From: Streptomyces halstedii
Lineage (GTDB): Bacteria; Actinomycetota; Actinomycetes; Streptomycetales; Streptomycetaceae
Reading direction: 5' to 3'
NCBI GenBank assembly: GCA_000720535.1
Contig: JOAZ01000016.1
Location: forward strand, 1 to 64,000
Length of the DNA stretch: 64,000 nucleotides
Part shown: piece by piece, positions 1-64,000 of the stretch
Layout of the letters: each line of letters starts with the position of its first letter
How positions within the stretch are numbered: the stretch's first letter is position 1
The notes under the pieces: generated by a model
What the model was told of the DNA's origin: nothing
Database searches by the model: none
What the model saw: the letters and a program-made list of their open reading frames with translations, nothing else
Position numbers and translations under genes: made by a program

Positions 1-95
1 GCAGCCCGGTGAACGTTTCCACCCACAACGCCTCAGCCCGCAAAACCCCACCCATACAGGAGAAATACCCGAAGCGCAGGCTTCTGCAACACGCT

Positions 96-299
96 TTAGG
101 CGCCCTGGAGGCTCATCGGGCCGTAGATCTTCGCCCCGTCCTCGAAGAGCGTCACCTGGTCCGCGCCGCCTTCCAGGAGTTCCTTCCAGAACTCACCGAT
201 CCAGGACTCCGCGTCGCCCTGGGTGGTGAATTCCTCCGGCTGAAGGGCCGGCTCCGTCTCCGTACCGTCGGACTTCTCGAACCGCCACGTCCACGCCAT
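96..299 (-). CDS. small conserved hypothetical protein (67 aa)
   Basis: A short acidic, tryptophan-rich protein beginning MAWTWRFEK. It has no signal peptide or membrane segment. Codon use is typical of the neighbours, with strong third-position G/C. The ATG is preceded by a purine-rich GGAGGCGGA stretch on the minus strand, which supports the start. I recognise it only as a type of small hypothetical protein common in Streptomyces, with no known function. It is transcribed away from cobU, so 300-440 is a divergent promoter region. Confidence 0.7.
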   Translation of the reverse strand: MAWTWRFEKSDGTETEPALQPEEFTTQGDAESWIGEFWKELLEGGADQVTLFEDGAKIYGPMSLQGA

Positions 300-440
300 G
301 TCCGCCTCCTGGGTCGTGTTGCTGTGCGAAGCCTAGTGGGTGTGGTCGGCGGGGGTCCCGGAGTCGTGTTCCCGCGCGGTGATCCCGGGTGTCCGGTCCC
401 GGGCGCGCAGGCGGGGCGCGGACGCGGGAGGATCAGGACC

Positions 441-1652
441 GTGGAACTGACACTGCTCGGCACCGGAGCCCCCGAAGGGCTGCCGCGGCCCGACTGCCCC
501 TGCGCCGTCTGCGCGTCGGCCCGCGGCACCGGGGCACGGGCCGCGACGGCGCTGCTCGTGGACGACGCGCTGCTGCTCGACCTCACCCCGGGAGCCCTGT
601 TCGCCGCCGCCCGCGCGGGCCGCTCCGTCACCGCCGTACGCCAGGTGCTGCTCACCCACCCGCACGACGGCCCGGCCATGGAGCTGCCCGCCTCGCTGCC
701 CCCGGCCGGGCGGGTGCCGGACGGCCAGGAGCTGACGCTGATCAGCGGGCACCGGGTCCGGGCGGTGGCGATGGACGCCCCGGGTACCGGGTACGAGGTG
801 ACGTCACCGGCGGGCGAGCGGCTGCTCTACCTGCCGCCGGGCGGTGCCCCGGCCGGGCTGGCCGACCGGGCCGACCGGCCCGCCGACCCCTACGACACGG
901 TCGTCTGCGACGTCATCGGACGGCCCGACGCCGTGGCCCGGCTGCGGGCCGTGGGCGCGGTCACGGCGGCGACGGAGGTGATCGCCGTGCACCTGGACCA
1001 TGACGCGCCCCCCGGGGACCAGTTGGACCTGCGGCTGGCGGCGGGTGGGGCGCGGGCGGTGCCGGACGGCACGACGCTGCCGGTGGGTGACTACCGGCCG
1101 GTGCCCGGGATGCCCCGGCGCACGCTGGTGACGGGCGGGGCGCGCTCCGGGAAGTCGCTGGAGGCCGAACGGCGCCTGGAGACGTTCCCGGAGGTGGTGT
1201 ACGTGGCCACCGGCGGCCGGCGCGAGGGCGACGCGGAGTGGGCGGCGCGGATCGGGCTGCACCGGGAGCGCCGGCCCGCGGTGTGGCGGACCGAGGAGAC
1301 GTGCGAGCTGGTCGAGCTGCTGGTGGCGGACGGGCCGCCGCTGCTGATCGACTGCCTGTCGCTGTGGCTGACGGACGCGATGGACCGGTCGGACGCCTGG
1401 GACGAGGCGCTGTGGGCGGCAGGCGGCCGCGACCGGCTGCGGGCCCGGGTCGCGGATCTGGTCCGGGCGGTGCGCGGGACGCGCCGTACCGTCGTCGCGG
1501 TGACCAACGAGACCGGGTCGGGCGTGGTGCCGGCCACGCCGTCCGGGCGGCGCTTCCGCGACGAACTGGGCCGCCTCAACGCCGCGTTCGCCGCCGAGTG
1601 CGAGCAGGTGCTGCTGGTGGTGGCGGGGCTGCCGGTGGTGCTGCGGGGCTGA
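441..1652 (+). CDS. cobU: bifunctional adenosylcobinamide kinase / adenosylcobinamide-phosphate guanylyltransferase, with N-terminal MBL-like domain
   Basis: The C-terminal half (about residues 228-403) is a CobU enzyme. It carries the P-loop GGARSGKS near residue 232, then VVYVATG, and the LLIDCLSLWLTD and VTNETGSG motifs of the family. CobU phosphorylates adenosylcobinamide and transfers GMP to it, making the substrate for CobS. The N-terminal half (MELTLLGTGAPEGLPRPDC) looks like a metallo-beta-lactamase fold, but its metal motif is incomplete (THPHDGP), so it may not be catalytic. The GTG start follows a GGGAGGA ribosome site. The frame stays open upstream to position 9, but that stretch overlaps the small minus-strand gene and lacks family character. 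It is probably co-expressed with cobT. Confidence 0.9.
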   Translation: MELTLLGTGAPEGLPRPDCPCAVCASARGTGARAATALLVDDALLLDLTPGALFAAARAGRSVTAVRQVLLTHPHDGPAMELPASLPPAGRVPDGQELTLISGHRVRAVAMDAPGTGYEVTSPAGERLLYLPPGGAPAGLADRADRPADPYDTVVCDVIGRPDAVARLRAVGAVTAATEVIAVHLDHDAPPGDQLDLRLAAGGARAVPDGTTLPVGDYRPVPGMPRRTLVTGGARSGKSLEAERRLETFPEVVYVATGGRREGDAEWAARIGLHRERRPAVWRTEETCELVELLVADGPPLLIDCLSLWLTDAMDRSDAWDEALWAAGGRDRLRARVADLVRAVRGTRRTVVAVTNETGSGVVPATPSGRRFRDELGRLNAAFAAECEQVLLVVAGLPVVLRG

Positions 1653-1712
1653 TCCGGGGGCGGTACGAGGGCCCGGGGACGGGGGAAGGCCGCCGGGTAC
1701 TGTTTCCGCACA

Positions 1713-1732
1713 GGAGCCCGCCGCCGGGCTCC
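1713..1732 (+). terminator. short GC hairpin between cobU and cobT
   Basis: An 8-bp perfect stem (GGAGCCCG / CGGGCTCC) with a 4-base loop lies in the 115-bp spacer between cobU and cobT. It has no T-run. It could be a weak terminator, an mRNA processing site or an attenuator. I do not see a B12-box sequence, so it is not called as a cobalamin riboswitch. Confidence 0.35.
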
Positions 1733-1767
1733 GGCCCACCCTGTGACGACCCGCGAGGCAGACCCCC

Positions 1768-2898
1768 GTGAATCTGGACGACTTCTCCGACCTGATCGAA
1801 CGCCCCGACGGAGGCGTGCGCCGTGATGCCGAGGAACGCCGGGAACGGCTGCTCGTGCCCCCCGGTTCCCTGGGCCGCCTGGACGAGCTGGGCGAATGGC
1901 TGTCCGCCGCCCAGCAGTCGGTGCCGGTCAGGCCGGTCGACCGGCCCCGGGTGGTGCTGTTCGCCGGTGACCACGGGGTGGCGGAGCTGGACGTGTCCGG
2001 CCGGGCGGCCGGCAGCGCGCACGAGCTGGTGCGGGCGGTCCTGGACGGTTCGAGTCCGGTCGCGGTGCTGGCCCGCCGGTTCTCCGTACCGGTGCGGGTC
2101 GTCGACGCCGGGCTGGACTGCGACCCGGAGCTGCTGCCCGAGGCGGTCGTACGCCACCGGGTGCGGCGCGGCAGCGGCCGCATCGACGTCGAGGACGCGC
2201 TGACGGCCGAGGAGGCCGAGCAGGCCGTGCGGCTGGGGATGCGGATCGCCGACGAGGAGGCCGACTCCGGCACCGACCTGGTGGTCCTGGGCGATCTGAG
2301 CGTCGGCGGTACGACGGCGGCCTCGACGCTGATCGCCGCGCTGTGCGGGACGGACGCCTCGGTGGTCACCGGGCGCGGTGGCGCGGGCATCGACGACCTG
2401 GCCTGGATGCGCAAGTGCGCGGCGATCCGGGACGCGCTGCGCCGGGCCCGGCCGGTGCTCGGGGACCAGGTGGAGCTGCTGGCCGCGGTCGGCGGCGCGG
2501 ACCTGGCGGCGATGACCGGTTTCCTGCTCCAGAGCGCGGTGCGGCGGATGCCGGTGGTGCTGGACGGGGTGGTCTCGGCGGCCTGCGCGCTGGTGGCCCA
2601 GCGGGCGGCCTTCCGGGCGCCGGACTGGTGGCTGGCGGGCCAGGTGAGCGGTGAGCCGGCGCAGGCGAAGGCGCTGGACCGGATGGCGCTGACCCCGCTG
2701 CTTGACCACGGTCTGACGGTCGGTGAGGGGAGCGGGGCGCTGCTGGCGCTGCCGCTCGTCCAGGCCGCGGCGGCGCTGGCGGCGGAGCTTCCGGAGCGCG
2801 CCGAGGAGGCCGGGCCGGTGGACGAGGACCCGGAGGACGCGGAGGCCCCGGCGGACGCGGCGACCGGGGAAGCGGCGGAGGCCGGGTCCACCGCCTGA
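1768..2898 (+). CDS. cobT: nicotinate-nucleotide--dimethylbenzimidazole phosphoribosyltransferase
   Basis: CobT makes alpha-ribazole phosphate from nicotinate mononucleotide and dimethylbenzimidazole, the lower-ligand half of cobalamin assembly. Family motifs visible are PPGSLGRLDELGEW near the N-terminus, VVLFAGDHGVAE, LVVLGDLSVGGTTAAS, the GRGGAGIDD stretch, and MPVVLDGVVSAACAL. The length (376 aa) is slightly above normal because of an acidic, Ala/Glu-rich C-terminal tail of about 35 residues that is probably disordered. The GTG start lies directly after the cobU spacer, on the same strand. Confidence 0.93.
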   Translation: MNLDDFSDLIERPDGGVRRDAEERRERLLVPPGSLGRLDELGEWLSAAQQSVPVRPVDRPRVVLFAGDHGVAELDVSGRAAGSAHELVRAVLDGSSPVAVLARRFSVPVRVVDAGLDCDPELLPEAVVRHRVRRGSGRIDVEDALTAEEAEQAVRLGMRIADEEADSGTDLVVLGDLSVGGTTAASTLIAALCGTDASVVTGRGGAGIDDLAWMRKCAAIRDALRRARPVLGDQVELLAAVGGADLAAMTGFLLQSAVRRMPVVLDGVVSAACALVAQRAAFRAPDWWLAGQVSGEPAQAKALDRMALTPLLDHGLTVGEGSGALLALPLVQAAAALAAELPERAEEAGPVDEDPEDAEAPADAATGEAAEAGSTA

Positions 2899-2976
2899 GA
2901 GGAGCCTGCCGGGGCCCCGGAGAGAGCCGCCGGAGCCCCCGGGGGCCGTCCGGGCCACCGCCTGCCACCGCCTGAG
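2888..2976. repeat. repeated copy of the cobT 3' end
   Basis: The 12 bases at the end of cobT, including its TGA (CCACCGCCTGAG), recur twice about 67-78 bp downstream as CCACCGCCTG then CCACCGCCTGAG. The spacer separates cobT from a convergent membrane-protein gene. On its own this short match could be chance, but it fits the stop-spanning repeats seen at other gene ends in the window. Confidence 0.4.
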
Positions 2977-3005
2977 CGCGACCGCCGGGCCGGGGGCGGG
3001 CGCGG

Positions 3006-3770
3006 TCAGTGCCGGGGAGGACCCGGGAGCGGTGTCCGGTCCGGGGCCCCGCCGATCAGATCCTGGAACCTGCGGCGCGGGCCGGCCCACCGCACGTCGT
3101 GGTGGTAGGCCCGCAGGATGGACCGGGCGCGGGCCCGGTGCCGTCGGCGGTACAGGCGCCGGGCCCAGGGTGAGGCGGGCCGGGCGAGCCGTACGGCGGC
3201 GATCACGGCGACGAACGGGACCAGGGTGCCGATCACGGCCATCCGGGCCTTGCCCTTGAACAGGGCGACCAGGACGCACCCGAAGTTGGCGGCGTACGTC
3301 AGGACGACGCCCAGCCTGCCCTGCTGCTGGTCCCCGCTCAGGTCCTCCACGCCGAGGGGCGAGAAGCCCGCGAGGACGAGCAGGACCAGGGACGCGGTGA
3401 GGACGACCACCTCGACGCTCTGGCGGCCCTCCTCGGTCCAGTACACGTCGTCGAGGTGCAGGATCAGGGCGAACTCGTCCAGGACCAGGCCCGCGCCGGT
3501 CCCGAAGACCACCGCGCAGACCCCGGCCGACACGCCGTCCGCGCCGCTCGCGACCGCGCCGAAGCCGCCGACCACCGAGAGCACCACGCCCGGCACGACG
3601 TGGTGGATGTGCATCCCGCCGGGGGTGATGTTCCGGAAGGGGCCCTTGCCGGCCCGGATCATCCGGGTGATGAACCGGGTGACGGCGAACGTCAGCACGA
3701 AGGCGGTCAGAGCGAGGAGCAGCGGGAGCTTGCCCGGTTCGACGATGTTCTGGTGCAGCCAGTGACCCAT
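3006..3770 (-). CDS. conserved integral membrane protein (254 aa)
   Basis: The protein begins MGHWLHQNIVEPGKLP and has about six predicted membrane segments: a first helix near residues 16-34, several between 60 and 170, and one near 190-205. A conserved-looking MHIHHVVPG stretch and an acidic LDEFALILHLDDVYW motif lie on the non-membrane parts and could bind metal. The C-terminus is Arg-rich and presumably cytoplasmic. I do not recognise a function. It converges on cobT and diverges from cobS over an 87-bp spacer. The ATG was chosen because it opens the membrane-protein character; the longer open frame upstream overlaps cobS. Confidence 0.82.
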   Translation of the reverse strand: MGHWLHQNIVEPGKLPLLLALTAFVLTFAVTRFITRMIRAGKGPFRNITPGGMHIHHVVPGVVLSVVGGFGAVASGADGVSAGVCAVVFGTGAGLVLDEFALILHLDDVYWTEEGRQSVEVVVLTASLVLLVLAGFSPLGVEDLSGDQQQGRLGVVLTYAANFGCVLVALFKGKARMAVIGTLVPFVAVIAAVRLARPASPWARRLYRRRHRARARSILRAYHHDVRWAGPRRRFQDLIGGAPDRTPLPGPPRH

Positions 3771-3857
3771 CCCACCCGCTCCTGAAAATCCAGCTCCGAG
3801 GCTTTTGCGGCGTTCCGCCCAATCTAGTGCCGGACCGCACCGGCTAGCCTGCCCGCG

Positions 3858-4640
3858 GTGACCATCCTGAACAGCCACGGCGTCCGTTTCGCCTTCGGCA
3901 CCCTGACCGCGCTCCCCGTCCGCGTCTCCCGCTGGGACCGCGAGACCGCGCGGGCCGGCATGCTCTGCGCGCCGCTCGCCGGGCTCATGGTGGGGCTGCT
4001 CGCCGCCGTCCCCGGGGCGCTGCTCTCCCTCGCCGGGGCCGGTCCCCTGCTCGCCGCCGTCGCCTCCGCGTCCCTGCCCGCCGCCCTGACCCGGGGGCTG
4101 CACCTGGACGGGCTGGCGGACACCGCGGACGGGCTGGGCAGCGGCAAACCGGCCGAGGACGCGCTGCGGATCATGAAGCAGTCGGACATCGGCCCGTTCG
4201 GCGTGATCACCCTGCTGTTCGTGCTGCTGGCCCAGGTCGCCGCCCTCTTCGAGCTGTACGGCCGGGGCTGGGCGCACGGTGCCCTCGGGGCGCTCGCCGC
4301 CGCCACGGCGGCCCGGCTGGCGCTCACGCTGGCCTCCCGCCGCTCGGTCCCGGCCGCCCGGCCGGAGGGGCTGGGGGCGGCGGTCGCCGGGACCGTTCCG
4401 GCCGGTGCGGCGGCGGCCGTCGCCGCCGTGGTGGTCGCGGGCTGCGCGGCGGCGGGCACGGTGACCGGCGGGTACGGGGCGGCGCGGTACGCCCTGGCCG
4501 TCCTGGCGGGCCTGGCGGCGGCACAACTGCTGCTGCGGCACTGCGTACGGCGGTTCGGCGGGGTGACCGGCGACGTGTTCGGGGCGCTGGAGGAGACCGC
4601 GGCCACGGCGGTGCTGGTGGTGCTGGTCCTGGGCGGGTGA
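3858..4640 (+). CDS. cobS: adenosylcobinamide-GDP ribazoletransferase (cobalamin synthase)
   Basis: CobS joins adenosylcobinamide-GDP to alpha-ribazole (phosphate) in the membrane, the final assembly step of cobalamin. The protein is 260 aa and highly hydrophobic. It shows the family motif RGLHLDGLADTADGLG near residues 78-93, followed by the MKQSDIGPFGV motif. Both hold acidic metal/substrate residues. It completes the salvage set with cobU and cobT in this window. The GTG start is chosen at the beginning of the typical RFAFGTLTALPV region. Its stop codon is the first unit of a tandem repeat. Confidence 0.93.
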   Translation: MTILNSHGVRFAFGTLTALPVRVSRWDRETARAGMLCAPLAGLMVGLLAAVPGALLSLAGAGPLLAAVASASLPAALTRGLHLDGLADTADGLGSGKPAEDALRIMKQSDIGPFGVITLLFVLLAQVAALFELYGRGWAHGALGALAAATAARLALTLASRRSVPAARPEGLGAAVAGTVPAGAAAAVAAVVVAGCAAAGTVTGGYGAARYALAVLAGLAAAQLLLRHCVRRFGGVTGDVFGALEETAATAVLVVLVLGG

Positions 4641-4712
4641 CCGGACGTCGGGGGGTGACCGGACTTCGGGGTGGTGACCGGACGCCGGGGTGGTGACCGG
4701 CCCCCGCGTGGT
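4635..4712. repeat. stop-spanning tandem repeat after cobS
   Basis: Four to five imperfect units of about 18-20 bp (core GGTGACCGGACGTCGGGG) run head to tail. The first unit contains the TGA of cobS; later units diverge gradually. The array fills the convergent spacer between cobS and the GH114-type gene. Confidence 0.8.
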
Positions 4713-4719
4713 GGCCGGT

Positions 4720-5559
4720 TCAGCAGCTCTGGCGCCAGGCGTCGAGGTCGTACTTCTTGAGCAGGGAGCTCAGGCGCAGCCGCCGGGACTCGGGGCAGAA
4801 GTCGGCCACCGGCAGTTCGTACTCGGCGTGCAGGACGGCCTTGCCCGCGTCGATGAACGGGGTCAGCTCGTCGCACTCCTCGTACTGGGCGCACTGCTCG
4901 TTCACCGCGAAGTCGAAGTCGTCGACCAGTTCGGGGATCTGCGGGAGGTCGTTCTTCAGGCCCACGGCCATGCCGTGCCGGTGGGCCAGGTCCGCGATCA
5001 GCCGGTTGTAGCGCAGCTGGTGGGCGGCGGTGAGCGGGAAGCCGGTGTCGTTGAGGTAGCCGTCCATGTTGTCCGGCTCCACCGCGTCGAAGCCCTTCTC
5101 GGCGCACATCTCGATCCGCTTCTCCATCAGCGGCTCCAGGACGTCGGTGCGGCGGATGTCGAGCCACCACTCCCCCTCCCAGCCGTTGCTCTTGCCGCGT
5201 ACGGAGGCGGGGAACGCGTCGGCGTCCGGGCGGAAGTCCTCCCAGGCGCCGGTGGAGAGGTAGCAGATGACCTTGCGGTCCTCGGCGTGCAGCGCGGCGA
5301 CCGTCTTCGCGTCCTGGTCGAAGCCGTCGATGTCGTACACCGGGGCGTCCACGGAGGTGTCGATCCGGCCGGAGAGCTGCCACTGCCAGTCCACGCCGGG
5401 CTCCGGCCGCCAGTGCTCCGCCGCCGGTGGCCGGGAAGCCGCGTCCCGGTCGTCGGAGGCGGTGCCCGGGTCGGTGGCGCAGCCCGCGAGCAGCACCGCC
5501 AGGAGGGGTACGGCGCGGAGCACCCACCTCGTCCGTGTACCGCCCGGCCTGCTCCGCAT
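4720..5559 (-). CDS. secreted lipoprotein, GH114-type (endo alpha-1,4-polygalactosaminidase-like) glycosidase
   Basis: The protein is 279 aa with an Arg-rich N-terminus, a hydrophobic stretch and a lipobox LLAGC near residue 27, so it should be an extracellular lipoprotein. The mature part matches the GH114 TIM-barrel type. Visible motifs are WQWQLSG, VYDIDGFDQD, VICYLSTGAWEDFRPD, DAVEPDNMDGY and AVGLKNDLPQ. Proteins of this family are proposed to hydrolyse galactosaminogalactan-like polymers, but many members are uncharacterised. It diverges from pepA across about 250 bp. Confidence 0.85.
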   Translation of the reverse strand: MRSRPGGTRTRWVLRAVPLLAVLLAGCATDPGTASDDRDAASRPPAAEHWRPEPGVDWQWQLSGRIDTSVDAPVYDIDGFDQDAKTVAALHAEDRKVICYLSTGAWEDFRPDADAFPASVRGKSNGWEGEWWLDIRRTDVLEPLMEKRIEMCAEKGFDAVEPDNMDGYLNDTGFPLTAAHQLRYNRLIADLAHRHGMAVGLKNDLPQIPELVDDFDFAVNEQCAQYEECDELTPFIDAGKAVLHAEYELPVADFCPESRRLRLSSLLKKYDLDAWRQSC

Positions 5560-5808
5560 GGTGCTCCCCCGCTCGATCCGTACCGGTGAACGACCCTATA
5601 GGCGCCCCGGGTTCCTCCCGCACCGGGCCGGGCACGGGGCCGTGCCCGAGGAGGGCGGGAGCACGGACGGACGTGCCCCCGTGAGCGGGAAGCAAAGGCG
5701 CGCGTAGGCTCATTCCCGGCACATTGCGGCGAGGCATACGATGCGCCGGGCACGGTCGGCCCACCCCTCGACCGGCACAGAACTCAACGGAAGCGAGATT
5801 TCACCACC

Positions 5809-7359
5809 GTGACTGCTCTCACTCTCAGCACTGCCGGTGCGGCGACGCTGCGCGCGGACGCGCTCGTCGTCGGCGTAGCCAAGGGCGCGAAGGGGCCGGT
5901 CGTGGCACCGGGCGCCGAAGCCGTGGACAAGGCGTTCGACGGAAAGCTCGCAGCCGTCCTGGAGACCCTGGGTGCCAGTGGTGCCGAGGGCGAGGTGACG
6001 AAGCTTCCCGCCCCGTCCGGCCTGAAGGCCCCCGTCGTGCTGGCGGTCGGCCTCGGCCGTGCCCCCGAGCGGGACGGCGCCTACGACGCCGAGGCACTGC
6101 GCCGGGCCGCGGGCAGCGCCGCCCGCGCGCTGTCCGGTGCGAAGAAGGCCGGTTTCGCGCTGCCCACCGAGTCCGCCGAGGACGCCGGGGCCGTCGCGGA
6201 GGGCGCCCTGCTGGGCGCGTACGCCTTCACCGCCTACCAGGGCGGCGAGGACAAGGTCGCCCCCAAGAGCGCCAAGTCGGCCAAGAAGTCCGGCCCCAAG
6301 CAGCCGCTCGGCGAGGTCGCCCTGCTCGGCGCGAAGCCGCGTGACAAGGCGTTCAAGGCCGCCGCCGACCGCGCCGTCGCGGTCGCCGAGGAGATCAACC
6401 GGGCCCGCGACCTGATCAACACCCCGCCGAACGACCTGTACCCGGAGTCCTTCGCCGCCGTCGCCACCGCGGCCGGCAAGGAGCACGGCGTCAAGGTCCA
6501 GGTGCTCGACGAGAAGGCCCTGGTCAAGGGCGGCTACGGCGGTCTGATCGGCGTGGGCCAGGGCTCCACGCACGGCCCGCGCCTGGTCAAGCTCGCCTAC
6601 ACGCACCCGAAGGCGGAGAAGACCCTGGCCCTGGTCGGCAAGGGCATCACCTACGACTCGGGCGGCATCTCGCTGAAGCCGGCCGGGCACAACGAGACGA
6701 TGAAGTGCGACATGAGCGGCGCCGCCGCCGTGTTCGCGACCGTCGTCGCGGCCTCCCGTCTCGGCCTGCGGGTCAACGTCACCGGCTGGCTGGCCCTGGC
6801 CGAGAACATGCCGTCCGGCAACGCCACCCGGCCCGGCGACGTGCTGCGCATGTACAGCGGCAAGACCGTCGAGGTCCTCAACACCGACGCCGAGGGCCGG
6901 CTCGTCCTCGCGGACGCGCTGACCCGCGCCTCGGAGGAGGCCCCGGACGCGATCGTCGACGTGGCGACGCTGACCGGCGCCATGGTGGTCGCGCTCGGCA
7001 ACCGCACCTTCGGCGTCATGGCCAACGACGACGCCTTCCGTACGGCGGTCCACGAGACCGCCGAGGAGGTCGGTGAGGCGTCGTGGCCGATGCCGCTCCC
7101 GGACGACCTGCGCAAGGGCATGGACTCCCCGACCGCCGACATCGCCAACATCGGCGAGCGGATGGGCGGCGGCCTGGTGGCCGGCGTCTTCCTGCGGGAG
7201 TTCGTCGGTGAGGGCATCGCCTGGGCCCACCTGGACATCGCGGGCCCGGCCTTCCACGAGGGCGCCCCGTACGGCTACACCCCCAAGGGCGGCACCGGCT
7301 CCTCGGTCCGCACCCTGGTCCGGCTGGCCGAGCGCACGGCCGCGGGCGACCTGGGCTGA
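5809..7359 (+). CDS. pepA: leucyl aminopeptidase (cytosol aminopeptidase, M17)
   Basis: A 516-aa M17 metallopeptidase that removes N-terminal residues from peptides in the cytoplasm. The C-terminal catalytic domain shows GKGITYDSGGISLKP with a metal-binding Lys and Asp, MKCDMSGAAAV, and the signature NTDAEGRLVLADAL near residue 358. The N-terminal third is the variable macro-like domain and is rich in Ala and Lys. The GTG start precedes MTALTLSTAGAATLRADALVVG. A strong hairpin follows the gene, so it is probably transcribed alone. Confidence 0.95.
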   Translation: MTALTLSTAGAATLRADALVVGVAKGAKGPVVAPGAEAVDKAFDGKLAAVLETLGASGAEGEVTKLPAPSGLKAPVVLAVGLGRAPERDGAYDAEALRRAAGSAARALSGAKKAGFALPTESAEDAGAVAEGALLGAYAFTAYQGGEDKVAPKSAKSAKKSGPKQPLGEVALLGAKPRDKAFKAAADRAVAVAEEINRARDLINTPPNDLYPESFAAVATAAGKEHGVKVQVLDEKALVKGGYGGLIGVGQGSTHGPRLVKLAYTHPKAEKTLALVGKGITYDSGGISLKPAGHNETMKCDMSGAAAVFATVVAASRLGLRVNVTGWLALAENMPSGNATRPGDVLRMYSGKTVEVLNTDAEGRLVLADALTRASEEAPDAIVDVATLTGAMVVALGNRTFGVMANDDAFRTAVHETAEEVGEASWPMPLPDDLRKGMDSPTADIANIGERMGGGLVAGVFLREFVGEGIAWAHLDIAGPAFHEGAPYGYTPKGGTGSSVRTLVRLAERTAAGDLG

Positions 7360-7719
7360 CGCCCCGCGCGCGACGTCCGCCGAGGACTTCCGCGCGCACC
7401 ACCCGCCCGCGCCGTCAGCGGGCGGCGGACACGGCCCCGGGCATACGTCCGGGGCCGTGGGCGTTCACCCGGGTGGCACCCACCGGCCGATTTTCCGAAA
7501 CTTTGTACGCTTGGACCCTGGTGCGGGCCGGAGGCTCGCCCGCTCTGGAGCAGGGGCCCGCGTCCCGTCCGTCCTCAACAAGTGCGAAGATGGGTTCTCG
7601 GCAGGACAGGGCCCCCACCACAGGGCCGACACTCACCAGCGGCCGCACACCAGCCGACCGGCCGGTCACACCCCAGCGACGGGGCCCGGCGTACGGCGCA
7701 CATGCATGGAGGACGTGAC
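7360..7719. other. intergenic region between pepA and lpdA
   Basis: About 360 bp without a credible gene. The first 100 bp hold the pepA terminator hairpin. The remainder should hold the lpdA promoter and leader. A TTGGAC hexamer at 7511-7516 has no convincing partner -10 at normal spacing. I see no other structured element. Confidence 0.5.
7430..7459 (+). terminator. terminator hairpin after pepA
   Basis: An 11-bp perfect GC-rich stem (CACGGCCCCGG / CCGGGGCCGTG) with an 8-base loop, about 70 bp after the pepA stop codon. There is no T-tract, as is usual for Streptomyces terminators. Confidence 0.75.
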
Positions 7720-9108
7720 GTGGCGAACGACGCCAGCACCGTTTTCGACCTAGTGATCCTCGGCGGTGGCAGCGGCGGTTACGCCGCCGCCCTGCGCGGA
7801 GCGCAGCTGGGCCTGGACGTCGCACTGATCGAGAAGGGCAAGGTCGGCGGTACCTGCCTGCACAACGGCTGCATCCCCACGAAGGCGCTGCTGCACGCCG
7901 GCGAGATCGCCGACCAGGCCCGTGAGTCGGCCCAGTTCGGTGTGAAGGCCACCTTCGAGGGCATCGACATGGAGGCCGTCCACAAGTACAAGGACGACGT
8001 GATCTCCGGTCTGTACAAGGGCCTGCAGGGTCTCATCGCCTCGCGCAAGGTCCACTACATCGAGGGTGAGGGCCGTCTCTCGTCGCCCACCTCGGTGGAT
8101 GTGAACGGCCAGCGCGTCCAGGGCCGCCACGTGCTGCTCGCGACCGGTTCCGTACCGAAGTCGCTGCCCGGCCTGGAGATCGACGGCAACCGGATCATCT
8201 CCTCGGACCACGCGCTGACGCTGGACCGCGTCCCGAAGTCCGCCATCGTCCTGGGCGGCGGCGTGATCGGCGTCGAGTTCGCCTCGGCGTGGAAGTCCTT
8301 CGGCACCGACGTCACGATCGTCGAGGGCCTCAAGCACCTGGTCCCGGTCGAGGACGAGAACAGCTCGAAGCTCCTGGAGCGCGCGTTCCGCAAGCGCGGC
8401 ATCAAGTTCAACCTCGGCACCTTCTTCGACAAGGCCGAGTACACCGAGGACGGTGTGCGGGTCACCCTCGCCGACGGCAAGACCTTCGAGGCGGAGGTGC
8501 TGCTGGTCGCGATCGGCCGCGGCCCGGTCTCGCAGGGCCTGGGCTACGAGGAGGCCGGGGTCGCCATGGACCGCGGCTACGTCCTGGTCGACGAGTACAT
8601 GCGGACCAACGTGCCGACGGTCTCCGCCGTGGGCGACCTGGTGCCGACCCTCCAGCTGGCGCACGTCGGTTTCGCCGAGGGCATCCTCGTCGCGGAGCGG
8701 CTGGCCGGTCTCAAGACCGTGCCGATCGACTACGACGGCGTCCCGAAGGTGACGTACTGCCACCCCGAGGTCGCCTCGGTGGGCATCTCCGAGGCCAAGG
8801 CCAAGGAGATCTACGGTGCGGACAAGGTCGTCGCCCTCAAGTACAACCTCGCGGGCAACGGCAAGAGCAAGATCCTCAAGACCGCGGGCGAGATCAAGCT
8901 CGTCCAGGTCAAGGACGGTGCCGTGGTCGGCGTCCACATGGTCGGTGACCGTATGGGCGAGCAGGTCGGCGAAGCCCAGCTGATCTACAACTGGGAGGCG
9001 CTGCCGGCCGAGGTCGCGCAGCTCATCCACGCCCACCCGACGCAGAACGAGGCGATGGGCGAGGCTCACCTGGCCCTCGCCGGCAAGCCCCTTCACTCCC
9101 ACGACTGA
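7720..9108 (+). CDS. lpdA: dihydrolipoyl dehydrogenase (E3)
   Basis: A 462-aa flavoprotein disulfide reductase that reoxidises the lipoyl groups of 2-oxoacid dehydrogenase complexes. Seen directly: the FAD dinucleotide motif ILGGGSGGYAAA, the redox-active disulfide GTCLHNGCIPTKA (Cys45 and Cys50), the NAD-binding VLGGGVIGVEFAS, the second FAD motif near VSAVGDLV, and the C-terminal catalytic HAHPTQNEAMGEA (His near 439). The GTG at MANDASTVFDLV gives the normal family start; an upstream in-frame extension is not conserved-looking. It lies 59 bp before the E2 gene and probably forms an operon with it. Confidence 0.96.
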   Translation: MANDASTVFDLVILGGGSGGYAAALRGAQLGLDVALIEKGKVGGTCLHNGCIPTKALLHAGEIADQARESAQFGVKATFEGIDMEAVHKYKDDVISGLYKGLQGLIASRKVHYIEGEGRLSSPTSVDVNGQRVQGRHVLLATGSVPKSLPGLEIDGNRIISSDHALTLDRVPKSAIVLGGGVIGVEFASAWKSFGTDVTIVEGLKHLVPVEDENSSKLLERAFRKRGIKFNLGTFFDKAEYTEDGVRVTLADGKTFEAEVLLVAIGRGPVSQGLGYEEAGVAMDRGYVLVDEYMRTNVPTVSAVGDLVPTLQLAHVGFAEGILVAERLAGLKTVPIDYDGVPKVTYCHPEVASVGISEAKAKEIYGADKVVALKYNLAGNGKSKILKTAGEIKLVQVKDGAVVGVHMVGDRMGEQVGEAQLIYNWEALPAEVAQLIHAHPTQNEAMGEAHLALAGKPLHSHD

Positions 9109-9167
9109 TCCAGTCCCGGGCGCGACGACCGACCACTTCCGCATTTTCGTAAGGAGCAACTGAAACC

Positions 9168-11003
9168 ATGTCGGTTTCCGTAACCCTTCCGGCGCTCGGC
9201 GAGAGCGTCACCGAGGGCACTGTCACCCGTTGGCTGAAGGCCGAGGGCGAGCGCGTCGAGGCCGACGAGCCGTTGCTCGAAGTCTCGACCGACAAGGTCG
9301 ACACCGAGATCCCCGCACCGGCCGCCGGTGTGCTGACCTCCATCAAGGTCGCCGAGGACGAGACCGTCGAGGTCGGCGCCGAGCTGGCCGTCATCGACGA
9401 CGGCTCGGGCGCACCGGCCGAGGCCCCGGCGGCCGAGGCGGCTCCGGCCGCCGAGCCCGCCGCCGTCCCGGCCCCGGCCGCCCAGGAGGCGCCCACCGCG
9501 CCCTCCACCGAGACCGAGGCCCCGGCCCAGGCCCCGTCCGCGCAGGACACCGCCGGCGCCTCCTCGGCCTCGGGTACGGACGTCACCCTCCCGGCGCTCG
9601 GCGAGAGCGTCACCGAGGGCACCGTCACCCGTTGGCTGAAGGAGATCGGCGAGGAGGTCGCGGAGGACGAGCCGCTGCTGGAGGTCTCCACCGACAAGGT
9701 CGACACCGAGATCCCCGCACCGGTCGCCGGTGTGCTGCTGGAGATCGTCGTCGGCGAGGACGAGACCGCCGAGGTCGGCGCCAAGCTCGCCGTCATCGGC
9801 GCGCCGGGTGCCGCTCCGGCCGCCGCCCCGGCTCCGGCCGCTCCGGCGCCCGCCCCCGCCGCCGAGAAGCCCGCCGCCCCGGCCGCGGCACCGGCTCCCG
9901 CCGCGCCCGCAGCACCGGCTCCGGCACCGGCCGCACCCGCCCCGGCCGCCGCGGCACCGGCTCCGGCCGCTCCCGCCGCCCCGGCTCCGGCACCCGCGGC
10001 TCCTGCGGCACCCGCCGCCCCGGCCGCTCCCGCCGCCCCGGCCCCGGCTCCGGCCGCGACCGCCGGTGACGACGGCGCCTACGTCACGCCGCTGGTCCGC
10101 AAGCTCGCCGCCGAGAACGGCGTCGACCTGGGCGCGGTCAAGGGCACCGGCGTCGGTGGCCGCATCCGCAAGCAGGACGTCGTCGCCGCCGCGGAGGCCC
10201 TCAAGGCCGCCGCCGCTGCCCCGGCCCCGGCTGCCGCCGCCGCTCCGGCCGCCTCCAAGGCGCCGAAGCTGGAGGTGTCCCCGCTGCGCGGTCAGACGGT
10301 CAAGATGACCCGCATGCGCAAGGTCATCGGCGACAACATGATGAAGGCGCTGCACTCGCAGGCCCAGCTGACCTCGGTCCTTGAGGTCGACATCACCAAG
10401 CTGATGAAGCTGCGCAACCAGGCGAAGGAGTCCTTCGCCGCCCGTGAGGGCGTCAAGCTGTCCCCGATGCCGTTCTTCGTGAAGGCGGCGGCCCAGGCGC
10501 TGAAGGCCCACCCGGTCGTCAACGCCCGGATCAACGAGGACGAGGGCACCATCACGTACTTCGACTCGGAGAACATCGGCATCGCCGTGGACGCCGAGAA
10601 GGGTCTGATGACCCCGGTCATCAAGGGCGCGGGCGACCTGAACATCGCCGGGATCGCGAAGAAGACCGCCGAGCTGGCCGGCAAGGCCCGCGGTGGCGGC
10701 CTGACCCCGGACGACATGTCCGGTGCCACCTTCACGGTCAGCAACACCGGTTCGCGCGGCGCGCTGTTCGACACCGTCATCGTGCCGCCGAACCAGGCCG
10801 CCATCCTGGGCATCGGCGCCACCGTCAAGCGTCCGGCGGTCATCGAGACCGCCGAGGGCACCGTCATCGGCGTCCGCGACATGACGTACCTCTCGCTCTC
10901 CTACGACCACCGTCTGGTGGACGGCGCGGACGCCGCCCGTTACCTGACCACGGTCAAGGCGATCCTTGAGGCGGGCGAGTTCGAGGTCGAGCTGGGCCTC
11001 TGA
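9168..11003 (+). CDS. sucB: 2-oxoacid dehydrogenase E2 (dihydrolipoamide succinyl/acetyltransferase), two lipoyl domains
   Basis: A 611-aa E2 core with two near-identical lipoyl domains at the N-terminus; each contains STDKVDTE, with the lipoylated lysines near residues 43 and 177. Long Ala/Pro-rich linkers follow, then a peripheral-subunit-binding domain ([16 protein letters not shown]), and the acyltransferase domain with the catalytic [16 protein letters not shown] (His near 580). An AAGGAGCAACTGAAACC leader precedes the ATG. Placement with lpdA and near aceE leaves open whether it serves pyruvate, 2-oxoglutarate or both. Actinobacteria are known to share E2/E3 parts between these complexes. 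Confidence 0.94.
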
Positions 11004-11077
11004 GCCCCTGGGGCCTCGGTGGGGCCGGGACCCGCCTGATCCATCCGAGGGGCCCCGGCTGTAACGAGCCTCACCTG

Positions 11078-11116
11078 CGGCGCCCCCGTCCGGAACACTC
11101 CCGGGCGGGGGCGCCG
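11078..11116 (+). terminator. terminator hairpin after sucB
   Basis: An 11-bp perfect stem (CGGCGCCCCCG / CGGGGGCGCCG) encloses an inner GC-rich region, about 75 bp after sucB. A weaker G/C inverted repeat lies just upstream at about 11010-11060. It probably ends the lpdA-sucB transcript before the GntR gene. Confidence 0.7.
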
Positions 11117-11197
11117 CCGTATTGTCTAGGCACCACCGGCCGTTCCGGCAGCCGTGTTGGTGTATGCAGCACCCGGTTTGCCCCGAAGGAGCCCTTC

Positions 11198-11821
11198 ATG
11201 ACCCCGCCCGTCGTCCACTCGCTGCGCGAACAGATCCGCGAGCACATCGTGGACGGGATCGTGAGCGGGCGCTGGAAGCCGGGCGAGCGCATCGTGGAGC
11301 GCCGGATCGCGACCGAGCTGGAGGTCAGCCAGACCCCCGTCCGTGAGGCGCTGCGCGAGCTGGAGACCCTGCGGCTGATCGAGTCGGCCCCCAACAAGGG
11401 CGTACGCGTACGCAATCTGACCGCGGCCGACCTGGAGGAGAGCTACCCGGTGCGCGCCGGGCTGGAGCAGATCGCGGCGGAGCTGGCGGCGCCGGCGCTC
11501 GGCGAGGACTGCTCACGGCTCACCCCGCACGTGGCGGCCCTGTACGAGGCGGACCGGACCGCCGACGGGGAGGCCCAGGTGCGGCACACGGTCGCCTTCC
11601 ACCGGGAGATGGTGCGGGCGGCGGGCAACGCGGTGCTGCTGCACACCTGGGAGGGGCTGGGCATCGAGGTGTTCACGGCCCTGTCGATCCGCTGGCTCGG
11701 CACGGTGCAGAAGTCGTACGCCGAGGAGCACCAGGCGCTCATCGACGCGTTCCTGCGCCGGGACCCGCGGATAGCGGTCCTGGTCAAGGAGCACGTCCTG
11801 GGGTGCGCTCCCCGCGCCTGA
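11198..11821 (+). CDS. GntR-family (FadR/FCD type) transcriptional regulator
   Basis: A 207-aa protein. The N-terminal winged-helix domain (about residues 6-70) shows LREQIREHIVDGIVSGRWKPGERIVERRIATEL and SQTPVREALRELE, typical of GntR. The C-terminal all-helical FCD ligand domain has the ARxxLE-like RAGLEQIAAELAAPAL and an HRxM motif (FHREMVRAAGN). GntR/FCD regulators usually sense organic acids or acyl compounds. Its place between the E2/E3 pair and aceE suggests, but does not show, control of pyruvate or 2-oxoacid metabolism. Confidence 0.9.
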   Translation: MTPPVVHSLREQIREHIVDGIVSGRWKPGERIVERRIATELEVSQTPVREALRELETLRLIESAPNKGVRVRNLTAADLEESYPVRAGLEQIAAELAAPALGEDCSRLTPHVAALYEADRTADGEAQVRHTVAFHREMVRAAGNAVLLHTWEGLGIEVFTALSIRWLGTVQKSYAEEHQALIDAFLRRDPRIAVLVKEHVLGCAPRA

Positions 11822-11998
11822 GGCGTGGTCCGCCGCCCCTGAGGCGCCCTCCGGGCCGCCCGCCATCTGCGCTCCGCCACGCTCGTCCGTGCAGCTCAGC
11901 GCCCCTTTTCGACCTAATCGCACCGTCACTCCGTGCCCCGTTTCGCGGCACCGCATGCCACTTTTCTTCATATCGAGAAGTTTTGCCTTTCACCCTTT

Positions 11999-12013
11999 GA
12001 TCGATCATCGATC
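11999..12013. promoter_or_regulatory. perfect palindrome upstream of aceE
   Basis: GATCGAT-C-ATCGATC is a 15-bp perfect dyad in an AT-richer stretch about 100 bp before the aceE start. It could be an operator for the adjacent GntR protein or another regulator of pyruvate dehydrogenase. The role is inferred from position only. Confidence 0.45.
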
Positions 12014-12110
12014 GGCCCCTTACAGTTCACTCACGGGCCCACCGGCCCTATCGCCCTGTCCTGCCAGCCAGGGACCTCTCCACCCCCTCCCACTCCGGAA
12101 GGCGGCGATC

Positions 12111-14792
12111 ATGACCGACCCCGTAGCAAAGCTTCCGAGCGAGCTCGACCAGCTCCCGGACCGCGACCCCGAGGAGACCGCCGAATGGGCGGCCTCCCTG
12201 GACGCCGTCACCAAGGCCGCGGGCCCGCACCGTGCCGCGTACCTCATGCGGCGCTCGCTCCAGCACGCGGAGGGCGCCGGTATCGCGCTGCCCAAGCTGC
12301 TGGAGACCGATTACATCAACACCATCCCCACCGCCGCGGAGCCCGACTTCGACGGCGACCTGGAGATGGAGTCCCGGATCACCGCCTGGAACCGCTGGAA
12401 CGCGGCCGCGATGGTCACCCGGGGCGCGCGCTACGGCGTCGGCGGCCACATCGCCACCTTCGCCTCGGCCGCCTGGCTGTACGAGACCGGCTTCAACCAC
12501 TTCTTCCGCGGCAAGGAGGGGGACGGCTCCGGCGACCAGATCTACGTCCAGGGCCACGCCTCGCCCGGCGTCTACGCCCGCGCCTTCCTCGACGGCCGCC
12601 TCAGCGAGCAGCAGCTCGACAACTTCCGCCAGGAGTCGGGCGGCGACGGTCTGCCGTCCTACCCGCACCCGCGGCGGCTGCCCTGGCTGTGGGAGTTCCC
12701 CACGGTGTCGATGGGCCTCGGCCCGCTCTCGGCGATCTACCAGGCGCGCTTCAACCGCTACCTGACGAACCGCAAGATCAAGGACACGTCGAACTCGCAC
12801 GTCTGGGCCTTCCTGGGCGACGGCGAGATGGACGAGCCCGAGTCGACCGCCGCCCTCGCCCTCGCGGCGCGTGAGCAGCTCGACAACCTGACCTTCGTCA
12901 TCAACTGCAACCTCCAGCGCCTCGACGGCCCGGTCCGCGCCAACTTCCGCGTGGTCCAGGAGCTGGAAGGCGCCTTCCGGGGCGCCGGGTGGAACGTCGT
13001 CAAGACGCTCTGGGGCACCGCCTGGGACGAGCTGTTCCAGCTGGACACCACGGGCGCGCTGGTCCGCCGGCTCCGCGAGGTGCCGGACGCGCAGTTCCAG
13101 ACGTACGCGACCCGGGACGTGGCCTACATCCGCGAGCACTTCTTCGGCGCCGAGCCCGCGCTCGCCGAGCTGGCGAAGCTGCTGAGCGACGCGAAGATCG
13201 CGGAGTGCTTCTACTCCTCGCGCGGCGGCCACGAGGCCCGCAAGGTGTACGCGGCCTACCGCGCCGCCCTGGCGCACAAGGGCGCGCCGACGGTGATCCT
13301 GGCGCAGACGGTCAAGGGCTACACGCTCGGCAAGGGCTTCGAGTCCAAGAACGCCAACCACCAGATGAAGAAGCTGTCGATCGACGAGTTCAAGAGCATG
13401 CGCGAGCTGCTCGGGCTCCCGATCCCCGACAGCGCCTTCGACAGCGGCCTGGTCCCCTACGGCCACCCCGGCGCCGACTCCCCCGAGGTCCGCTACCTCC
13501 AGGAGCGCCGTGCCGCGCTCGGTGGCCCCGCCCCCGCCCGCCGGGTGCACACGGTCGCCCTGCCCGCGCCGGAGGAGCGTGCCTTCAAGGCCCTGTACAA
13601 GGGGTCCGGCAAGCAGGAAATGGCCACCACCATGGCGTTCGTCCGCCTGGTGAAGGACCTAATGCGGGACAAGGAGACCGGCAGGCGCTGGGTGCCGATC
13701 GTCCCGGACGAGGCCCGTACGTTCGGTATGGAGTCGCTGTTCCCGTCCGCCGGCATCTACTCGCCGCTGGGCCAGACGTACGAGCCGGTCGACCGCGACC
13801 AGCTGATGTACTACAAGGAGGCCAAGGACGGCCAGATCCTCAACGAGGGGATCACCGAGGCCGGTGCCATGGCCGACTTCATCGCCGCCGCCACGTCGTA
13901 CGCGACGCACGGCGAGACGATGATCCCGTTCTACATCTTCTACTCGATGTTCGGCTGGCAGCGGACCGGCGACCAGATGTGGCAGCTCGCCGACCAGCTC
14001 GGCAAGGGCTTCATCGTGGGTGCCACCGCGGGCCGTACGACCCTGACGGGTGAGGGCCTCCAGCACGCGGACGGCCACTCCCACCTGCTGGCCTCCACGA
14101 ACCCGGCGTCGCTCAACTACGACCCGGCGTTCGCCTACGAGATCGCGGTCATCGTCAAGGACGGTCTGCGCCGGATGTACGGCCAGGCGGCCCCGGGTGA
14201 GGACTCGAACGTCTTCTACTACCTGACGGTCTACAACGAGCCGAAGCAGCAGCCCGCGATGCCCGAGGGCGTCGAGGAGGGCATCGTCAAGGGCCTGTAC
14301 CGCTTCAAGGAGGGCACGCCCGCCTCGGCGGACGCCCCGCGGATCCAGCTGCTCGGTTCCGGTACGGCGATCCACTGGGCGCTGGCCGCCCAGGAGTTGC
14401 TGGCCGCCGACTGGGGGGTCACGGCCGACGTCTGGTCCGCCACCTCGTGGGGCGAGCTGCGCCGTGACGCGCTGGAGTGCGACGAGGCGCTGCTGCACGG
14501 TGAGCAGCGGGTGCCCTACGTGACCCAGGCGCTCTCCGGTGCCCCGGGTCCGGTCCTCGCGGTGAGCGACTGGATGCGCGCGGTCCCGGACCAGATCAGC
14601 CAGTGGGTGGAGCAGGACTGGTCCTCGCTGGGCACGGACGGCTTCGGGCTCTCGGACACCCGTGAGGGTGCCCGCCGGCACTTCGGTGTGGACCCGCAGT
14701 CGGTCGCGGTCGCCGCGCTGGCCCAGCTGGCCCGCCGTGGTGAGATCCCGGCGTCCAAGGTCAAGGAGGCCCGGGAGAAGTACGGGCTCTGA
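12111..14792 (+). CDS. aceE: pyruvate dehydrogenase E1 component, homodimeric type
   Basis: An 893-aa thiamine-diphosphate enzyme that decarboxylates pyruvate and acetylates the E2 lipoyl group. Motifs include RYGVGGHIATFASAAWLYE, the ThDP-binding FLGDGEMDEPES followed by the NLTFVINCNLQRLDGPVR stretch, and the Pyr-domain FYSMFGWQRTGDQMWQLADQ. The length matches homodimeric AceE and not the split E1 alpha/beta type. The ATG (MTDPVAKLPSELDQLPDRD) follows a GGAAGGCGG ribosome site. The preceding 289 bp contain a palindrome that may be an operator. E2 and E3 for the complex lie just upstream. Confidence 0.96.
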   Translation: MTDPVAKLPSELDQLPDRDPEETAEWAASLDAVTKAAGPHRAAYLMRRSLQHAEGAGIALPKLLETDYINTIPTAAEPDFDGDLEMESRITAWNRWNAAAMVTRGARYGVGGHIATFASAAWLYETGFNHFFRGKEGDGSGDQIYVQGHASPGVYARAFLDGRLSEQQLDNFRQESGGDGLPSYPHPRRLPWLWEFPTVSMGLGPLSAIYQARFNRYLTNRKIKDTSNSHVWAFLGDGEMDEPESTAALALAAREQLDNLTFVINCNLQRLDGPVRANFRVVQELEGAFRGAGWNVVKTLWGTAWDELFQLDTTGALVRRLREVPDAQFQTYATRDVAYIREHFFGAEPALAELAKLLSDAKIAECFYSSRGGHEARKVYAAYRAALAHKGAPTVILAQTVKGYTLGKGFESKNANHQMKKLSIDEFKSMRELLGLPIPDSAFDSGLVPYGHPGADSPEVRYLQERRAALGGPAPARRVHTVALPAPEERAFKALYKGSGKQEMATTMAFVRLVKDLMRDKETGRRWVPIVPDEARTFGMESLFPSAGIYSPLGQTYEPVDRDQLMYYKEAKDGQILNEGITEAGAMADFIAAATSYATHGETMIPFYIFYSMFGWQRTGDQMWQLADQLGKGFIVGATAGRTTLTGEGLQHADGHSHLLASTNPASLNYDPAFAYEIAVIVKDGLRRMYGQAAPGEDSNVFYYLTVYNEPKQQPAMPEGVEEGIVKGLYRFKEGTPASADAPRIQLLGSGTAIHWALAAQELLAADWGVTADVWSATSWGELRRDALECDEALLHGEQRVPYVTQALSGAPGPVLAVSDWMRAVPDQISQWVEQDWSSLGTDGFGLSDTREGARRHFGVDPQSVAVAALAQLARRGEIPASKVKEAREKYGL

Positions 14793-14800
14793 CACGGGTG

Positions 14801-14839
14801 CGGGGCGGCTGTCCGGGTGTTTCCCGGGGGGCCGCCCCG
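14801..14839 (+). terminator. terminator hairpin after aceE
   Basis: A 9-bp outer stem (CGGGGCGGC / GCCGCCCCG) with an inner CCGGG/CCCGG pairing, starting about 8 bp after the aceE stop codon. Confidence 0.7.
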
Positions 14840-14878
14840 TCGTCGTGACCGGGCGGGCGCGGCACGCACAATGGCCGC

Positions 14879-15847
14879 ATGCGCGCTGCCCGGCTCATCA
14901 GGATGGTCCTGCTCCTCCAGTCCCGGTCCGTCATGACCGCCGCCGAGCTGGCGCGGGAGCTGGAGGTCTCGGAGCGGACGGTCACCCGGGACGCCCAGGC
15001 GCTGTCGGAGGCGGGCGTGCCGGTGTACGCGGGCCGGGGCCGGGTCGGCGGGTACCGGCTCGTCGGGGGGTACCGGACGCGGCTGACCGGGCTGGCCCGT
15101 GAGGAGGCCGAGGCGTTGTTCCTGTCGGGCCTGCCGTCCGCGCTGCGCGAGATGGGGCTCGACGACGTGGCGTCGGCGGCGCGGCTGAAGGTGGCGGCAG
15201 CCCTGGCCCCCTCCCTCCGCGACGCCCCGCGGACGGCCGCCCGGCGGTTCCACCTGGACGCGCCGGGCTGGTTCCACGAGCCCGTCAGCCCCGAGCTGCT
15301 GCCGGCCGTCGCTCAGGCGGTCTGGGACGACCGGCTCGTCCGTGCCCGCTACCGGCGCGGCAGCGGGGACGAGGTCGAGCGGGAGCTGTCCCCGTACGGG
15401 CTCGTGCTGAAGGCGGGCGTCTGGTATTTGTGCGCCCGGGTGGAGGACGACGTCCGGGTGTACCGGGTCGACCGGTTCACGGCGGCCGAGGTGTCGCCCG
15501 CGCGTTTCGAGCGGGACGAGGATTTCGACCTGCCCGGTTTCTGGGAGGAGCGGGCCGCGCAGTTCGCCCGGTCCCTCCTGCGTACCGAGGTGACCGTACG
15601 GCTGTCCGGGACGGGGATGGCGCTGCTGCCGCGGGCGGTGGACCGGGCGGCCCTGGACGACGCGCTCGCCTCGGCGTCCGGGCCCGACGCGGACGGCCTG
15701 CGCACGCTCGTCCTGGCGGTGGAGTCGGAGGAGGTCGCGTACGACCGGCTGACGGCTCTGGGGCCCGAGGTGGAGGTCCTGGCACCCGGCACGCTGCGGG
15801 CCCGCTTCGCCGGGGCCGCCGCACGGCTGCACGCCCTGTACGGCTGA
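14879..15847 (+). CDS. YafY/WYL-domain transcriptional regulator
   Basis: A 322-aa protein. The N-terminal HTH_11-type helix-turn-helix shows RLIRMVLLLQSRSVMTAAELARELEVSERTVTRDAQAL. The long C-terminal WYL domain has GLVLKAGVWYLCAR and VYRVDRFTAAEV, followed by a WCX-like extension to the end. Such regulators bind ligands or nucleic acid through the WYL part; some act in DNA-damage response, but no ligand can be assigned here. The start is the first ATG at the beginning of the HTH. No obvious target sits next to it. Confidence 0.88.
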   Translation: MRAARLIRMVLLLQSRSVMTAAELARELEVSERTVTRDAQALSEAGVPVYAGRGRVGGYRLVGGYRTRLTGLAREEAEALFLSGLPSALREMGLDDVASAARLKVAAALAPSLRDAPRTAARRFHLDAPGWFHEPVSPELLPAVAQAVWDDRLVRARYRRGSGDEVERELSPYGLVLKAGVWYLCARVEDDVRVYRVDRFTAAEVSPARFERDEDFDLPGFWEERAAQFARSLLRTEVTVRLSGTGMALLPRAVDRAALDDALASASGPDADGLRTLVLAVESEEVAYDRLTALGPEVEVLAPGTLRARFAGAAARLHALYG

Positions 15848-15930
15848 GCGCCTGTCACCGGTGTCCGGCCTTCCCGTCTTTGCCCGCTGGGCGTGCGTGG
15901 CCCGGCGCCAGGGCGGATGCTGGAGCGGTG

Positions 15931-16452
15931 ATGGACGAGACGGAGTTCTGGGAGATCGTCGACAGCACCCGCGAGGCCGCCGAGGGTGACCCCGACGACC
16001 ATGCCGAGGTGCTCGTCGAGCGGTTGGTGCGGCTCGATCCCGAATCCGTGCTGGACTTCGCCCGGCACTTCGAGGCCCGCTACAACCGCGCCTACCGCTG
16101 GGACCTGTGGGGCGCGGCGGCCGTCCTGCTGGGGGGTGCGGACGACGACGCCTTCGACTCCTTCCGGTGCTGGCTGATCGGGCAGGGCCGGGAGGTCTTC
16201 GAGGGTGCCGTGCAGGACCCGGACACCCTCGCGGAGATCCTGGAGGACTTCGACGAGGAGTTCGACGGCGACGGCGAGGAGCTGGGCTACGCCGCCGACG
16301 AGGCGTACGAGCAGCTGACCGGCGTGGTCTCCCCGGACCTGGGCCTGCCGCCGCAGCCGGAGCGGCCGGAGGGCACACCGCTGGAGCCGGACGACGAGGC
16401 GGCCCTCGCGGAGCGGTTCCCGATGCTCTGGGAGCGCTTCGGCGCGATGTGA
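15931..16452 (+). CDS. DUF4240 domain protein
   Basis: A 173-aa acidic protein beginning MDETEFWEIVDSTREAA. It has the conserved-looking ARYNRAYRWDLWGAAAVLLGG and SFRCWLIGQGREVFEGAVQDPDTLAEI stretches of DUF4240, a family of uncharacterised soluble actinobacterial proteins. A GTG one codon upstream could also be the start. Its stop lies at the edge of a 41-bp direct repeat shared with the end of the convergent GNAT gene. Confidence 0.85.
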   Translation: MDETEFWEIVDSTREAAEGDPDDHAEVLVERLVRLDPESVLDFARHFEARYNRAYRWDLWGAAAVLLGGADDDAFDSFRCWLIGQGREVFEGAVQDPDTLAEILEDFDEEFDGDGEELGYAADEAYEQLTGVVSPDLGLPPQPERPEGTPLEPDDEAALAERFPMLWERFGAM

Positions 16453-16541
16453 CCGGCCGGCCGTGCCGAGCGCCCTCTCACGGGGTCAGCGGCGCGGTGC
16501 GACCCGCCGGCCGTGCCGAGCGCCGTCTCACGGGGTCAGCG
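16451..16541. repeat. 41-bp direct repeat containing the GNAT gene 3' end
   Basis: Two copies, at 16451-16491 and 16501-16541, have a period of 50 bp and only two mismatches. The right-hand copy contains the stop codon and last codons (SLTP-stop) of the GNAT gene. The left-hand copy is the same sequence repeated in the spacer and starts within the DUF4240 stop codon. Confidence 0.85.
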
Positions 16542-17058
16542 AACGGCCCATCAGGACGTCGTCCACGTACCGGCCGTCCAGGAAGACCTCTCCGGGCAGC
16601 ACGCCCTCGACGGCGAACCCCTCCGAGGCGTAGAGGGCCCGCGCGGGGGCGTTGTGCCCGAGGACCCGCAGGGTCAGCCGTACCGCGCCCTGCCGCAGCG
16701 CCTCGGTGCGGGCGGCCCGCAGCAGCACCCGGGCCAGGCCCTGCCCCCGTGCCCACTCGGCCACGGCCAGTCCTTGTATCTGCCGTACGTGGGCGGTGGC
16801 GGCGAGCGGGGTCGGGCACGCGAGCCGGATGTACCCGGCGAGCCGCCGTCCGCCGTCGTCGGTGTCCGCCTCCGCGAGGAGGAACTCCTCGGGCCGGTGC
16901 CGGTCGTCGAAGAACGGGAGGTACGGGGGCCGGGGCCGCGGCTGTACGGAGTGCAGCGTGGACCAGGTGGCCCGGTCGAGCTCCGCGAGCGCGGGCTCGT
17001 CGGCGGGACGTGCGAGACGGACGGGGCACAGGGAGCGGAGCTGCGGTGCGGACGGCAT
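16528..17058 (-). CDS. GNAT-family N-acetyltransferase
   Basis: A 176-aa acetyltransferase. The acetyl-CoA site reads QIQGLAVAEWARGQGLARVLLRAA, matching the Q/RxxGxG/A motif A of the GNAT fold. It is followed by the motif-B-like NAPARALYASEGFAVEG. The substrate is unknown. The ATG is the start of the recognisable domain (MPSAPQLRSLCPVRLARPADE); the frame stays open farther upstream but there overlaps the divergent neighbour. It is probably cytoplasmic and expressed alone. Confidence 0.87.
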   Translation of the reverse strand: MPSAPQLRSLCPVRLARPADEPALAELDRATWSTLHSVQPRPRPPYLPFFDDRHRPEEFLLAEADTDDGGRRLAGYIRLACPTPLAATAHVRQIQGLAVAEWARGQGLARVLLRAARTEALRQGAVRLTLRVLGHNAPARALYASEGFAVEGVLPGEVFLDGRYVDDVLMGRSLTP

Positions 17059-17167
17059 GGCTGCCACTGTGTCACGCCGTGGCGGTGTGGCGGGAGTGGG
17101 TGACGAGGCCCGCGCCACAGGCCGTGTGACCAGCCCGGTGGCGGGGCTCATGGGGCAGGATGGGCCC

Positions 17168-18067
17168 ATGCCGCCCTCCCGTATCGCCGTCAGCGGATCG
17201 ACCGGACTCATCGGAGCGGCGCTCGTGCGCTCGCTGCGGACCGACGGGCACGAGGTGGTGCGCCTGGTGCGCCGCCCCGCCGCCGCCGGGGACGAGGTGG
17301 AGTGGGACCCGAAGCGCCGGTACGTCGACGCGGCGGGGCTGGTCGGCTGCGACGCCGTCGTCCATCTCGCCGGGGCCGGGGTCGGGGACCACCGGTGGAC
17401 CGAGGCGTACAAGCGGGAGATCCGGGACAGCCGGGTGGACGGGACGGCGGCGATCGCCGAGGCCGTCGCCTCGCTGGACACCCCGCCGAAGGTGCTGCTG
17501 TCCGGGTCGGCCGTCGGCTACTACGGCGACACCGGGGACCGGGCCGTCGACGAGGGCGCGCCGCCGGGCGAAGGGTTCCTGCCGTCCGTCTGCGTGGAGT
17601 GGGAGGGGGCCACGGCGCCCGCCGAGGAGGCGGGCATCCGCACGGCGCACGCCCGTACCGGCCTGGTCGTCGCCCGGGAGGGTGGTGCCTGGGGCCGCCT
17701 CTTCCCGCTCTTCCGGGCGGGCCTCGGCGGCCGGATGGGCAACGGCCGGCAGTACTGGAGCTTCATCGCCCTGCACGACCACGTGGCCGCGCTGCGGCAC
17801 ATCCTGGACACCGAGGCCCTGTCCGGCCCGGTCAACCTGACCGGCCCCGCGCCGGTGACCAACGGTGAGGTGACGGCCGCCATGGGACGGGTGCTGCACC
17901 GCCCGACCCTCTTCACCGCTCCGGCGCCCGCCCTGCGGGTCGCGCTCGGAGAGTTCGCCGGGGACGTCCTGGGCAGCCAGCGGGTGCTCCCCGGCCGGCT
18001 CCTCGACTCGGGCTTCACCTTCGCCTTCCCCGGCATCGACGCCGCCGTCCGCGCGGCGCTGCGCTGA
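17168..18067 (+). CDS. TIGR01777-family NAD(P)-dependent epimerase-like protein
   Basis: A 299-aa extended-SDR-like protein. The N-terminal Rossmann motif is VSGSTGLIGAALVRSLR. Also seen are DAVVHLAGAGVGDHRWTEAYKREIRDSRVDGT and the GSAVGYYGD active-region motif, then GRMGNGRQYWSFIALHDHV and a C-terminal domain. These match the YfcH/SulA-like TIGR01777 family, whose reaction is not firmly established. It starts at the ATG immediately before the nucleotide-binding strand. Confidence 0.9.
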   Translation: MPPSRIAVSGSTGLIGAALVRSLRTDGHEVVRLVRRPAAAGDEVEWDPKRRYVDAAGLVGCDAVVHLAGAGVGDHRWTEAYKREIRDSRVDGTAAIAEAVASLDTPPKVLLSGSAVGYYGDTGDRAVDEGAPPGEGFLPSVCVEWEGATAPAEEAGIRTAHARTGLVVAREGGAWGRLFPLFRAGLGGRMGNGRQYWSFIALHDHVAALRHILDTEALSGPVNLTGPAPVTNGEVTAAMGRVLHRPTLFTAPAPALRVALGEFAGDVLGSQRVLPGRLLDSGFTFAFPGIDAAVRAALR

Positions 18068-18223
18068 ACGCACGGTCGTGCGACCCCGTGCACCGGTGCC
18101 CGGGTGGTGCGCGGCTGGGCCCGGCTCGGTCCCCGTCCTAGTTTCGAGCGCGGACCCCGGTATTCCGGGGGCCTGTTGGGGGCAGGAGGCACCCAGCGGT
18201 CGCGCCGACTCGGGGAGGGGCAC

Positions 18224-19537
18224 GTGCTCAGGGCAGACACGGCACACCACGCGGACGTGGTTGTCATCGGGGCCGGGATAGCCGGCCTGACAGCCGCCCA
18301 CCAGCTCATCAGCGCGGGGGTGGACACATGCGTCCTGGAGGCCGCCCCGCGCGTCGGCGGGCGGATGGCCACCGAGGACATGGACGGCTTCCGGCTCGAC
18401 CGCACCGGTCCCCTGCTCAGCTCCGCCTACCCGGAGCTGCGGCACACCCCGGGGCTCCAGGGGCTGGCGCTCCGGGACTTCTCCCCCGGGGTGCTCGTGC
18501 ACAGCCGGGGCCGCCGCTACCGGGCCGGTGACGTACGGAGCGCGAGGGGCGTACTGCGAGCCGCGCGCTCCCGTTCGAGCGCCCCTCGTGCCCCGCTGGG
18601 GGGTGCGATCGAACAGGCCAGGCTCGGCGCCTGGCTCTCCCGGCTGGCCACCACACCGGTCTCCCGCATCCTGGCCAGGCCCGACGGGCCCGCGCTCGAC
18701 GCCCTGTCCTCGCGGGGCCTCCCGCCGCGCACGGTCGACGGTTTCCTGCGCCCCCTGCTCTCGGCGCTGCTCAGCGATCCGGTCCTCGACACGTCGAGCC
18801 GCTGCGCCGATCTCGCCCTGCGCAGTTACGCGCGCGGCGGGATCTGTGTACCGGCGGGGGGCGCGGCGGCGCTGCCCGGACTGCTCGCCGCCGCGCTCCC
18901 GCCGGGGACGGTGCGGACCGGGGTGCACGTCACGGCCGCCGACATCACCTCCGTACGCACCAAGGAGCACGGGGAGCTGAGCTGCCGCTCGCTGCTGCTG
19001 GCCACCGGCGCGGGCGCGGCCGCCGAGCTGCTGCCGGGACTGCGGGCGCCCGCCTTCCACCCGGTGACGGTGCTCCACCACACCGCGCCCGCTCCCCCGC
19101 CGACGGGCGCCCGGCTGCTGCTGGACGCGGACCGGGCGGGGCCGGTCGCGCACACCGCGGTGATGAGCGCCGTCGACCCGTCGCGCGCGCCGCTGGGCCG
19201 GGCCCTGATCACGTCCACGGTCCTCGGTCCCCCGCCGCCCGACCTGGACCGGGCGGTCCGGGACCATCTCGCCGTGCTGTACGGCGTCCCGACGTACGAC
19301 TGGGAGCTTCTGGCCGCGCACCACGACCCGGAGGCGGTGCCGGTCATGGCGCCGCCGCACGACCTGCGCCGGCCGGTGCGGGTGCTCGCCGGGCTGTACG
19401 TGTGCGGCGACCACCGTGACACCAGCACGGTCCAGGGCGCCCTGCACTCGGGGCGCCGGGCCGCCGCGTCAATCCTGGCGGACCTGGGGGTGCGCCGGAA
19501 GCCCGCGGGCGGGGAGAACCTGCCCGCCGCCGCCTGA
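18224..19537 (+). CDS. FAD-dependent oxidoreductase (amine oxidase / phytoene desaturase-like)
   Basis: A 437-aa flavoprotein. It has the N-terminal dinucleotide motif ADVVVIGAGIAGLTAAHQL, a GG-doublet-type RVGGRMATE, and a C-terminal FAD-contacting LYVCGDHRDTSTVQGALHSGRRAA. This layout is typical of the amine oxidase/protoporphyrinogen oxidase/desaturase superfamily. The substrate cannot be read from sequence, and there are no carotenoid genes nearby. The GTG follows a GGGAGGGG ribosome site. It is convergent with the NsdA-like gene over a repeat-rich spacer. Confidence 0.87.
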   Translation: MLRADTAHHADVVVIGAGIAGLTAAHQLISAGVDTCVLEAAPRVGGRMATEDMDGFRLDRTGPLLSSAYPELRHTPGLQGLALRDFSPGVLVHSRGRRYRAGDVRSARGVLRAARSRSSAPRAPLGGAIEQARLGAWLSRLATTPVSRILARPDGPALDALSSRGLPPRTVDGFLRPLLSALLSDPVLDTSSRCADLALRSYARGGICVPAGGAAALPGLLAAALPPGTVRTGVHVTAADITSVRTKEHGELSCRSLLLATGAGAAAELLPGLRAPAFHPVTVLHHTAPAPPPTGARLLLDADRAGPVAHTAVMSAVDPSRAPLGRALITSTVLGPPPPDLDRAVRDHLAVLYGVPTYDWELLAAHHDPEAVPVMAPPHDLRRPVRVLAGLYVCGDHRDTSTVQGALHSGRRAAASILADLGVRRKPAGGENLPAAA

Positions 19538-19551
19538 CCGGGGAGCGGCCC

Positions 19552-19725
19552 GGCCGGGGCGGGCGGGGGCTGGGCGCGGCTCGGCTCGGACGGGACCGGC
19601 CCGGGTCTGGGCTCGGCCCGGCTGGTCCAGCTCAAGGCCCGGCCGGTCCGGCCCGGAGTCCGGCCGGGGCGGGCGGGGGCTGGGCGGGCGCGGCTCGGCT
19701 CGGCTCGGACGGGACCGGCCCGGGG
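19552..19725. repeat. direct repeat in convergent spacer
   Basis: Two copies (19552-19605 and 19662-19725, period 110 bp) share a GGCCGGGGCGGGCGGGGGCT head and a GACGGGACCGGCCCGGG tail. The second copy carries extra GGGC and GGCTC iterations. They fill the space between the convergent oxidoreductase and NsdA-like genes. Confidence 0.75.
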
Positions 19726-19735
19726 TGCGGCGGGT

Positions 19736-21490
19736 TCAGCCCAGGGCCAGGGCCGCGACCCGGTCGCGGTAGCCGCGTACGGCGGCCGCGTCCCGGTACG
19801 GCTCCAGGCGGCGCTCGAAGTCGCGCACGTACTCGGTGGCGCGCGCCGACCGCATCTCCGACGCCTGCTGGGCCGCCTCGGCGCCCAGCAGGCAGGCCTG
19901 GTCCAGCTCCCCGGTCCCCAGCCGCGCGGAGGCGAGCACCACCCGGCAGAACAGCCTGCTCCGGGCGTACGCCGGGGCACGCAGCTGGAGCGAGCGCTCG
20001 GCGTGCTGGGCGGCGGCCCGGTACTGCTGCAGGTCGAGGTGGCAGTGGCCGAACTCGTCGGCCAGCTGAGCCTCGTCGAAGTGGCGGGCCCAGGGCGGGG
20101 TGTCGTCATTGGGGCGGGCGCTCTGCAAGGCGCGTTCCGCCCGCACGAGGGCCGCGACGCAGGCCCTCGTCTCGCCGAGGACGCCGTGCCCGCGGGCCTC
20201 GACCGCGTGCAGCAGGGCCATGACGACGGGCGGGGCCGAGGAGCCGATGCCCTGCTGGGAGACCCGGGCGAGCTGGACGGCCTCCCTGCCGTGCCCGAGG
20301 TAGACGGCCTGCCGGCTCATGGTGATCAGCACGAAGGAGCCGTACGCCCGGTCGCCCGCCGCCTGCGCGAGCCGGAGCGCCTGCACGAAGTAGCGCTGCG
20401 CCAGGCCGTGCGCCCCGATGTCGTACGAGGTCCAGCCGGCCAGCCGGGTCAGGTCGGCTGCCGCCGAGAACAGCCGCCGGCCGACCGCCTCGCCGTAGGT
20501 CCCGCGCAGCATGGGCTCGGCCTCGTGCTCCAGGTACCTGACGAGGGCCTGGCGGGCGTGGCCGCCGCCGTAGGCGTGGTCCAGGGCGCGGAAGAGGTCA
20601 CCGACCGAGTGCAGGGCGGCGATGTCACCGCTGCCGACCCGCTGCCCGGAGCCGCGCTCGGCGCCCCGCTGGCGCGGGACGACGGGGTGCCCGGCCCCGG
20701 GGGCACCGGGCGGCCGGGTGGGGGCGGGACCCCTGGAGGCGGGCCGGGCCCCGGGAGCGCCCGTGCCGTGGACACCGGATCCGTGGGGGCCCGCGCCGTG
20801 CCCGTGGCCGGGGGCGCCCGTACCGTGCGCGTGGGCCGGGCCCTGCTCATGGCCCGTCTGGGTGCCGGGGCCGCCCCGGTGTCCCGGAGCGGCGAGGTGG
20901 CCGCCCGTCCCGGGGCCGGGGCCGGGGAGTACGCCGCTGGTGCGGGGGCCGTCGGCCGTGCGGGTCCGGAGGGTCTCGACGGAGGGGCGCGGAGCCGGGA
21001 GACCGGCCGTGCCCGCCGCCGGGCCGCCGGACTCGCCGTGGGCGACCCATTCGTCGGGCCGCCCGATCAGCCAGTCCCGGCTGGGGACGACCAGTCCGGC
21101 CGGGGTGAAGGCGATCTTGCGCAGCTCCGCCTGGCTGCCGGAGTCCTTCCGCCAGAGCCCGCTGACGATGTCGACGGCCTCGGCGGGCGTGGCCGCGAAT
21201 TCGAGGCCCGCGTAGACGGGCGCGCAGGCGTCCAGGCCGAGATCCTGGGCGGAGAGCCGGCGCCCGAGCCGCCGGGTGAACACCTCGGCGATCAGCGCCG
21301 GCGTCGTACCGCGCGGCTGCTGGCCCCGCAGCCAGCGGGTCACCGAGGTCTTGTCGTAGCGCAGATCGAGTCCGTGTTCGAGGCCCAGCTGATCCACCCG
21401 CCGGGCCAGGCCCGCGTGGGAGAATCCGGCTTCCGCGATGAGCGCAGCGAGCCGCCGGTTGGGGGTGCGCTGCGGAGGTCGTTCCGACAT
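19736..21490 (-). CDS. NsdA-like pleiotropic regulator with TPR-type C-terminus
   Basis: A 584-aa protein. The N-terminus (about residues 8-90) resembles an HTH-like domain (RRLAALIAEAGFSHAGLARRVDQLGLEHGLDLRYDKTSVTRWLRGQQPRG compressed; key residues TSVTRWL). A conserved GLWRKDSGSQAEL block follows, then a low-complexity Gly/Pro/His linker (about 165-265). The C-terminal half is a helical repeat array with TPR character (HGLAQRYFVQALRLAQAAGD, then the QYRAAAQHAERSLQ block). This organisation matches the Streptomyces NsdA family, known as negative regulators of sporulation and antibiotic production. Whether this paralogue has that role is an inference. Confidence 0.83.
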   Translation of the reverse strand: MSERPPQRTPNRRLAALIAEAGFSHAGLARRVDQLGLEHGLDLRYDKTSVTRWLRGQQPRGTTPALIAEVFTRRLGRRLSAQDLGLDACAPVYAGLEFAATPAEAVDIVSGLWRKDSGSQAELRKIAFTPAGLVVPSRDWLIGRPDEWVAHGESGGPAAGTAGLPAPRPSVETLRTRTADGPRTSGVLPGPGPGTGGHLAAPGHRGGPGTQTGHEQGPAHAHGTGAPGHGHGAGPHGSGVHGTGAPGARPASRGPAPTRPPGAPGAGHPVVPRQRGAERGSGQRVGSGDIAALHSVGDLFRALDHAYGGGHARQALVRYLEHEAEPMLRGTYGEAVGRRLFSAAADLTRLAGWTSYDIGAHGLAQRYFVQALRLAQAAGDRAYGSFVLITMSRQAVYLGHGREAVQLARVSQQGIGSSAPPVVMALLHAVEARGHGVLGETRACVAALVRAERALQSARPNDDTPPWARHFDEAQLADEFGHCHLDLQQYRAAAQHAERSLQLRAPAYARSRLFCRVVLASARLGTGELDQACLLGAEAAQQASEMRSARATEYVRDFERRLEPYRDAAAVRGYRDRVAALALG

Positions 21491-21850
21491 CAGCTGTACG
21501 GTCTCCTGCCTTCGGGGCCGGGCCGGCGGCCCTAAGGGAACGGCGCGAATGTAACTGCCCCGCCACCACCCTTACCGGCGTTCGCTCCACATTCATCCGA
21601 TCGTGTGAGCATTGCGTAGATCGCTGACGCCGGTCCGGGACCCCGTACCGGCGTCGGGAAGCCCGCGCCGCCCGCCCCGGGGACCGCTCCGGCGCACGGC
21701 CCCCGGGGCCGGACATCCGTGACGAACCTGCCGGACACCTCCCTCCGGGACGGTCGTACAGTGGCTCGGGGCCCGTATCGGTGCACGGTGACGTGGCTTC
21801 CGGGGGACGGCCCCGGAACGCCGGCACCCGCGAACAGGGAGGCATCCGAA
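21491..21850. other. divergent intergenic region between NsdA-like gene and lipB
   Basis: About 360 bp without a credible gene. It must hold the promoters of both flanking genes. AT-richer patches at about 21548-21610 are the likeliest promoter area. I see no strong hairpin or repeat. Confidence 0.45.
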
Positions 21851-22660
21851 GTGAGTGAGCTGCGGTTCGTCCGCGCCGGATTCGGCGAGGAGGCGGTCGA
21901 CTACCAGGAGGCCTGGCAGATGCAGCGCGAGGTGCACGCCGCCCGGTTCGAGGACACCGTCCCCGACACCTGCCTGCTCCTGGAGCACCCGCCCGTCTAC
22001 ACGGCGGGGCGGCGTACGACCGAGAGCGAGCGCCCGCTGGACGGCACCCCGGTGATCGACGTCGACCGCGGCGGGAAGATCACCTGGCACGGCCCCGGCC
22101 AGCTCGTCGGCTACCCCATCCAGAAGCTGCCGCGTCCGGTCGACGTCGTCGCGCACGTACGCCGGCTGGAGGACGCCCTGATCCGCACGGCCGCCGACTT
22201 CGGCGTGGAGACCTCCCGGGTCGAGGGCCGCAGCGGGGTCTGGGTGCTCGGGGACCCGGTCGAGGAGCGCCCCTCCCCGGGCGGGCTGTCGCTCGACTTC
22301 GACCCCCGGCTGCGCGACGAGGAGTTCGACCCCCGGCTGAACGGCCCGGAGTACGCGCCGTCCAACGCCGGCCAGCGCCGCGAGGACCGCAAGCTGGCGG
22401 CGATCGGCATCCGCGTCGCCAAGGGCGTGACCATGCACGGCTTCGCCCTCAACGTGAACCCCGACAACACCTGGTTCGACCGGATCGTGCCGTGCGGGAT
22501 CCGGGACGCGGGCGTCACCTCGCTCGCGTACGAACGGGGCCGCGAGATCACGATCGCGGACGTCCTCCCGGTCGTGGAGAAGCACCTCCGGGACGTCCTG
22601 GAGAACGCGGAACTCGCGCCCCGGGCCGTCGCGGCGCCGAAGGCCGCGACCCCCGCCTGA
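21851..22660 (+). CDS. lipB: lipoyl(octanoyl) transferase
   Basis: A 269-aa enzyme that moves octanoyl from acyl-carrier protein to apo-lipoyl domains. Motifs visible: [36 protein letters not shown], the catalytic lysine region [23 protein letters not shown], and the catalytic cysteine in FDRIVPCGI (near residue 215). An insertion around residues 135-180 ([20 protein letters not shown]) is longer than in short bacterial LipB. The GTG start opens the conserved domain. Together with lipA it supplies lipoate for the E2 protein encoded upstream. Confidence 0.94.
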
Positions 22661-22784
22661 CCCGGCCCCGGGGAATAGGCCCTGTCGGCCACAGGTTGGG
22701 CAGGCGTAAGACCGTTCTAACGACGGGCGTACCCTGGTGTTCGCCGAAGAATCCAATGCAGTGAAAGCAAAGGGGAGTGCCGGA

Positions 22785-23819
22785 GTGTCCGCTGTCGCAC
22801 CCGACGGGCGCAAGATGCTGCGCCTGGAGGTCCGGAACAGCCAGACCCCCATCGAGCGCAAGCCCGAGTGGATCAAGACCCGGGCGAAGATGGGCCCCGA
22901 GTACAACCAGTTGCAGAAGCTCGTGAAGAGCGAGGGTCTGCACACGGTGTGCCAGGAGGCCGGGTGCCCCAACATCTTCGAATGCTGGGAGGACCGCGAG
23001 GCCACCTTCCTCATCGGCGGGGACCAGTGCACCCGGCGCTGCGACTTCTGCCAGATCGACACGGGGAAGCCGCAGGCCCTCGACCGTGACGAGCCGCGCC
23101 GCGTCGGCGAGTCCGTCGTCACGATGGACCTGAACTACGCCACCATCACCGGCGTCGCCCGCGACGACCTGGAGGACGGCGGCGCCTGGCTGTACGCCGA
23201 GACGGTCCGCCAGATCCACGCGCTGACGGCGGAGCGGGAGGCGGGCGCCACCAAGGTCGAGCTGCTGATCCCCGACTTCAACGCGGTGCCCGAGCAGCTC
23301 GCCGAGGTCTTCTCCTCGCGTCCCGAGGTGCTCGCGCACAACGTCGAGACGGTGCCCCGCATCTTCAAGCGGATCCGTCCGGGCTTCCGCTACGAGCGGT
23401 CCCTCGAAGTCATCACGCGGGCCCGCGAGGCCGGTCTGGTGGCCAAGTCGAACCTCATCCTCGGCATGGGCGAGACCCGCGAGGAGGTCAGCGAGGCGCT
23501 CAAGGACCTGCACGACGCGGGATGCGAGCTCATCACGATCACGCAGTACCTGCGGCCCTCCCCGCGGCACCACCCCGTCGAGCGCTGGGTGAAGCCGCAG
23601 GAGTTCGTGGAGCTGAAGGACGAGGCCGACGCGATCGGCTACTCGGGTGTCATGTCGGGTCCGCTGGTGCGTTCCTCGTACCGCGCGGGGCGCCTGTTCC
23701 AGCAGGCGATGGAGCGTCGCGGCGGCGGCGCCGCGACGGCCGGTGCCCAGACCTCCGGGGTCCAGGCGTCCGGTGCTCAGGCGTCCGGTGCCCCGGCGCC
23801 GTCCGCGCCCGGTGTGTGA
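22785..23819 (+). CDS. lipA: lipoyl synthase (radical SAM)
   Basis: A 344-aa radical-SAM enzyme that inserts two sulfurs into octanoyl-lipoyl domains. It holds both cluster motifs: the auxiliary cluster cysteines in [12 protein letters not shown] and the SAM-cluster [11 protein letters not shown]. Further conserved parts are [19 protein letters not shown] and [16 protein letters not shown]. The GTG at [16 protein letters not shown] has an AGGGGAG ribosome site; a GTG 48 bp upstream is less likely. The C-terminal tail (about 25 residues of repeated [16 protein letters not shown]) is unusual for LipA and looks like a repeat expansion. Confidence 0.96.
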
Positions 23820-23945
23820 ATTCGCGCACAAGAGCCTACCGAACAGTAGAGACCGAGGCGACGCGGTCCGTACGCCCCCGCAGGCCGGGGGCCCGTATGG
23901 GCCGCGTCGGCGTGCGCGGCGCCGCGATCGGGGTTTCATTGGTGT

Positions 23946-23974
23946 TTGACCGACCGGTCATGCACTGGTAACAC
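23946..23974 (+). promoter_or_regulatory. candidate vegetative promoter with GACCGGTC dyad
   Basis: TTGACC and TAACAC are separated by exactly 17 bp, about 115 bp before the small gene that follows. The spacer contains the 8-bp palindrome GACCGGTC, which could be a repressor half-site or chance in GC-rich DNA. No TetR gene is adjacent. Confidence 0.45.
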
Positions 23975-24088
23975 CGAGCAGTGACCCTAGGTACACGGAC
24001 AGCGGCGGCTTCCCACGGCCGTCGCCGTCACTGCTTCCCGCTACTCAGCGCGCCGGGCGCGCATCCGCTCCGAGGGGGAACCACCACC

Positions 24089-24289
24089 ATGCATGCCGCA
24101 CCGGTCCGGGCCCACACGATCCCGTCCGTCACCAACGCCCTGCGCGCCGTGGAGTCGCTGCTGCTGAGCGGAGGCCAGCGCACGGCCCGCCGCAACGCCT
24201 GGACCGCGGTCCTGGAGGACCGCCGCCGGGCCAAGGACCGGGTCGAGGCGGAGCACGTGCTGGAGACTGTGACCGCCCACCGTTCCTAG
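24089..24289 (+). CDS. small conserved hypothetical protein (66 aa)
   Basis: A basic, helical protein (MHAAPVRAHTIPSVTNALRAVESLLLSGGQRTARRNAW). It has no membrane segment or signal peptide. The ATG has a GAGGGGG ribosome site, and codon use matches the neighbours. I recognise it as a small protein found downstream of lipA in Streptomyces but know no function. The 268 bp upstream hold a good candidate promoter. Confidence 0.68.
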   Translation: MHAAPVRAHTIPSVTNALRAVESLLLSGGQRTARRNAWTAVLEDRRRAKDRVEAEHVLETVTAHRS

Positions 24290-24319
24290 GTCACTCAGGG
24301 GCCACGTAAACTTCGCTGC

Positions 24320-25027
24320 ATGGCGAGGAAGGCAAACACTGACGGCGCGGACAGCGCCGAGAACGCGGGGCGGCTCAAGCAGATCGCCCTGACCTACAAG
24401 ATGACCAGGCGGACCGACCCCAAGGTGGGTCTTGTCGTCGCGGGTGTGGGAATCGTCACCTTCGGCGTCTTCCTCGCGATCGGCTTCCTGATCGGCCACC
24501 CCGTCTACGCGGGCATCCTGGGCTTCGTGCTGGCCTTCCTGGCGATGGCGATCATCTTCGGACGACGTGCCGAGCGCGCGGCCTTCGGGCAGATGGAGGG
24601 CCAGCCGGGCGCTGCGGCGGCCGTGCTGGACCGGGTGGGCCGCGGCTGGACCACGACCCCGGCGGTCGCGATGAACCGCAGCCAGGACGTCGTCCACCGC
24701 GCCGTCGGCAAGGCGGGCATCGTGCTGGTGGCGGAGGGCAACCCGAACCGGGTGAAGAGCCTGCTGGCGGCCGAGAAGCGGCGGATGGCCCGGATCGTGG
24801 TGGACGTGCCGGTGCACGACATCATCGTCGGCGACGGCGAGGGCCAGGTGCCGCTGAAGAAAGTGCGCACCACGATGCTGAAGCTGCCGAGGATCCTGAC
24901 CGGTCCGCAGGTCACCGCGGCCAACGACCGGCTGCGGGCGATGGGTGACCTGATGAGCAACATGCCGCTGCCGAAGGGTCCGATGCCGAAGGGCATGCGG
25001 ATGCCGCGCGGCGGAAAGATGCGCTGA
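24320..25027 (+). CDS. DUF4191 family membrane protein
   Basis: A 235-aa protein with a charged N-terminus, a pair of closely spaced membrane helices (about residues 36-78, VGLVVAGVGIVTFGVFLAIGF and the following AGILGFVLAFLAMAIIF), and a soluble C-terminal domain. The C-terminal domain includes RVKSLLAAEKRRMARIVVDVPVHDIIVG and a Met/Pro/Lys/Gly-rich tail. This matches DUF4191, conserved next to lipA in actinobacteria and without known function. It starts 30 bp after the small upstream gene, probably in the same transcript, and ends at a very strong hairpin. Confidence 0.87.
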   Translation: MARKANTDGADSAENAGRLKQIALTYKMTRRTDPKVGLVVAGVGIVTFGVFLAIGFLIGHPVYAGILGFVLAFLAMAIIFGRRAERAAFGQMEGQPGAAAAVLDRVGRGWTTTPAVAMNRSQDVVHRAVGKAGIVLVAEGNPNRVKSLLAAEKRRMARIVVDVPVHDIIVGDGEGQVPLKKVRTTMLKLPRILTGPQVTAANDRLRAMGDLMSNMPLPKGPMPKGMRMPRGGKMR

Positions 25028-25041
25028 GCGTACGTAACGGA

Positions 25042-25095
25042 TGTGACAGGGGGCCGCCCCGGACGAGAAACCGTCCGGGGCAGCCCCCTGTCACA
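25042..25095. terminator. strong terminator hairpin after the DUF4191 gene
   Basis: A near-perfect inverted repeat of about 24 bp per arm: TGTGACAGGGGGC on the outside pairs with GCCCCCTGTCACA, and GCCCCGGACG pairs with CGTCCGGGGC inside. The loop is about 6 bases. It begins 15 bp after the stop codon and could serve both convergent genes. Confidence 0.9.
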
Positions 25096-25140
25096 CGCGG
25101 AACGGCCCCACGCACGACCACATGACGTGGACCGCGCGCC

Positions 25141-25225
25141 CCGGGATTCGGCTCAGACACCCCGGGACTCGGCTCAGACACGGATCTGACCCCCGTGCCC
25201 CGGACTCGGCTCAGATACGGACCTG
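25141..25225. repeat. three copies of the RDD-gene 3' end
   Basis: The sequence around the stop codon of the RDD gene (core GACTCGGCTCAGATACGG on the plus strand) is present three times: at 25141-25160, 25161-25187 and 25198-25225. Only the last copy is the real coding end. Each copy contains an equivalent of the TGA. Differences are single bases, including CAGACACGGATCTG versus CAGATACGGACCTG. Confidence 0.85.
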
Positions 25226-25678
25226 GACCGCGCGGGCGAGCCGGTCGTGGAGGCCGCGGCTGTCGCGGTCCCAGACGAGGGCCGGGATCACCAGCAGAAG
25301 CAGCACGGTCCGCAGCAGGACGCGTCCGGCACCGAGCCGGGAGCCGTCGTCGGCGACGACCCGCAGGCCGCAGACGCGCTTGCCGGGCGTGAACCCGACC
25401 GTGGTGACGGTGAGCAGGCTCAGGACGAGGAAGATGCCGAGCGCCCAGTTGCCGGCGCTCTGCTGGTCGCCCCGGGCGAACAACCCGTAGGCGATCAGCA
25501 TGCAGGCGGCCCAGTCGATGAAGAGGGCCCCGAAGCGGCGGCCGAGCGGGGCCACCGACCCCGGGCCCTCCTGGGGCAGGCCGAGGCGCTGGCCCCGGTA
25601 ACCGAAGTCGGCACCCATCTCTTCGGCGGCCGCGCGGGGGCCGGAGAGCCACGATCCGATTGCTTGCCTGTTGTCCAC
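25211..25678 (-). CDS. RDD-family membrane protein
   Basis: A 155-aa protein starting with GTG (MDNRQAIGSWL). The RDD signature appears as LGRRFGALFIDWAACMLIAYGLF, then a second helix (WALGIFLVLSLLTVTTVGFTPG), the TPGKRVCGLRVV motif, and a third hydrophobic stretch (VLLRTVLLLLVIPALVW) before DRLARAVQVRI. RDD proteins are small integral membrane proteins, some proposed as ion exchangers; no specific role can be given here. It is divergent from glnA and convergent with the DUF4191 gene. Its 3' end is repeated in the spacer. Confidence 0.9.
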   Translation of the reverse strand: MDNRQAIGSWLSGPRAAAEEMGADFGYRGQRLGLPQEGPGSVAPLGRRFGALFIDWAACMLIAYGLFARGDQQSAGNWALGIFLVLSLLTVTTVGFTPGKRVCGLRVVADDGSRLGAGRVLLRTVLLLLVIPALVWDRDSRGLHDRLARAVQVRI

Positions 25679-25764
25679 CCGTCCACGGTACTGCGCCCCC
25701 GTGTACGACCGGCCGGGCGGGGCACACGAACACGTCGTTGAGGTGCCGCTCACAACCGGGCTGG

Positions 25765-25802
25765 TTAACTTGAGCGAAACAAACGGGTCATGCTGGAGAA
25801 AT
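25765..25802. promoter_or_regulatory. GlnR-box array upstream of glnA
   Basis: Four pentamers with exact 6-bp spacing: TTAAC-n6-GAAAC-n6-GTCAT-n6-GAAAT. This matches the known actinomycete GlnR recognition layout (gTnAC-n6-GaAAC repeated). It lies about 100 bp upstream of the glnA start. GlnR should act here as nitrogen regulator. Confidence 0.85.
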
Positions 25803-25900
25803 CCTGCCTGCCTATGGTCGGGGCCGGCGTGTGCCACCGCACTGGCCGCACAACGAGCCGCAACCCCGCCCGTTCCCGGGTCGGGAGTAGGAGGAGTTGG

Positions 25901-27310
25901 ATGTTCCAGAACGCCGACGAAGTCAAGAAGTACATCGCCGACAACGACGTCAAGTTCATCGACGTCCGGTTCTGCGACCTGCCGGGTGTGATGCAGCACG
26001 TCACGATCCCCGCGGCGACCTTCGACCCGGCCGAGGAACTGGCTTTCGACGGCTCGTCGATCCGTGGCTTCCAGGCGATCCACGAGTCGGACATGGCGCT
26101 GCGCGCCGACCTGTCGACGGCCCGGGTCGACCCGTTCCGCCGCGACAAGACGGTGAACATCAACTTCTTCATCCACGACCCGATCACCGGCGAGTCGTAC
26201 AGCCGTGACCCGCGGAACGTGGCCCGGAAGGCCGAGGCGTACCTCACCTCGACCGGCTTCGCCGACACCGCCTACTTCGGGCCCGAGGCCGAGTTCTACG
26301 TCTTCGACAACGTCCGCTTCCAGACGTCGGCGAACGAGAGCTTCTACCACATCGACTCCGAGGCCGGCGCCTGGAACACCGGTGCCCTGGAGAACAACCG
26401 CGGGTACAAGGTCCGCTACAAGGGCGGTTACTTCCCGGTCCCGCCGGTCGACCACTTCGCCGACCTGCGCGCCGAGATGTCCCTGGAGCTGGACCGCAAC
26501 GGCCTCCAGGTCGAGCGCCAGCACCACGAGGTCGGCACCGCCGGCCAGGCCGAGATCAACTACAAGTTCAACACGCTGCTCGCCGCGGCCGACGACCTGA
26601 TGCTCTTCAAGTACATCGTGAAGAACGTCGCCTGGCGCAACGGCAAGACCGCGACCTTCATGCCGAAGCCGATCTTCGGCGACAACGGCTCGGGCATGCA
26701 CGTCCACCAGTCCCTGTGGTCCGGCGGCACCCCCCTCTTCTACGACGAGCAGGGGTACGCGGGCCTCTCGGACATGGCGCGCCACTACATCGGCGGCATC
26801 CTGAAGCACGCCCCGTCGCTGCTGGCGTTCACCAACCCGACGGTGAACTCCTACCACCGCCTGGTGCCCGGCTTCGAGGCCCCGGTCAACATGGTGTACT
26901 CGCAGCGCAACCGCTCCGCCGCCATGCGCATCCCGATCACGGGCTCCAACCCGAAGGCCAAGCGCGTCGAGTTCCGCGCCCCGGACCCGTCCTCCAACCC
27001 GTACCTGGCGTTCTCGGCCCTGCTGATGGCCGGCCTGGACGGCGTCAAGAACAAGATCGAGCCGCCGGAGCCGATCGACAAGGACCTCTACGAGCTGGCC
27101 CCCGAGGAGCACGCGAGCGTCCAGCAGGTCCCGACCTCGCTCCCGGCGGTCCTGGAAGCGCTGGAGGCGGACCACGAGTACCTCCAGGCCGGTGGCGTCT
27201 TCACCCCGGACCTGATCGAGACGTGGATCGACTACAAGCGCATGAACGAGATCGCCCCGATCCAGCTGCGCCCGCACCCGCACGAGTTCGAGCTGTACTT
27301 CGACCTCTGA
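25901..27310 (+). CDS. glnA: glutamine synthetase type I
   Basis: A 469-aa GSI that makes glutamine from glutamate, ammonia and ATP. Seen: the N-terminal [29 protein letters not shown], the DGSSIRGF loop, metal-binding GPEAEFYVF, the ATP-site [16 protein letters not shown], the [18 protein letters not shown] loop, and the adenylylation-site region [11 protein letters not shown] (Tyr near 397). The modification site implies control by GlnE. The ATG follows GGAGGAG. Upstream lies a full GlnR-box array, so nitrogen-dependent transcription is expected. A perfect hairpin ends the transcript. Confidence 0.97.
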
Positions 27311-27326
27311 GCCGCGGATCCCGCAC

Positions 27327-27361
27327 GAAGGCCGCCACCCCGCTCCGGGGTGGCGGCCTTC
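27327..27361 (+). terminator. terminator hairpin after glnA
   Basis: A 16-bp perfect stem (GAAGGCCGCCACCCCG / CGGGGTGGCGGCCTTC) with a 3-base loop, 16 bp after the glnA stop codon. Confidence 0.92.
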
Positions 27362-27577
27362 GCCGCGAGTACGGGTCAGGAGCGACCCCCTACGGTGCTC
27401 CGCCCCTGACGGGCCGTGTCGTTCGGGAGGACGCGACGGCGGCCTCCTCACCCGCGCATGAGCGGCGGCCGCCGGGCGGAGAGAGGTCCGGCGTTGCGCC
27501 AGGCGTGAAACCGGTGCGTGAGCCCTGGGGTCCGGGCATGTTCCGGAGGACGCATCCACCCGGAGAACGGACCTCAC

Positions 27578-28261
27578 ATGGCGCGGACAGCGGCGTACGA
27601 CCGGATCGCGGATTGGTACGAACGGGAGTTCCTGGGCGGCCCGGAGGCCGGGAGCACGGCGGGCAACCCGCTCGCTCTCGGGCCGCTCCTGGCCGGTCTG
27701 CTCGGTGGGGGCGGCGGGGCGACGTGCCTGGAGGTCGGCTGCGGTACCGGGATCCACGCGGCCGGGTTGCGGGAGCTGGGCTGGGCTCCCGTCGGTGTCG
27801 ATCTGTCCGCGGGCATGCTGCGTCACGCGCACGGGCGGCTGCCGGTCGTACGGGCCGACGCCGGGCGGTTGCCCGTACGGGACGGTTCGGTGCCCGCGGT
27901 CGTCACGGTGATGGCGCACACCGACATGCCCGACTACCCCGCCGTACTCCGCGAAGTCGCCCGCGTCCTGCGGCCCGGTGGCGTGTTCGTGCACGTCGGT
28001 GTCCACCCGTGCTTCTGCGGTGGTTTCGCCGACCGTTCGGACGCGGAGGCGGTGGTGGTGCGGCCCGGCTATCTGGACACGGCCCGGACCACCGTCTCCT
28101 GGTCGGACCAGGGGCTGCGCGACAAGGTGGGGGCGGGGCATCTGCCACTCGCCGGTCTGCTCAACGGCTTCCTCGACGCCGGGTTCACGCCCGAGAGGTT
28201 TGCCGAGCACGGTGCTCCCACGCCGGTCGTCATGGCGGTGAGGGCGCGCAAGGCGGGGTGA
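27578..28261 (+). CDS. class I SAM-dependent methyltransferase
   Basis: A 227-aa protein beginning MARTAAYDRIADWYE. The SAM-binding motif I is CLEVGCGTGIHAAGLRELG, motif II/III region VGVDLSAGMLRHA, then VLREVARVLRPGGVFVHVGVHP. These match the Methyltransf_11/25 type. No substrate can be inferred: the neighbours are glnA and an SDR. The ATG was chosen at the start of the typical YDxIAxWY opening. Confidence 0.87.
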   Translation: MARTAAYDRIADWYEREFLGGPEAGSTAGNPLALGPLLAGLLGGGGGATCLEVGCGTGIHAAGLRELGWAPVGVDLSAGMLRHAHGRLPVVRADAGRLPVRDGSVPAVVTVMAHTDMPDYPAVLREVARVLRPGGVFVHVGVHPCFCGGFADRSDAEAVVVRPGYLDTARTTVSWSDQGLRDKVGAGHLPLAGLLNGFLDAGFTPERFAEHGAPTPVVMAVRARKAG

Positions 28262-28306
28262 GCCGCCCGGCTCGCGCGCCCGGGTGCCGCTGCGGCCCGG
28301 GGCTGG

Positions 28307-29131
28307 TCAGCCTCGCGGTGTGGTGGCCGCTGCGGCGATGACGCCTCCGTCGACGAGGAGGTCCGTGCCCGATATGAAGCTCGCGGCGGGGCCGAGCAGG
28401 AAGTCCGCGGCGGCGGCGATGTCGGCGGGGGTGCCCGCGCGGCGGGCGTTGGAGGACTCGATCATCGCCCGCATGTGGGCGCCGTGTTCTCCGGCCAGCT
28501 CCTGCTGCCCCATGGGGGTGGAGATCACCCCGGGGCTGATGGAGTTGATCCGGGCGCCCCTGGCGCCCCAGGTGGTGCTGGCCGCCTGGACGTGGAGCTG
28601 GTTCACCTTCTTGGCGAAGCTGTAGGCGGCGCCGGGGTGCGCGAAGCCGGTCTCGGCGGTCAGTGGGAGCGAGAGCAGCTGGTCGGTGGGGGTTGTGGTC
28701 AGCGTTCCGGCCTGCTCGGGGGTGAACGGCGGGTGTCCGTGGCCGGCCATGCTGGAGATGACCAGGCCCGCGCCGCCCTCGGCGACGACCTTGCCGAACT
28801 CCTCCAGGACCAGGGCGACACCGAGGAGGTCCACGGCGAGGATCGCGGCCACGGGCGCCTGTACCGGGGAGAGGCCCGCGGTGTGGACGACCGTGCGGAC
28901 CTCGCCCAGCGAGGACGCCTTCTCGGCCAGCGCGGTCACCGAGGCGCGGTCGGACACGTCGACCGCCTGCCGCGTGACGGTGTAGCCCTCGCCCACGAGC
29001 CGGTCGGCCGCCCCGTCGAGGAGCTTCGCGTCGAAGTCGGCGAGCAGCAGGTGGGCGGCGGGGTCGACGCGGCGGGCGATGGCCTGCCCCATGCCTCCGA
29101 CTCCGACGATCACGGCTACGTGCTGGGTCAT
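28307..29131 (-). CDS. SDR-family oxidoreductase
   Basis: A 274-aa short-chain dehydrogenase. The N-terminal glycine motif is unusual, VIVGVGGMGQAIARRV rather than TGxxxGxG. It then has DVSDRASV, HTAGLSP in place of the NAG motif, and an active-site region SSMAGHG...AAYSFAKKVNQLHVQ supplying Ser, Tyr and Lys. The C-terminus shows SPGVISTPMGQ and SFISGTDLLVDGGV, typical of classical SDRs. It is divergent from a TetR gene with a palindromic operator between, so the TetR protein probably represses it. Confidence 0.9.
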   Translation of the reverse strand: MTQHVAVIVGVGGMGQAIARRVDPAAHLLLADFDAKLLDGAADRLVGEGYTVTRQAVDVSDRASVTALAEKASSLGEVRTVVHTAGLSPVQAPVAAILAVDLLGVALVLEEFGKVVAEGGAGLVISSMAGHGHPPFTPEQAGTLTTTPTDQLLSLPLTAETGFAHPGAAYSFAKKVNQLHVQAASTTWGARGARINSISPGVISTPMGQQELAGEHGAHMRAMIESSNARRAGTPADIAAAADFLLGPAASFISGTDLLVDGGVIAAAATTPRG

Positions 29132-29194
29132 GGTGCCCTCCTGGACGCGCGGTCGTTCCGGGGCGGCGCTCCGTGCGCCACCCCCTCCATATAC

Positions 29195-29214
29195 ATTACG
29201 TGTCGTTCCGTAAT
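29195..29214. promoter_or_regulatory. palindromic operator between SDR and TetR genes
   Basis: ATTACG-n8-CGTAAT is a perfect 6-bp-arm inverted repeat in an AT-rich patch of the 110-bp divergent spacer. The layout (TetR gene divergent from an oxidoreductase, dyad between) is the classic TetR self-regulation arrangement. Confidence 0.7.
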
Positions 29215-29241
29215 GGAAAGGTAAGTGGCTAGACTTCCCGC

Positions 29242-29865
29242 ATGAGCGAGACCCCCCCACACGAGGCCCCCCGGCGCGGACGCCCCCGGAACGCGGCCAC
29301 GGACGAGGCCATCCTGGAGGCCACCCGGGACCTTCTCGGGCGCGGCGGATACGCCGGGGTGTCGATGGAGGCCGTCGCCGCCGAGGCGGGGGTGGGCAAG
29401 CCCACGGTCTACCGGCGCTGGGCGTCGAAGGGCGCCCTCGTGGCCGACGCCGTCCTGCGCAGCGGCGCGTTCGCGCCCGGCGACCAGGTGGAGGAGCCCG
29501 CCGACACCGGTGACGTCGAACACGATCTGCGGGCATGGGTCCGCGCGTACGCCGAGAAGATGGCGGCGCCCGGCATCACCCCGCTGCTGCTCGCCCTGAC
29601 CGCCGCGGCGGCGGAGAGCCCCGGCGCGGGCGACACCCTCTACCGCCGCCTCACCGGGCCCCGGCACCGGGCCCTGGTCGAGCGCCTGTGGGCGGGGGTG
29701 GCCGCCGGGCAGTTGCGCGCCGACCGCAGCCTGGAGGCCGTCGCCGACGCCCTGATCGGCGCGCTCCTCTACCAACTGCTCACGGGCAACGCCGCCACCT
29801 CGGCGGAACGCGCCGAGTCCCTGGTCGAGGCGTTCCTCGGCGGACTCCGGCCGGGAGGCCCCTGA
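29242..29865 (+). CDS. TetR-family transcriptional regulator
   Basis: A 207-aa regulator. The N-terminal HTH is RRGRPRNAATDEAILEATRDLL then GYAGVSMEAVAAEAGVGKPTVYRRWASKGALVADAV. The C-terminal ligand domain is TetR_C_16-like, with RALVERLWAGVAAGQLRAD. It is divergent from the SDR gene and probably controls both genes through the ATTACG-n8-CGTAAT site. The ligand is unknown. Confidence 0.9.
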   Translation: MSETPPHEAPRRGRPRNAATDEAILEATRDLLGRGGYAGVSMEAVAAEAGVGKPTVYRRWASKGALVADAVLRSGAFAPGDQVEEPADTGDVEHDLRAWVRAYAEKMAAPGITPLLLALTAAAAESPGAGDTLYRRLTGPRHRALVERLWAGVAAGQLRADRSLEAVADALIGALLYQLLTGNAATSAERAESLVEAFLGGLRPGGP

Positions 29866-29983
29866 GGCCCGCCCGGGCACCGGCGCCCGCCCCGGCCCCT
29901 CCCCCGCCCCGGCGCCCACCCCGGCCCGTCGTCGCGGGAGGTGAAGGGCGGCACGGGACGCGCCACGGGCCTACCATCGCCGG

Positions 29984-30827
29984 ATGCCGGGCTCGCTCTC
30001 GTACACACGTCGGACGCTGCGCGTCGTCAGACGATCCGTCGCCGTCGCGGTCAGTGGCCGCGCGCTCCTCGGGGTCGTGCGGCTCGTCGCGCCCGCCACC
30101 GCCGGTGCTGAGGGCCGGCCTCCCAAGGTCGAACGTCAACTCACCTTTCTGCGGCAGGCGTTGGACGACGGCGCTGTGGATGAGGCCCAACAGCTCTTCC
30201 CCGAGGGCCATTTCTTCCTCCACGCCCTGTACGGCCTGAGCCGGGCCGAGGCCGGGATGCGGCTGCCCGAGGGACAGACGCGGGCCGCGTCCCTGCGGGA
30301 AGCCCGCTGGGCGCTGGACCAGTTGGAGTCCGAGGCCGGGAGGTCGCCCTTCAGCCCCTCGCTCGTCCCGTCGTACGGGGTCTTCTACCGAGGCTGGACG
30401 AACTGGCTGCGGGGCGCCGTACTCGCGCTGCAACCCGCCGGCGCGCGCGATCCGGCGGAGGTGCGCCGGTTCGACGAGGACTCGGCCGCCCTCGGGGCCG
30501 CGTTCGACGCCTCGCCGACGCCCTTTCTCGCGAGCTGTCCGGGGCAGGCCTGGCCGGTCGACTCGACCGTGGCGCGCCTTCGGGCTGCTGCCGATCGGTG
30601 ACGCGTTCCTGGCCTGGTCGAAGACCGCGCGTCCCTGGGTCGCCCCGGCTCCCGATCCGCCTCCCGCGACCGTGTCGGGCTGGTGGCGGGTGCCGTGGGT
30701 GTCGCTGCTCGTCCTGCTGGGTACGGCCCCGTGGGCGCCCCTGGCCGTACGCCGGTGGCGGCGGCGGGGCCGGGTGGGGCCGGTGGCGCCGCGGCCGGTG
30801 GCGGTGCCGCTCAGCTCAGGTCGATGA
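29984..30827 (+). pseudogene. conserved membrane protein gene with large internal deletion and frame change
   Basis: The first part reads MPGSLSYTRRTLRVVRRSV and continues to CPGQAWPVDSTVA, then stops after a nonsense tail at 30601. Directly across the join, another frame (from about 30576) continues AFGLLPIGDAFLAWSKTARPW and ends with a hydrophobic helix (VPWVSLLVLLGTAPW) and an Arg-rich tail at 30827. As I recall the Streptomyces family, these two parts are normally separated by a longer segment of perhaps 150 residues in one frame. The gene thus appears to have lost its centre. The N-terminal part is 205 aa if translated. It overlaps the 3' end of the convergent SUMF1-like gene by 17 bp. 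Confidence 0.72.
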
Positions 30828-31620
30828 CCGGGCGCGCGGTGACGTACTCGCACGCCTCTTCGTCCTCCTGGTCGTCGAGGAGGTCGGCCATGGACCGGCT
30901 GCGGTGGGCGGTGGCCAGCGGGAGCCATTCCAGGAAGGTGCCGTAGCCGCCGCAGGCCGCCTCGCCGCCGTCCCCGCCGTATACGGAACGGGGGTCGGAG
31001 GTCAGCTCCGCGGAGTCGTAGACGTCGAAGGCGACGCGCAGCCCGAGGGCGTTCGGAAGGCGGTGCGGGCCGGTGCCGTCGGTGCCGTACGGGACGGTGT
31101 CGGCCGGGTGGGCGTCGCCCCAGTGGAACAGGGTCGTGGCGCCCGCGCCGCAGGCGTGTTCCCACTCCTCGGGGCTCGGGAGCCGCAGACCCCGCTCGGC
31201 GAGCAGTCCCGGGACCAGGTCGGGTGCCCCGGGGAGCGGGGCGGCCCGAACGGCCATCAGGACGGTGGGCAGAGTCGCCGTACGCCGGGGGCTCATCACC
31301 CGCGCCAGGTGGTCGCGCGGGTCCTCGTCGAAGCCGAAGCCGCCCGCCAGGCTCTCCTCGCGGTAGGAGGCGAGCTGCTCGGGAAGCGGCTGCCAGGCCT
31401 CCGGGTCGAAGCCGACGGTCACCGTGCCGCCGGGTATCAGCGCGTAGGTGTCACCGGCCCGTTCGATCAGGGCGCGGTGCGGGGTGCCACCGAGGTGGGG
31501 AGCGGCGTCCAGCCGGACGAACCGGCCGTCCACCCGGTGGGCGGCCTCCTCGGCACACCGTGTGGCCGTGTCGCGGTCCAGGGCGCGCCAGCGGTCGAGG
31601 GTCAGGCCGGTGAGAGACAT
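30811..31620 (-). CDS. SUMF1/formylglycine-generating-enzyme-like protein
   Basis: A 269-aa soluble protein starting MSLTGLTLDRWRALDRD. The C-terminal half has the FGE-sulfatase-fold signature LPSPEEWEHACGAGATTLFHWGD, followed by PNALGLRVAFDVYDSAEL. No sulfatase lies nearby, and the FGE copper-site cysteine pattern is not clearly present, so it is probably a structural relative rather than a formylglycine-generating enzyme. An upstream in-frame ATG would add 21 residues, but the chosen ATG better fits the domain. Confidence 0.78.
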   Translation of the reverse strand: MSLTGLTLDRWRALDRDTATRCAEEAAHRVDGRFVRLDAAPHLGGTPHRALIERAGDTYALIPGGTVTVGFDPEAWQPLPEQLASYREESLAGGFGFDEDPRDHLARVMSPRRTATLPTVLMAVRAAPLPGAPDLVPGLLAERGLRLPSPEEWEHACGAGATTLFHWGDAHPADTVPYGTDGTGPHRLPNALGLRVAFDVYDSAELTSDPRSVYGGDGGEAACGGYGTFLEWLPLATAHRSRSMADLLDDQEDEEACEYVTARPVIDLS

Positions 31621-31705
31621 GGCGTGCAGTCTGGCATCCGCCTCTGACACCGCGTCCATGCCCCGGAGGGGCACTCGGGGCACGGACGGGGCGTGGACGG
31701 GTGGG

Positions 31706-31975
31706 TCAGCGGCCGTAGCGGATCAGGGCGCGCACCATGCGGCAGGTGGTGTCGGACGGCGGGTGGATGGCGAGCCGCCCGGCCATCGCGTGGATCCGGG
31801 CGTTGTCGGCGCTCGACGGGTGGTGGACGCCGGTGTCGAGCAGGGCTATCGCCAGCCGCATGGCCTTCAGGCGGCGGTTGTGCGAGACATACCACTCGCG
31901 GGGCCGGCCCGCGGGGAGCGGGGCCTTCCGCAGGGGTTGGTGCAGCGGCTCGGTCGTGGCTGTGGCAACGGCCAT
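31706..31975 (-). CDS. small conserved hypothetical protein (89 aa)
   Basis: Begins MAVATATTEPLHQPLRKAPLPAGRPREWYVSHNRRLKAMRL (segment for recognition only; key part REWYVSHNRRLKAM). A basic soluble protein with no membrane segment, ending DTTCRMVRALIRYGR. I recognise it as a short Streptomyces-specific protein without known function. Codon bias is normal. The promoter would lie in 31976-32085, shared with the divergent ArsC-like gene. Confidence 0.7.
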   Translation of the reverse strand: MAVATATTEPLHQPLRKAPLPAGRPREWYVSHNRRLKAMRLAIALLDTGVHHPSSADNARIHAMAGRLAIHPPSDTTCRMVRALIRYGR

Positions 31976-32094
31976 TCGGCAACCTCCAGGCACTGGGTGG
32001 AACCCTCACGAACTGCCTCCATTTTACCGCCCACCACTGACAATCGGGCCTGGCCAGAGGCTATTTCGGCGGTCACTCCCGTACCGTGGACACC

Positions 32095-32454
32095 ATGGAG
32101 ATCTGGATCAATCCCGCCTGTTCCAAGTGCCGCGGTGCGGTGGATCTGCTCGACGCCGAGGGTGCCGAGTACACCGTCCGCCGCTATCTGGAGGACGTCC
32201 CCTCCCCCGACGAGATCCGCGACGTGCTCGGCCGGCTCGGACTCGATCCGTGGGACATCGCCCGGACCCAGGAGCCGGTCGCGCGGGAGCTGGGCGTCAA
32301 GGAGTGGCCGAGGGAGACCGGTTCGCGTGAGCGGTGGATCACGGCGCTGTCCGAGCACCCGGAGCTGATCCAGCGGCCGATCATCACCGCCCAGGACGGA
32401 AGCGCCGTGGTGGCCCGGACGGACGAGGCGGTCAGGGACGCGCTGGGACGGTGA
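32095..32454 (+). CDS. ArsC/Spx-family thioredoxin-fold protein
   Basis: A 119-aa protein of the arsenate reductase/Spx type. The N-terminus is MEIWINPACSKCRGAVDLLD with a CxxC pair (Cys9, Cys12) in the redox position, and later LIQRPIITAQDGSAVVAR with the cis-Pro loop typical of ArsC. No arsenic resistance genes are adjacent, so a role in arsenate reduction is uncertain. GTG at 32086 is an alternative start three codons upstream. No strong ribosome site is visible for either. Confidence 0.85.
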   Translation: MEIWINPACSKCRGAVDLLDAEGAEYTVRRYLEDVPSPDEIRDVLGRLGLDPWDIARTQEPVARELGVKEWPRETGSRERWITALSEHPELIQRPIITAQDGSAVVARTDEAVRDALGR

Positions 32455-32532
32455 GGAACTCCTCGGTACAGCGGGCGAGTTCGGCCGCGGCGGGGCGGCG
32501 GGGCGGCTGCCGGGGCGGCGGTCACCGCCCCT

Positions 32533-32575
32533 CCGTTCAGGCGGGCCCCGGTCCGCCCCGCTCCCGTTCAGGCGG
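32533..32575. repeat. short direct repeat spanning the Gfo/Idh gene stop
   Basis: CCGTTCAGGCGG occurs at 32533-32544 and 32564-32575, period 31. The right copy contains the stop codon of the oxidoreductase gene (TCA on this strand). It lies in a convergent spacer like the other stop-spanning repeats. Confidence 0.6.
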
Positions 32576-33512
32576 TCGCCCGGGCGAGCTCCGCCTCGGC
32601 CTGGGCGAGCACCTCCGTCAGGCGGAGCCCGAACCGTACGTCGCAGGGGTGCGCCACCCCCGTACGCGCCGCGTCGGTCAGCGCGTCCACGGCCCGGTGG
32701 AAGGCGTCCAGGGCGCCACCACCGCCCGGGGGCAGGGCGGACACCCCGTGCTCGCCCCGGAATTCGACCTCCGTGCCCGCCGCGCCCAGCGGCGCGTCCA
32801 GGGCGAGCGTGACCGTGCTGGACGCGCCGGAGGTGTGGCGGAGCACCAGATGCGTGGCGTCGGCCGGCCCACGGGCCGCCACCACCTCCGTCACATCGCC
32901 GAGGACCGGCATCAGCACCGACAGGGCGTGCGGCCCGCAGTCCCACAGGCCGCCCTTCTCCCGGCGCCAGGGCGAGGCGGCGAACGCGTTGTCGGTGCCG
33001 GGGGCGAACAGCGCGGCGAGCCAGGTCGCGCGAGCGGTGAACCAGCCTCCGGCGGCGGCCTGTTCGGCGATCCAGTCGGCCGTACCGGCGGCGAACCGGA
33101 GGGTGCAGAAGACCACCGAGGCCACCTGGGCCCGTGCGGCGGCCTCGGCGACCTCGCGGGCCGCGGCCACGGTGGTGGCCACCGGCTTGTCCAGCAGCAG
33201 ATGGCAGCCGGCGGCGGCCGCACGGGCGGCCAGCGGCGCCTGGACGTCCGGCGGTACGGCGAACGCCACCGCGTCACTCGCGGCGAAGAGCGCGTCGAGG
33301 CCCTCCTCGCCCGTGTACGCCTCGGTGCCGTGGGCGGCGGCGAGGACCTCCGCCGCCTCGGGCCGCCGGCCCCAGACTCCGCCGAGTACGGCACCGGGGT
33401 GGGCGGCGAGCGCCGGGGCGTGGGTCAGGCGGGCCCAGGGTCCCGCCCCGACGAGTCCGACGCGCATCGGTGTTCCGGGGGCGGCCGGGCCGGAAGGTGC
33501 TGGTGTGGTCAT
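32568..33512 (-). CDS. Gfo/Idh/MocA-family oxidoreductase
   Basis: A 314-aa NAD(P)-dependent oxidoreductase. The N-terminal Rossmann motif is MRVGLVGAGPWARLTHAPALAAHPGA (key GLVGAG). It then shows VAFAVPPDVQAPLAARAAAAG and the family-signature lysine motif LLDKPVATT. The C-terminal half is the alpha/beta sugar-type domain with GGLWDCGPHALSVLMPVLG. The substrate is unknown; typically sugars or inositols. Fifteen residues precede the core, so an internal ATG at 33467 is a possible alternative start. Confidence 0.88.
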   Translation of the reverse strand: MTTPAPSGPAAPGTPMRVGLVGAGPWARLTHAPALAAHPGAVLGGVWGRRPEAAEVLAAAHGTEAYTGEEGLDALFAASDAVAFAVPPDVQAPLAARAAAAGCHLLLDKPVATTVAAAREVAEAAARAQVASVVFCTLRFAAGTADWIAEQAAAGGWFTARATWLAALFAPGTDNAFAASPWRREKGGLWDCGPHALSVLMPVLGDVTEVVAARGPADATHLVLRHTSGASSTVTLALDAPLGAAGTEVEFRGEHGVSALPPGGGGALDAFHRAVDALTDAARTGVAHPCDVRFGLRLTEVLAQAEAELARATA

Positions 33513-33622
33513 GCGGCCAGTGTGCCCGGTGGTGCCCGGCACGGAACGTATCCGGTTCGCCACCGGCGGCAGGACTCCGGGCGGGCGGGCGCCGGGCCTC
33601 GCGACCACCGGCGAAAAGCCCG

Positions 33623-33660
33623 GTAACACCAGGTTCACACACGGGCAACGGCCGGGAAAT
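33623..33660. promoter_or_regulatory. GlnR-box array upstream of glnII
   Basis: Four pentamers with exact 6-bp spacing: GTAAC-n6-TTCAC-n6-GCAAC-n6-GAAAT, centred about 75 bp before the glnII start. It has the same layout as the glnA array, so both synthetase genes should belong to the GlnR regulon. Confidence 0.82.
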
Positions 33661-33715
33661 CGCGTCTTGCCAAGCTGCGCGGTAGAGACCGCAGCACCCG
33701 CAAAGGATGGCTTCC

Positions 33716-34750
33716 GTGACGTTCAAGGCTGAGTACATCTGGATCGACGGCACCGAGCCGACCGCCAAGCTTCGCTCCAAGACCAGGATCATGGCCGGGA
33801 GCCCCACCGAGGACGTGGCGGACCTCCCCCTGTGGGGCTTCGACGGTTCGAGCACCGGCCAGGCCGAGGGCCACGCCTCCGACCGGGTTCTCAAGCCGGT
33901 CTTCCGCTGTCCGGACCCGATACGCGGCGGCGACGACGTCCTCGTGCTGTGCGAGGTCTTCGAGATCGACATGACGCCGCACGCGTCGAACACCCGCGCG
34001 GAGCTGCGTCCGGTGGCCGAGCGGTTCGAGGGCCAGGAGCCGGTCTTCGGCATCGAGCAGGAGTACACCTTCTTCGACGGCCACCGCCCGCTCGGCTTCC
34101 CCGAGGGCGGCTTCCCGGCCGCGCAGGGCGGCTACTACTGCGGGGTCGGCTCGGACGAGATCTTCGGCCGCGACATCGTCGAGAAGCACCTCGACAACTG
34201 CCTCAGGGCGGGCCTGGGCCTCTCCGGCATCAACGCCGAGGTCATGCCCGGCCAGTGGGAGTTCCAGGTGGGCCCGCTGTCCCCGCTGGAGGTCTCCGAC
34301 CAGCTGTGGATCGCCCGCTGGCTGCTCTACCGCACCGCCGAGGACTTCGGTGTCTCGGCGACGCTGGACCCGAAGCCGGTCAAGGGCGACTGGAACGGCG
34401 CGGGCGCGCACACCAACTTCTCCACCAGGGCGATGCGCGAGGGCTACGACGCCGTGATCACCGCGTGCGAGTCGCTGGGTGAGGGCTCCAAGCCGCTGGA
34501 CCACGTCAAGAACTACGGCGCGGGCATCGACGACCGGCTGACCGGTCTGCACGAGACCGCCCCGTGGAACGAGTACAGCTACGGCGTCTCCGACCGCGGC
34601 GCGTCGGTCCGCATCCCGTGGCAGGTCGAGCGGGACCGCAAGGGCTACATCGAGGACCGCCGCCCCAACGCCAACGTCGACCCGTACGTCGTCACCCGGC
34701 TGATGGTCGACACCTGCTGCACCGCGCTGGAGAAGGCCGGCCAGGTCTGA
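33716..34750 (+). CDS. glnII: glutamine synthetase type II (eukaryotic-like)
   Basis: A 344-aa GSII. Motifs: MTFKAEYIWIDG, LWGFDGSSTGQAEG, FGIEQEYTFFDG, the substrate loop VMPGQWEFQVGPLSPLEVSDQLW, and KPVKGDWNGAGAHTNFST with catalytic residues. The GTG is preferred over the ATG three codons upstream because GGATGG sits at proper ribosome-site spacing before it and it matches the usual family start. Streptomyces carry this second synthetase for nitrogen limitation. Upstream is a full GlnR-box array. The stop codon is the first unit of a five-copy tandem repeat. Confidence 0.96.
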   Translation: MTFKAEYIWIDGTEPTAKLRSKTRIMAGSPTEDVADLPLWGFDGSSTGQAEGHASDRVLKPVFRCPDPIRGGDDVLVLCEVFEIDMTPHASNTRAELRPVAERFEGQEPVFGIEQEYTFFDGHRPLGFPEGGFPAAQGGYYCGVGSDEIFGRDIVEKHLDNCLRAGLGLSGINAEVMPGQWEFQVGPLSPLEVSDQLWIARWLLYRTAEDFGVSATLDPKPVKGDWNGAGAHTNFSTRAMREGYDAVITACESLGEGSKPLDHVKNYGAGIDDRLTGLHETAPWNEYSYGVSDRGASVRIPWQVERDRKGYIEDRRPNANVDPYVVTRLMVDTCCTALEKAGQV

Positions 34751-34872
34751 TCCCTCCGGTACCGGTCCGGTCGGATCCCTCCCGTACCGGTCCGGTCTGA
34801 TCCCTCCGGTACCGGTCCGGTCTGATCCCTCCCGTACTCCGGCCCGGTCTGATCCCTCCCGTACCGGTCCGG
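34746..34872. repeat. five-copy tandem repeat starting at the glnII stop codon
   Basis: Units of 25, 25, 25, 27 and 25 bp (consensus head TCTGATCCCTCCSGTACCGG) at 34746, 34771, 34796, 34821 and 34848. The first unit contains the TGA of glnII. Units differ mainly at one G/C position and by a 2-base insertion in unit 4. Each holds the palindrome GTACCGGTC or a close form. Confidence 0.93.
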
Positions 34873-35099
34873 TCAGGGGCGCCCACCGCCGTGGTACGCC
34901 CCTGACGCGTCCGGGCCCCTTTCGCCCCGCGGCGGGAGGGCTCCCACCGGGCGTTCCGGGCCGGTCGCAGCCGGTTCCAAGCCAGTTCGGGGCCGGTTCC
35001 GGGCCAGTTCGGGGCCGGTTCCGGCCGGTTCCGGTCCGGACCGTATCGACGGGTGAGAGGGCGCTGCGGCGCCGCCCCGGCATCTGCTTCAATGGGCGC
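34873..35099. other. non-coding region with a second direct repeat
   Basis: No credible gene. GCCAGTTCGGGGCCGGTTCC occurs twice (34981-35000 and 35003-35022, period 22), preceded and followed by partial GGTTCC units. The last 60 bp before the small ORF at 35100 should hold its promoter (AT-richer GCTTCAATG region). Confidence 0.6.
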
Positions 35100-35219
35100 A
35101 TGGCCAGCTTCCAGCACACCGCGTCGGGTCGCAGCGACCTCGAACCGTTCTGGCCCTCCCGTCAGCACCACGACTTCGACCGGGTGTGTTGCCGCGCGTG
35201 GAACGCGCAGGCCCTCTAA
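35100..35219 (+). CDS. candidate leader peptide (39 aa) with Cys-Cys near its end
   Basis: Reads MASFQHTASGRSDLEPFWPS then RQHHDFDRVCCRAWNAQAL and stops. Two adjacent Cys codons are followed by Arg, then Trp, near the 3' end. A tight hairpin (GCCGCC-TTC-GGCGGC) begins 2 bp after the stop codon, and the winged-helix gene starts 78 bp downstream. The Cys-codon-then-hairpin layout recalls actinobacterial cysteine-responsive leader peptides, but no sulfur gene is downstream. It may instead be a small protein of its own. I faintly recall similar short ORFs before this regulator in other Streptomyces. Confidence 0.5.
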   Translation: MASFQHTASGRSDLEPFWPSRQHHDFDRVCCRAWNAQAL

Positions 35220-35220
35220 A

Positions 35221-35235
35221 GCCGCCTTCGGCGGC
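35221..35235 (+). promoter_or_regulatory. hairpin after the candidate leader peptide
   Basis: GCCGCC-TTC-GGCGGC, a 6-bp stem with 3-base loop, lies immediately after the short ORF and is followed by another CTTCGG. It could be an attenuator or a chance GC hairpin. Confidence 0.45.
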
Positions 35236-35296
35236 CTTCGGCCCGCGCGCACGACGTACGTCCCTCGACGACTCCTCGCGCGAAAGAGCTGACTCC

Positions 35297-35902
35297 ATGG
35301 CGAACACCCGTGCCTTCTCGACCGCTTCCACCGCAGTGGCGGCGGACTCCACCCGCACCGTCCCCTCCCCCGCCCGGCACCGGCTGCGTGCCGTCGACCG
35401 CGACGAGGTCGTCGAGGTCCCCGACGTGGCGGGGTTCCTGCCGCCGGGCGCCACCTGGCTCCCCGCGCCGCAGCACACGCTCCCGGCCCTGCCCGGCCGG
35501 CCCCCGATGGTCGGCTACCTGGTGCTCGTCCCCGCCGACCAGCAGCCGGCGCTTGCGGGGGCCGTCGCCTCGGCCCGGCACCGCCGCGTCGTGCCGGAGG
35601 ACCCGGCCGCCGACGTACCGGCCGGTCCCGTGGTGATCGACTCCACGCGGCGCACCGCCTCCGTGGACGGCTCCGCCCTCGACCTGACGTATCTCGAATT
35701 CGAGCTGCTGGCCCACCTGGTGGCGCATCCGCACCGGGTGCACACCCGCGACCAGCTGGTGACCACGGTGTGGGGCTACGGGCACGTGGGCGACGGGCGG
35801 ACCGTCGATGTCCATGTCGCCCGGCTGCGCCGGAAGCTGGGCGCGGAGTACCGCCACGCGATCCAGACCGTCCGGCGTGTGGGGTACAAGTACGCCCCCT
35901 GA
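35297..35902 (+). CDS. winged-helix (OmpR/PhoB-type) DNA-binding protein without receiver domain
   Basis: A 201-aa protein. The C-terminal 100 residues form a trans_reg_C winged helix: DLTYLEFELLAHLVAHPHRVHTRDQLVTTVWGYGHVGDGRTVDVHVARLRRKLG (key parts TYLEFELLAHLV, RTVDVHVARLRRKLG) then RRVGYKYAP. The N-terminal 100 residues have no response-regulator Asp-site or Lys motif; they are Ala/Pro-rich with a conserved-looking LPPGATWLPAPQHTLPALPG segment. It should therefore bind DNA without phosphorelay control. The ATG follows a weak AAGAG site. It may be controlled by the leader ORF upstream. Confidence 0.87.
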   Translation: MANTRAFSTASTAVAADSTRTVPSPARHRLRAVDRDEVVEVPDVAGFLPPGATWLPAPQHTLPALPGRPPMVGYLVLVPADQQPALAGAVASARHRRVVPEDPAADVPAGPVVIDSTRRTASVDGSALDLTYLEFELLAHLVAHPHRVHTRDQLVTTVWGYGHVGDGRTVDVHVARLRRKLGAEYRHAIQTVRRVGYKYAP

Positions 35903-36052
35903 GCGGCCGCCGTCCACCCACGTCCGGGCGGGCCGGGGGGTGGTGCCAGGTACACCCCCCGCCCGGGGGCGGGACGGCTGACGTCCGGCGGCCGGTCCGG
36001 GCGACACTGTGCGTGGGCGGGTCCGACGGGGGTCCGGTGAGGAGGAGCGGCC

Positions 36053-37324
36053 ATGGCACAGGCGGTACACGGACGGATACGGGGCACGCTGCTGGCCGGC
36101 GGGCGGGCGTTCGCGCTGATGTTCGCGAGCATCGTGGGCTCGGTCGTCCTGTTCGTCCTGGCGACCGTGTCCATCGCGTTCGTCCTGATCGGGGTGGGCC
36201 TGGTCACCACGCCGTGGACGCTGGACCTGGTCCGCGGGCACGCCAACCGGCGCCGGCTGCTCGCCGCCACCTGGTCGGACGTCCGTATCCCCATGGGGTA
36301 CCGGCCGTTCCCCAGGGATCTGCGGACCGGGTTCACCGGCCAGGTGGAGCGCACCACGCTGATGCTGAAGGACCCGGCGACCTGGCGCGATCTGCGGTGG
36401 CTGCTGGTCGACATGACCGCGGGCTGTGCGGTGCTGGCCCTCGCCTTCGGGCTGGTGGTCTACCCGGTGGAGGGACTGGTCCTGGCCGCCGGGCTGTGGC
36501 GGGTGTTCGAGGACAGCACATACTGGTACGGGTTCGTGCCGGTGGACAGCCAGCTGACGGGGCTGATCGCGGCGGCCCTCGGTCTCGTGCTGTTCTGCGT
36601 CTCCCTGTTCGCCACCCGGCCCCTGCTGCGGCTGCACTTCGTGCTCGCCCGGTCGGTGCTGGCACCCACCCAGGAACAGGAGCTGGCCCGCCGCGTGGAC
36701 CGGCTCACCGAGACCCGGCACGAGGCCGTGGACACGGCGGCGTCCGAACTGCGGCGCATCGAGCGGGACCTGCACGACGGGGCGCAGGCCCGGCTGGTCG
36801 CCATGGGCATGCACCTGGGCACCGTCGAGGCGCTCATGGAGAAGGACCCGGCCCAGGCGAAGAAGCTGCTGGCGACGGCCCGGGAGTCGTCGGCGGAGGC
36901 GCTGACCGAACTGCGTGACCTGGTGCGGGGCATCCACCCGCCGGTGCTCGCCGAGCGGGGTCTCGGGGACGCCGTGAAGGCCCTGGCGCTGCGGCTCCCC
37001 GTCGCGTCCGAGGTGGACGTGGACCTGGCGGGGCGGGCGGAGGCGCCGGTCGAGTCGGCGGCGTACTTCGCCGTCAGCGAGACCCTGACCAACGTGGTGA
37101 AGCACTCGGGCGCGGACCGGGTCTGGGTGGACCTGCACCACGCGGACGGCATGCTGCGGATCTCGGTCACGGACAACGGCGGGGGCGGGGCCACCGTGGG
37201 AGGCGGCTCCGGGCTCAGCGGGATCGAACGCCGACTCGGTACATTCGACGGCGTCCTGGCCGTCAGCAGCCCCGCGGGCGGCCCCACCATGGTGACCATG
37301 GAGCTGCCTTGCGCGTTGTCCTAG
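36053..37324 (+). CDS. NarL-type sensor histidine kinase
   Basis: A 423-aa membrane kinase. It has four predicted helices: two around residues 18-55 (FALMFASIVGSVVLFVLATVS onward) and two around 120-195. The HisKA_3 domain follows with ERDLHDGAQARLVAMG (phosphoacceptor His241) and ELRDLVRGIHPPVLAERGLGDAV. The HATPase domain has AVSETLTNVVKHSGA (N-box), SVTDNGGGG (G1) and GSGLSGIERRLGTFDG (G2). The ATG follows an AGGAGGAG site. The response-regulator gene overlaps its last 16 bp, a clear translational pair. The signal is unknown. Confidence 0.93.
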   Translation: MAQAVHGRIRGTLLAGGRAFALMFASIVGSVVLFVLATVSIAFVLIGVGLVTTPWTLDLVRGHANRRRLLAATWSDVRIPMGYRPFPRDLRTGFTGQVERTTLMLKDPATWRDLRWLLVDMTAGCAVLALAFGLVVYPVEGLVLAAGLWRVFEDSTYWYGFVPVDSQLTGLIAAALGLVLFCVSLFATRPLLRLHFVLARSVLAPTQEQELARRVDRLTETRHEAVDTAASELRRIERDLHDGAQARLVAMGMHLGTVEALMEKDPAQAKKLLATARESSAEALTELRDLVRGIHPPVLAERGLGDAVKALALRLPVASEVDVDLAGRAEAPVESAAYFAVSETLTNVVKHSGADRVWVDLHHADGMLRISVTDNGGGGATVGGGSGLSGIERRLGTFDGVLAVSSPAGGPTMVTMELPCALS

Positions 37325-37956
37325 CCGAAGACCTCTTCCTGCTCCGCGACGGTCTGGTGCGCATGCTGGAGGCGTACGACTTCGAGATCGCGGCGGCGGT
37401 GGAGAGCGGGCCCGAACTGACCAAGGCGCTGGCCGAGCTGGAGCCGGACGTCGCCGTCGTCGATGTGCGGCTCCCGCCGTCCCACACCGACGAGGGGCTC
37501 CAGTGCGCCCTGGCCGCCCGGCGGGCACGGCCCGGACTCCCGGTGCTCGTGCTGTCGCAGCACGTGGAGCAGTTGTACGCACGGGAGTTGCTGGCCGACG
37601 GCAACGGCGGCATCGGCTATCTGCTGAAGGACCGGGTCTTCGACGCGGACCAGTTCGTCGACGCGGTGCGCCGGGTCGCGGCGGGCGGTACGGCGATGGA
37701 TCCGCAGGTGATCTCGCAGTTGCTCTCGCGGCGGTCCAGGGACAAGCCGATGGAGGGCCTCACACCGCGCGAGCGTGAGGTCATGGAGCTGATGGCGCAG
37801 GGCCGGTCGAACGTGGCGATCGCCTCCCAGATGGTGATCACGGAACGCGCGGTGGCCAAACACACCTCGAACATCTTCGGCAAGCTCGGCCTGCCCCCGT
37901 CGGACGACGACAACCGCCGCGTACTGGCGGTGCTCGCGTACCTCGACCGGGGCTGA
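37309..37956 (+). CDS. NarL/LuxR-type response regulator
   Basis: A 215-aa regulator. The receiver domain begins RVVLAEDLFLLRDGLVRML, with acidic pocket residues, the phospho-acceptor in VAVVDVRLPP (Asp near 52) and Lys in YLLKDRV. The C-terminal LuxR HTH is LTPREREVMELMAQGRSNVAIASQMVITERAVAKHTSNIFGKL (key REREVMELMAQG). It starts with TTG inside the kinase gene, so translation is probably coupled. It forms a cognate pair with the upstream kinase. Targets are unknown. Confidence 0.92.
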   Translation: MRVVLAEDLFLLRDGLVRMLEAYDFEIAAAVESGPELTKALAELEPDVAVVDVRLPPSHTDEGLQCALAARRARPGLPVLVLSQHVEQLYARELLADGNGGIGYLLKDRVFDADQFVDAVRRVAAGGTAMDPQVISQLLSRRSRDKPMEGLTPREREVMELMAQGRSNVAIASQMVITERAVAKHTSNIFGKLGLPPSDDDNRRVLAVLAYLDRG

Positions 37957-38051
37957 CGGGGGCGCCGGGCCGGGCGGGCCGACCGGGCCGTCGCTGCCGT
38001 GGGCCCGGCGGGAACGGGAGGGCGCGTACCCGGTCGGCGGGGGCGTCCGGT

Positions 38052-38474
38052 CGAGTCGTTCCACCAGAGCGCGAGGGCACCGCCCGGGCGCAGCACGCGC
38101 CGCGCCTCCGGTACGGAACGCTCCGGGTCGGTCCAGTGCCAGGCCTGGGCGTACGTCACCAGGTCGCAGGAGCCGGACCGCAGGGGAAGGCGGTCGCCGT
38201 CGCCCCGGACGAGCGGCACCCCGGGCAGGGTGCGGCGGAGTTGGGCCGCCATGCCGTCGCCCGGCTCCACGGCGGTCACCCGGGCGCCGCGCGCACGCAG
38301 GAGCGCGGTGCCGAGGCCGGTCCCGGCTCCGACGTCCGCGACGCGGCTGCCCGCGAGGCGGAGACCGGCCAGCTCCTCGACGGCGTCCAGGAGGGCCGGA
38401 GGGTAGGAGGGGCGGTTGGCCGCGTAGACGGCGGCCGCCGCGTCGAAGGAACGTGCCTGCGCAGGGGTCGTCAT
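38052..38474 (-). pseudogene. SAM-dependent methyltransferase gene, 3'-truncated
   Basis: The first 141 residues are a normal Methyltransf_11-type enzyme. They read MTTPAQARSFDAAAAVYAANRPSYP, with motif I VADVGAGTGLGTALL, then VTAVEPGDGM and AQAWHWTDPE, and end at PGGALALWWNDS. After that the reading frame runs into Arg/Pro-rich nonsense and the antisense of the response-regulator gene. The usual 100 or so C-terminal residues are missing. The gene is therefore read as a remnant created by a deletion between it and the regulator. A short unstable product is possible. Confidence 0.75.
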
Positions 38475-38597
38475 GGCGTCATCATCGACCCTCCGGAGGC
38501 TTCGGCCGGGCCGCCGGGGCGAAATCGAGCCCCGGGGGACAGCGCGCCCCGGGGCGCGCCGGAGTGACCATCCCATCATTCGCTCGTTCAGCTGAAC

Positions 38598-40574
38598 GTG
38601 CCCCCCCTACGCGCTGAACCGCCGTCCGCCGCCCGCCTTCCCGGGGGCCCGGCGGAGCTGACCGATGCCGAGCGGGCCGAGGCCGCCCTCAGCGAGCACT
38701 ACGCGCGGCTGACCCGGATCGGCTATCTCCTGCTGCCGCCCTCGCTGGGGCGCAACCGCCGGGTGCTGACCGCGCACTGGCTCGTCCAGCGGTCCCTGCC
38801 CCGGGCGCACGCTCCGGAGCACGCGGGGGCACTGCCCGGGGAGCACGAGGACCCGGGGTGCGCCTACGCGTACGTACGGCTGAGGGTGGTGCGCTCCGCG
38901 CTCACGGCGGGGCTGCCGTTGCGCCGGTTCGCGTGGCCCCGGCGGGCGCAGTTGCCGCCCCTGCTGCCCCAGGTGTGGGGGCTGCGGCTGTTCCCGCACT
39001 CCTGCGGAACGGACGCGCTGGCCCTGGAGCGGGCGCTGTCGGAGGTGTCCGGGGCCGGCCGGGCCGCGCACGTGCTGCGCGGGCTGGAGGGCCTGACGGA
39101 CGAGGAGGTGGGCCGGGTGCTCGGCGCGGCGGGGGTGGCCGATCCCCGGGCCGCGCTGGCGGAGGCGGACCGGCTGACGGCCCCGCACGCCCTGCTGGCC
39201 TCCACCGAGTTCGATCCCTGCGCGCTCCAGGTCAGGCCGACCGATCTGCTGCGCCGGAGGCGGCGTGCCCGGACGGTCCGGGCGGGGCTCTGCGCCCTGC
39301 TGGTGTGCGGGACGCTGGTGCTGATGCCCCGGGACGGTCTGGGCGGCCGGCACACCGCCTCCGGGCCGCCCTCCGCGTCCGGCGCCACGGTGGGGCGCGC
39401 CCCGGACCCCACAGCGGTGCGCCGGGTGCCCTCGGAGCTCTGGCGGAGCGCGGGCCGGTACGACTTCACGGTGTGGCCGGCCCGCGGCGACCGTGTCCAG
39501 GACGCCGGACTGCTGGGGCGGGCGCTGGCCGCGTGGGCGGGTCCACGGCCGGGGGTGGCCTCCTCGAAGACCCCCGGGACGCCCGTCGGCCCCCCGGTGG
39601 GCCCGCCGCAACTGCTGTACGCGGGCGATGTCGGCCCCGCCTCGGTGGTGCTCTTCCACGACGGGCCGCGGGTCGTACGGTACGCCGAGCCCCGGGGCAC
39701 CGGCCCGTCGCGGGAGACCGGCCCGTCGCGGGGCGCGGTCGTGGACTTCGCCCGGGTGGACGGCGCGGACGAGGCGGCCGCGAGCGCCCTGGTCGTCCAG
39801 CGCCGCGACGGCCGCGTCCGCTATCTGACCGCGCCCTGGGTGCGCGGTGTCCTCGTACGGGACCTGCGGGCACCGCACGATCCGGCGCGGGCCCTGCGCC
39901 GTCGCGCCGACGGGGTGACGGACCCGCTGCCCGGTCCGCGGGAAGACACCCCCGACTGCGCGTCCTGGCACGCGCTGGAGGTCCGGGACGGCACGGCGTC
40001 GCGGCTGATGACGGATCTCGGCGAGCTGGCCCCCGCGCGCCTGACCTCCGGGCCGCCGTCCGCACCGCACGACGTGTCGGGCCGGGCGGACCGGGAGAAC
40101 TGGGCGCGCACCGCCTGCCTGCTGCGCACGGTCCGCTCCAACGGGGTCCGGTCGGTGAACTCCTGGGCCTACGCGAAGCAACCGCTGCCCGAGGGCGGCG
40201 GGTCCGCGCTCTGGCTCTGCACCCGGGCGGAGACCTGGCGGGGCGCGGGCAGCAGGGTGCTGGCGCAGTTCCAGGCCCCGCCCGAACTGTCCGGCGGGGC
40301 CGCCGCGTCGGGTGCGGTCGCGGCCCGCGCCGAGGACACCCCCGACTGCGGGCCGCGCCGTCCCCGGGTGCTGGCGGGCGTGCTGTGGAAGTCGGACGCC
40401 GGGCGGTGGTACGTACTCGCGGCGGGGTCCCGGCAGTTCGTGGCCGTCACGGCGACGGGCGGTGTCGAGGGGCGCGCGGAGGGGCGGCTGCTGGCCGTTC
40501 CGGCCCAGGAGGGCGACCGGGCGCGGCTCGACGGGCTCCTGGCGGACGGCACCCGGGTACGGGCGCTGCGCTGA
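38598..40574 (+). CDS. large membrane protein with sigma-like N-terminal domain and extracytoplasmic C-terminus
   Basis: A 658-aa protein. Residues about 20-200 are helical and resemble an ECF-sigma-like arrangement (ALSEHYARLTRIGYLLLP...HWLVQRSLPRA, then AAHVLRGLEGLTDEEVGRVLGAAGV, similar to a sigma region 4 HTH). A basic RRRRRARTVRAG segment leads into one membrane helix (about 230-248, LCALLVCGTLVLMP). The remainder is an outside domain of about 400 residues with several Cys (TPDCASWHA, RTACLLRT, TPDCGPR). I recognise it as a conserved Streptomyces protein without known function. The GTG follows no strong ribosome site. Confidence 0.8.
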   Translation: MPPLRAEPPSAARLPGGPAELTDAERAEAALSEHYARLTRIGYLLLPPSLGRNRRVLTAHWLVQRSLPRAHAPEHAGALPGEHEDPGCAYAYVRLRVVRSALTAGLPLRRFAWPRRAQLPPLLPQVWGLRLFPHSCGTDALALERALSEVSGAGRAAHVLRGLEGLTDEEVGRVLGAAGVADPRAALAEADRLTAPHALLASTEFDPCALQVRPTDLLRRRRRARTVRAGLCALLVCGTLVLMPRDGLGGRHTASGPPSASGATVGRAPDPTAVRRVPSELWRSAGRYDFTVWPARGDRVQDAGLLGRALAAWAGPRPGVASSKTPGTPVGPPVGPPQLLYAGDVGPASVVLFHDGPRVVRYAEPRGTGPSRETGPSRGAVVDFARVDGADEAAASALVVQRRDGRVRYLTAPWVRGVLVRDLRAPHDPARALRRRADGVTDPLPGPREDTPDCASWHALEVRDGTASRLMTDLGELAPARLTSGPPSAPHDVSGRADRENWARTACLLRTVRSNGVRSVNSWAYAKQPLPEGGGSALWLCTRAETWRGAGSRVLAQFQAPPELSGGAAASGAVAARAEDTPDCGPRRPRVLAGVLWKSDAGRWYVLAAGSRQFVAVTATGGVEGRAEGRLLAVPAQEGDRARLDGLLADGTRVRALR

Positions 40575-40641
40575 GCGGTCCGCCCCGCCGCCTGACCCCT
40601 GCCCAAACGGCTCCGCGGAGCCCTTCGTTACGCTTACCGGC

Positions 40642-41409
40642 ATGACGACCGGGGTGCGGCGCAGGATGGGCGTCGATGAGCGCAGAGCCCAACTGCTCTG
40701 CGTCGCACTGGAGTTGTTCAGCCGCCGCTCGCCCGACGATGTGTCGATCGACGAGATCGCGGCGGCGGCCGGCATCTCGCGCCCGCTGGTCTACCACTAC
40801 TTCCCGGGCAAGATGAGTCTGTACGAGGCGGCGCTGCGGCGGGCCGCCGACGATCTGGCGGGCCGCTTCCTGGAGGCGCACGAAGGGCCTCTGGGGGCAC
40901 GGCTGCTGCGGGTGATGGGCCGGTTCTTCGACTTCGTCGAGGAGCACGGGCCGGGTTTCTCCGCGCTGCTGCGCGGCGGTCCCTCGGGCGGCCCGTCCAC
41001 CGCCAACGTGATGATCGACGGGGTGCGGCAGGCCGCGTACGAGCAGATCCTTTCCCATCTCCGGGTGGTGTCGCCGCCCGCCCGGCTGCAACTCGTGGTC
41101 CGTTCCTGGGTGTCGCTGGCCGAGTCGACGGCCCTGCTCTGGCTGGACGGGCGGCCCGTTCCGCGTGCGGAGCTGGAACTCCAGCTGGTGCACGACTTCG
41201 CGGCGCTGGTGTCGGTGAGCGCCGCGTACGACGGGGAGGTGGCCGCCATCGCGCTGCGGATCTTCGCGCAGGAGCCGGCGGACGGGCCGTTCGGTGATCT
41301 GCTGGGCCGGCTGACGGCCCTGTCACCCGGCGGTGAGGACGGGCGGCCGTCCGGGGCCTGCCAGCCGGCGCCCTCGGACCCGAGGGCCGGCACCGCCGCG
41401 CTCGCCTGA
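40642..41409 (+). CDS. TetR-family transcriptional regulator
   Basis: A 255-aa regulator. The HTH reads RRAQLLCVALELFSRRSPDDVSIDEIAAAAGISRPLVYHYFPGKMSLYEAAL (key VSIDEIAAAAGISRPLVYHYF). The C-terminal ligand domain is followed by a Pro/Gly/Ala-rich tail after about residue 225. It stands alone and is convergent with the tautomerase gene. The ligand and targets are unknown. The ATG is the start of the domain. Confidence 0.9.
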   Translation: MTTGVRRRMGVDERRAQLLCVALELFSRRSPDDVSIDEIAAAAGISRPLVYHYFPGKMSLYEAALRRAADDLAGRFLEAHEGPLGARLLRVMGRFFDFVEEHGPGFSALLRGGPSGGPSTANVMIDGVRQAAYEQILSHLRVVSPPARLQLVVRSWVSLAESTALLWLDGRPVPRAELELQLVHDFAALVSVSAAYDGEVAAIALRIFAQEPADGPFGDLLGRLTALSPGGEDGRPSGACQPAPSDPRAGTAALA

Positions 41410-41435
41410 CCCGGGCGGGCGTCCGCCGGGGTCCC

Positions 41436-41786
41436 TCACCCCTTGGTGTAGGACGGGTCGAGGTCGCGGATCTCGGCCGAGGCGTGGACGGTGAGGCCGT
41501 CCGCGGGCTTGAGGTGGCCGGCCAGCAGGTCCAGCACGGCCTGGGTCAGCCGCGCCTTGATCTCGGGCGTGCGGCCGGGCAGCAGCGCGATGGAGACGTT
41601 GACGACCGCGTCCCCCGCCGGGGCGTCCCCGACAACGGTGTCCTCGGCCCGGCGGAACCGGCTCTTGCAGGCCGGGACCGTGGTGGACACGGTCTCGGCG
41701 ACCAGCGGGTGCAGGGCCAGGGCGAAGCCGCGGCGGTCGAAGCTGTCGTCGAGCTCGGCGGAGTAGTCGACGGTGATCTGCGGCAT
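41436..41786 (-). CDS. 5-carboxymethyl-2-hydroxymuconate isomerase-like tautomerase
   Basis: A 116-aa protein whose start MPQITVDYSAELDDSFDRRGFALALHP exposes Pro1 after Met removal, the catalytic base of the tautomerase superfamily. It continues with VNVSIALLPGRTPEIKARLTQAVLDLL, typical of CHMI (HpaF-type). The genuine pathway (homoprotocatechuate degradation) is absent here, so the substrate is uncertain. A TTG one codon upstream is open but would mask the N-terminal Pro. Confidence 0.85.
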   Translation of the reverse strand: MPQITVDYSAELDDSFDRRGFALALHPLVAETVSTTVPACKSRFRRAEDTVVGDAPAGDAVVNVSIALLPGRTPEIKARLTQAVLDLLAGHLKPADGLTVHASAEIRDLDPSYTKG

Positions 41787-41993
41787 CAAGCGCTCCTGGG
41801 AAGCAGAGGTCGGGCACGTGCGGGTTCAGCTTCGCGTGGGCGCGGCCCGGCACACAAGGCGGTCCCGCCGTACGAGACCGGGCGCACGAGCCCGACCCCG
41901 CCCTACGAGACCCGCCGCACGAGACCGGCCGGCCCCGGTCCCGGTCCCGTGGCGGGAGCGCGGGGCCGGGGCCGGCCGGGGTGCGGGGCCCGC

Positions 41994-44900
41994 TCAGCGC
42001 CGAGTGAACACGGCGACCGTACGGCCCGGGACGGTGAAGCCGCCTGTGGAACGGTCGTACGCCGCCTTCTTGACGGTCCGGTCCGCGCCGGACGCCTGGA
42101 CGGGGTGCAGCCGGTACGCCGCACCGGCCAGCTCGGGGACGCGCTGGCTCTGGGTGCCGGGGGTGGCGTTCATGACGACGACCAGCGTGCCCAGGCGCAT
42201 GGTGATCACGCCGGGCGTCTCCTTCGTACCCGAGAGCGGGAAGGACAGGGCCTTCTGGACCCGTGCCGCGGTGGCCAGGCCGAAGTCCTTCTCGGTCGTG
42301 CGGATGGTCAGCAGGTCCTGGTACGCGGCGGACGCGCCGGTGATCTCCGCGCAGCCGGGGCGCGGGGCGGCGGAGGCCAGCAGCGGCTTGCCGTAGGACC
42401 ACTTGTCCTGGTTGTCGGCGGCGGGCGGCAGCCCCCGGCCGAAGCCGTTGCCCTTGCGGCAGTCCCAGTGCAGGGCGTTGAACCAGTCGCCGCTGTCGTA
42501 GGAGTTGCGGTCCAGTGACTTGGAGCGCAGCAGGTCGGTGCCCGCCTGGGAGAGCGAGGGCCCCTGGGAGAGGGTGGCGGTCGCCATCGCCACGACCTGC
42601 ATACGGGCCCGGTCGGCCGCCGTGGTGCCGGCGGGCAGCTTGAAGGTGAGGGCGTCGTAGAGCGTTTCGTTGTCGTGGGCGTCGGCGTAGGCGAGGGCGT
42701 CTCCGGGCGCGGCCGCGTATCCGGCGGGGGCGCCGTTGTAGTCGACGGCCGAGCCCTTGACCGTGCGGCCCTGGGTGTCGGTGAAGGTGTAGTCGGCGAG
42801 GTTGCCGGTGAGCCCGACCTTGATCAGGTCCTGGTAGTGGAGCAGCCGGGCCTTCTGTTCGGCCGGGGTGCCGTTGGCGGGCGAGGTGTTGGGGTCGGTG
42901 TAGAGGCCGGAGGCGAAGCCCTGGACGCGGGGGTCCTCGTCGAAGGGTCCGCCGCCGCGTACGGCGTCGCGGGCCCGGTCGGAGAAGGTGGCGATGCCGG
43001 TTCCGGCCATGTTCGCCTGGGTGGCCTGGACGAAGTGGGCGTCGTCGGCGATCTCGCCGAAGTTCCAGCCCTCGCCGTACAGGATGATCTTCTTGCCGTC
43101 GACGCCGTCCCTGGCGGGGGTCAGCGCGTCCAGTGCCGCCCGGACGGCGAGGATGTTGGCCTTGGGGTGATGGCCCATCAGGTCGAAGCGGAAGCCGTCG
43201 ACCTTGTACTCCTTGGCCCAGGTGACCACGGAGTCCACGACGAGCTTGCCCATCATGGTGTTCTCGGTCGCGGTGTCGGCGCAGCAGGTGGAGGTGGAGA
43301 CGGTGCCGTCCTCCAGGAGCCGCTGGTAGTAGCCGGGCACGATGCGGTCGAGGACGGACTTGTCGTCCTGCCCGGAGGCGACGGTGTGGTTGTAGACGAC
43401 GTCCATGACGGTGCGCAGTCCGGCGCCGTTGAGGCCCTGGACCATCTGCCGGAACTCGACGGTGCGCCTGGTGCCGTCGGGGTCGGAGGCGTACGAGCCC
43501 TCGGGGACGGTGTAGTGCAGCGGGTCGTAGCCCCAGTTGAACGCGTCGGCGGCGGCGGCCGCCGTGACGCAGGCCTGCTGTTCCTCGGAGTCGGGGGCGT
43601 AGACGGACAGGTCGCAGGCGGGCTTCTTCTGGTCGGACTTCTTCTCGGGAATCGTGCCGATGTCGAAGGCGGGCAGCAGGTGGACGTAGCTGGTGCCGGA
43701 GTCCGCCAGTTCCTTGAGGTGTTTCATCCCGTCGGAGCGGGTGTCGGTGAACGCCAGGTATTCACCGGGGTGCTTGGAGGTCGGGTCCGTGATCGAGAAG
43801 TCACGGATGTGGAGTTCCTGGATCTGGGCGTCGCGCAGCGGGACGGCCGCGGGCTTCCTCAGTCCGGACCAGCCGCGCGGGGCGAGCTCCGGGTCGGAGA
43901 GGTCGGTGACGAGGCTGCGGGCGGAGTCGGTGGTCAGGGCGGTGGAGTAGGGGTCGGTGACCTTGTTGGTGACCATCTTCCGCACGGTGGGCGCCCAGAC
44001 GTCCACGACGTACCGGTAGGGCTTGCCCGTCCACTTCTTCGTGCCGGTGACGGACCAGACGCCGGTGCGGTCGTCGCGCCGCATCGGGAGGGTGCGGCCG
44101 TCGAGTTCGAGGGCGACGGTGCGGGCGGTGGGCGCCCAGACGGACAGGGTGGGGGCACCCTTGCGGAAGACCGGGCCGAGTGCGGCCTTGCTCGCGGCCT
44201 TGCCGTACAGGTCGTCCAGGACCCCGGCGGTCTGGACGCCGGTGGCGGCGAGCAGGGCGCCGTTGGTGGCGCGCTGGGTGGCGATCAGCTGGCCGCGCAG
44301 GGAGGCGCGGACCCTGTCCCGGTCGCGGGGGTCGACGGTGAACGCGGGGTACCCGGCCAGGTGCGGGTGTGCCGCTTTCTGGGCGGCGGTCAGCTCGGTG
44401 GTACCGAGCCGGAGCCACTGGCCCTCGTCGCTGAGGGCCCCGTCCTGGACGGAGATCCCGCCGTTCTTCGCGTACACGAGCTGCTGGCTGGTGGCGGCGG
44501 TGGCCTTCACCTTCCAGACGACGGTGTCCGCGTCGATCCACTGGGCCTCGGCCCGGGTGAGGTCGGGGGCGGGGGCGCCGCCGGTCTGCGGCAGCAGGTA
44601 TCCGGGCTTCCCGCCGAGCATCCAGACCTCGTGCCCGTAGGTGGCGAGGTCGAGCGACTGGTCGCTGGGCAGGTCCTTCTCGTCGCCCTTGTGGAGGATG
44701 TAGCTGAGGGCGGTGGCACCGTCGGTGAGCGGCACCTCGAAGGTGGCGCCGTAGGCGTCGGTGCTCACCGGCCGGAGGGGCTTGGCCCAGTCGGTGGGTT
44801 CGGCGGCGCCGGTCCAGGTGTGCAGGCCCCAGCCGTCGTAGTCGCCGTCGGCGCGGTGGTAGTGCAGGACGGCCTTGGAGGTGTCCTGCGGCGGGTTCGC

Positions 44901-47309
44901 GCCGTCGGGTGCCTCGGTGGCCTGGCCTTCCTGGCCCTGTTCGACCCAGACCTGGCCGGTCCTCGCGAGGTCGATGGTGCGCGCGGGGCCGTCCGCGGTG
45001 CCGTTCTTCTCCACGGTGTACGGGACGGTGGAGGCGGCCTCGCCGAGGTCGATCCAGGCGAAGGCGCCGTAGGCGTCGCGGCCGATGAAGTCGGCTGTCT
45101 TCTCGCCGTACACGAGCTGCCAGCCGTCGTAGTCGCCGTCCGCGCGGTGGTAGTGGACGACGGCCCTGTCCCGTTCGACGGCGACGGGCTTCGACGCGGG
45201 CGGCGCCTGGCCCGCGGTGGTGGACGCGAGGGCGCTCGCGGTGCGCCCGGCGCGGTCCACGACCACGGCCTTGTAGCGCAGCGGGGTCCCGGCCCTCACC
45301 GAACCGTCCAGGTACTGGGTGACCTTGTACGGGGCGTGGTCGGCGGTGCCGAGGGTCCGCCACGCGCCGTCGCCGGTCTGCGCGGCGAACACGACGCGGT
45401 TCAGGCCGCCGCCGTCGACGTCGGCGGTGATCTCGACGGTGCCGGTGGCTCCGGCGGCGGGTGCCGTCAGGCTGACGGACGGCTTGGCGGCCGGGGTGGA
45501 GAGCTGCTGGTCGGCGCGGAGCACGGTGCTGGAGAGGGCGGGCACGGTGACCCGGACCTTCGTGTCGGCGCCGCTGCGGACGGTGCCGGAACCGCCGTAC
45601 AGCGTACGGAAGTTCATGCCGGCCGACGCGGTGGGCAGCTCGACCGTCCTCGGCGTGGCGGAGTTGTTGACGGCGACGAGGTACTCGTAGGGCCGCTCGG
45701 CGTCCGTACGCGAGTAGGCGTACACGGCGTCCTTGGAGTACCGCTCGGTCTGGGTGCCGTCGCGGAGCGCGGGGTGGTCCCGGGTGAGCTTCGAGAGTGC
45801 GGCGATCGACCGGTACAGCGGGTGGTTCGTGTCGTACGCGTCAAAGGCGTGGGTGCGGTCGGTGCCGAGCTGGTCGTCGTCGAGGTAGTCGGCGGTCTTC
45901 GAGGCGAAGAGCGGCTGGCGGGCGTCCTTGTCGCCGCCCGCTCCGGTGTAGCCCTGCTCGTCGCCGTAGTAGATCACCGGGTTGCCGCGGCCGAGGAACA
46001 TCAGCTCGTTGGCGAGGCGGGCGCGGGCGAGTAGTTCGGCGTCGCCGGCCTTCGGGTTGTCCTCCTTGAGGAAGGTCCCGATGCGGCCCATGTCGTGGTT
46101 GCCGAGGAACGTGACCTGCTCGTAGGCGTTGGCCTTGTCCGTGGTGTAGCGGTAGTCGTCCCCGTAGACGGCGGCCAGCTTCGAGGCCGGGGCGCCCTGG
46201 GAGGCGTACTGCCGGGCGGCTTCCTGGAACGGGAAGTCGAGGGTCGCGTCGAGCCGGCCCCGGGTGACGTAGGGCGAGGTGACCGCGGTGTCGGCGGAGT
46301 AGACCTCGCCGAACATGAAGAAGTCGTCGCGGCCCCGCTTGGCCGCGTAGGCGTCGAGCGCGGTGGCCCACTGGGTCCAGAAGTCGAGGTCGACGTGTTT
46401 GACGGTGTCGATGCGGAAGCCGTCGATGCCGAAGTCGCGGACCCACTTCTCGTAGATCTTCTCCATGCCGGTCACGACCTCGGGGCGCTCGGTCCACAGG
46501 TCGTCCAGGCCGGAGAAGTCGCCGTACTCGGTGGACTCGCCCGCGTAGGTGGAGTCACCCCGGTTGTGGTACATCGTGGGGTCGTTGAGCCAGGCGGGGA
46601 CCTTCGTGCCCGTGGTGACGGGGGTGTACGGGAAGGAGGCGGCGTCCACCTTCCGCATGCCGTCGCTGTCGTCGAAGGGGCGGCCCTCCGTGTCGAGGTA
46701 GGGGTAGGCGCCCTTGGGCTTGTAGCCGTACTCCTTCTCGGCGTAGTCCACGGTGTCGGCGGTGTGGTTGGTGATGACGTCGAAGAAGACCTTCATGCCC
46801 TTGCCGTGGGCCTTGTCGATCAGCTTCGACAGGTCGGCGTTGGTGCCGAAGTGCGGGTCCACCTGGGTGAAGTCGGTGATCCAGTAGCCGTGGTAGCCGG
46901 CCGAGGCGTCCTTGCCGGTGCCCTGGACGGGCCGGTTCTTGAAGATCGGGGCGAGCCAGATGGCGGTGGTGCCGAGGCCCTTGACGTAGTCGAGCCGCTG
47001 GGTGAGGCCCTTGAGGTCGCCGCCCTGGTAGAAGCCCTTGTCGGTGGGGTCGAAGCCGGTCTCCAGCCGTGAACCCCGCAGCCCGCCACGGTCGTTGGAG
47101 GTGTCACCGTTGGCGAACCGGTCGGGCAGCACGAAGTAGAACTGCTCGCGGGTCAGGTCGTGCCGGGCCGGTTCCCTGGCGAGCTTCGCGTCCGAGGGTG
47201 GTGACGGGGGCCGGGGCGCGGCGGACGCGGTGGCCGCCGCCGGCACGACGGGCAGCAGCGCGGCGCACAGCGCGGCGACGGCTCCCCGCCGCAGGGTGGT
47301 TCGGGACAC
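41994..47309 (-). CDS. apu: secreted amylase-pullulanase (bifunctional GH13)
   Basis: A 1771-aa exoenzyme. A Sec signal peptide ([19 protein letters not shown], cleavage near ASA-AP) precedes an N-terminal alpha-amylase domain with GFRIDTVKH (nucleophile near 300), MFGEVYS (acid near 334) and GNHDMGR (near 405). Next come two CBM41-like modules sharing [12 protein letters not shown] (near 717 and 815), a pullulanase N2 domain (near 930), and a CBM48 ([15 protein letters not shown], near 1054). The C-terminal pullulanase domain has [18 protein letters not shown] (near 1376), [10 protein letters not shown] (near 1414) and AHDNETL (near 1546). It should cut alpha-1,4 and alpha-1,6 bonds of starch or glycogen outside the cell. 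It lies downstream of the alpha-amylase gene, past a hairpin. Confidence 0.95.
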
Positions 47310-47349
47310 GGGCGGGTTCTCCTCGGCGTTCAGGGGTGGGTGGAGCGGT

Positions 47350-47385
47350 GCGGGCCGGGGACGCGTGGCGGCGTCCCCGGCCCGC
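47350..47385 (-). terminator. perfect hairpin between the alpha-amylase and amylase-pullulanase genes
   Basis: A 15-bp perfect stem (GCGGGCCGGGGACGC / GCGTCCCCGGCCCGC) with a 6-base loop, 15 bp after the alpha-amylase stop codon and 41 bp before the next start. It should terminate or stabilise the amylase transcript; partial read-through would feed the downstream gene. Confidence 0.85.
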
Positions 47386-47399
47386 GGGGTGACGGGGTC

Positions 47400-49130
47400 T
47401 CAGCCGCGCCAGACGTCGGCGGTCAGCGTGACCTTGCCGGAGGCCGGCACGGTGGCGGTGCGGTTGGCGCCGTTCTCCCAGGTGACGTTGCCGGCCGCGT
47501 CCTTGCGGACGTACTTGTACTCGAACGCGGTCCCGGCGGGCAGGGCGACGTCGAGCTTCCAGACCGGGTACGTCGCCGGGTCGAGCTTCAGGGCGCTGCC
47601 GGGGTTCCAGTTGCCGAGGGCGGCCTGGTTGCCGGTGACGTAGATGTTCTGGCCCATGACCGTGGTGGCGTTGACGCCGAAGGAGGCGCCGGACGAGCCG
47701 TTGCCGGGCTCGGGGTCCGGGGTGGTGCCCCCGCCGGTGCACGTACGCGCGCCCACGTGCAGGGCGACCGCGGTGTCGGCGCCCAGGGTGGCGGTGAACT
47801 GGCCGGAGCCGTTGACGGTGACGCCCTTGCCGGACTGGACGTCGCAGTAGTCACCGGCGGGCAGCGACGTCTGGAACGTACGGGTCAGCGAGGAACCCTC
47901 GTGGTTGATGGCCACGTACGCCTTGGAGCCGCGCCCGAAGGCGATCCGGTCGCCGCCGTCGTCCCACCAGTCGGTGACGCCCTGGCCGCGGGCGGCGTTG
48001 CGGAAGCCGACCATGGAGGAGATCTCGGTCCAGGCGTGCTGGCACTTCCAGCCGTCGCTGTAACAGGCGTTCACCTGGCCGCCGTTGGGCGGACCGGCGT
48101 CCTTGTCGGACCACTCGTAGCCGGAGTGGACGTCCGGGGAGCCGTAGGGGTAGGCCAGCATGAAGACGCTCGCCAGCGTGTAGTTCGCGCCGTTCTTGTA
48201 GTTCAGCGTCTCGCCGTTGCGCTCGGTGTCGTGGTTGTCGACGAAGACCGCCGACCTGCCCGACTCCATGAAGCCCCAGCCCTCGCCGAAGTTCTTCAGG
48301 TTGGCGAGGTTCTCGTTGAGGAAGGTCTGCTTGAGGGAGCGGGCGTAGCGGAACTCCTGGACGTCACCGGTGCCGAGGTACTCGGTGGGCGACACCGCCT
48401 CGCCCGCGCCGTAGATGGCCTCCTGCTTCCAGTACGCGTTCGGGTTGCTCAGCCGGGACTTGATGTTCGCGAGGTCCTGGGCCGGCATGTGCTTGGCGGC
48501 GTCGATCCGGAAGCCGTCCACGCCGAGGGAGAGCAGGTCGTTCAGGTACCCGGCTATCCTCCCGCGTACGTACTCCTCGCCGGTGTCCAGGTCGGCGAGC
48601 CCGACGAGTTCGCAGTTCTGGACGTTGGCGCGGTCGCCGTAGTTGGTGATCTCCGACTGGCAGTCGTTCATGTCGTTGACGGAGTAGAGGCCCGGGTAGT
48701 CGTACTTGGTGTACGGGGACCCGCCCGTACCGGTGCCCGAACCGGCCGACATGTGGTTGATGACCGAGTCGGCGACGACCTTGACGCCCGCGCCGTGACA
48801 GGTGCTCACCATGTTCGCGAAGGACGTACGGTCACCGAGCCGGCCGGCGATCTTGTAGCTGACGGGCTGGTAGGAGGTCCACCACTGCCCGCCCTGGATG
48901 TGCTCCTGGGGCGGGGAGACCTGGACGTAGCCGTATCCGGCGGGCCCGAGGCTGCCGGTGCACGCCTTGGCGACGGAGTCGAACTTCCACTCGAACATCA
49001 CCGCGGTGACGTCCTTGTCGCCGGGCGGGGCGGCCTGGGCCACGCCGGCGGTGCCGAGACCGGCGGGGAGGGCGAGGACGGCGGCGCCCGTGACCAGGGC
49101 GAGCGAGGCCGAGAGTGATCTTCGAGCCAT
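47400..49130 (-). CDS. aml: secreted alpha-amylase with C-terminal starch-binding module
   Basis: A 576-aa GH13 alpha-amylase. The signal peptide is [21 protein letters not shown], cleaved near AQA-AP. The catalytic domain has [20 protein letters not shown] (nucleophile near 209), YGAGEAVSP (acid near 243) and VDNHDTERN (near 300). After a [14 protein letters not shown] linker, the last 100 residues form a CBM20 starch-binding module ([16 protein letters not shown], ending TLTADVWRG). The ATG follows an AGGAGGAAT site. The upstream 460 bp carry repeated CTTGC motifs typical of maltose-regulated Streptomyces amylase promoters. It starts the starch-degrading block. Confidence 0.96.
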
Positions 49131-49590
49131 GATTCCTCCTGCGGTGGGGGGAGGTACGGGGAAGGGCGGAGCAGCCTCACATGGCAACGCGCCGTGCCCT
49201 CAAGGCTTTGAAGGTTCTTGCAGCAAGGATGCAAAACCTCGTGCGCAGCAGACCGTACGAGCCTGACCTGCCCCGGTCAACCCCCTGGACACGACGCGAT
49301 GACGCCCCGCTCACATCCACGAAATCTCGGAGATTTCTTCCTGCAAGGACTTACGCAAGATATTGCGGCCCTGTTAAGTTCGTCCCGACTCCGGCCCGGC
49401 CGGCCGGGGGTCCGGTCCGCCGGGCCCCACGCGCCCGGCCGGCCGGGCCGGTCACGGCGCGGAGAGGTCCGGCGAGTCGCTTCCCCGCCGGCCCGACCTG
49501 GGCCGACTTCCGGACCTCTTCCGCGCGCGGGGGGACGGCCCTCTTCCGCGTGGGGACGGTCCCCTTCCGCGCCCGCCCGTCACGCCTCGC
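49131..49590. other. promoter region between alpha-amylase and the yhf-type cluster
   Basis: About 460 bp without a gene. The left 240 bp hold the amylase regulatory motifs and a GAAATCTC-G-GAGATTTC palindrome (49321-49337). The right part (about 49380-49590) is GC-rich with repeated CTTCCGCG-type words and may hold the end of the yhf-type transcript. Confidence 0.6.
49217..49359 (-). promoter_or_regulatory. CTTGC-motif operators of the amylase promoter
   Basis: Three related sites: CTTGC-A-GCAAG (49217-49227, a perfect dyad), CTTCCTGCAAG (49337-49347) and CTTACGCAAG (49350-49359). On the gene's strand they read as CTTGCRnnAAG direct repeats. Repeats of this kind occur in Streptomyces amylase and maltose promoters regulated by the MalR/Reg1 type LacI repressor. 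A malR-type gene lies 12 kb away. Confidence 0.65.
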
Positions 49591-50832
49591 TCAGGCCGCG
49601 TGCCGGCCGGTGCGCAGGGGGGTGCCGACCGCGAGACCTTCCGGGTCCAGTGCCAGCGACAGGGCGGCGGTGGCCCCGATGTCCGCCAGGCTGTGCGCGT
49701 CCGGGAGGAGTTCCACCCCGCGCGCCCCCGGTCGGTGGATGAGCACGGGCACGTACTCACGGGTGTGGAGCGCGTGGCCGATCGTGGGATCGTTCCCGTG
49801 GTCTCCGGTGACGATCAGCCGGTCGCCGGGGTCCGCGAGCAGCGCCAGCAGCCCGGCGAGGCCCGCGTCCACCTGCTCCAGCAGGCGGCCGTAACGCTCC
49901 GGGTCCTGCTGGTGCCCCGCCAGGTCCGTCTCCTGGACGTTCGCGACCACGAGGGCGTCGCCCTCGGCGCGTACCGCCTCCAGGGTGTGCGCGAGGACGT
50001 CGGCGGTGGCGACGGCCGGACGGCGCGTCGCCGCCTCGCACTCCAGGATGTCGGCGGCCTTGCCCACCAGGACGACCGGGATCCCCGCCCGGACCGCCAG
50101 TTCGGGAAGCTGGCGGGTGTGGTCGAGCGCGGCGCCCAGGTGCCGCACCTGGAGGCCGCCGTTGCGGTAGAAACCGGTGGCGGGCGTGTCCAGCCCGATC
50201 GTCCCCCCGTCGCCGGGACGGACGTGGTCACGGAGCGGGCCGTCCGCGTGGCCGCCGACGGCGATGACCCGGGCGACCGGCGCGACGGCGCGCACCGTGC
50301 GGGCGACGGCGAGGATGCCGTGGGGTCCGTCGAAGGGCAGGTCGTCCAGGCGGCCGGAGGCGTTCCAGTTGATGCCGGGGTCGGCCTCCAGGTTGTCGTG
50401 GACCAGGACCGTCCCGTCGACGACGAGCAGCGGCTGCCCGTCGAGCCGTTCGACCCGGTGGCCGGCGGTCGTGAGCGCGTCGGTCACCTCGCCGATGTGG
50501 TCGGCGAGCCTGGCCACCGTCACCCGGCTGAAGTCGGCGCCCATCATGGTCTGGTGGCCCGCGAAGGTGTCCGCCCCCGGGTAGCCGAGCGCGGCCCGGC
50601 CCGCGGCCACGGGCAGGTGGGTGCGGCGTGCCAGATCCGGGTGCGGGTGCACCAGCCCGAGCCCCAGCGCCCCGAGCACCGGCAGCCGCAGCGGCCGCCC
50701 GAACGCCGTGCGGCAGTGGTCGAGCACGTGTCGGCAGGTGTCGGCGGCGAGGTCGCCGGGGCGCAGGTCGCCCGCGTCGGGCATGGCGCCGACGCCGAAT
50801 CCGTCGATGACGACGATGACGGTCTTGGCCAT
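49591..50832 (-). CDS. yhfW: YhfW-like phosphopentomutase-family enzyme
   Basis: A 413-aa member of the alkaline-phosphatase superfamily, closest in layout to phosphopentomutase. The N-terminal metal site is MAKTVIVVIDGFGVGAMPDA. The phospho-threonine region reads AGHQTMMGADFSR, resembling TGHWEMMG of DeoB with changes. Later metal ligands are seen in ANVQETDLAGH and VTGDHGNDPTIGHALHTRE. True DeoB keeps DTTTGHWE, which is altered here, so YhfW of the yhf operon is the better match. It is last in an eight-gene run and starts 10 bp after the yhfX-like gene. Confidence 0.83.
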   Translation of the reverse strand: MAKTVIVVIDGFGVGAMPDAGDLRPGDLAADTCRHVLDHCRTAFGRPLRLPVLGALGLGLVHPHPDLARRTHLPVAAGRAALGYPGADTFAGHQTMMGADFSRVTVARLADHIGEVTDALTTAGHRVERLDGQPLLVVDGTVLVHDNLEADPGINWNASGRLDDLPFDGPHGILAVARTVRAVAPVARVIAVGGHADGPLRDHVRPGDGGTIGLDTPATGFYRNGGLQVRHLGAALDHTRQLPELAVRAGIPVVLVGKAADILECEAATRRPAVATADVLAHTLEAVRAEGDALVVANVQETDLAGHQQDPERYGRLLEQVDAGLAGLLALLADPGDRLIVTGDHGNDPTIGHALHTREYVPVLIHRPGARGVELLPDAHSLADIGATAALSLALDPEGLAVGTPLRTGRHAA

Positions 50833-50842
50833 GGGGTGCTCC

Positions 50843-52006
50843 TTACAGGGCTCGGCCGTGGGAGTCGTACAGGCCGTTCAGCCGGGGGGTGCCGGAGGAC
50901 AGTCCGGAGACGACGGCGACGGTCGACCGGGTCACGAAGATCTGGGTACGGAAGGCGAGCAGCGCGGTGTCCCCGACGCGGACGTCCGACGCGCGCTCGG
51001 GCGGGTCGAGCAGCCGGTAGTAGTCGATGTTCTCGGCGGGCGCGGGCCGCACGCCGAGCCGGGTACCGGTGCGCGGGAGGAGGGCGCCGCGGATCCGGGA
51101 GCGGCTGTAGAAGCCCCCGCCGTGTATGGCGGGGCGGCCGTCGTCGAGGGTGTGGGCGACTTCGCTGACGTACACGTAGGCGGGCTTCTCCGGCTGGCCG
51201 GGGTCGAGGGCGTGCAGCGGGGTCGTGCCGGTCAGGGCGTGGCCGGGCTCGCCGTGGGTGGCGCCCAGTTCGGCGAGCAGCGGCAGGGAGGCCATCGAGG
51301 TGGCGCTGGGGGCGCTGAGCTTGAGGTCGTGGTGTCCGCGCGCGGCCAGGAGGTCGCGGGCCTTCAGCGCCAGGCCGAAGTTGGGTGTGGCGGTCGGCAC
51401 GCCCGTCGCGGGGTCGCACAGGACGCACGGGAAGGCGGTGACGCCCGCGATCCGGATGCCGTCCAGTTCCTCGGCGTCCTTGGCGAACGCGTCCAGGCGG
51501 TCGAGGGGGACGCCGCCCTCCTGCCCGGGGTAGGCGGCGCCGTCGGCGGCTTCGAGCCGGACCAGGACGTCCTGGACGAAGCCCAGGCCGCGTGCCGCCT
51601 CGGCGACGGCGCGGGCGTTGGCCAGGTCGAAGACCGTGACGGCCTCCGGACGCCAGGCCAGCATGTCCGGCAGTGCCCGAGGGGGGATCTGGACGAGGTG
51701 GCCGAGGTTGCCGGGCCGGGCGCCGGCGGCGTGGAGGGCGCGTGCCTCGGCCGGATCGATGGCGGCCGAGCGGGGGATGTGCCGGGCGACGGCCCGGATG
51801 AGTTCGGGGTTGCGGCCGATCTGCTTGACGACGAACCAGAGGCTGATGCCGAGGCGTTCGGCCTCCGCCGCCAGCAGCGCCGCGTTGGCCTCGACGGCGT
51901 CCAGGTCCACGACGTAGGTGTCGGGCGGGATCTCGCCGTCGCGGTGGAGCGCGGCCGCGGCGTCGACGAGCCCGGGGTTGCGGGTGAGCACGGTGTCGAG
52001 AAACAC
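50843..52006 (-). CDS. yhfX: YhfX-like PLP enzyme (alanine-racemase fold)
   Basis: A 387-aa protein starting with GTG. An N-terminal PLP-barrel of the alanine racemase type is seen in DTYVVDLDAVEANAALLAAEA followed by LWFVVKQIGRNPELIRAV, where the Lys of VVKQIGRNP is the expected PLP lysine (YxxKANAYG equivalent). Other conserved parts are SMASLPLLAELGATHGEPGHALTG and VSEVAHTLDDGRPAIHGGGFY. It is probably an amino-acid racemase or lyase of unknown substrate. It starts 2 bp after the yhfS-like gene, so translation is coupled. Confidence 0.85.
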   Translation of the reverse strand: MFLDTVLTRNPGLVDAAAALHRDGEIPPDTYVVDLDAVEANAALLAAEAERLGISLWFVVKQIGRNPELIRAVARHIPRSAAIDPAEARALHAAGARPGNLGHLVQIPPRALPDMLAWRPEAVTVFDLANARAVAEAARGLGFVQDVLVRLEAADGAAYPGQEGGVPLDRLDAFAKDAEELDGIRIAGVTAFPCVLCDPATGVPTATPNFGLALKARDLLAARGHHDLKLSAPSATSMASLPLLAELGATHGEPGHALTGTTPLHALDPGQPEKPAYVYVSEVAHTLDDGRPAIHGGGFYSRSRIRGALLPRTGTRLGVRPAPAENIDYYRLLDPPERASDVRVGDTALLAFRTQIFVTRSTVAVVSGLSSGTPRLNGLYDSHGRAL

Positions 52007-52008
52007 GG

Positions 52009-53133
52009 TCAGTCGTCCTCCGGGGCGTCCAGGGCGGCCAGCGAGCGGCGCAGGATGTCGATGACGAGATCCGCGCCCGCCCGCATCGGGTTGATGCGTA
52101 CGGTCCAGTCGGCGAGTTCGGGGAGGTCGTCGAGAGCCGAGCTGGACATCCGGTAGAAGAGCGGGGCGATCTCGTAGCGGGAGTTGGAGCCGACGGGGTA
52201 GGGCGCGGCTCCGAAGCGGGCGGCGACGGAGGGGAGCCGCGCGGCGACGGGCCGGTCGAGGCGGACGAGGAGGCAGCGGTCCTGGGCGTTGGCGATCCGT
52301 ACCTCGGCCACGCCCTCCACCTCACCGGCCGTCAGCCGTCGTGCGACCTCGGCGCCCACCCGCGACTGCACCGACCACATGACGGGGACGTGGGTGAGGG
52401 CGCGCAGGGCGTCGAGTGCCTGGTGGCCCTGGACCTGCCCGCCGCCGGAGTAGTTGTCGCGGCGGATGTGCGCGACCAGGTCGCGGGCTCCGACGACGAC
52501 GCCGACGCCCTCCGGTCCGTGCAGTTTGAACAGGGAGAAGCAGGAGGCGTCGGCTCCCAGTTCCACACCGGCGGCGGGGGTGCGCATGACGGCGTAGTTG
52601 TCGTCGACGATCGTGCGGACCCCGGCCGCCCGGCAGGCGGCGATGACCTCGGCCGGATCGTAGGAGTCGGCGAGCCGCTGGCGGGTGTGCTGGATGTACG
52701 CCCAGCGGGTCCGCCCGGACGCCAGGGTCTCGCCCAGGGTCCGGGCGTCGTTGAAGTCGGCGTCGAGGGTCCGTACGCCGATGCCCCTCAGGGTGACCTC
52801 CGTGGTGCGGTAGACCGGGGCCCGGTGGATGAGCAGCGGGTCGCCCGCGCGGACGGCCGCGCTGAGGGCGGCCCGGATCGCGCCCGTGCCCGCGCCCTGT
52901 ACGAGGGCGGCGTCGTCGGCACCGAAGAAGTCGGCGAGCACCGCCTCGACGCGCGCGGTGGTGCGGGGGCGGCCGAGGCCGGGGACGACTCCGGCGTCGG
53001 CGGAGAAGAGCTCGTGGCCCTCGAAGTGTGCCGCGGTCGCCTCCAGCAGCCGGAACTGCGTGGCGACGGCGTCCTCCAGGCCGACGGTCGCCAGCGGGAA
53101 GGTGGGGGGAAGTCCGGGTGGTACGGGGCTCAT
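52009..53133 (-). CDS. yhfS: YhfS-like PLP-dependent aminotransferase-fold enzyme
   Basis: A 374-aa fold-type I PLP protein. Visible are the cofactor loop VQGAGTGAIRAALSAAV, the Asp in TIVDDNYAVMR, and the Schiff-base lysine motif CFSLFKLHGPEGVGVVVG. The shape is like SelA/cystathionine-lyase relatives and the YhfS protein of the yhf operon. The substrate is unknown. Only 1 bp separates it from the upstream php-like gene, and 2 bp from yhfX, so these three form the tightest part of the operon. Confidence 0.85.
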   Translation of the reverse strand: MSPVPPGLPPTFPLATVGLEDAVATQFRLLEATAAHFEGHELFSADAGVVPGLGRPRTTARVEAVLADFFGADDAALVQGAGTGAIRAALSAAVRAGDPLLIHRAPVYRTTEVTLRGIGVRTLDADFNDARTLGETLASGRTRWAYIQHTRQRLADSYDPAEVIAACRAAGVRTIVDDNYAVMRTPAAGVELGADASCFSLFKLHGPEGVGVVVGARDLVAHIRRDNYSGGGQVQGHQALDALRALTHVPVMWSVQSRVGAEVARRLTAGEVEGVAEVRIANAQDRCLLVRLDRPVAARLPSVAARFGAAPYPVGSNSRYEIAPLFYRMSSSALDDLPELADWTVRINPMRAGADLVIDILRRSLAALDAPEDD

Positions 53134-53134
53134 G

Positions 53135-54091
53135 TCAGTTCTCCTCGTCGCTCGCGCCGCTCAGGAAGCGCAGCGGGTTGCGGCGGGTCAGCAGGTCGAT
53201 CAGGTCGTCGTCGGCGCCCGCCGCCCGGAGCGCGGGCAGGAAGTGGCGGAAGAGGTGCCCGTACCCCTGGCCGCCCTCGTCCCGGAGGTATCCGTGGCGC
53301 GAGATGTCGCAGCTGAGCAGGGCCCGGTCGGCGTGTCCGGCCTCCACCAGCGCGAGCAGCAGCCGCAGCCGGGTCCGGTCGCTCTGGTAGGAGGACTTGC
53401 CGACCGTGTCGAAGGCGACGTACGCCCCGCTCGCCGCGATCTCCCGGTGGACGCCCGGGTCGTCCAGGAGGTCCTGGTGGCCGATGCTCACACGGTGGGC
53501 GGGCAGCCCCTCGGCGGTGAGCAGTTCCAGCTGGGCGAGCCCGCCGCGGCCCAGCTGCGCGTGGGTGGCGAGGGAGAGGCCGGTGGCCCGGGCGGCCCGC
53601 GCGCCGGCTCGCAGCACCGTGGCCTCGGCAGGGGTGGGGACGTCCCCGTGGCTGCCGAGTTCGCCGAGGACGCCGGGGCGGACACCGGTCGTGCCGATGC
53701 CGTCCTCGATCTCGCGGACCAGGACCGCGGTGAGCGCTTCCACGTCGGCGCCGTCGATCTCGGGCGTGTGGAACGGCTCGTAGTACCAGCCGGTCGCGGC
53801 GACCACCGCGACCTGGGCGTCCCGCGCGATCGAGGCCAGGGCGCGGGCGTCGCGTCCCATGCCCCGGCAGGTCAGCTCCACGACCAGGGAGAGCCCGAAC
53901 TCCTCCCGTAGCTCGCTCAGTTCGGCGGTCACCGCCGCAGCGTGGAGCCGTGGGTCGAGGACGGCCGCGCCGTCACCCCGCTGGTCCAGGTCGAGGACGA
54001 GGTGCTCATGGGCGAGGACGGGGCCGTGGACGGCCTCGGTCGCGAGGTCACCGCTGACGGTACGCAGGGTGTGCCGGGCGGAGTGGTTCAT
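53135..54091 (-). CDS. php: phosphotriesterase-homology (Php) metalloenzyme
   Basis: A 318-aa amidohydrolase-fold protein. The metal-binding pair is in GPVLAHEHLVLDLDQ (HxH), with further His ligands in SLATHAQLGRGGLAQLELL and RVSIGHQDLLDD and the catalytic Asp in ALLSCDISRHGYL. The usual carboxylated Lys position is replaced by a region around VLGELGSHGDVP, where Glu may bridge the metals as in Php proteins. Such enzymes are probable lactonases or phosphodiesterases. It sits between the transporter and the yhfS-like gene. Confidence 0.86.
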   Translation of the reverse strand: MNHSARHTLRTVSGDLATEAVHGPVLAHEHLVLDLDQRGDGAAVLDPRLHAAAVTAELSELREEFGLSLVVELTCRGMGRDARALASIARDAQVAVVAATGWYYEPFHTPEIDGADVEALTAVLVREIEDGIGTTGVRPGVLGELGSHGDVPTPAEATVLRAGARAARATGLSLATHAQLGRGGLAQLELLTAEGLPAHRVSIGHQDLLDDPGVHREIAASGAYVAFDTVGKSSYQSDRTRLRLLLALVEAGHADRALLSCDISRHGYLRDEGGQGYGHLFRHFLPALRAAGADDDLIDLLTRRNPLRFLSGASDEEN

Positions 54092-54137
54092 GTGGGGGTT
54101 CCTTCTTCGCGTACGGCCCGGTCCGGTCCGGGGCGGG

Positions 54138-55478
54138 TCAGCCCTTGATCGGGGTGAACAGGTCGAGCCAGTACAGGATGTTGAGCAGGACGCCGCCGAC
54201 GATCACGGCCGCCGGTGCGGCGGCCATCTTCACGACGGGACGGCCCATCGCCTCGTTCAGCAGGTACAGTCCGCCGACGACGAGGATGCCGAGCCCGCCG
54301 CCCATGGCGTTGGCGGCCATCAGCGAACCGAAGAGGATCGCGAGCTGGAGGGTGTCGCCGATGGCGCTGCGCAGGTGCTCGGAGGAGTCACGGACGCTGG
54401 GCAGCTTGCCGAGGGCCCTGCCGATCAGGGAGAGGGCCAGCACCTCGACGGCGAACACGAGCGCGCCGACGACGGCCGCCACGAACGGGTTCGGCATCAG
54501 GTAGCCGATCGGGTACACCAGCGTGAAGCCCGCGATGCCGTACGCGCCGGAGGCGAGCGCGGTGGTCGCGATCAGCGGGATGAAGCCGAACACCCGGTAG
54601 AAGTCGACCTGGGCGGCCTCGGAGTACTGCCCCTTCGCGATCAGGAAGCTGGTCGCCTCGCCACCGCCGAATATGTGCATCTGGGCGAGCACACAGACTC
54701 CGGCGCCGAGCACCATGAACAGCGGCAGATACCGGCGCAGCCGGGCCGCGCTGGCGCTGAACAGCGACGCCATCGGGTCGTCCGCTTCCGCCACGACGGT
54801 CTCCGCGACACCCGCGGCCCGGTCGGCCCGGCGCTGTCGTATGTCCTTGGAGACGGCCAGCCCGATGAGCATCAGCACACCGGCGGCCATGGCCAGCGCT
54901 CCGGCGAACATGTTCGGCCAGAGCTTCATGGTCATGACGACGAGGGCCAGTTCGAGGACGCCCGCGACACCGCCCCACCTGCGTCCGAACTGCTTGGTGA
55001 TGGCGAGCACCGGGAACAGCGTGAAGAGGAACAGGATCGGCGTCGACATCTGCTGCATCGCGGTCAGGAAGTCGACCGGCAGGTCGTGGGCGACGTTGTT
55101 CGCACCGTTCAGACCGAAGACGACGACCGCGCCCCAGGCTCCGCCCAGCAGCGGGGCGAGCCACTTCTTCGGCGCCAGGATCCCGAGGATGTCGGTGGGC
55201 AGGAAGACCAGCCACGGGTTCAGGACGCCGGTGGACAGGGCCATCGGGGCACCGAGCCCGAAGATGAACCCGGCGGAGAGACCGAACGAGACAGCCGTGG
55301 TCGCGCTGCGCGTGGTGCGCCCCTGGATGAAGTCCAGCATGAAGGGGCGTACGCCGTCGTTGAAGACGGCCAGGGCCATGTGCGAGATGTAGGCCGTCAG
55401 CGCACAGAGGGCTATCACCGTGAGCTGCTGGGCCAGCGTGAAGTCGAGGCCGGCTCCGGCGGCGAGTGTGGTACTCAC
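54138..55478 (-). CDS. yhfT: YhfT-like multi-pass membrane transporter
   Basis: A 446-aa very hydrophobic protein with roughly 11-12 membrane segments and a cytoplasmic loop around residues 205-240 (KDIRQRRADRAAG...). Conserved-looking parts are ISHMALAVFNDGVRPFMLDFIQGR, FGLGAPMALSTGVLNPWLVFLPTDILG, FGLNGANNVAHDLPVDF and the C-terminal GGLYLLNEAMGRPVVKM. It matches the YhfT family, predicted importers of an unknown small substrate. It starts with GTG and is preceded by yhfU (41 bp) and followed by php (46 bp). Confidence 0.85.
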   Translation of the reverse strand: MSTTLAAGAGLDFTLAQQLTVIALCALTAYISHMALAVFNDGVRPFMLDFIQGRTTRSATTAVSFGLSAGFIFGLGAPMALSTGVLNPWLVFLPTDILGILAPKKWLAPLLGGAWGAVVVFGLNGANNVAHDLPVDFLTAMQQMSTPILFLFTLFPVLAITKQFGRRWGGVAGVLELALVVMTMKLWPNMFAGALAMAAGVLMLIGLAVSKDIRQRRADRAAGVAETVVAEADDPMASLFSASAARLRRYLPLFMVLGAGVCVLAQMHIFGGGEATSFLIAKGQYSEAAQVDFYRVFGFIPLIATTALASGAYGIAGFTLVYPIGYLMPNPFVAAVVGALVFAVEVLALSLIGRALGKLPSVRDSSEHLRSAIGDTLQLAILFGSLMAANAMGGGLGILVVGGLYLLNEAMGRPVVKMAAAPAAVIVGGVLLNILYWLDLFTPIKG

Positions 55479-55519
55479 GAGTCACTCCTTGGTGCCCGGG
55501 TGGTGGGAAGAGGCTGGGG

Positions 55520-55876
55520 TCAGCCTCGGGCGGCGATGGCGCGCGCCATGAGGGGGGCGATGACGTCGGTCTGGTCCATCGAGAAGCCGAAGACCTTCTT
55601 GCCGTCGGCCAGCAGTGCGGTGATCTCTTCCTCGGTCGGGACGCTCCGCCCGAAGGTGTGGCAGGCGGCGCTGCCCATCAGGCCGACGAGCACGCCCAGG
55701 GACGCGCCGGCGCCCGTGTGGCAGGTGCCCAGGTAGTAGTCGGCCTGGCCGGCCCGCAGCTTCATCGCGGCGTCCATGTCGCTGGAGGAGACGACGTCCA
55801 GCGTGTCGATGCCGAGCTTGCCGATGACCGCGGTGACTTCGGCCTTGCCGACCCCGCCGGTGAGGATCTTCGTCAT
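55520..55876 (-). CDS. yhfU: YhfU-like DUF2620 protein
   Basis: A 118-aa protein: MTKILTGGVGKAEVTAVIGKLG, then a GTCHTGAGASLGVLVGLMGSAACH glycine-rich stretch with conserved Cys/His, and a C-terminal DQTDVIAPLMARAI. This is DUF2620, which accompanies yhfT. The size and glycine/Cys motif resemble a PTS EIIB-like small subunit, but that is only a resemblance. It is preceded by a 170-bp spacer full of short tandem repeats and a GGGAGCAAC ribosome site. Confidence 0.83.
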   Translation of the reverse strand: MTKILTGGVGKAEVTAVIGKLGIDTLDVVSSSDMDAAMKLRAGQADYYLGTCHTGAGASLGVLVGLMGSAACHTFGRSVPTEEEITALLADGKKVFGFSMDQTDVIAPLMARAIAARG

Positions 55877-55888
55877 GGCTGTTGCTCC

Positions 55889-56008
55889 CTGTGTGTCGGT
55901 CGTTCTGTGTGCGGGTCGTTCTGTGTGCGGGTCGTTCTCTGTGACGGTCGTTCTCTGTGACGGTCCGTCGGTTCTTCGGTTCTTCGGTTCTTCGGTTCTT
56001 TTCGGTTC
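55889..56008 (-). repeat. two short tandem-repeat arrays in the leader of yhfU
   Basis: First array: about five units of 16-18 bp (core CTGTGTGCGGGTCGTT, later CTCTGTGACGGTCGTT). Second array: about four units of TTCGGTTC, at about 55968-56008. The arrays lie between yhfY and yhfU, both transcribed leftward, and are less GC-rich than the surroundings. Confidence 0.85.
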
Positions 56009-56048
56009 GCGCCGGGGCGGGGGCGGCGTGGCCGCCTGCCGCGGCCGG

Positions 56049-56435
56049 TCAGGCTCCGGGGGCGGCGGGGGGCTGCTGGGCCAGTACGGCCAGGTGCATG
56101 CCGAGGAAGTTGACCTCGGACTCGGGAAGCGGGGCCCCCAGTTCCCGTTCGGCACGTGCCGAGACGGCTCGGGCGCGGGCGACGGCGTCGGGGTGGCCGG
56201 CCAGCTCGGCGGCGACCTGCTCGTCGGTGAGGAACTGCTCGATCGGCTCGCCGTCCAGGATCCGGCCGAGAGCCATGATCAGATGGCTGGTCAGCATCCC
56301 CGCCGTCGCTTCGGTGACGGTACGGCCCTCGGCCTCCAGAGAGGCCAGCTCGGCGGTGACGAAGTCCGCCACCTCGGGCCGGGCCTGGCCGCCTTCGCGG
56401 AAGAGCTGGATCCGCAGTGCCAGCTGGTCGTCCAT
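56049..56435 (-). CDS. yhfY: YhfY-like PRD-domain protein
   Basis: A 128-aa helical protein. The sequence LTSHLIMALGRILDGEPIEQF and ESEVNFLGMHLAVLAQQPP fits a single PTS-regulation (PRD) domain with conserved His positions (SHL and GMHLA). In antiterminators PRDs are phosphorylated by PTS proteins, but this one has no RNA- or DNA-binding domain attached. It has its own promoter copy (the TACTGT box 19 bp upstream) and an AGGAGGATCACC site. It lies between the regulator and the transport genes. Confidence 0.8.
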   Translation of the reverse strand: MDDQLALRIQLFREGGQARPEVADFVTAELASLEAEGRTVTEATAGMLTSHLIMALGRILDGEPIEQFLTDEQVAAELAGHPDAVARARAVSARAERELGAPLPESEVNFLGMHLAVLAQQPPAAPGA

Positions 56436-56457
56436 GGTGATCCTCCTGAAATCAACA

Positions 56458-56477
56458 GTAACCAGGATTTTGTATTC
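56458..56477 (-). promoter_or_regulatory. promoter/operator copy upstream of yhfY
   Basis: On the minus strand this reads GAATACAAAATCCTGGTTAC followed by the -10 TACTGT (56455-56460). It matches the yhfZ operator at 17 of 20 positions, keeping the right half CTG-n2-TAC while the left half is degenerate. The first base of the transcript would be about 12-14 bases before the ATG. Confidence 0.75.
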
Positions 56478-56578
56478 TGAGGCCGAGCGAACCTCGGGAG
56501 TGGTGAGACACCGGTCACTGAACCGGGCGGTCAGTACCACCGGGGCCCGGCGGGCCGGTACTCGCCCGGACCCGCCGG

Positions 56579-57517
56579 TCAGTACGAGGGGACACGCTCA
56601 CCACGCAGCACCTCGTTCTGAAGCCGGGTCACCAGCGACAGGTCCAGCGAGTCGCGGACCGCGGCGAGCGCCTTGGCGCCCTCCGACCGGCCGATGACCG
56701 CGGCGGTGGAGTTGCGCAGCGCCAGCTCCCGGGTGACCTCACCCCCGAGCGGCAGCACATCGACCCCGACCCCGAGCCGGTCCTGCGCCTCGTCCAGGTT
56801 CCAGACCGTCGCGTCGACCTCGTCGCGGGCGAACAGATCGGCCAGTTGCATGTACGACGCCTCCCGCCACACCACGTCCTCGCGGTCGGCGAAGACCCGC
56901 TCCACGAGCATCCGCAGATCCTCCGACGCGTGGTCCACGGCCACCCGCAGCCCCGGCGCGTCCAGGTCCACGCCGCGCCGGACCAGCATGCCGTGCGCGC
57001 CCACGTACGTGGCAGGCCCCAGGTCGGCCACCAGCTCCACCGGGTGCTCGGCGATCAGCTGGTCGGCGGCGAAGCGCGACAGGACGACCAGGTCGACCTT
57101 GCCTTCCAGCAGCGCGGCGGTCCGGGCTCCGGCGCCCCGCATGAACGTGATCGCGAACGGCGCGCCCGCTTCCTCGAACGCGCTGCGCAGCCCGGTCGCC
57201 AGACCCTCGTACCGCCGCGAGTAGGGAAGCGGCATGGCCGCGAGCAGGGTCCCCAGGCCGGACAGCCGCCAGAGAGCGGCGCGGTCGGAGTGGACGAGGA
57301 ACGTGCCGAGGTGACCGCGCGCGGTCGTGGAGATCGCCCCGGACTCCTCCAGCAGGCGGAGAGCGGCCTGGACCGTGCCGTTTCCGCACCCCAGCTCCTC
57401 CGCGAAGTCGCGCACACGGGGCAGTCGGGTGTCCGGCTCGTGGTGCAGGAGCAGGACTGCGAGCTGCCGCGCGGCGAGACCGTTGCGCGTGAGGAGGCGG
57501 TCGTCGAGATCGTTCAC
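56579..57517 (-). CDS. yhfZ: YhfZ-like GntR-type transcriptional regulator of the cluster
   Basis: A 312-aa regulator. The N-terminal winged helix reads LAARQLAVLLLHHEPDTRLPRVRDFAEELGCGNGTVQAALRLLEESGAISTTARGHLGTFLV (key GCGNGTVQAALRLLEE). The C-terminal two-thirds resembles a periplasmic-binding-protein fold (AFEEAGAPFAITFMRGAG, LDLVVLSRFAADQLI in part, EASYMQLADLFARDEVDATVWNLDEA), matching the YhfZ C-terminal domain. The GTG start is supported by a -10 TACTGT ending 7 bases before it, so the mRNA looks leaderless. Upstream in-frame codons contain the promoter itself. Confidence 0.86.
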   Translation of the reverse strand: MNDLDDRLLTRNGLAARQLAVLLLHHEPDTRLPRVRDFAEELGCGNGTVQAALRLLEESGAISTTARGHLGTFLVHSDRAALWRLSGLGTLLAAMPLPYSRRYEGLATGLRSAFEEAGAPFAITFMRGAGARTAALLEGKVDLVVLSRFAADQLIAEHPVELVADLGPATYVGAHGMLVRRGVDLDAPGLRVAVDHASEDLRMLVERVFADREDVVWREASYMQLADLFARDEVDATVWNLDEAQDRLGVGVDVLPLGGEVTRELALRNSTAAVIGRSEGAKALAAVRDSLDLSLVTRLQNEVLRGERVPSY

Positions 57518-57524
57518 AAACCAA

Positions 57525-57553
57525 ACAGTAACCAGGATTCTGTATACTGACAA
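57525..57553 (-). promoter_or_regulatory. yhfZ promoter with 20-bp dyad operator
   Basis: Minus strand: -35 TTGTCA, 17-bp spacer, -10 TACTGT, then 7 bases to the GTG start codon. The spacer region (57528-57547) is GTATACAGAATCCTGGTTAC, a perfect GTA-n2-CAG-n4-CTG-n2-TAC dyad. A second copy precedes yhfY. Autoregulation by YhfZ is inferred. Confidence 0.8.
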
Positions 57554-57661
57554 GGGTCAGATGCGGGCCACTTGTACGGGCTCGCGGCCGACCCCGTGAC
57601 CCCGCAAGCGGGCCGGGCGGGCCGGTCCCCCGCGAGAGGCGCCGGAAGGCCGCCCGGGACG

Positions 57662-58201
57662 TCAGCCGGACCGCTGCTCGCCGTCTCGCGGTCCACGGTG
57701 GAACGCGTGGTGCAGAGCGCGCATCCGGCCGGTCAGCTCCGGCGCGGGACCACGCACCTCCAGGCCGGGGACCACGTCACCGATCGCCATGCAGCGCACC
57801 GGGGGCGACGGCACGCCCAGTTCGTCCAGCCATCGCGCCAACTGAGCGGCCGAGTGGGCGTACACGACAGCCCCCAGACCGGCCCAGCCATGCGCGGCGG
57901 CACACATGGGGCAGTGCTCGCCGGAGGTGAAGACGGTGGCCTTCGCCCGCTCGTTCCGGGAAAGGTGAGCCGTGGCCCACCGCACCAGCTCGAATTCCGG
58001 GTGCCACGTCGGGTCGTCGAGCGTATGGACACGATTGCGTTCCTCCGCCAGGACCGTCCCGTCCGCGCCGACCAGCACCGAGCCGAACGGTTCGTCCCCG
58101 GCACGCAACGCCTCGGCCGCGAGATCGACGGCACGCTCCAGACGGGGCAGGTCACCGGCCGCCGGTGCGGCAGGACGGACGGTCGGTTCGTCAGAGTTCA
58201 C
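57662..58201 (-). CDS. nucleoside deaminase-type protein (CMP/dCMP deaminase fold)
   Basis: A 179-aa zinc deaminase. Catalytic motifs: WHPEFELVRWA (HPE in place of HAE) and FTSGEHCPMCAAAHGWAG (CxxC zinc cysteines). The N-terminus has GDEPFGSVLVGADGTVLAEERN, typical of guanine deaminase/TadA relatives. The C-terminal part is longer than TadA and has ARWLDELGVPSPPVRCMAIGDVVPGLEV. The GTG follows a GGGAGGAAG site. It lies upstream of the yhfZ gene on the same strand but has its own start region, so operon membership is doubtful. Confidence 0.87.
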   Translation of the reverse strand: MNSDEPTVRPAAPAAGDLPRLERAVDLAAEALRAGDEPFGSVLVGADGTVLAEERNRVHTLDDPTWHPEFELVRWATAHLSRNERAKATVFTSGEHCPMCAAAHGWAGLGAVVYAHSAAQLARWLDELGVPSPPVRCMAIGDVVPGLEVRGPAPELTGRMRALHHAFHRGPRDGEQRSG

Positions 58202-58431
58202 AGCTTCCTCCCAGAGAATCCCGGGCCGGCACCCGCCGACACGACGCTCGCCACCGTTGCGGCGCTTCCGCCGGAGCCCGGACCCCGGCCGCGGTCCCGC
58301 ACGGCCACCTCCAAGGTACGACGCACGGACACCCGCGCCCGCCGTGGCGCCGCGCACGCACCGGCACCCCGCTTCTGCGGCATACCCCCGCGACCGGGCC
58401 CGCTGTGAGGTGCCCATTACACTCACCGCTC

Positions 58432-59364
58432 ATGTGGCCAGGACAACAGTCGCCTTCCGGACAGCCCAACCCGCAGGACGGGCCCACGGGTTCACCTCCC
58501 ACGCAACCCAGCGGGCCGGGCCCTGAGTGGCATGCCGCGCCCACGGTCGGCATGGGCGCGCCGGAACCGCCCCGCCGCTCCTGGAACCGGACCACGGTCG
58601 CCGTCGTGGCCGCTGCCGCCGTGGTCGTCGTGGCGTGCGGGGTCACCGGTTTCCTGGTGCTCCGCGACGACGGGGGCGGTACGCCGGACACGAAGCCCAC
58701 GGCGGCGGACTCGTCGAGCGGCGACACCACGGACCGGGCGGCTGCCAAGGGCGGCTCGGGCCCGCTCGTCCCGGGCTGGAACACGGTGGTCAACCCCAAG
58801 CGGGGCATCACCTTCGACGCGCCGGGCTCCTGGGCGCGGCAGTCCACGGACTGGGTGAGCTATGTCGCGGAGAAGAGCGATCCCGAGGAGAAGCCGCTGG
58901 TCGCGATGATGGCCCCGGCGGTCCTCAAGGAGAAGTGGTGCACGTCCGACGACGACAAGAACGGCACCCAGGAGGACACCCCGCTCGCCTCGGTGGGCAC
59001 CACCGGGGAGAAGGGCGCCAAGAGCACCGCCGAGGCCGCCGAGGACACCGCGAAGACGTGGGTCTACGGCGCGTACACGCAGCCCGACCGCACCCGTCTG
59101 ACGATCGGTGAGCCGGAGACCTACCGGACGAAGTCGGGTATCGAGGGCAGCCTCGTGACGGTCACCTCGTCCGGTGTTCCGAAGCAGGGCACGTGCGACA
59201 GCGACGGCAAGGCGGTGACCTTCGCCTTCAAGAACGCGGAGGGCGCCTACGTGTCCTGGACCTACGTCGGGGCACACGGGGTGCCCGACGAGGTGCCCGA
59301 CGCCACGATCCGCGAAATCCTCAGCACGGTACGGCTCTACGAGGAGGGCGACGGGGAGGACTGA
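58432..59364 (+). CDS. membrane-anchored protein with extracytoplasmic domain (310 aa)
   Basis: The first 48 residues are Pro/Gly/Gln-rich and cytoplasmic (MWPGQQSPSGQPNPQDG). One membrane helix follows at about 53-76 (TTVAVVAAAAVVVVACGVTGFLVL), then a Thr/Ser/Asp-rich linker and an outside domain from about 105 (PGWNTVVNPKRGITFDAPGSWARQ) to the end, with two Cys (EKWCTSD and GTCDSDG). The domain resembles the DUF-type surface proteins common in Streptomyces; I cannot name it. A hairpin directly overlaps and follows the stop codon. Confidence 0.82.
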   Translation: MWPGQQSPSGQPNPQDGPTGSPPTQPSGPGPEWHAAPTVGMGAPEPPRRSWNRTTVAVVAAAAVVVVACGVTGFLVLRDDGGGTPDTKPTAADSSSGDTTDRAAAKGGSGPLVPGWNTVVNPKRGITFDAPGSWARQSTDWVSYVAEKSDPEEKPLVAMMAPAVLKEKWCTSDDDKNGTQEDTPLASVGTTGEKGAKSTAEAAEDTAKTWVYGAYTQPDRTRLTIGEPETYRTKSGIEGSLVTVTSSGVPKQGTCDSDGKAVTFAFKNAEGAYVSWTYVGAHGVPDEVPDATIREILSTVRLYEEGDGED

Positions 59365-59392
59365 GGGCGAGCGCCGGTCCGGCGGCGCCCTC
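59363..59392. terminator. hairpin overlapping the end of the membrane-anchored protein gene
   Basis: A GAGGGCG/CGCCCTC outer stem plus an inner GCCGG-T-CCGGC form a GC-rich hairpin beginning at the stop codon, in a convergent spacer. Confidence 0.6.
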
Positions 59393-59466
59393 GTCTCCGC
59401 GATCGATGCGCCGAGGGCGTCGCCGCCACCGACCTGGCGACGGCCACGCCCTGCCGTCTCCCGTCG

Positions 59467-59763
59467 CTACCGGGACGGGGCGGGTCCCCGATCCGTGGGC
59501 TCCTCACGGAAGACCTCTGCGGCGGTGCCGGCGACGACCGCACGGCCCAGCCAGTGACGCAGAAGCTCCATGTCACCGCAGGTGGCGACCCTCCGCCTCA
59601 TCTCGTCGGTGACGTCGATACCCCGTACGTCGAAGGCGTACAGAATGCCCTGGACCCAGGCTTGGACGCGGCCCTCCTCGCGGGCCTCGGCACGGCCTTG
59701 GACGCGGCCCTCCTCGCGGATCTCTTCGGACAGGGGCGAGATGTAGAAGGAGAGATCAGCCAC
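59467..59763 (-). pseudogene. 3' fragment of a Rpn/transposase-nuclease-like family gene (copy 1)
   Basis: The 98 codons from VADLSFYISPLSEEIREEG through repeated EGRVQ/EGR units to LRHWLGRAVVAGTAAEVFREE correspond to the C-terminal third of a roughly 300-aa Streptomyces protein family that I recall as PD-(D/E)XK nuclease/Rpn-like. The N-terminal nuclease part is absent; upstream codons in this frame are Arg/Gly/Pro filler. The EEGR repeats are a normal feature of the family. A GTG gives a possible start, but the product would lack the catalytic domain. Confidence 0.6.
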
Positions 59764-59861
59764 CGGGAGCCTCCGCCGCTGTGCGCCCGGCCCGATGCCG
59801 GTGTGCCGTGCGGGACGAACGGGACCGGAACGCCGCGCTACCGATCCCGTCGGCACAGGCA

Positions 59862-60173
59862 TCATTCACCGAAGATCTCTTCGGCAGTCGTAGCGGAAAA
59901 CACACGACCCAGCGACCGGTGGAGGAGCTCCGGATCAGGGCAGGCGGTGATCTTCTCGCGGATGGTGTCGGTGACGCCGATACCCCGCACGTCGAGGGCC
60001 GACAAGAGCATCTCGGCGCGCCCCTCAGCACGCCCCTCGGCACGGCCCTCGTCGCGGATTTCTTCGGAGAGCGGCGAGGTGTAGAAGGAAAGGTCCACGG
60101 CCACCAGGTTCCTCCACTGTTGTGCGGCGGGGCGGTTGCCCAAGCCTTGTGGCGTCCAGCAGGACACCGACAC
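59862..60173 (-). pseudogene. 3' fragment of a Rpn/transposase-nuclease-like family gene (copy 2)
   Basis: A second, similar fragment lies just upstream. It reads QGLGNRPAAQQWRNLVAVDL then SFYTSPLSEEIRDEGRAEGR, and ends HRSLGRVFSATTAEEIFGE. It starts slightly earlier in the family than copy 1, keeping the QGLGxxPAAxQWRNLVAV segment, but again lacks the nuclease domain. The two fragments share the same order of SFY...SPLSEEIR...EGR...TAxEIF, so they are tandem duplicates or the remains of adjacent paralogues. Confidence 0.62.
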
Positions 60174-60354
60174 CGGTCTTGGCTCCGGCCGGAGGGTCGA
60201 ATGAATGCGCGCGGCCGGACGGATCGCGATGAAGAGGGTCTGTGGCCCGCTGCATGTGACATCAGCATATGCAGCGCAACCTGGGTTCTATCCAGTCCAG
60301 TTGGTCCATATCACCCGAGTGGGTGATCAAGCAGATTTACCGACTTGGTGGCGG

Positions 60355-60558
60355 TCACCGCACCAGGTCGATTTCGGCCCAGACCGTCTTGCGTGGGACA
60401 GGTCCGGCCTCGACGCCCCAACGGTCGGCGAGCGCCTCGACGATGAGCAGGCCGCGCCCCGACTCGGCGTCACCGGGCGGGGGTTTGACGGCGCCGGGCA
60501 CGGAAGGCAACCGCTCACCCAGAGTGTCGGTCACCTCGATGCGGAGGCGTACGCCGCG
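60355..60558 (-). pseudogene. 3' fragment of an anti-sigma-type ATP-binding (HATPase) gene
   Basis: On the minus strand, 67 codons read RGVRLRIEVTDTLGERLPSV, later DAESGRGLLIVEALADRWGVE, and end KTVWAEIDLVR. This is the C-terminal half of the short HATPase proteins (RsbW/SpoIIAB-like) abundant in Streptomyces, with the G2-type GRGLLIVEALADRWG motif. The N-box half is gone: upstream codons belong to the antisense of the adjacent XRE fragment. Confidence 0.72.
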
Positions 60559-60568
60559 ATGGACCCCA

Positions 60569-60877
60569 CTCGGGGGCACGATGGTGCTACGTCGACAGCT
60601 CGAACACCTTGTGCAGGCAGCCCAGTTGAGGAACGTCGCCATCCAGGTCATGCCGATTGACCGCGAGGAGCACGCCGGGATGCAAGGGGAGACGCAGGTG
60701 CTGAAGTTCGGGGACGGCTCCGCGCTGGGGCGCTCGGAAGGGGCGTTCAACGGCCGGGCGGTCGATGACCCGAAGCAGCTCAGAATCCTTGAGTTGCGGT
60801 AGGGCATGATCCGAGCCCAGGCTCTCACTCCCCGTGAGTCGCTGGCCTTCATCAACCAACTTTTGGGAGAAACATGA
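60569..60877 (+). pseudogene. 3' fragment of an XRE/DUF5753 regulator gene with internal amber codon
   Basis: The frame reads MVLRRQLEHLVQAAQLRNVA, then IQVMPIDREEHAGMQGETQ, DPKQLRILELR, stop (TAG at 60800-60802), then in the same frame GMIRAQALTPRESLAFINQLLGET and a final TGA. This is the C-terminal half of the XRE-plus-DUF5753 regulators that normally precede a DUF397 gene; the usual residue at the TAG is Tyr (RYGMIRAQ). The N-terminal HTH is missing. Its final TGA overlaps the DUF397 start codon (ATGA). Confidence 0.8.
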
Positions 60878-61089
60878 TCAGCGAGCTCTCCATCGAGGGC
60901 ATTCACGAGCACGAGCTGAAGTGGTTCAAGAGCAGCTACAGCAGTAACAGCAGCGAGGCCGACTGCGTCGAGGCGGCTCCCGGCCCCGGCGGCATCCACC
61001 TCCGCGACTCCAAGAACGCCTCCGGACCGCACCTGAGGTTCGCCCCCACCACATGGAACGCCTTCGTGGCGCACACGGCCGGGCGCTGA
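60874..61089 (+). CDS. DUF397 domain protein
   Basis: A 71-aa protein. It has the family core LKWFKSSYSSNSSEADCVEAA, then GIHLRDSKNASGPHLRFAPTTWNAFV. DUF397 proteins are small partners encoded directly after XRE regulators; some such pairs affect development and antibiotic production. Here the protein is intact, but its regulator gene is truncated and interrupted, so it is probably an orphan. It starts by a 4-bp ATGA overlap. Confidence 0.92.
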   Translation: MISELSIEGIHEHELKWFKSSYSSNSSEADCVEAAPGPGGIHLRDSKNASGPHLRFAPTTWNAFVAHTAGR

Positions 61090-61118
61090 AAGGCCGGGTC
61101 CCTCCGGACCCGGCCTTT
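61089..61118. terminator. bidirectional terminator hairpin after the DUF397 gene
   Basis: A 13-bp perfect stem (AAAGGCCGGGTCC / GGACCCGGCCTTT) with a 4-base loop, beginning at the DUF397 stop codon. The A/T ends make it suitable for both strands; the convergent malR-type gene ends 24 bp away. Confidence 0.9.
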
Positions 61119-61141
61119 CCGTCTCCGCGCGGGCACACGCC

Positions 61142-62188
61142 TCAGGCGCCGCGCACCGCCGCCGTGGAGCCCCGTACCACCAGTTCCGGCTGGAACACGT
61201 ACTCCGTGCGCTGTACGGGGCTTCCGCCGATCTCCTCCAGCAGGGCGCCGACCGCCGCCGAGGCCATCGCCTGGACGGGCTGGCGCACCGTGGTCAGCGG
61301 CGGGTCGGTGAACGCGATCAGCTGGGAGTCGTCGAAGCCGACCACCGACACGTCACGCGGGACGTCCAGGCCCCGGCCCCGGGCCGCCCGGACGACGCCG
61401 AGCGCCATCAGGTCGCTGCCGCAGACGATGCCCGTGCAGCCCGCGTCGAGCAGGGCGCCGGCCGCGACCTGGCCGCCTTCGACGCTGAACAGCGTGGAGC
61501 AGACCAGGAGTTCGGCCTCGCTCCGGTCCATGCCCAGGACCGAGACGGCGGCGTCGATGAAGCCCTCGCGCTTGCGCCGGGAGGGTACGTAGCGCTGCGG
61601 TCCGATCGCCAGGCCGACGCGGCGGTGGCCCAGTTCGGCGAGGTGACCCACCGCCATCCGTACGGCGGCCGGGTCGTCCGGGGAGACGAACGGGGCGCTG
61701 ATGCGCTCGTTGTAGCCGTTGATCAGGACGAACGGCACCCCTCGTTCGCTGAGCGCCGCGTACCGCGCCGGGTCCGCCGAGGTGTCCGCATGCAGGCCCG
61801 AGAGGAAGACGATCCCGCCGACGCCGCGTTCCACGAGCTGTTCGACCAGCTCGTCCTCCGTGGCGCCGCCCGGCAGTTGGGTGCACAGCACGGGTGTGTA
61901 GCCGTGCCCGGCGAGCACCTGTTCCACGGACTGGGCGAACGCCGGGAAGATCGGGTTGGTGAGCTCGGGCGTCACCAGGCCGATCAGCCCGGCACTGCGC
62001 TTGCGCAGCGGTACGGGGCGTTCGTAGCCGAGGATGTCGAGCGCCGCGAGCACCCGCTGACGCGTGGTGCCCGCGACGCCCGGCTTCCCGTTGAGGACCC
62101 GGCTGACCGTGGCCTCGCTGACAGCCGCCTGGCCGGCGATGTCGGAGAGCCTGGGGGCCGGCCCGGTCCTCGCCGCGGGGACGGTCAC
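61142..62188 (-). CDS. malR: LacI-family repressor, MalR type
   Basis: A 348-aa LacI/GalR protein. The N-terminal HTH is RLSDIAGQAAVSEATVSRVLNGKPGVAGTTRQRVLAALDILGYERP (key SEATVSRVLNGKPGV). The ligand domain has GLIGLVTPELTNPIFPAFAQ, GGIVFLSGLHAD and VGFDDSQLIAFTDPPLTTVRQP. The gene follows aglA with a GTGA overlap, and closely resembles Streptomyces MalR/Reg1, which represses maltose and amylase genes. The repeated CTTGC motifs before the amylase gene are likely targets. Its place after aglA makes autoregulation of the operon plausible. Confidence 0.9.
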   Translation of the reverse strand: MTVPAARTGPAPRLSDIAGQAAVSEATVSRVLNGKPGVAGTTRQRVLAALDILGYERPVPLRKRSAGLIGLVTPELTNPIFPAFAQSVEQVLAGHGYTPVLCTQLPGGATEDELVEQLVERGVGGIVFLSGLHADTSADPARYAALSERGVPFVLINGYNERISAPFVSPDDPAAVRMAVGHLAELGHRRVGLAIGPQRYVPSRRKREGFIDAAVSVLGMDRSEAELLVCSTLFSVEGGQVAAGALLDAGCTGIVCGSDLMALGVVRAARGRGLDVPRDVSVVGFDDSQLIAFTDPPLTTVRQPVQAMASAAVGALLEEIGGSPVQRTEYVFQPELVVRGSTAAVRGA

Positions 62189-63879
62189 ACCGTCCACCAC
62201 ACCGTGGTGTCGGCGGGCAGCTCGACGGTGCCGCCCTCGACGGCGACCGGGGCGCTGGCGAGCAGCAGGGTACCGGGGACGGCCAACTCTACCGGCGCGC
62301 CCGTGGTGTTGACGGTGCAGACGAAGCCGGGGCGGCGCAGGACGAGCACGCCCTCCGGGGCGCTCTCCCACTCCACGTCGCTGCCCGCGCCGAGCCCGGG
62401 ATGTGCCCGGCGGGCGGCGATGGCGGCCCGGTACAGCTCCAGGGTGGAGCCCTCCACACCGGTCTGCGCCTCGACGGAGAGGTCGCCCCAGCCGGCGGGC
62501 TGCGGCAGCCAGCTTCCGCCGTCGCCGAAGCCGTACGAGCTGCCCTCGCGGGTCCACGGGATCGGCACCCGGCAGCCGTCGCGGAAGCCGTCCTGGCCCT
62601 CGGCGCGGAAGAACGACGGGTCCTGGCGGGCCTCGTCGGGCAGGTCGGTGACGTCGGGCAGGCCGAGCTCCTCGCCCTGGTACACGTAGGCGGAGCCCGG
62701 CAGTGCCAGCATCAGCAGGGTCGCGGCGCGGGCCCGGCGCAGGCCCTTGTCCCGGTCGCCGGGGGTGCGGATCTGGGTGCCCAGGCCCGGCGGGTTGGCG
62801 AAGCGGGTGGCGTGCCGGGTGACGTCGTGGTTGGAGAGCACCCAGGTGGTGGGCGCGCCGACCGGGCGCATCGCGGCGAGTGAGGAGTCGATGACCTTGC
62901 GGAGCTCGGCGGCGTCCCAGGCGGTCGAGAGGTACTGGAAGTTGAACGCCTGGTGCATCTCGTCGGGCCGCACGTAGTTGGCGGTGCGCTCGACGGTGGG
63001 CGTCCACGCCTCGGCGACGAGGATCCGCCCGCCGTCCGAGGAGGGCCCCGCGGGGTACTCGTCGAGGATGGTGCGCCAGCTGCGGTAGACCTCGTGGACC
63101 CCGTCCTGGTCGAAGAACGGCATGACATCGTTGCCCAGCAGCTTCAGCTGGTCGTGGGAGCCGAGGTCGGGCAGGCCGTCCGCCTTGACGAGGCCGTGGG
63201 CGACGTCGACGCGGAAGCCGTCGACGCCCATGTCCAGCCAGAAGCGCAGGATGGAGCGGAACTCGTCGGCGACGGCGGGGTGTTCCCAGTTGAAGTCGGG
63301 CTGCTCGGGCGCGAAGAGGTGCAGGTACCAGTCGCCGGGGGTGCCGTCCGGGTCGGTGGTCCGGGTCCAGGCGGGTCCGCCGAAGATGGACTCCCAGTCG
63401 TTGGGCGGGAGTTCGCCGTCGGTGCCCTTGCCGGGCCGGAAGTGGTAGCGGTCGCGCAGGGCGGAGCCCGGACCCTCGGCGAGGGCGCGCTTGAACCACT
63501 CGTGCCGGTCCGAGGAGTGGTTGGGCACCAGGTCGACGATGACGCGCAGGCCGAGTGCGTGGGCCTCGCGGAGCAGGGCGTCGGCGTCCGGCAGGCTGCC
63601 GAACATCGGGTCGATGGTCCGGTAGTCGGCGACGTCGTAGCCGGCGTCGGCCTGCGGGGAGGCGTAGAAGGGGCTGAGCCAGACGGCGTCGACACCGAGG
63701 TCACGGAGGTACGGGAGCCGCGCGGTGACGCCCGCGAGATCCCCCATGCCGTCGCCGTTGCCGTCGGCGAAGCTGCGTGGGTACACCTGGTAGATCACCG
63801 CGTCCTGCCACCAGCCGGTGCGGTGGCCCGGGGCGTCGGTGGACGTGCCGGTGGAGGGGGCAGCGAGGTGCTGGGTCAT
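62185..63879 (-). CDS. aglA: GH13 alpha-glucosidase
   Basis: A 564-aa intracellular GH13 enzyme without signal peptide. Motifs are WWQDAVIYQVYPRSFADGNGDG, DLVPNHSSDRHEWF, GFRVDVAHGL (nucleophile near 224), LVAEAWTPT (acid near 289) and VLSNHDVTRH (near 351), then YQGEELGLPD. It should hydrolyse imported maltose and maltodextrin to glucose. It is downstream of malG on the same strand and upstream of malR, with 4-bp overlap at its end. Confidence 0.95.
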   Translation of the reverse strand: MTQHLAAPSTGTSTDAPGHRTGWWQDAVIYQVYPRSFADGNGDGMGDLAGVTARLPYLRDLGVDAVWLSPFYASPQADAGYDVADYRTIDPMFGSLPDADALLREAHALGLRVIVDLVPNHSSDRHEWFKRALAEGPGSALRDRYHFRPGKGTDGELPPNDWESIFGGPAWTRTTDPDGTPGDWYLHLFAPEQPDFNWEHPAVADEFRSILRFWLDMGVDGFRVDVAHGLVKADGLPDLGSHDQLKLLGNDVMPFFDQDGVHEVYRSWRTILDEYPAGPSSDGGRILVAEAWTPTVERTANYVRPDEMHQAFNFQYLSTAWDAAELRKVIDSSLAAMRPVGAPTTWVLSNHDVTRHATRFANPPGLGTQIRTPGDRDKGLRRARAATLLMLALPGSAYVYQGEELGLPDVTDLPDEARQDPSFFRAEGQDGFRDGCRVPIPWTREGSSYGFGDGGSWLPQPAGWGDLSVEAQTGVEGSTLELYRAAIAARRAHPGLGAGSDVEWESAPEGVLVLRRPGFVCTVNTTGAPVELAVPGTLLLASAPVAVEGGTVELPADTTVWWTV

Positions 63880-63978
63880 GTCGTCCCTGGGGTGTCTGGG
63901 TGGGGAGCGGCGCCGGGACCGGGTCGGGGATCCGGCGCCGCCGTGACGGGTGCGTACGGTCGTGCGGCCTGGTGGGGG

Positions 63979-64000
63979 TCAGCCCTTGACGGCTCCGGCG
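63979..64000 (-). CDS. malG: malG, last codons (maltose ABC transporter permease, runs off the window)
   Basis: The last 22 bases read on the minus strand as AGAVKG-stop, the usual C-terminus of MalG-type permeases (GLTAGAVKG). Position directly upstream of aglA supports the call. Only the end is in the window. Confidence 0.6.

Follow-up and report, generated by a model that had tools for sequence, protein, structure and literature searches.

The yhf operon of Escherichia coli K-12 (NC_000913.3, b3383-b3376) contains, by annotation, the same eight families as the cluster described here, in the order Z-Y-X-W-php-U-T-S, and none of the literature matches listed gives a function for it. A plasmid of Cetobacterium somerae (NZ_CP092520) carries a cluster in the order Z-Y-U-T-php-S-X-W, with an extra gene between yhfT and php that is annotated as an amidase and scored below the Pfam cut-off. 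More distant is a cluster in a genome of Chloroflexota, the phylum of Thermogemmatispora (genome G743, cluster L207). It shares a YhfY-type PRD protein, YhfS, YhfU, YhfT, YhfW and YhfX, and contains in addition an Enzyme I, an SDR, a class-III aminotransferase, a second YhfS and a SIS protein. Its genes lie on both strands, yhfX is split in two, and php and yhfZ were unmatched within the 17.5 kb examined.

The DNA analysed here (the window) comprises 64,000 nucleotides of Streptomyces halstedii. A family profile search identified the eight ORFs on the minus strand between positions 49,591 and 57,517 as YhfZ, YhfY, YhfU, YhfT, Php, YhfS, YhfX and YhfW, in the gene order of the C. somerae cluster and unlike that of E. 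coli; YhfT and YhfU are 40% and 32% identical to their E. coli counterparts. The preliminary description had claimed a full yhf set. This was borne out by profile matches for seven families (PF10797, DUF2620, YhfZ_C, Php, YhfS, YhfX and YhfW), the PRD match of YhfY being below its cut-off, and none of the proteins was placed in an unrelated family. The same description gave 1–10 bp spacing for three enzyme genes; the distances are correct (php-yhfS 1 bp, yhfS-yhfX 2 bp, yhfX-yhfW 10 bp), but the packed genes number four. The residues checked at the active sites are conserved across the aligned loci, and the cluster is apparently complete and intact.

In total 93 unique Streptomyces loci were compared. 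Of these, 77 had enough flanking sequence, and in all 77 the genes were collinear on one strand, with 65 complete; among the 16 loci without room, one (L048) has a minus-strand yhfW match near the contig end. The linkage of the genes is thus consistent elsewhere. The order does differ from that of E. coli, as had been noted, yet it is the usual one in Streptomyces and not specific to this strain. YhfT was found in 47 of 392 Streptomyces genomes (46 over the cut-off) and in 2 of 296 genomes across the phylum, both of them Streptomyces.

Comparison by blastn with the corresponding loci of three relatives (L187, L188 and L189) showed that a segment of approximately 11.6 kb (49,528–61,141, end positions approximate and not base-exact) is absent from the equivalent place. 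It consists of the yhf genes and the genes at 57.6–61.1 kb. The amylase side (to 49.1–49.5 kb of the window) is joined in genomes G019, G005 and G004, after 158, 41 and 165 bp, respectively, to the sequence starting at 61.14–61.16 kb, which encodes a LacI-type regulator; the flanking genes are therefore closer together in these strains, as the preliminary description had indicated. Its suggestion of acquisition holds as far as extra DNA in a starch/maltose-type locus is concerned. Since the genus has the cluster at other sites, mostly on the ffh side, the commonest site, which is empty in the window genome, no donor from beyond Streptomyces has to be invoked. The event appears to have been a movement or replacement inside this genus, in which the operon would have entered or moved into the interval between the amylase gene and the LacI-type regulator gene. 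We consider a recent arrival from outside Streptomyces highly improbable. The patchy spread of YhfT would agree with it, as would the flanks of the window cluster, which on both sides are unlike those of the other compared loci (clustering of flanks of >800 bases at a bit-score threshold set by us, loci fetched twice being kept). However, the G + C content of the cluster (0.67–0.76) is near that of its surroundings, and a tree of 91 rows (5 of 96 were removed for >35% gaps; short-flank loci were scored as 'other' context) nested the window among Streptomyces loci, where it grouped with L031 and L032 at a support of 1.00. That 77 of the 80 loci returned by a single-protein query were from Streptomyces carries little weight, because such a query reaches close relatives only. 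No tRNA was found at 48–64 kb, nor a repeat of ≥18 nt linking both ends of the segment.

The four packed genes encode enzymes, all on the minus strand. The product of php (53,135–54,091, 318 aa) belongs to the phosphotriesterase-like amidohydrolases by its match to PF02126 (208.1 bits) and its metal-ligand positions, and is a sequence relative of the phosphotriesterase homology protein structures 1bf6 and 4lef. Residues H28, H30, E144, H177, H205 and D262 are kept in every aligned locus. The bridging position is a Glu, shared with E. coli Php (L111), unlike the Lys that bacterial phosphotriesterases have there. YhfS (52,009–53,133, 374 aa; PF22475, 142.4 bits) is a fold-type-I PLP enzyme related in sequence to the solved YhfS structure 4j8l, with K203, Y108, D177 and R351 kept in every aligned locus. 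YhfX (50,843–52,006, 387 aa; PF21279, 84.7 bits; PF01168, 60.1 bits) is a PLP enzyme of the alanine racemase fold related to the solved YhfX structure 4kbx, and its K61 is present in every aligned locus. YhfW (49,591–50,832, 413 aa) is a phosphopentomutase-like metalloenzyme that passes NF009049, NCBI's separate phosphopentomutase model (453.8 bits, cut-off 254), and falls below the cut-off of the DeoB model TIGR01696 (129 against 341.2 bits). Its D10, T89, D303, H307, D344, H345 and H356 are unchanged in all aligned loci having yhfW; matched by position to a solved phosphopentomutase, YhfW retains the positions of the metal ligands, the Thr nucleophile and a Lys. Neither Thermogemmatispora locus has the gene, and 11 of the 77 Streptomyces clusters with adequate flanks lack it as well, so that some clusters in these groups do not encode the sugar-phosphate arm. 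The chemistry proposed in the preliminary description (import, ester or lactone opening, transamination or racemisation and phosphate transfer) would fit the conserved active-site positions.

YhfT (54,138–55,478, minus strand, 446 aa; PF10797, 506.7 bits, E 7.5e-152) is a multi-pass membrane protein with a predicted model of nearly all helix (pLDDT 78.8), and is probably a transporter. For YhfU (55,520–55,876, minus strand, 118 aa; PF10941, 141.8 bits), the DUF2620 protein, the predicted model (pLDDT 94.7) gave the RpiB/LacAB fold in the best 23 rows of the fold comparison, a predicted assignment that is new for DUF2620. Sequence similarity is low: hhalign gave a probability of only 34.5%, Foldseek E-values were no better than 2.5e-3, Pfam LacAB_rpiB matched 1 of 61 YhfU members (E 0.084), and RpiB/LacAB proteins have 138 or more aa against 118. 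YhfU does contain a loop of the Cys-Gly-Thr-Gly type of RpiB/LacAB isomerases, C52-x-T54-G55-x-G57, of which the four named residues are conserved (T54 is Ser in the Chloroflexota cluster). The N-terminal Asp-His (DHAG), which almost every aligned RpiB row contains, is absent from all 20 aligned YhfU rows. Because this motif is lacking, isomerase activity of YhfU is doubtful and the protein was not classed as an isomerase. Alignments A1 and A2 of this analysis comprise 61 and 55 rows, which we selected from 81 and 77 available.

A regulator and a PRD protein are encoded ahead of these genes. YhfZ (56,579–57,517, minus strand, GTG start, 312 aa) has a GntR-type HTH and a YhfZ_C domain, with matches to the full-length model NF041241 (338.9 bits, cut-off 260), PF14503 (188.4 bits) and PF14502. 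YhfY (56,049–56,435, minus strand, 128 aa) has a single PRD, with a score slightly under the gathering score of PF00874 (21.8 bits, E 2.4e-4, against 23). It aligns with YhfY of E. coli and Cetobacterium; H51 is invariant in 10 aligned sequences, and H51 and H114 are present in all 89 aligned Streptomyces loci (4 others were unaligned). HPr is encoded in the window genome, and a full Enzyme I (TIGR01417, 451 bits, cut-off 341.7) lies inside the Chloroflexota cluster, as seen in this one genome by a family search that covered the extra genes of that cluster and one Cetobacterium amidase-like gene. The PRD protein and this Enzyme I hint at involvement of the PTS.

Upstream of yhfZ an operator-like site with the exact core was found (site 1, 57,525–57,543, minus strand; wider dyad frame TATACA-N6-TGGTTA at 57,529–57,546), and upstream of yhfY a second with one mismatch to that core (site 2, 56,455–56,473, minus strand). 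Both are part of a 27-nt direct repeat and are the only sites in the 7.74 Mb genome at ≤3 mismatches, with 0 for the reversed control pattern. Among the yhfZ-bearing Streptomyces loci (yhfZ called present at >100 bits; 5 of 98 loci dropped for a duplicate yhfT) the core at ≤5 mismatches lies within 200 bp upstream of yhfZ in 78 of 78 and of yhfY in 70 of 78, eight loci missing the yhfY site. The leaders of the other cluster genes contained none (0/527). A weaker yhfZ match in one other locus came with no site (9 mismatches). Twelve loci were called yhfZ-less, and the core before yhfY is retained in 2 of the 11 scored, L046 having no yhfY leader to examine. Dyads of the form TATYCA-N6-TGRATA, with 11–12 of 12 positions, are present in yhf leaders of E. 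coli, Thermogemmatispora and Boudabousia; in E. coli they lie in the yhfZ leader and upstream of yhfX, whereas the second one in the window precedes yhfY. In C. somerae and before the Vibrio yhfZ the dyad is only weak (equalled by 15/300 and 24/300 shuffles), and the Vibrio yhfX leader gave no dyad signal (152/300 shuffles reach it); the frame was set after viewing the same sequences, which makes these shuffle counts optimistic. The dyads upstream of yhfZ and yhfY look like putative YhfZ binding sites.

Site 1 is overlapped by a promoter-like element (57,525–57,553, minus strand) of TTGTCA (57,553–57,548), 17 nt and TACTGT (57,530–57,525), with 8 of 12 consensus bases counted by eye; a promoter scan detected none at this element. 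The yhfZ start codon follows 7 nt beyond TACTGT, and at this distance the yhfZ mRNA may therefore be leaderless.

Taken as a whole, we slightly favour an island for uptake and catabolism that is repressed by YhfZ and supervised by the PTS, with an amino-acid/sugar conjugate as its possible substrate. YhfZ would bind both dyads, each of which would overlap a promoter (that of yhfZ or that of yhfY), and repress the two promoters until a pathway compound binds it; repression is suggested by the placement and loss of the operators. YhfT would import the compound and Php, an amidohydrolase-type metalloenzyme with a bridging Glu, would open an ester, lactone or amide bond. The amino-acid half would be handled by YhfS and YhfX and the sugar-phosphate half by YhfU and YhfW, while YhfY would let the PTS tune the system. 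The most likely substrate class would be an amino acid conjugated with a sugar or sugar phosphate; PTS control, flux direction and the order of steps are likewise inferred. A different arrangement, which we regard as unlikely, would make YhfT and YhfU a PTS-like permease, in which the YhfU cysteine, carried by an RpiB-like fold, would act as an EIIB-like phosphocarrier and pass phosphate to the substrate during import, with YhfY as the matching PRD protein; this Cys is invariant, but RpiB-type folds outscore the EIIB fold in the model comparison. The RpiB fold and C-x-T-G-x-G loop of YhfU, with the phosphopentomutase positions retained in YhfW, could instead point to a nucleoside- or ribosyl-type substrate served by a pentose-phosphate branch, in which a 1-phosphate is converted to the 5-phosphate and then to the ketose 5-phosphate; the amino-acid part of the substrate would go to the PLP enzymes. 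Given that YhfU is without DHAG, that YhfW scores far under the DeoB cut-off and that some clusters dispense with yhfW, we think this quite improbable.

The operator-like dyads, the predicted YhfU fold and the hints of the PTS are new here. The conserved operator-like site could serve as a reporter for inducer screening, the predicted DUF2620 fold and the PTS connection narrow the possible chemistry, and natural pairs are available in strains that differ by having or lacking the cluster at one place; together they make the old question of the E. coli operon directly testable. More speculatively, and with little confidence, yhf may be a widespread PTS-coupled system for import and breakdown of amino-acid/sugar-phosphate conjugates, with YhfU (RpiB fold, invariant loop Cys) as phosphocarrier or isomerase partner of YhfT, whose transporter family has as yet no link to a known fold, and with TATYCA-N6-TGRATA as a YhfZ operator conserved in three or more phyla. 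The SIS protein of the Chloroflexota cluster is NagB-II-like (210 bits, below the cut-off of 430), and distant YhfX homologues adjoin a ROK regulator, an M20-type hydrolase and an ABC transporter (4 alphaproteobacterial plasmid loci examined, at least 13 matches); both hint at amino-sugar/amino-acid compounds and speak for the favoured reading.

Each of the eight minus-strand ORFs at window 49591-57517 matched its own yhf family in profile searches, which agrees with the gene assignment in the preliminary description. The weakest match was that of YhfY, with a PRD score slightly under the Pfam cut-off; its His51 was invariant in an alignment including the E. coli and Cetobacterium YhfY proteins. 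The active-site positions of Php, YhfX, YhfS and YhfW, whose catalytic roles we presume from family knowledge and alignments to relatives, were conserved in all aligned loci holding the respective gene. Judged by sequence, the cluster genes look functional. The cluster is thus real, complete and conserved; operons of this type are known but have not been characterised, and its place in this strain is unusual. No function of the yhf operon was apparent from titles and abstract beginnings among the matches listed, a survey that may miss work in subscription journals; a description of the predicted DUF2620 fold was not found in the literature searched.

Linkage of the genes was judged on the 77 of 93 unique Streptomyces loci with enough flanking DNA. 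All 77 had collinear yhf genes and 65 contained all eight, showing the linkage to be consistent among these loci. The incomplete clusters (gene initials) were Y-U-T-php-S-X (n = 8), Z-Y-U-T-php-S-X (n = 2), U-T-php-S-X-W (n = 1) and Y-U-T-php (n = 1). As had been claimed, the E. coli yhf genes are rearranged relative to the window; Cetobacterium (Fusobacteriota) has the window order, with an extra gene annotated as amidase. YhfT was detected in 47 of 392 Streptomyces genomes (E <= 0.001; 46 above the cut-off), and in 2 of 296 genomes sampled phylum-wide (both Streptomyces). In the phylum of Thermogemmatispora, Chloroflexota, 10 of 151 genomes had a match (7 above the cut-off). The best 80 of 97 relatives in a contig scan were from Streptomyces (77), Thermogemmatispora (2) and Boudabousia (1).

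In three relatives (genomes G019, G005 and G004) the amylase side, matching up to window 49.1-49.5 kb, was followed after 158, 41 and 165 bp, respectively, by the sequence that begins at window 61.14-61.16 kb and encodes a LacI-type regulator. The flanking genes are indeed closer together in these three relatives, and since the two sides are nearly joined there, the window has about 11.6 kb extra. In genome G029, where a YhfT match was absent, the DNA inserted next to the amylase gene is different: it matches window 58418-59367 at 83% identity and shares fragments of 59.5-60.5 kb. More than one uptake of DNA may therefore have occurred in this interval. No tRNA was seen in a search of the insertion region, and no repeat of at least 18 nt linked the two ends of the extra segment.

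When 101 upstream flanks were clustered by context (window counted, repeats retained), 56 shared one site, with rimM/trmD on one side and ffh on the other (names assigned by eye). The window context was unique on both sides. The common site is empty in S. halstedii: on contig C27, about 100 bp separates the matches to the two flanks of the L098 cluster, and long matches to its yhf part were confined to C16, the contig of the window cluster. G019 is the mirror image, with yhf genes at the common site (L190) and none at the amylase site. A tree built from five concatenated proteins placed the window together with L031 and L032 (support 1.00), within a clade of 15 rows (support 1.00). None of these rows had been given the common-site context; L052 and L098, which form the next branch, occupy that site. 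The empty site, the mirror image and the tree placement can be explained by movement or replacement of the cluster within Streptomyces. The suggested acquisition thus stands as far as the extra DNA absent from the three relatives is concerned, but the tree and the empty site make a donor outside Streptomyces unnecessary.

The extra segment also contains, adjoining yhfZ, a cytidine/tRNA-adenosine-deaminase-like gene (57662-58408, dCMP_cyt_deam_1 match), absent with the segment from the three relatives. A plus-strand gene at 58540-59364 had no Pfam match; in G029 a copy with 83% DNA identity adjoins the same amylase gene. At 59467-60173 (repeat family D1) the minus strand has two short ORFs that are related to each other and contain charged repeats; contig C28 of the S. 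halstedii genome carries similar DNA. Elsewhere, both yhfZ and yhfW were missing from Streptomyces loci L082, L084, L092, L097, L099, L102, L103, L110, L203, L211 and L213, which make up 11 of the 12 yhfZ-less loci; 9 of the 11 have the common ffh-side context.

A 27-nt direct repeat precedes both yhfZ and yhfY, with its 19-bp core at 57525..57543 and 56455..56473. A third copy of this core was not found in the 7.74-Mb genome at up to 3 mismatches, and a reversed control pattern gave zero matches there. Counted in leaders at <= 5 mismatches, the operator-like core preceded yhfZ in 78/78 yhfZ-bearing loci (at -26 or -25 in 64 of 79 leaders) and yhfY in 70/78, but yhfY in just 2 of 11 loci without yhfZ; for the remaining six genes, it was absent from all 527 leaders. 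This near-loss where yhfZ is missing is the best evidence for YhfZ as the putative reader of the site, a description of which was not found in the literature searched. The yhfZ-side site overlaps a promoter-like TTGTCA-17-TACTGT, unlisted by a promoter scan, from which transcription would be expected to start at the yhfZ start codon.

Across phyla the dyad was read as TATYCA-N6-TGRATA and scored out of 12 against 300 shuffles; the pattern was framed after viewing the scored sequences, so that the shuffle counts flatter it. In yhfZ leaders it scored 12 in both Thermogemmatispora loci (0/300 each), 11 in E. coli and Boudabousia (1/300 each), 11 in Streptomyces L033 (0/300) and 10 in the window (1/300). 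The E. coli yhfX leader scored 12 (0/300) and the window yhfY leader 9 (9/300). The dyad was weak in Cetobacterium (15/300) and before Vibrio yhfZ (24/300), and the Vibrio yhfX leader gave no signal (152/300).

Some observations hint at a PTS link. The S. halstedii genome encodes HPr (two matches). A Thermogemmatispora-phylum cluster (L207) combines YhfT, U, W, X and S with a PRD protein, a full Enzyme I (TIGR01417, 451 bits; cut-off 341.7) and a NagB-II-like SIS protein scoring under its cut-off. Distant YhfX homologues at four alphaproteobacterial plasmid loci (L248, L249, L250 and L251, inspected from 13 such records) are adjoined by a ROK regulator, an M20-type hydrolase and an ABC transporter; at one of the four loci this transporter carries a sugar annotation. 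In L. rhamnosus, DUF2620, PRD, YhfX-family and sigma-54 proteins are reported among the genes that mark one clade of strains (PMC7513527). Taken together, these hints point to a putative substrate that has both an amino-acid and a sugar moiety. The yhf-type cluster at L207 1-17501 also carries a class-III aminotransferase and a second YhfS.
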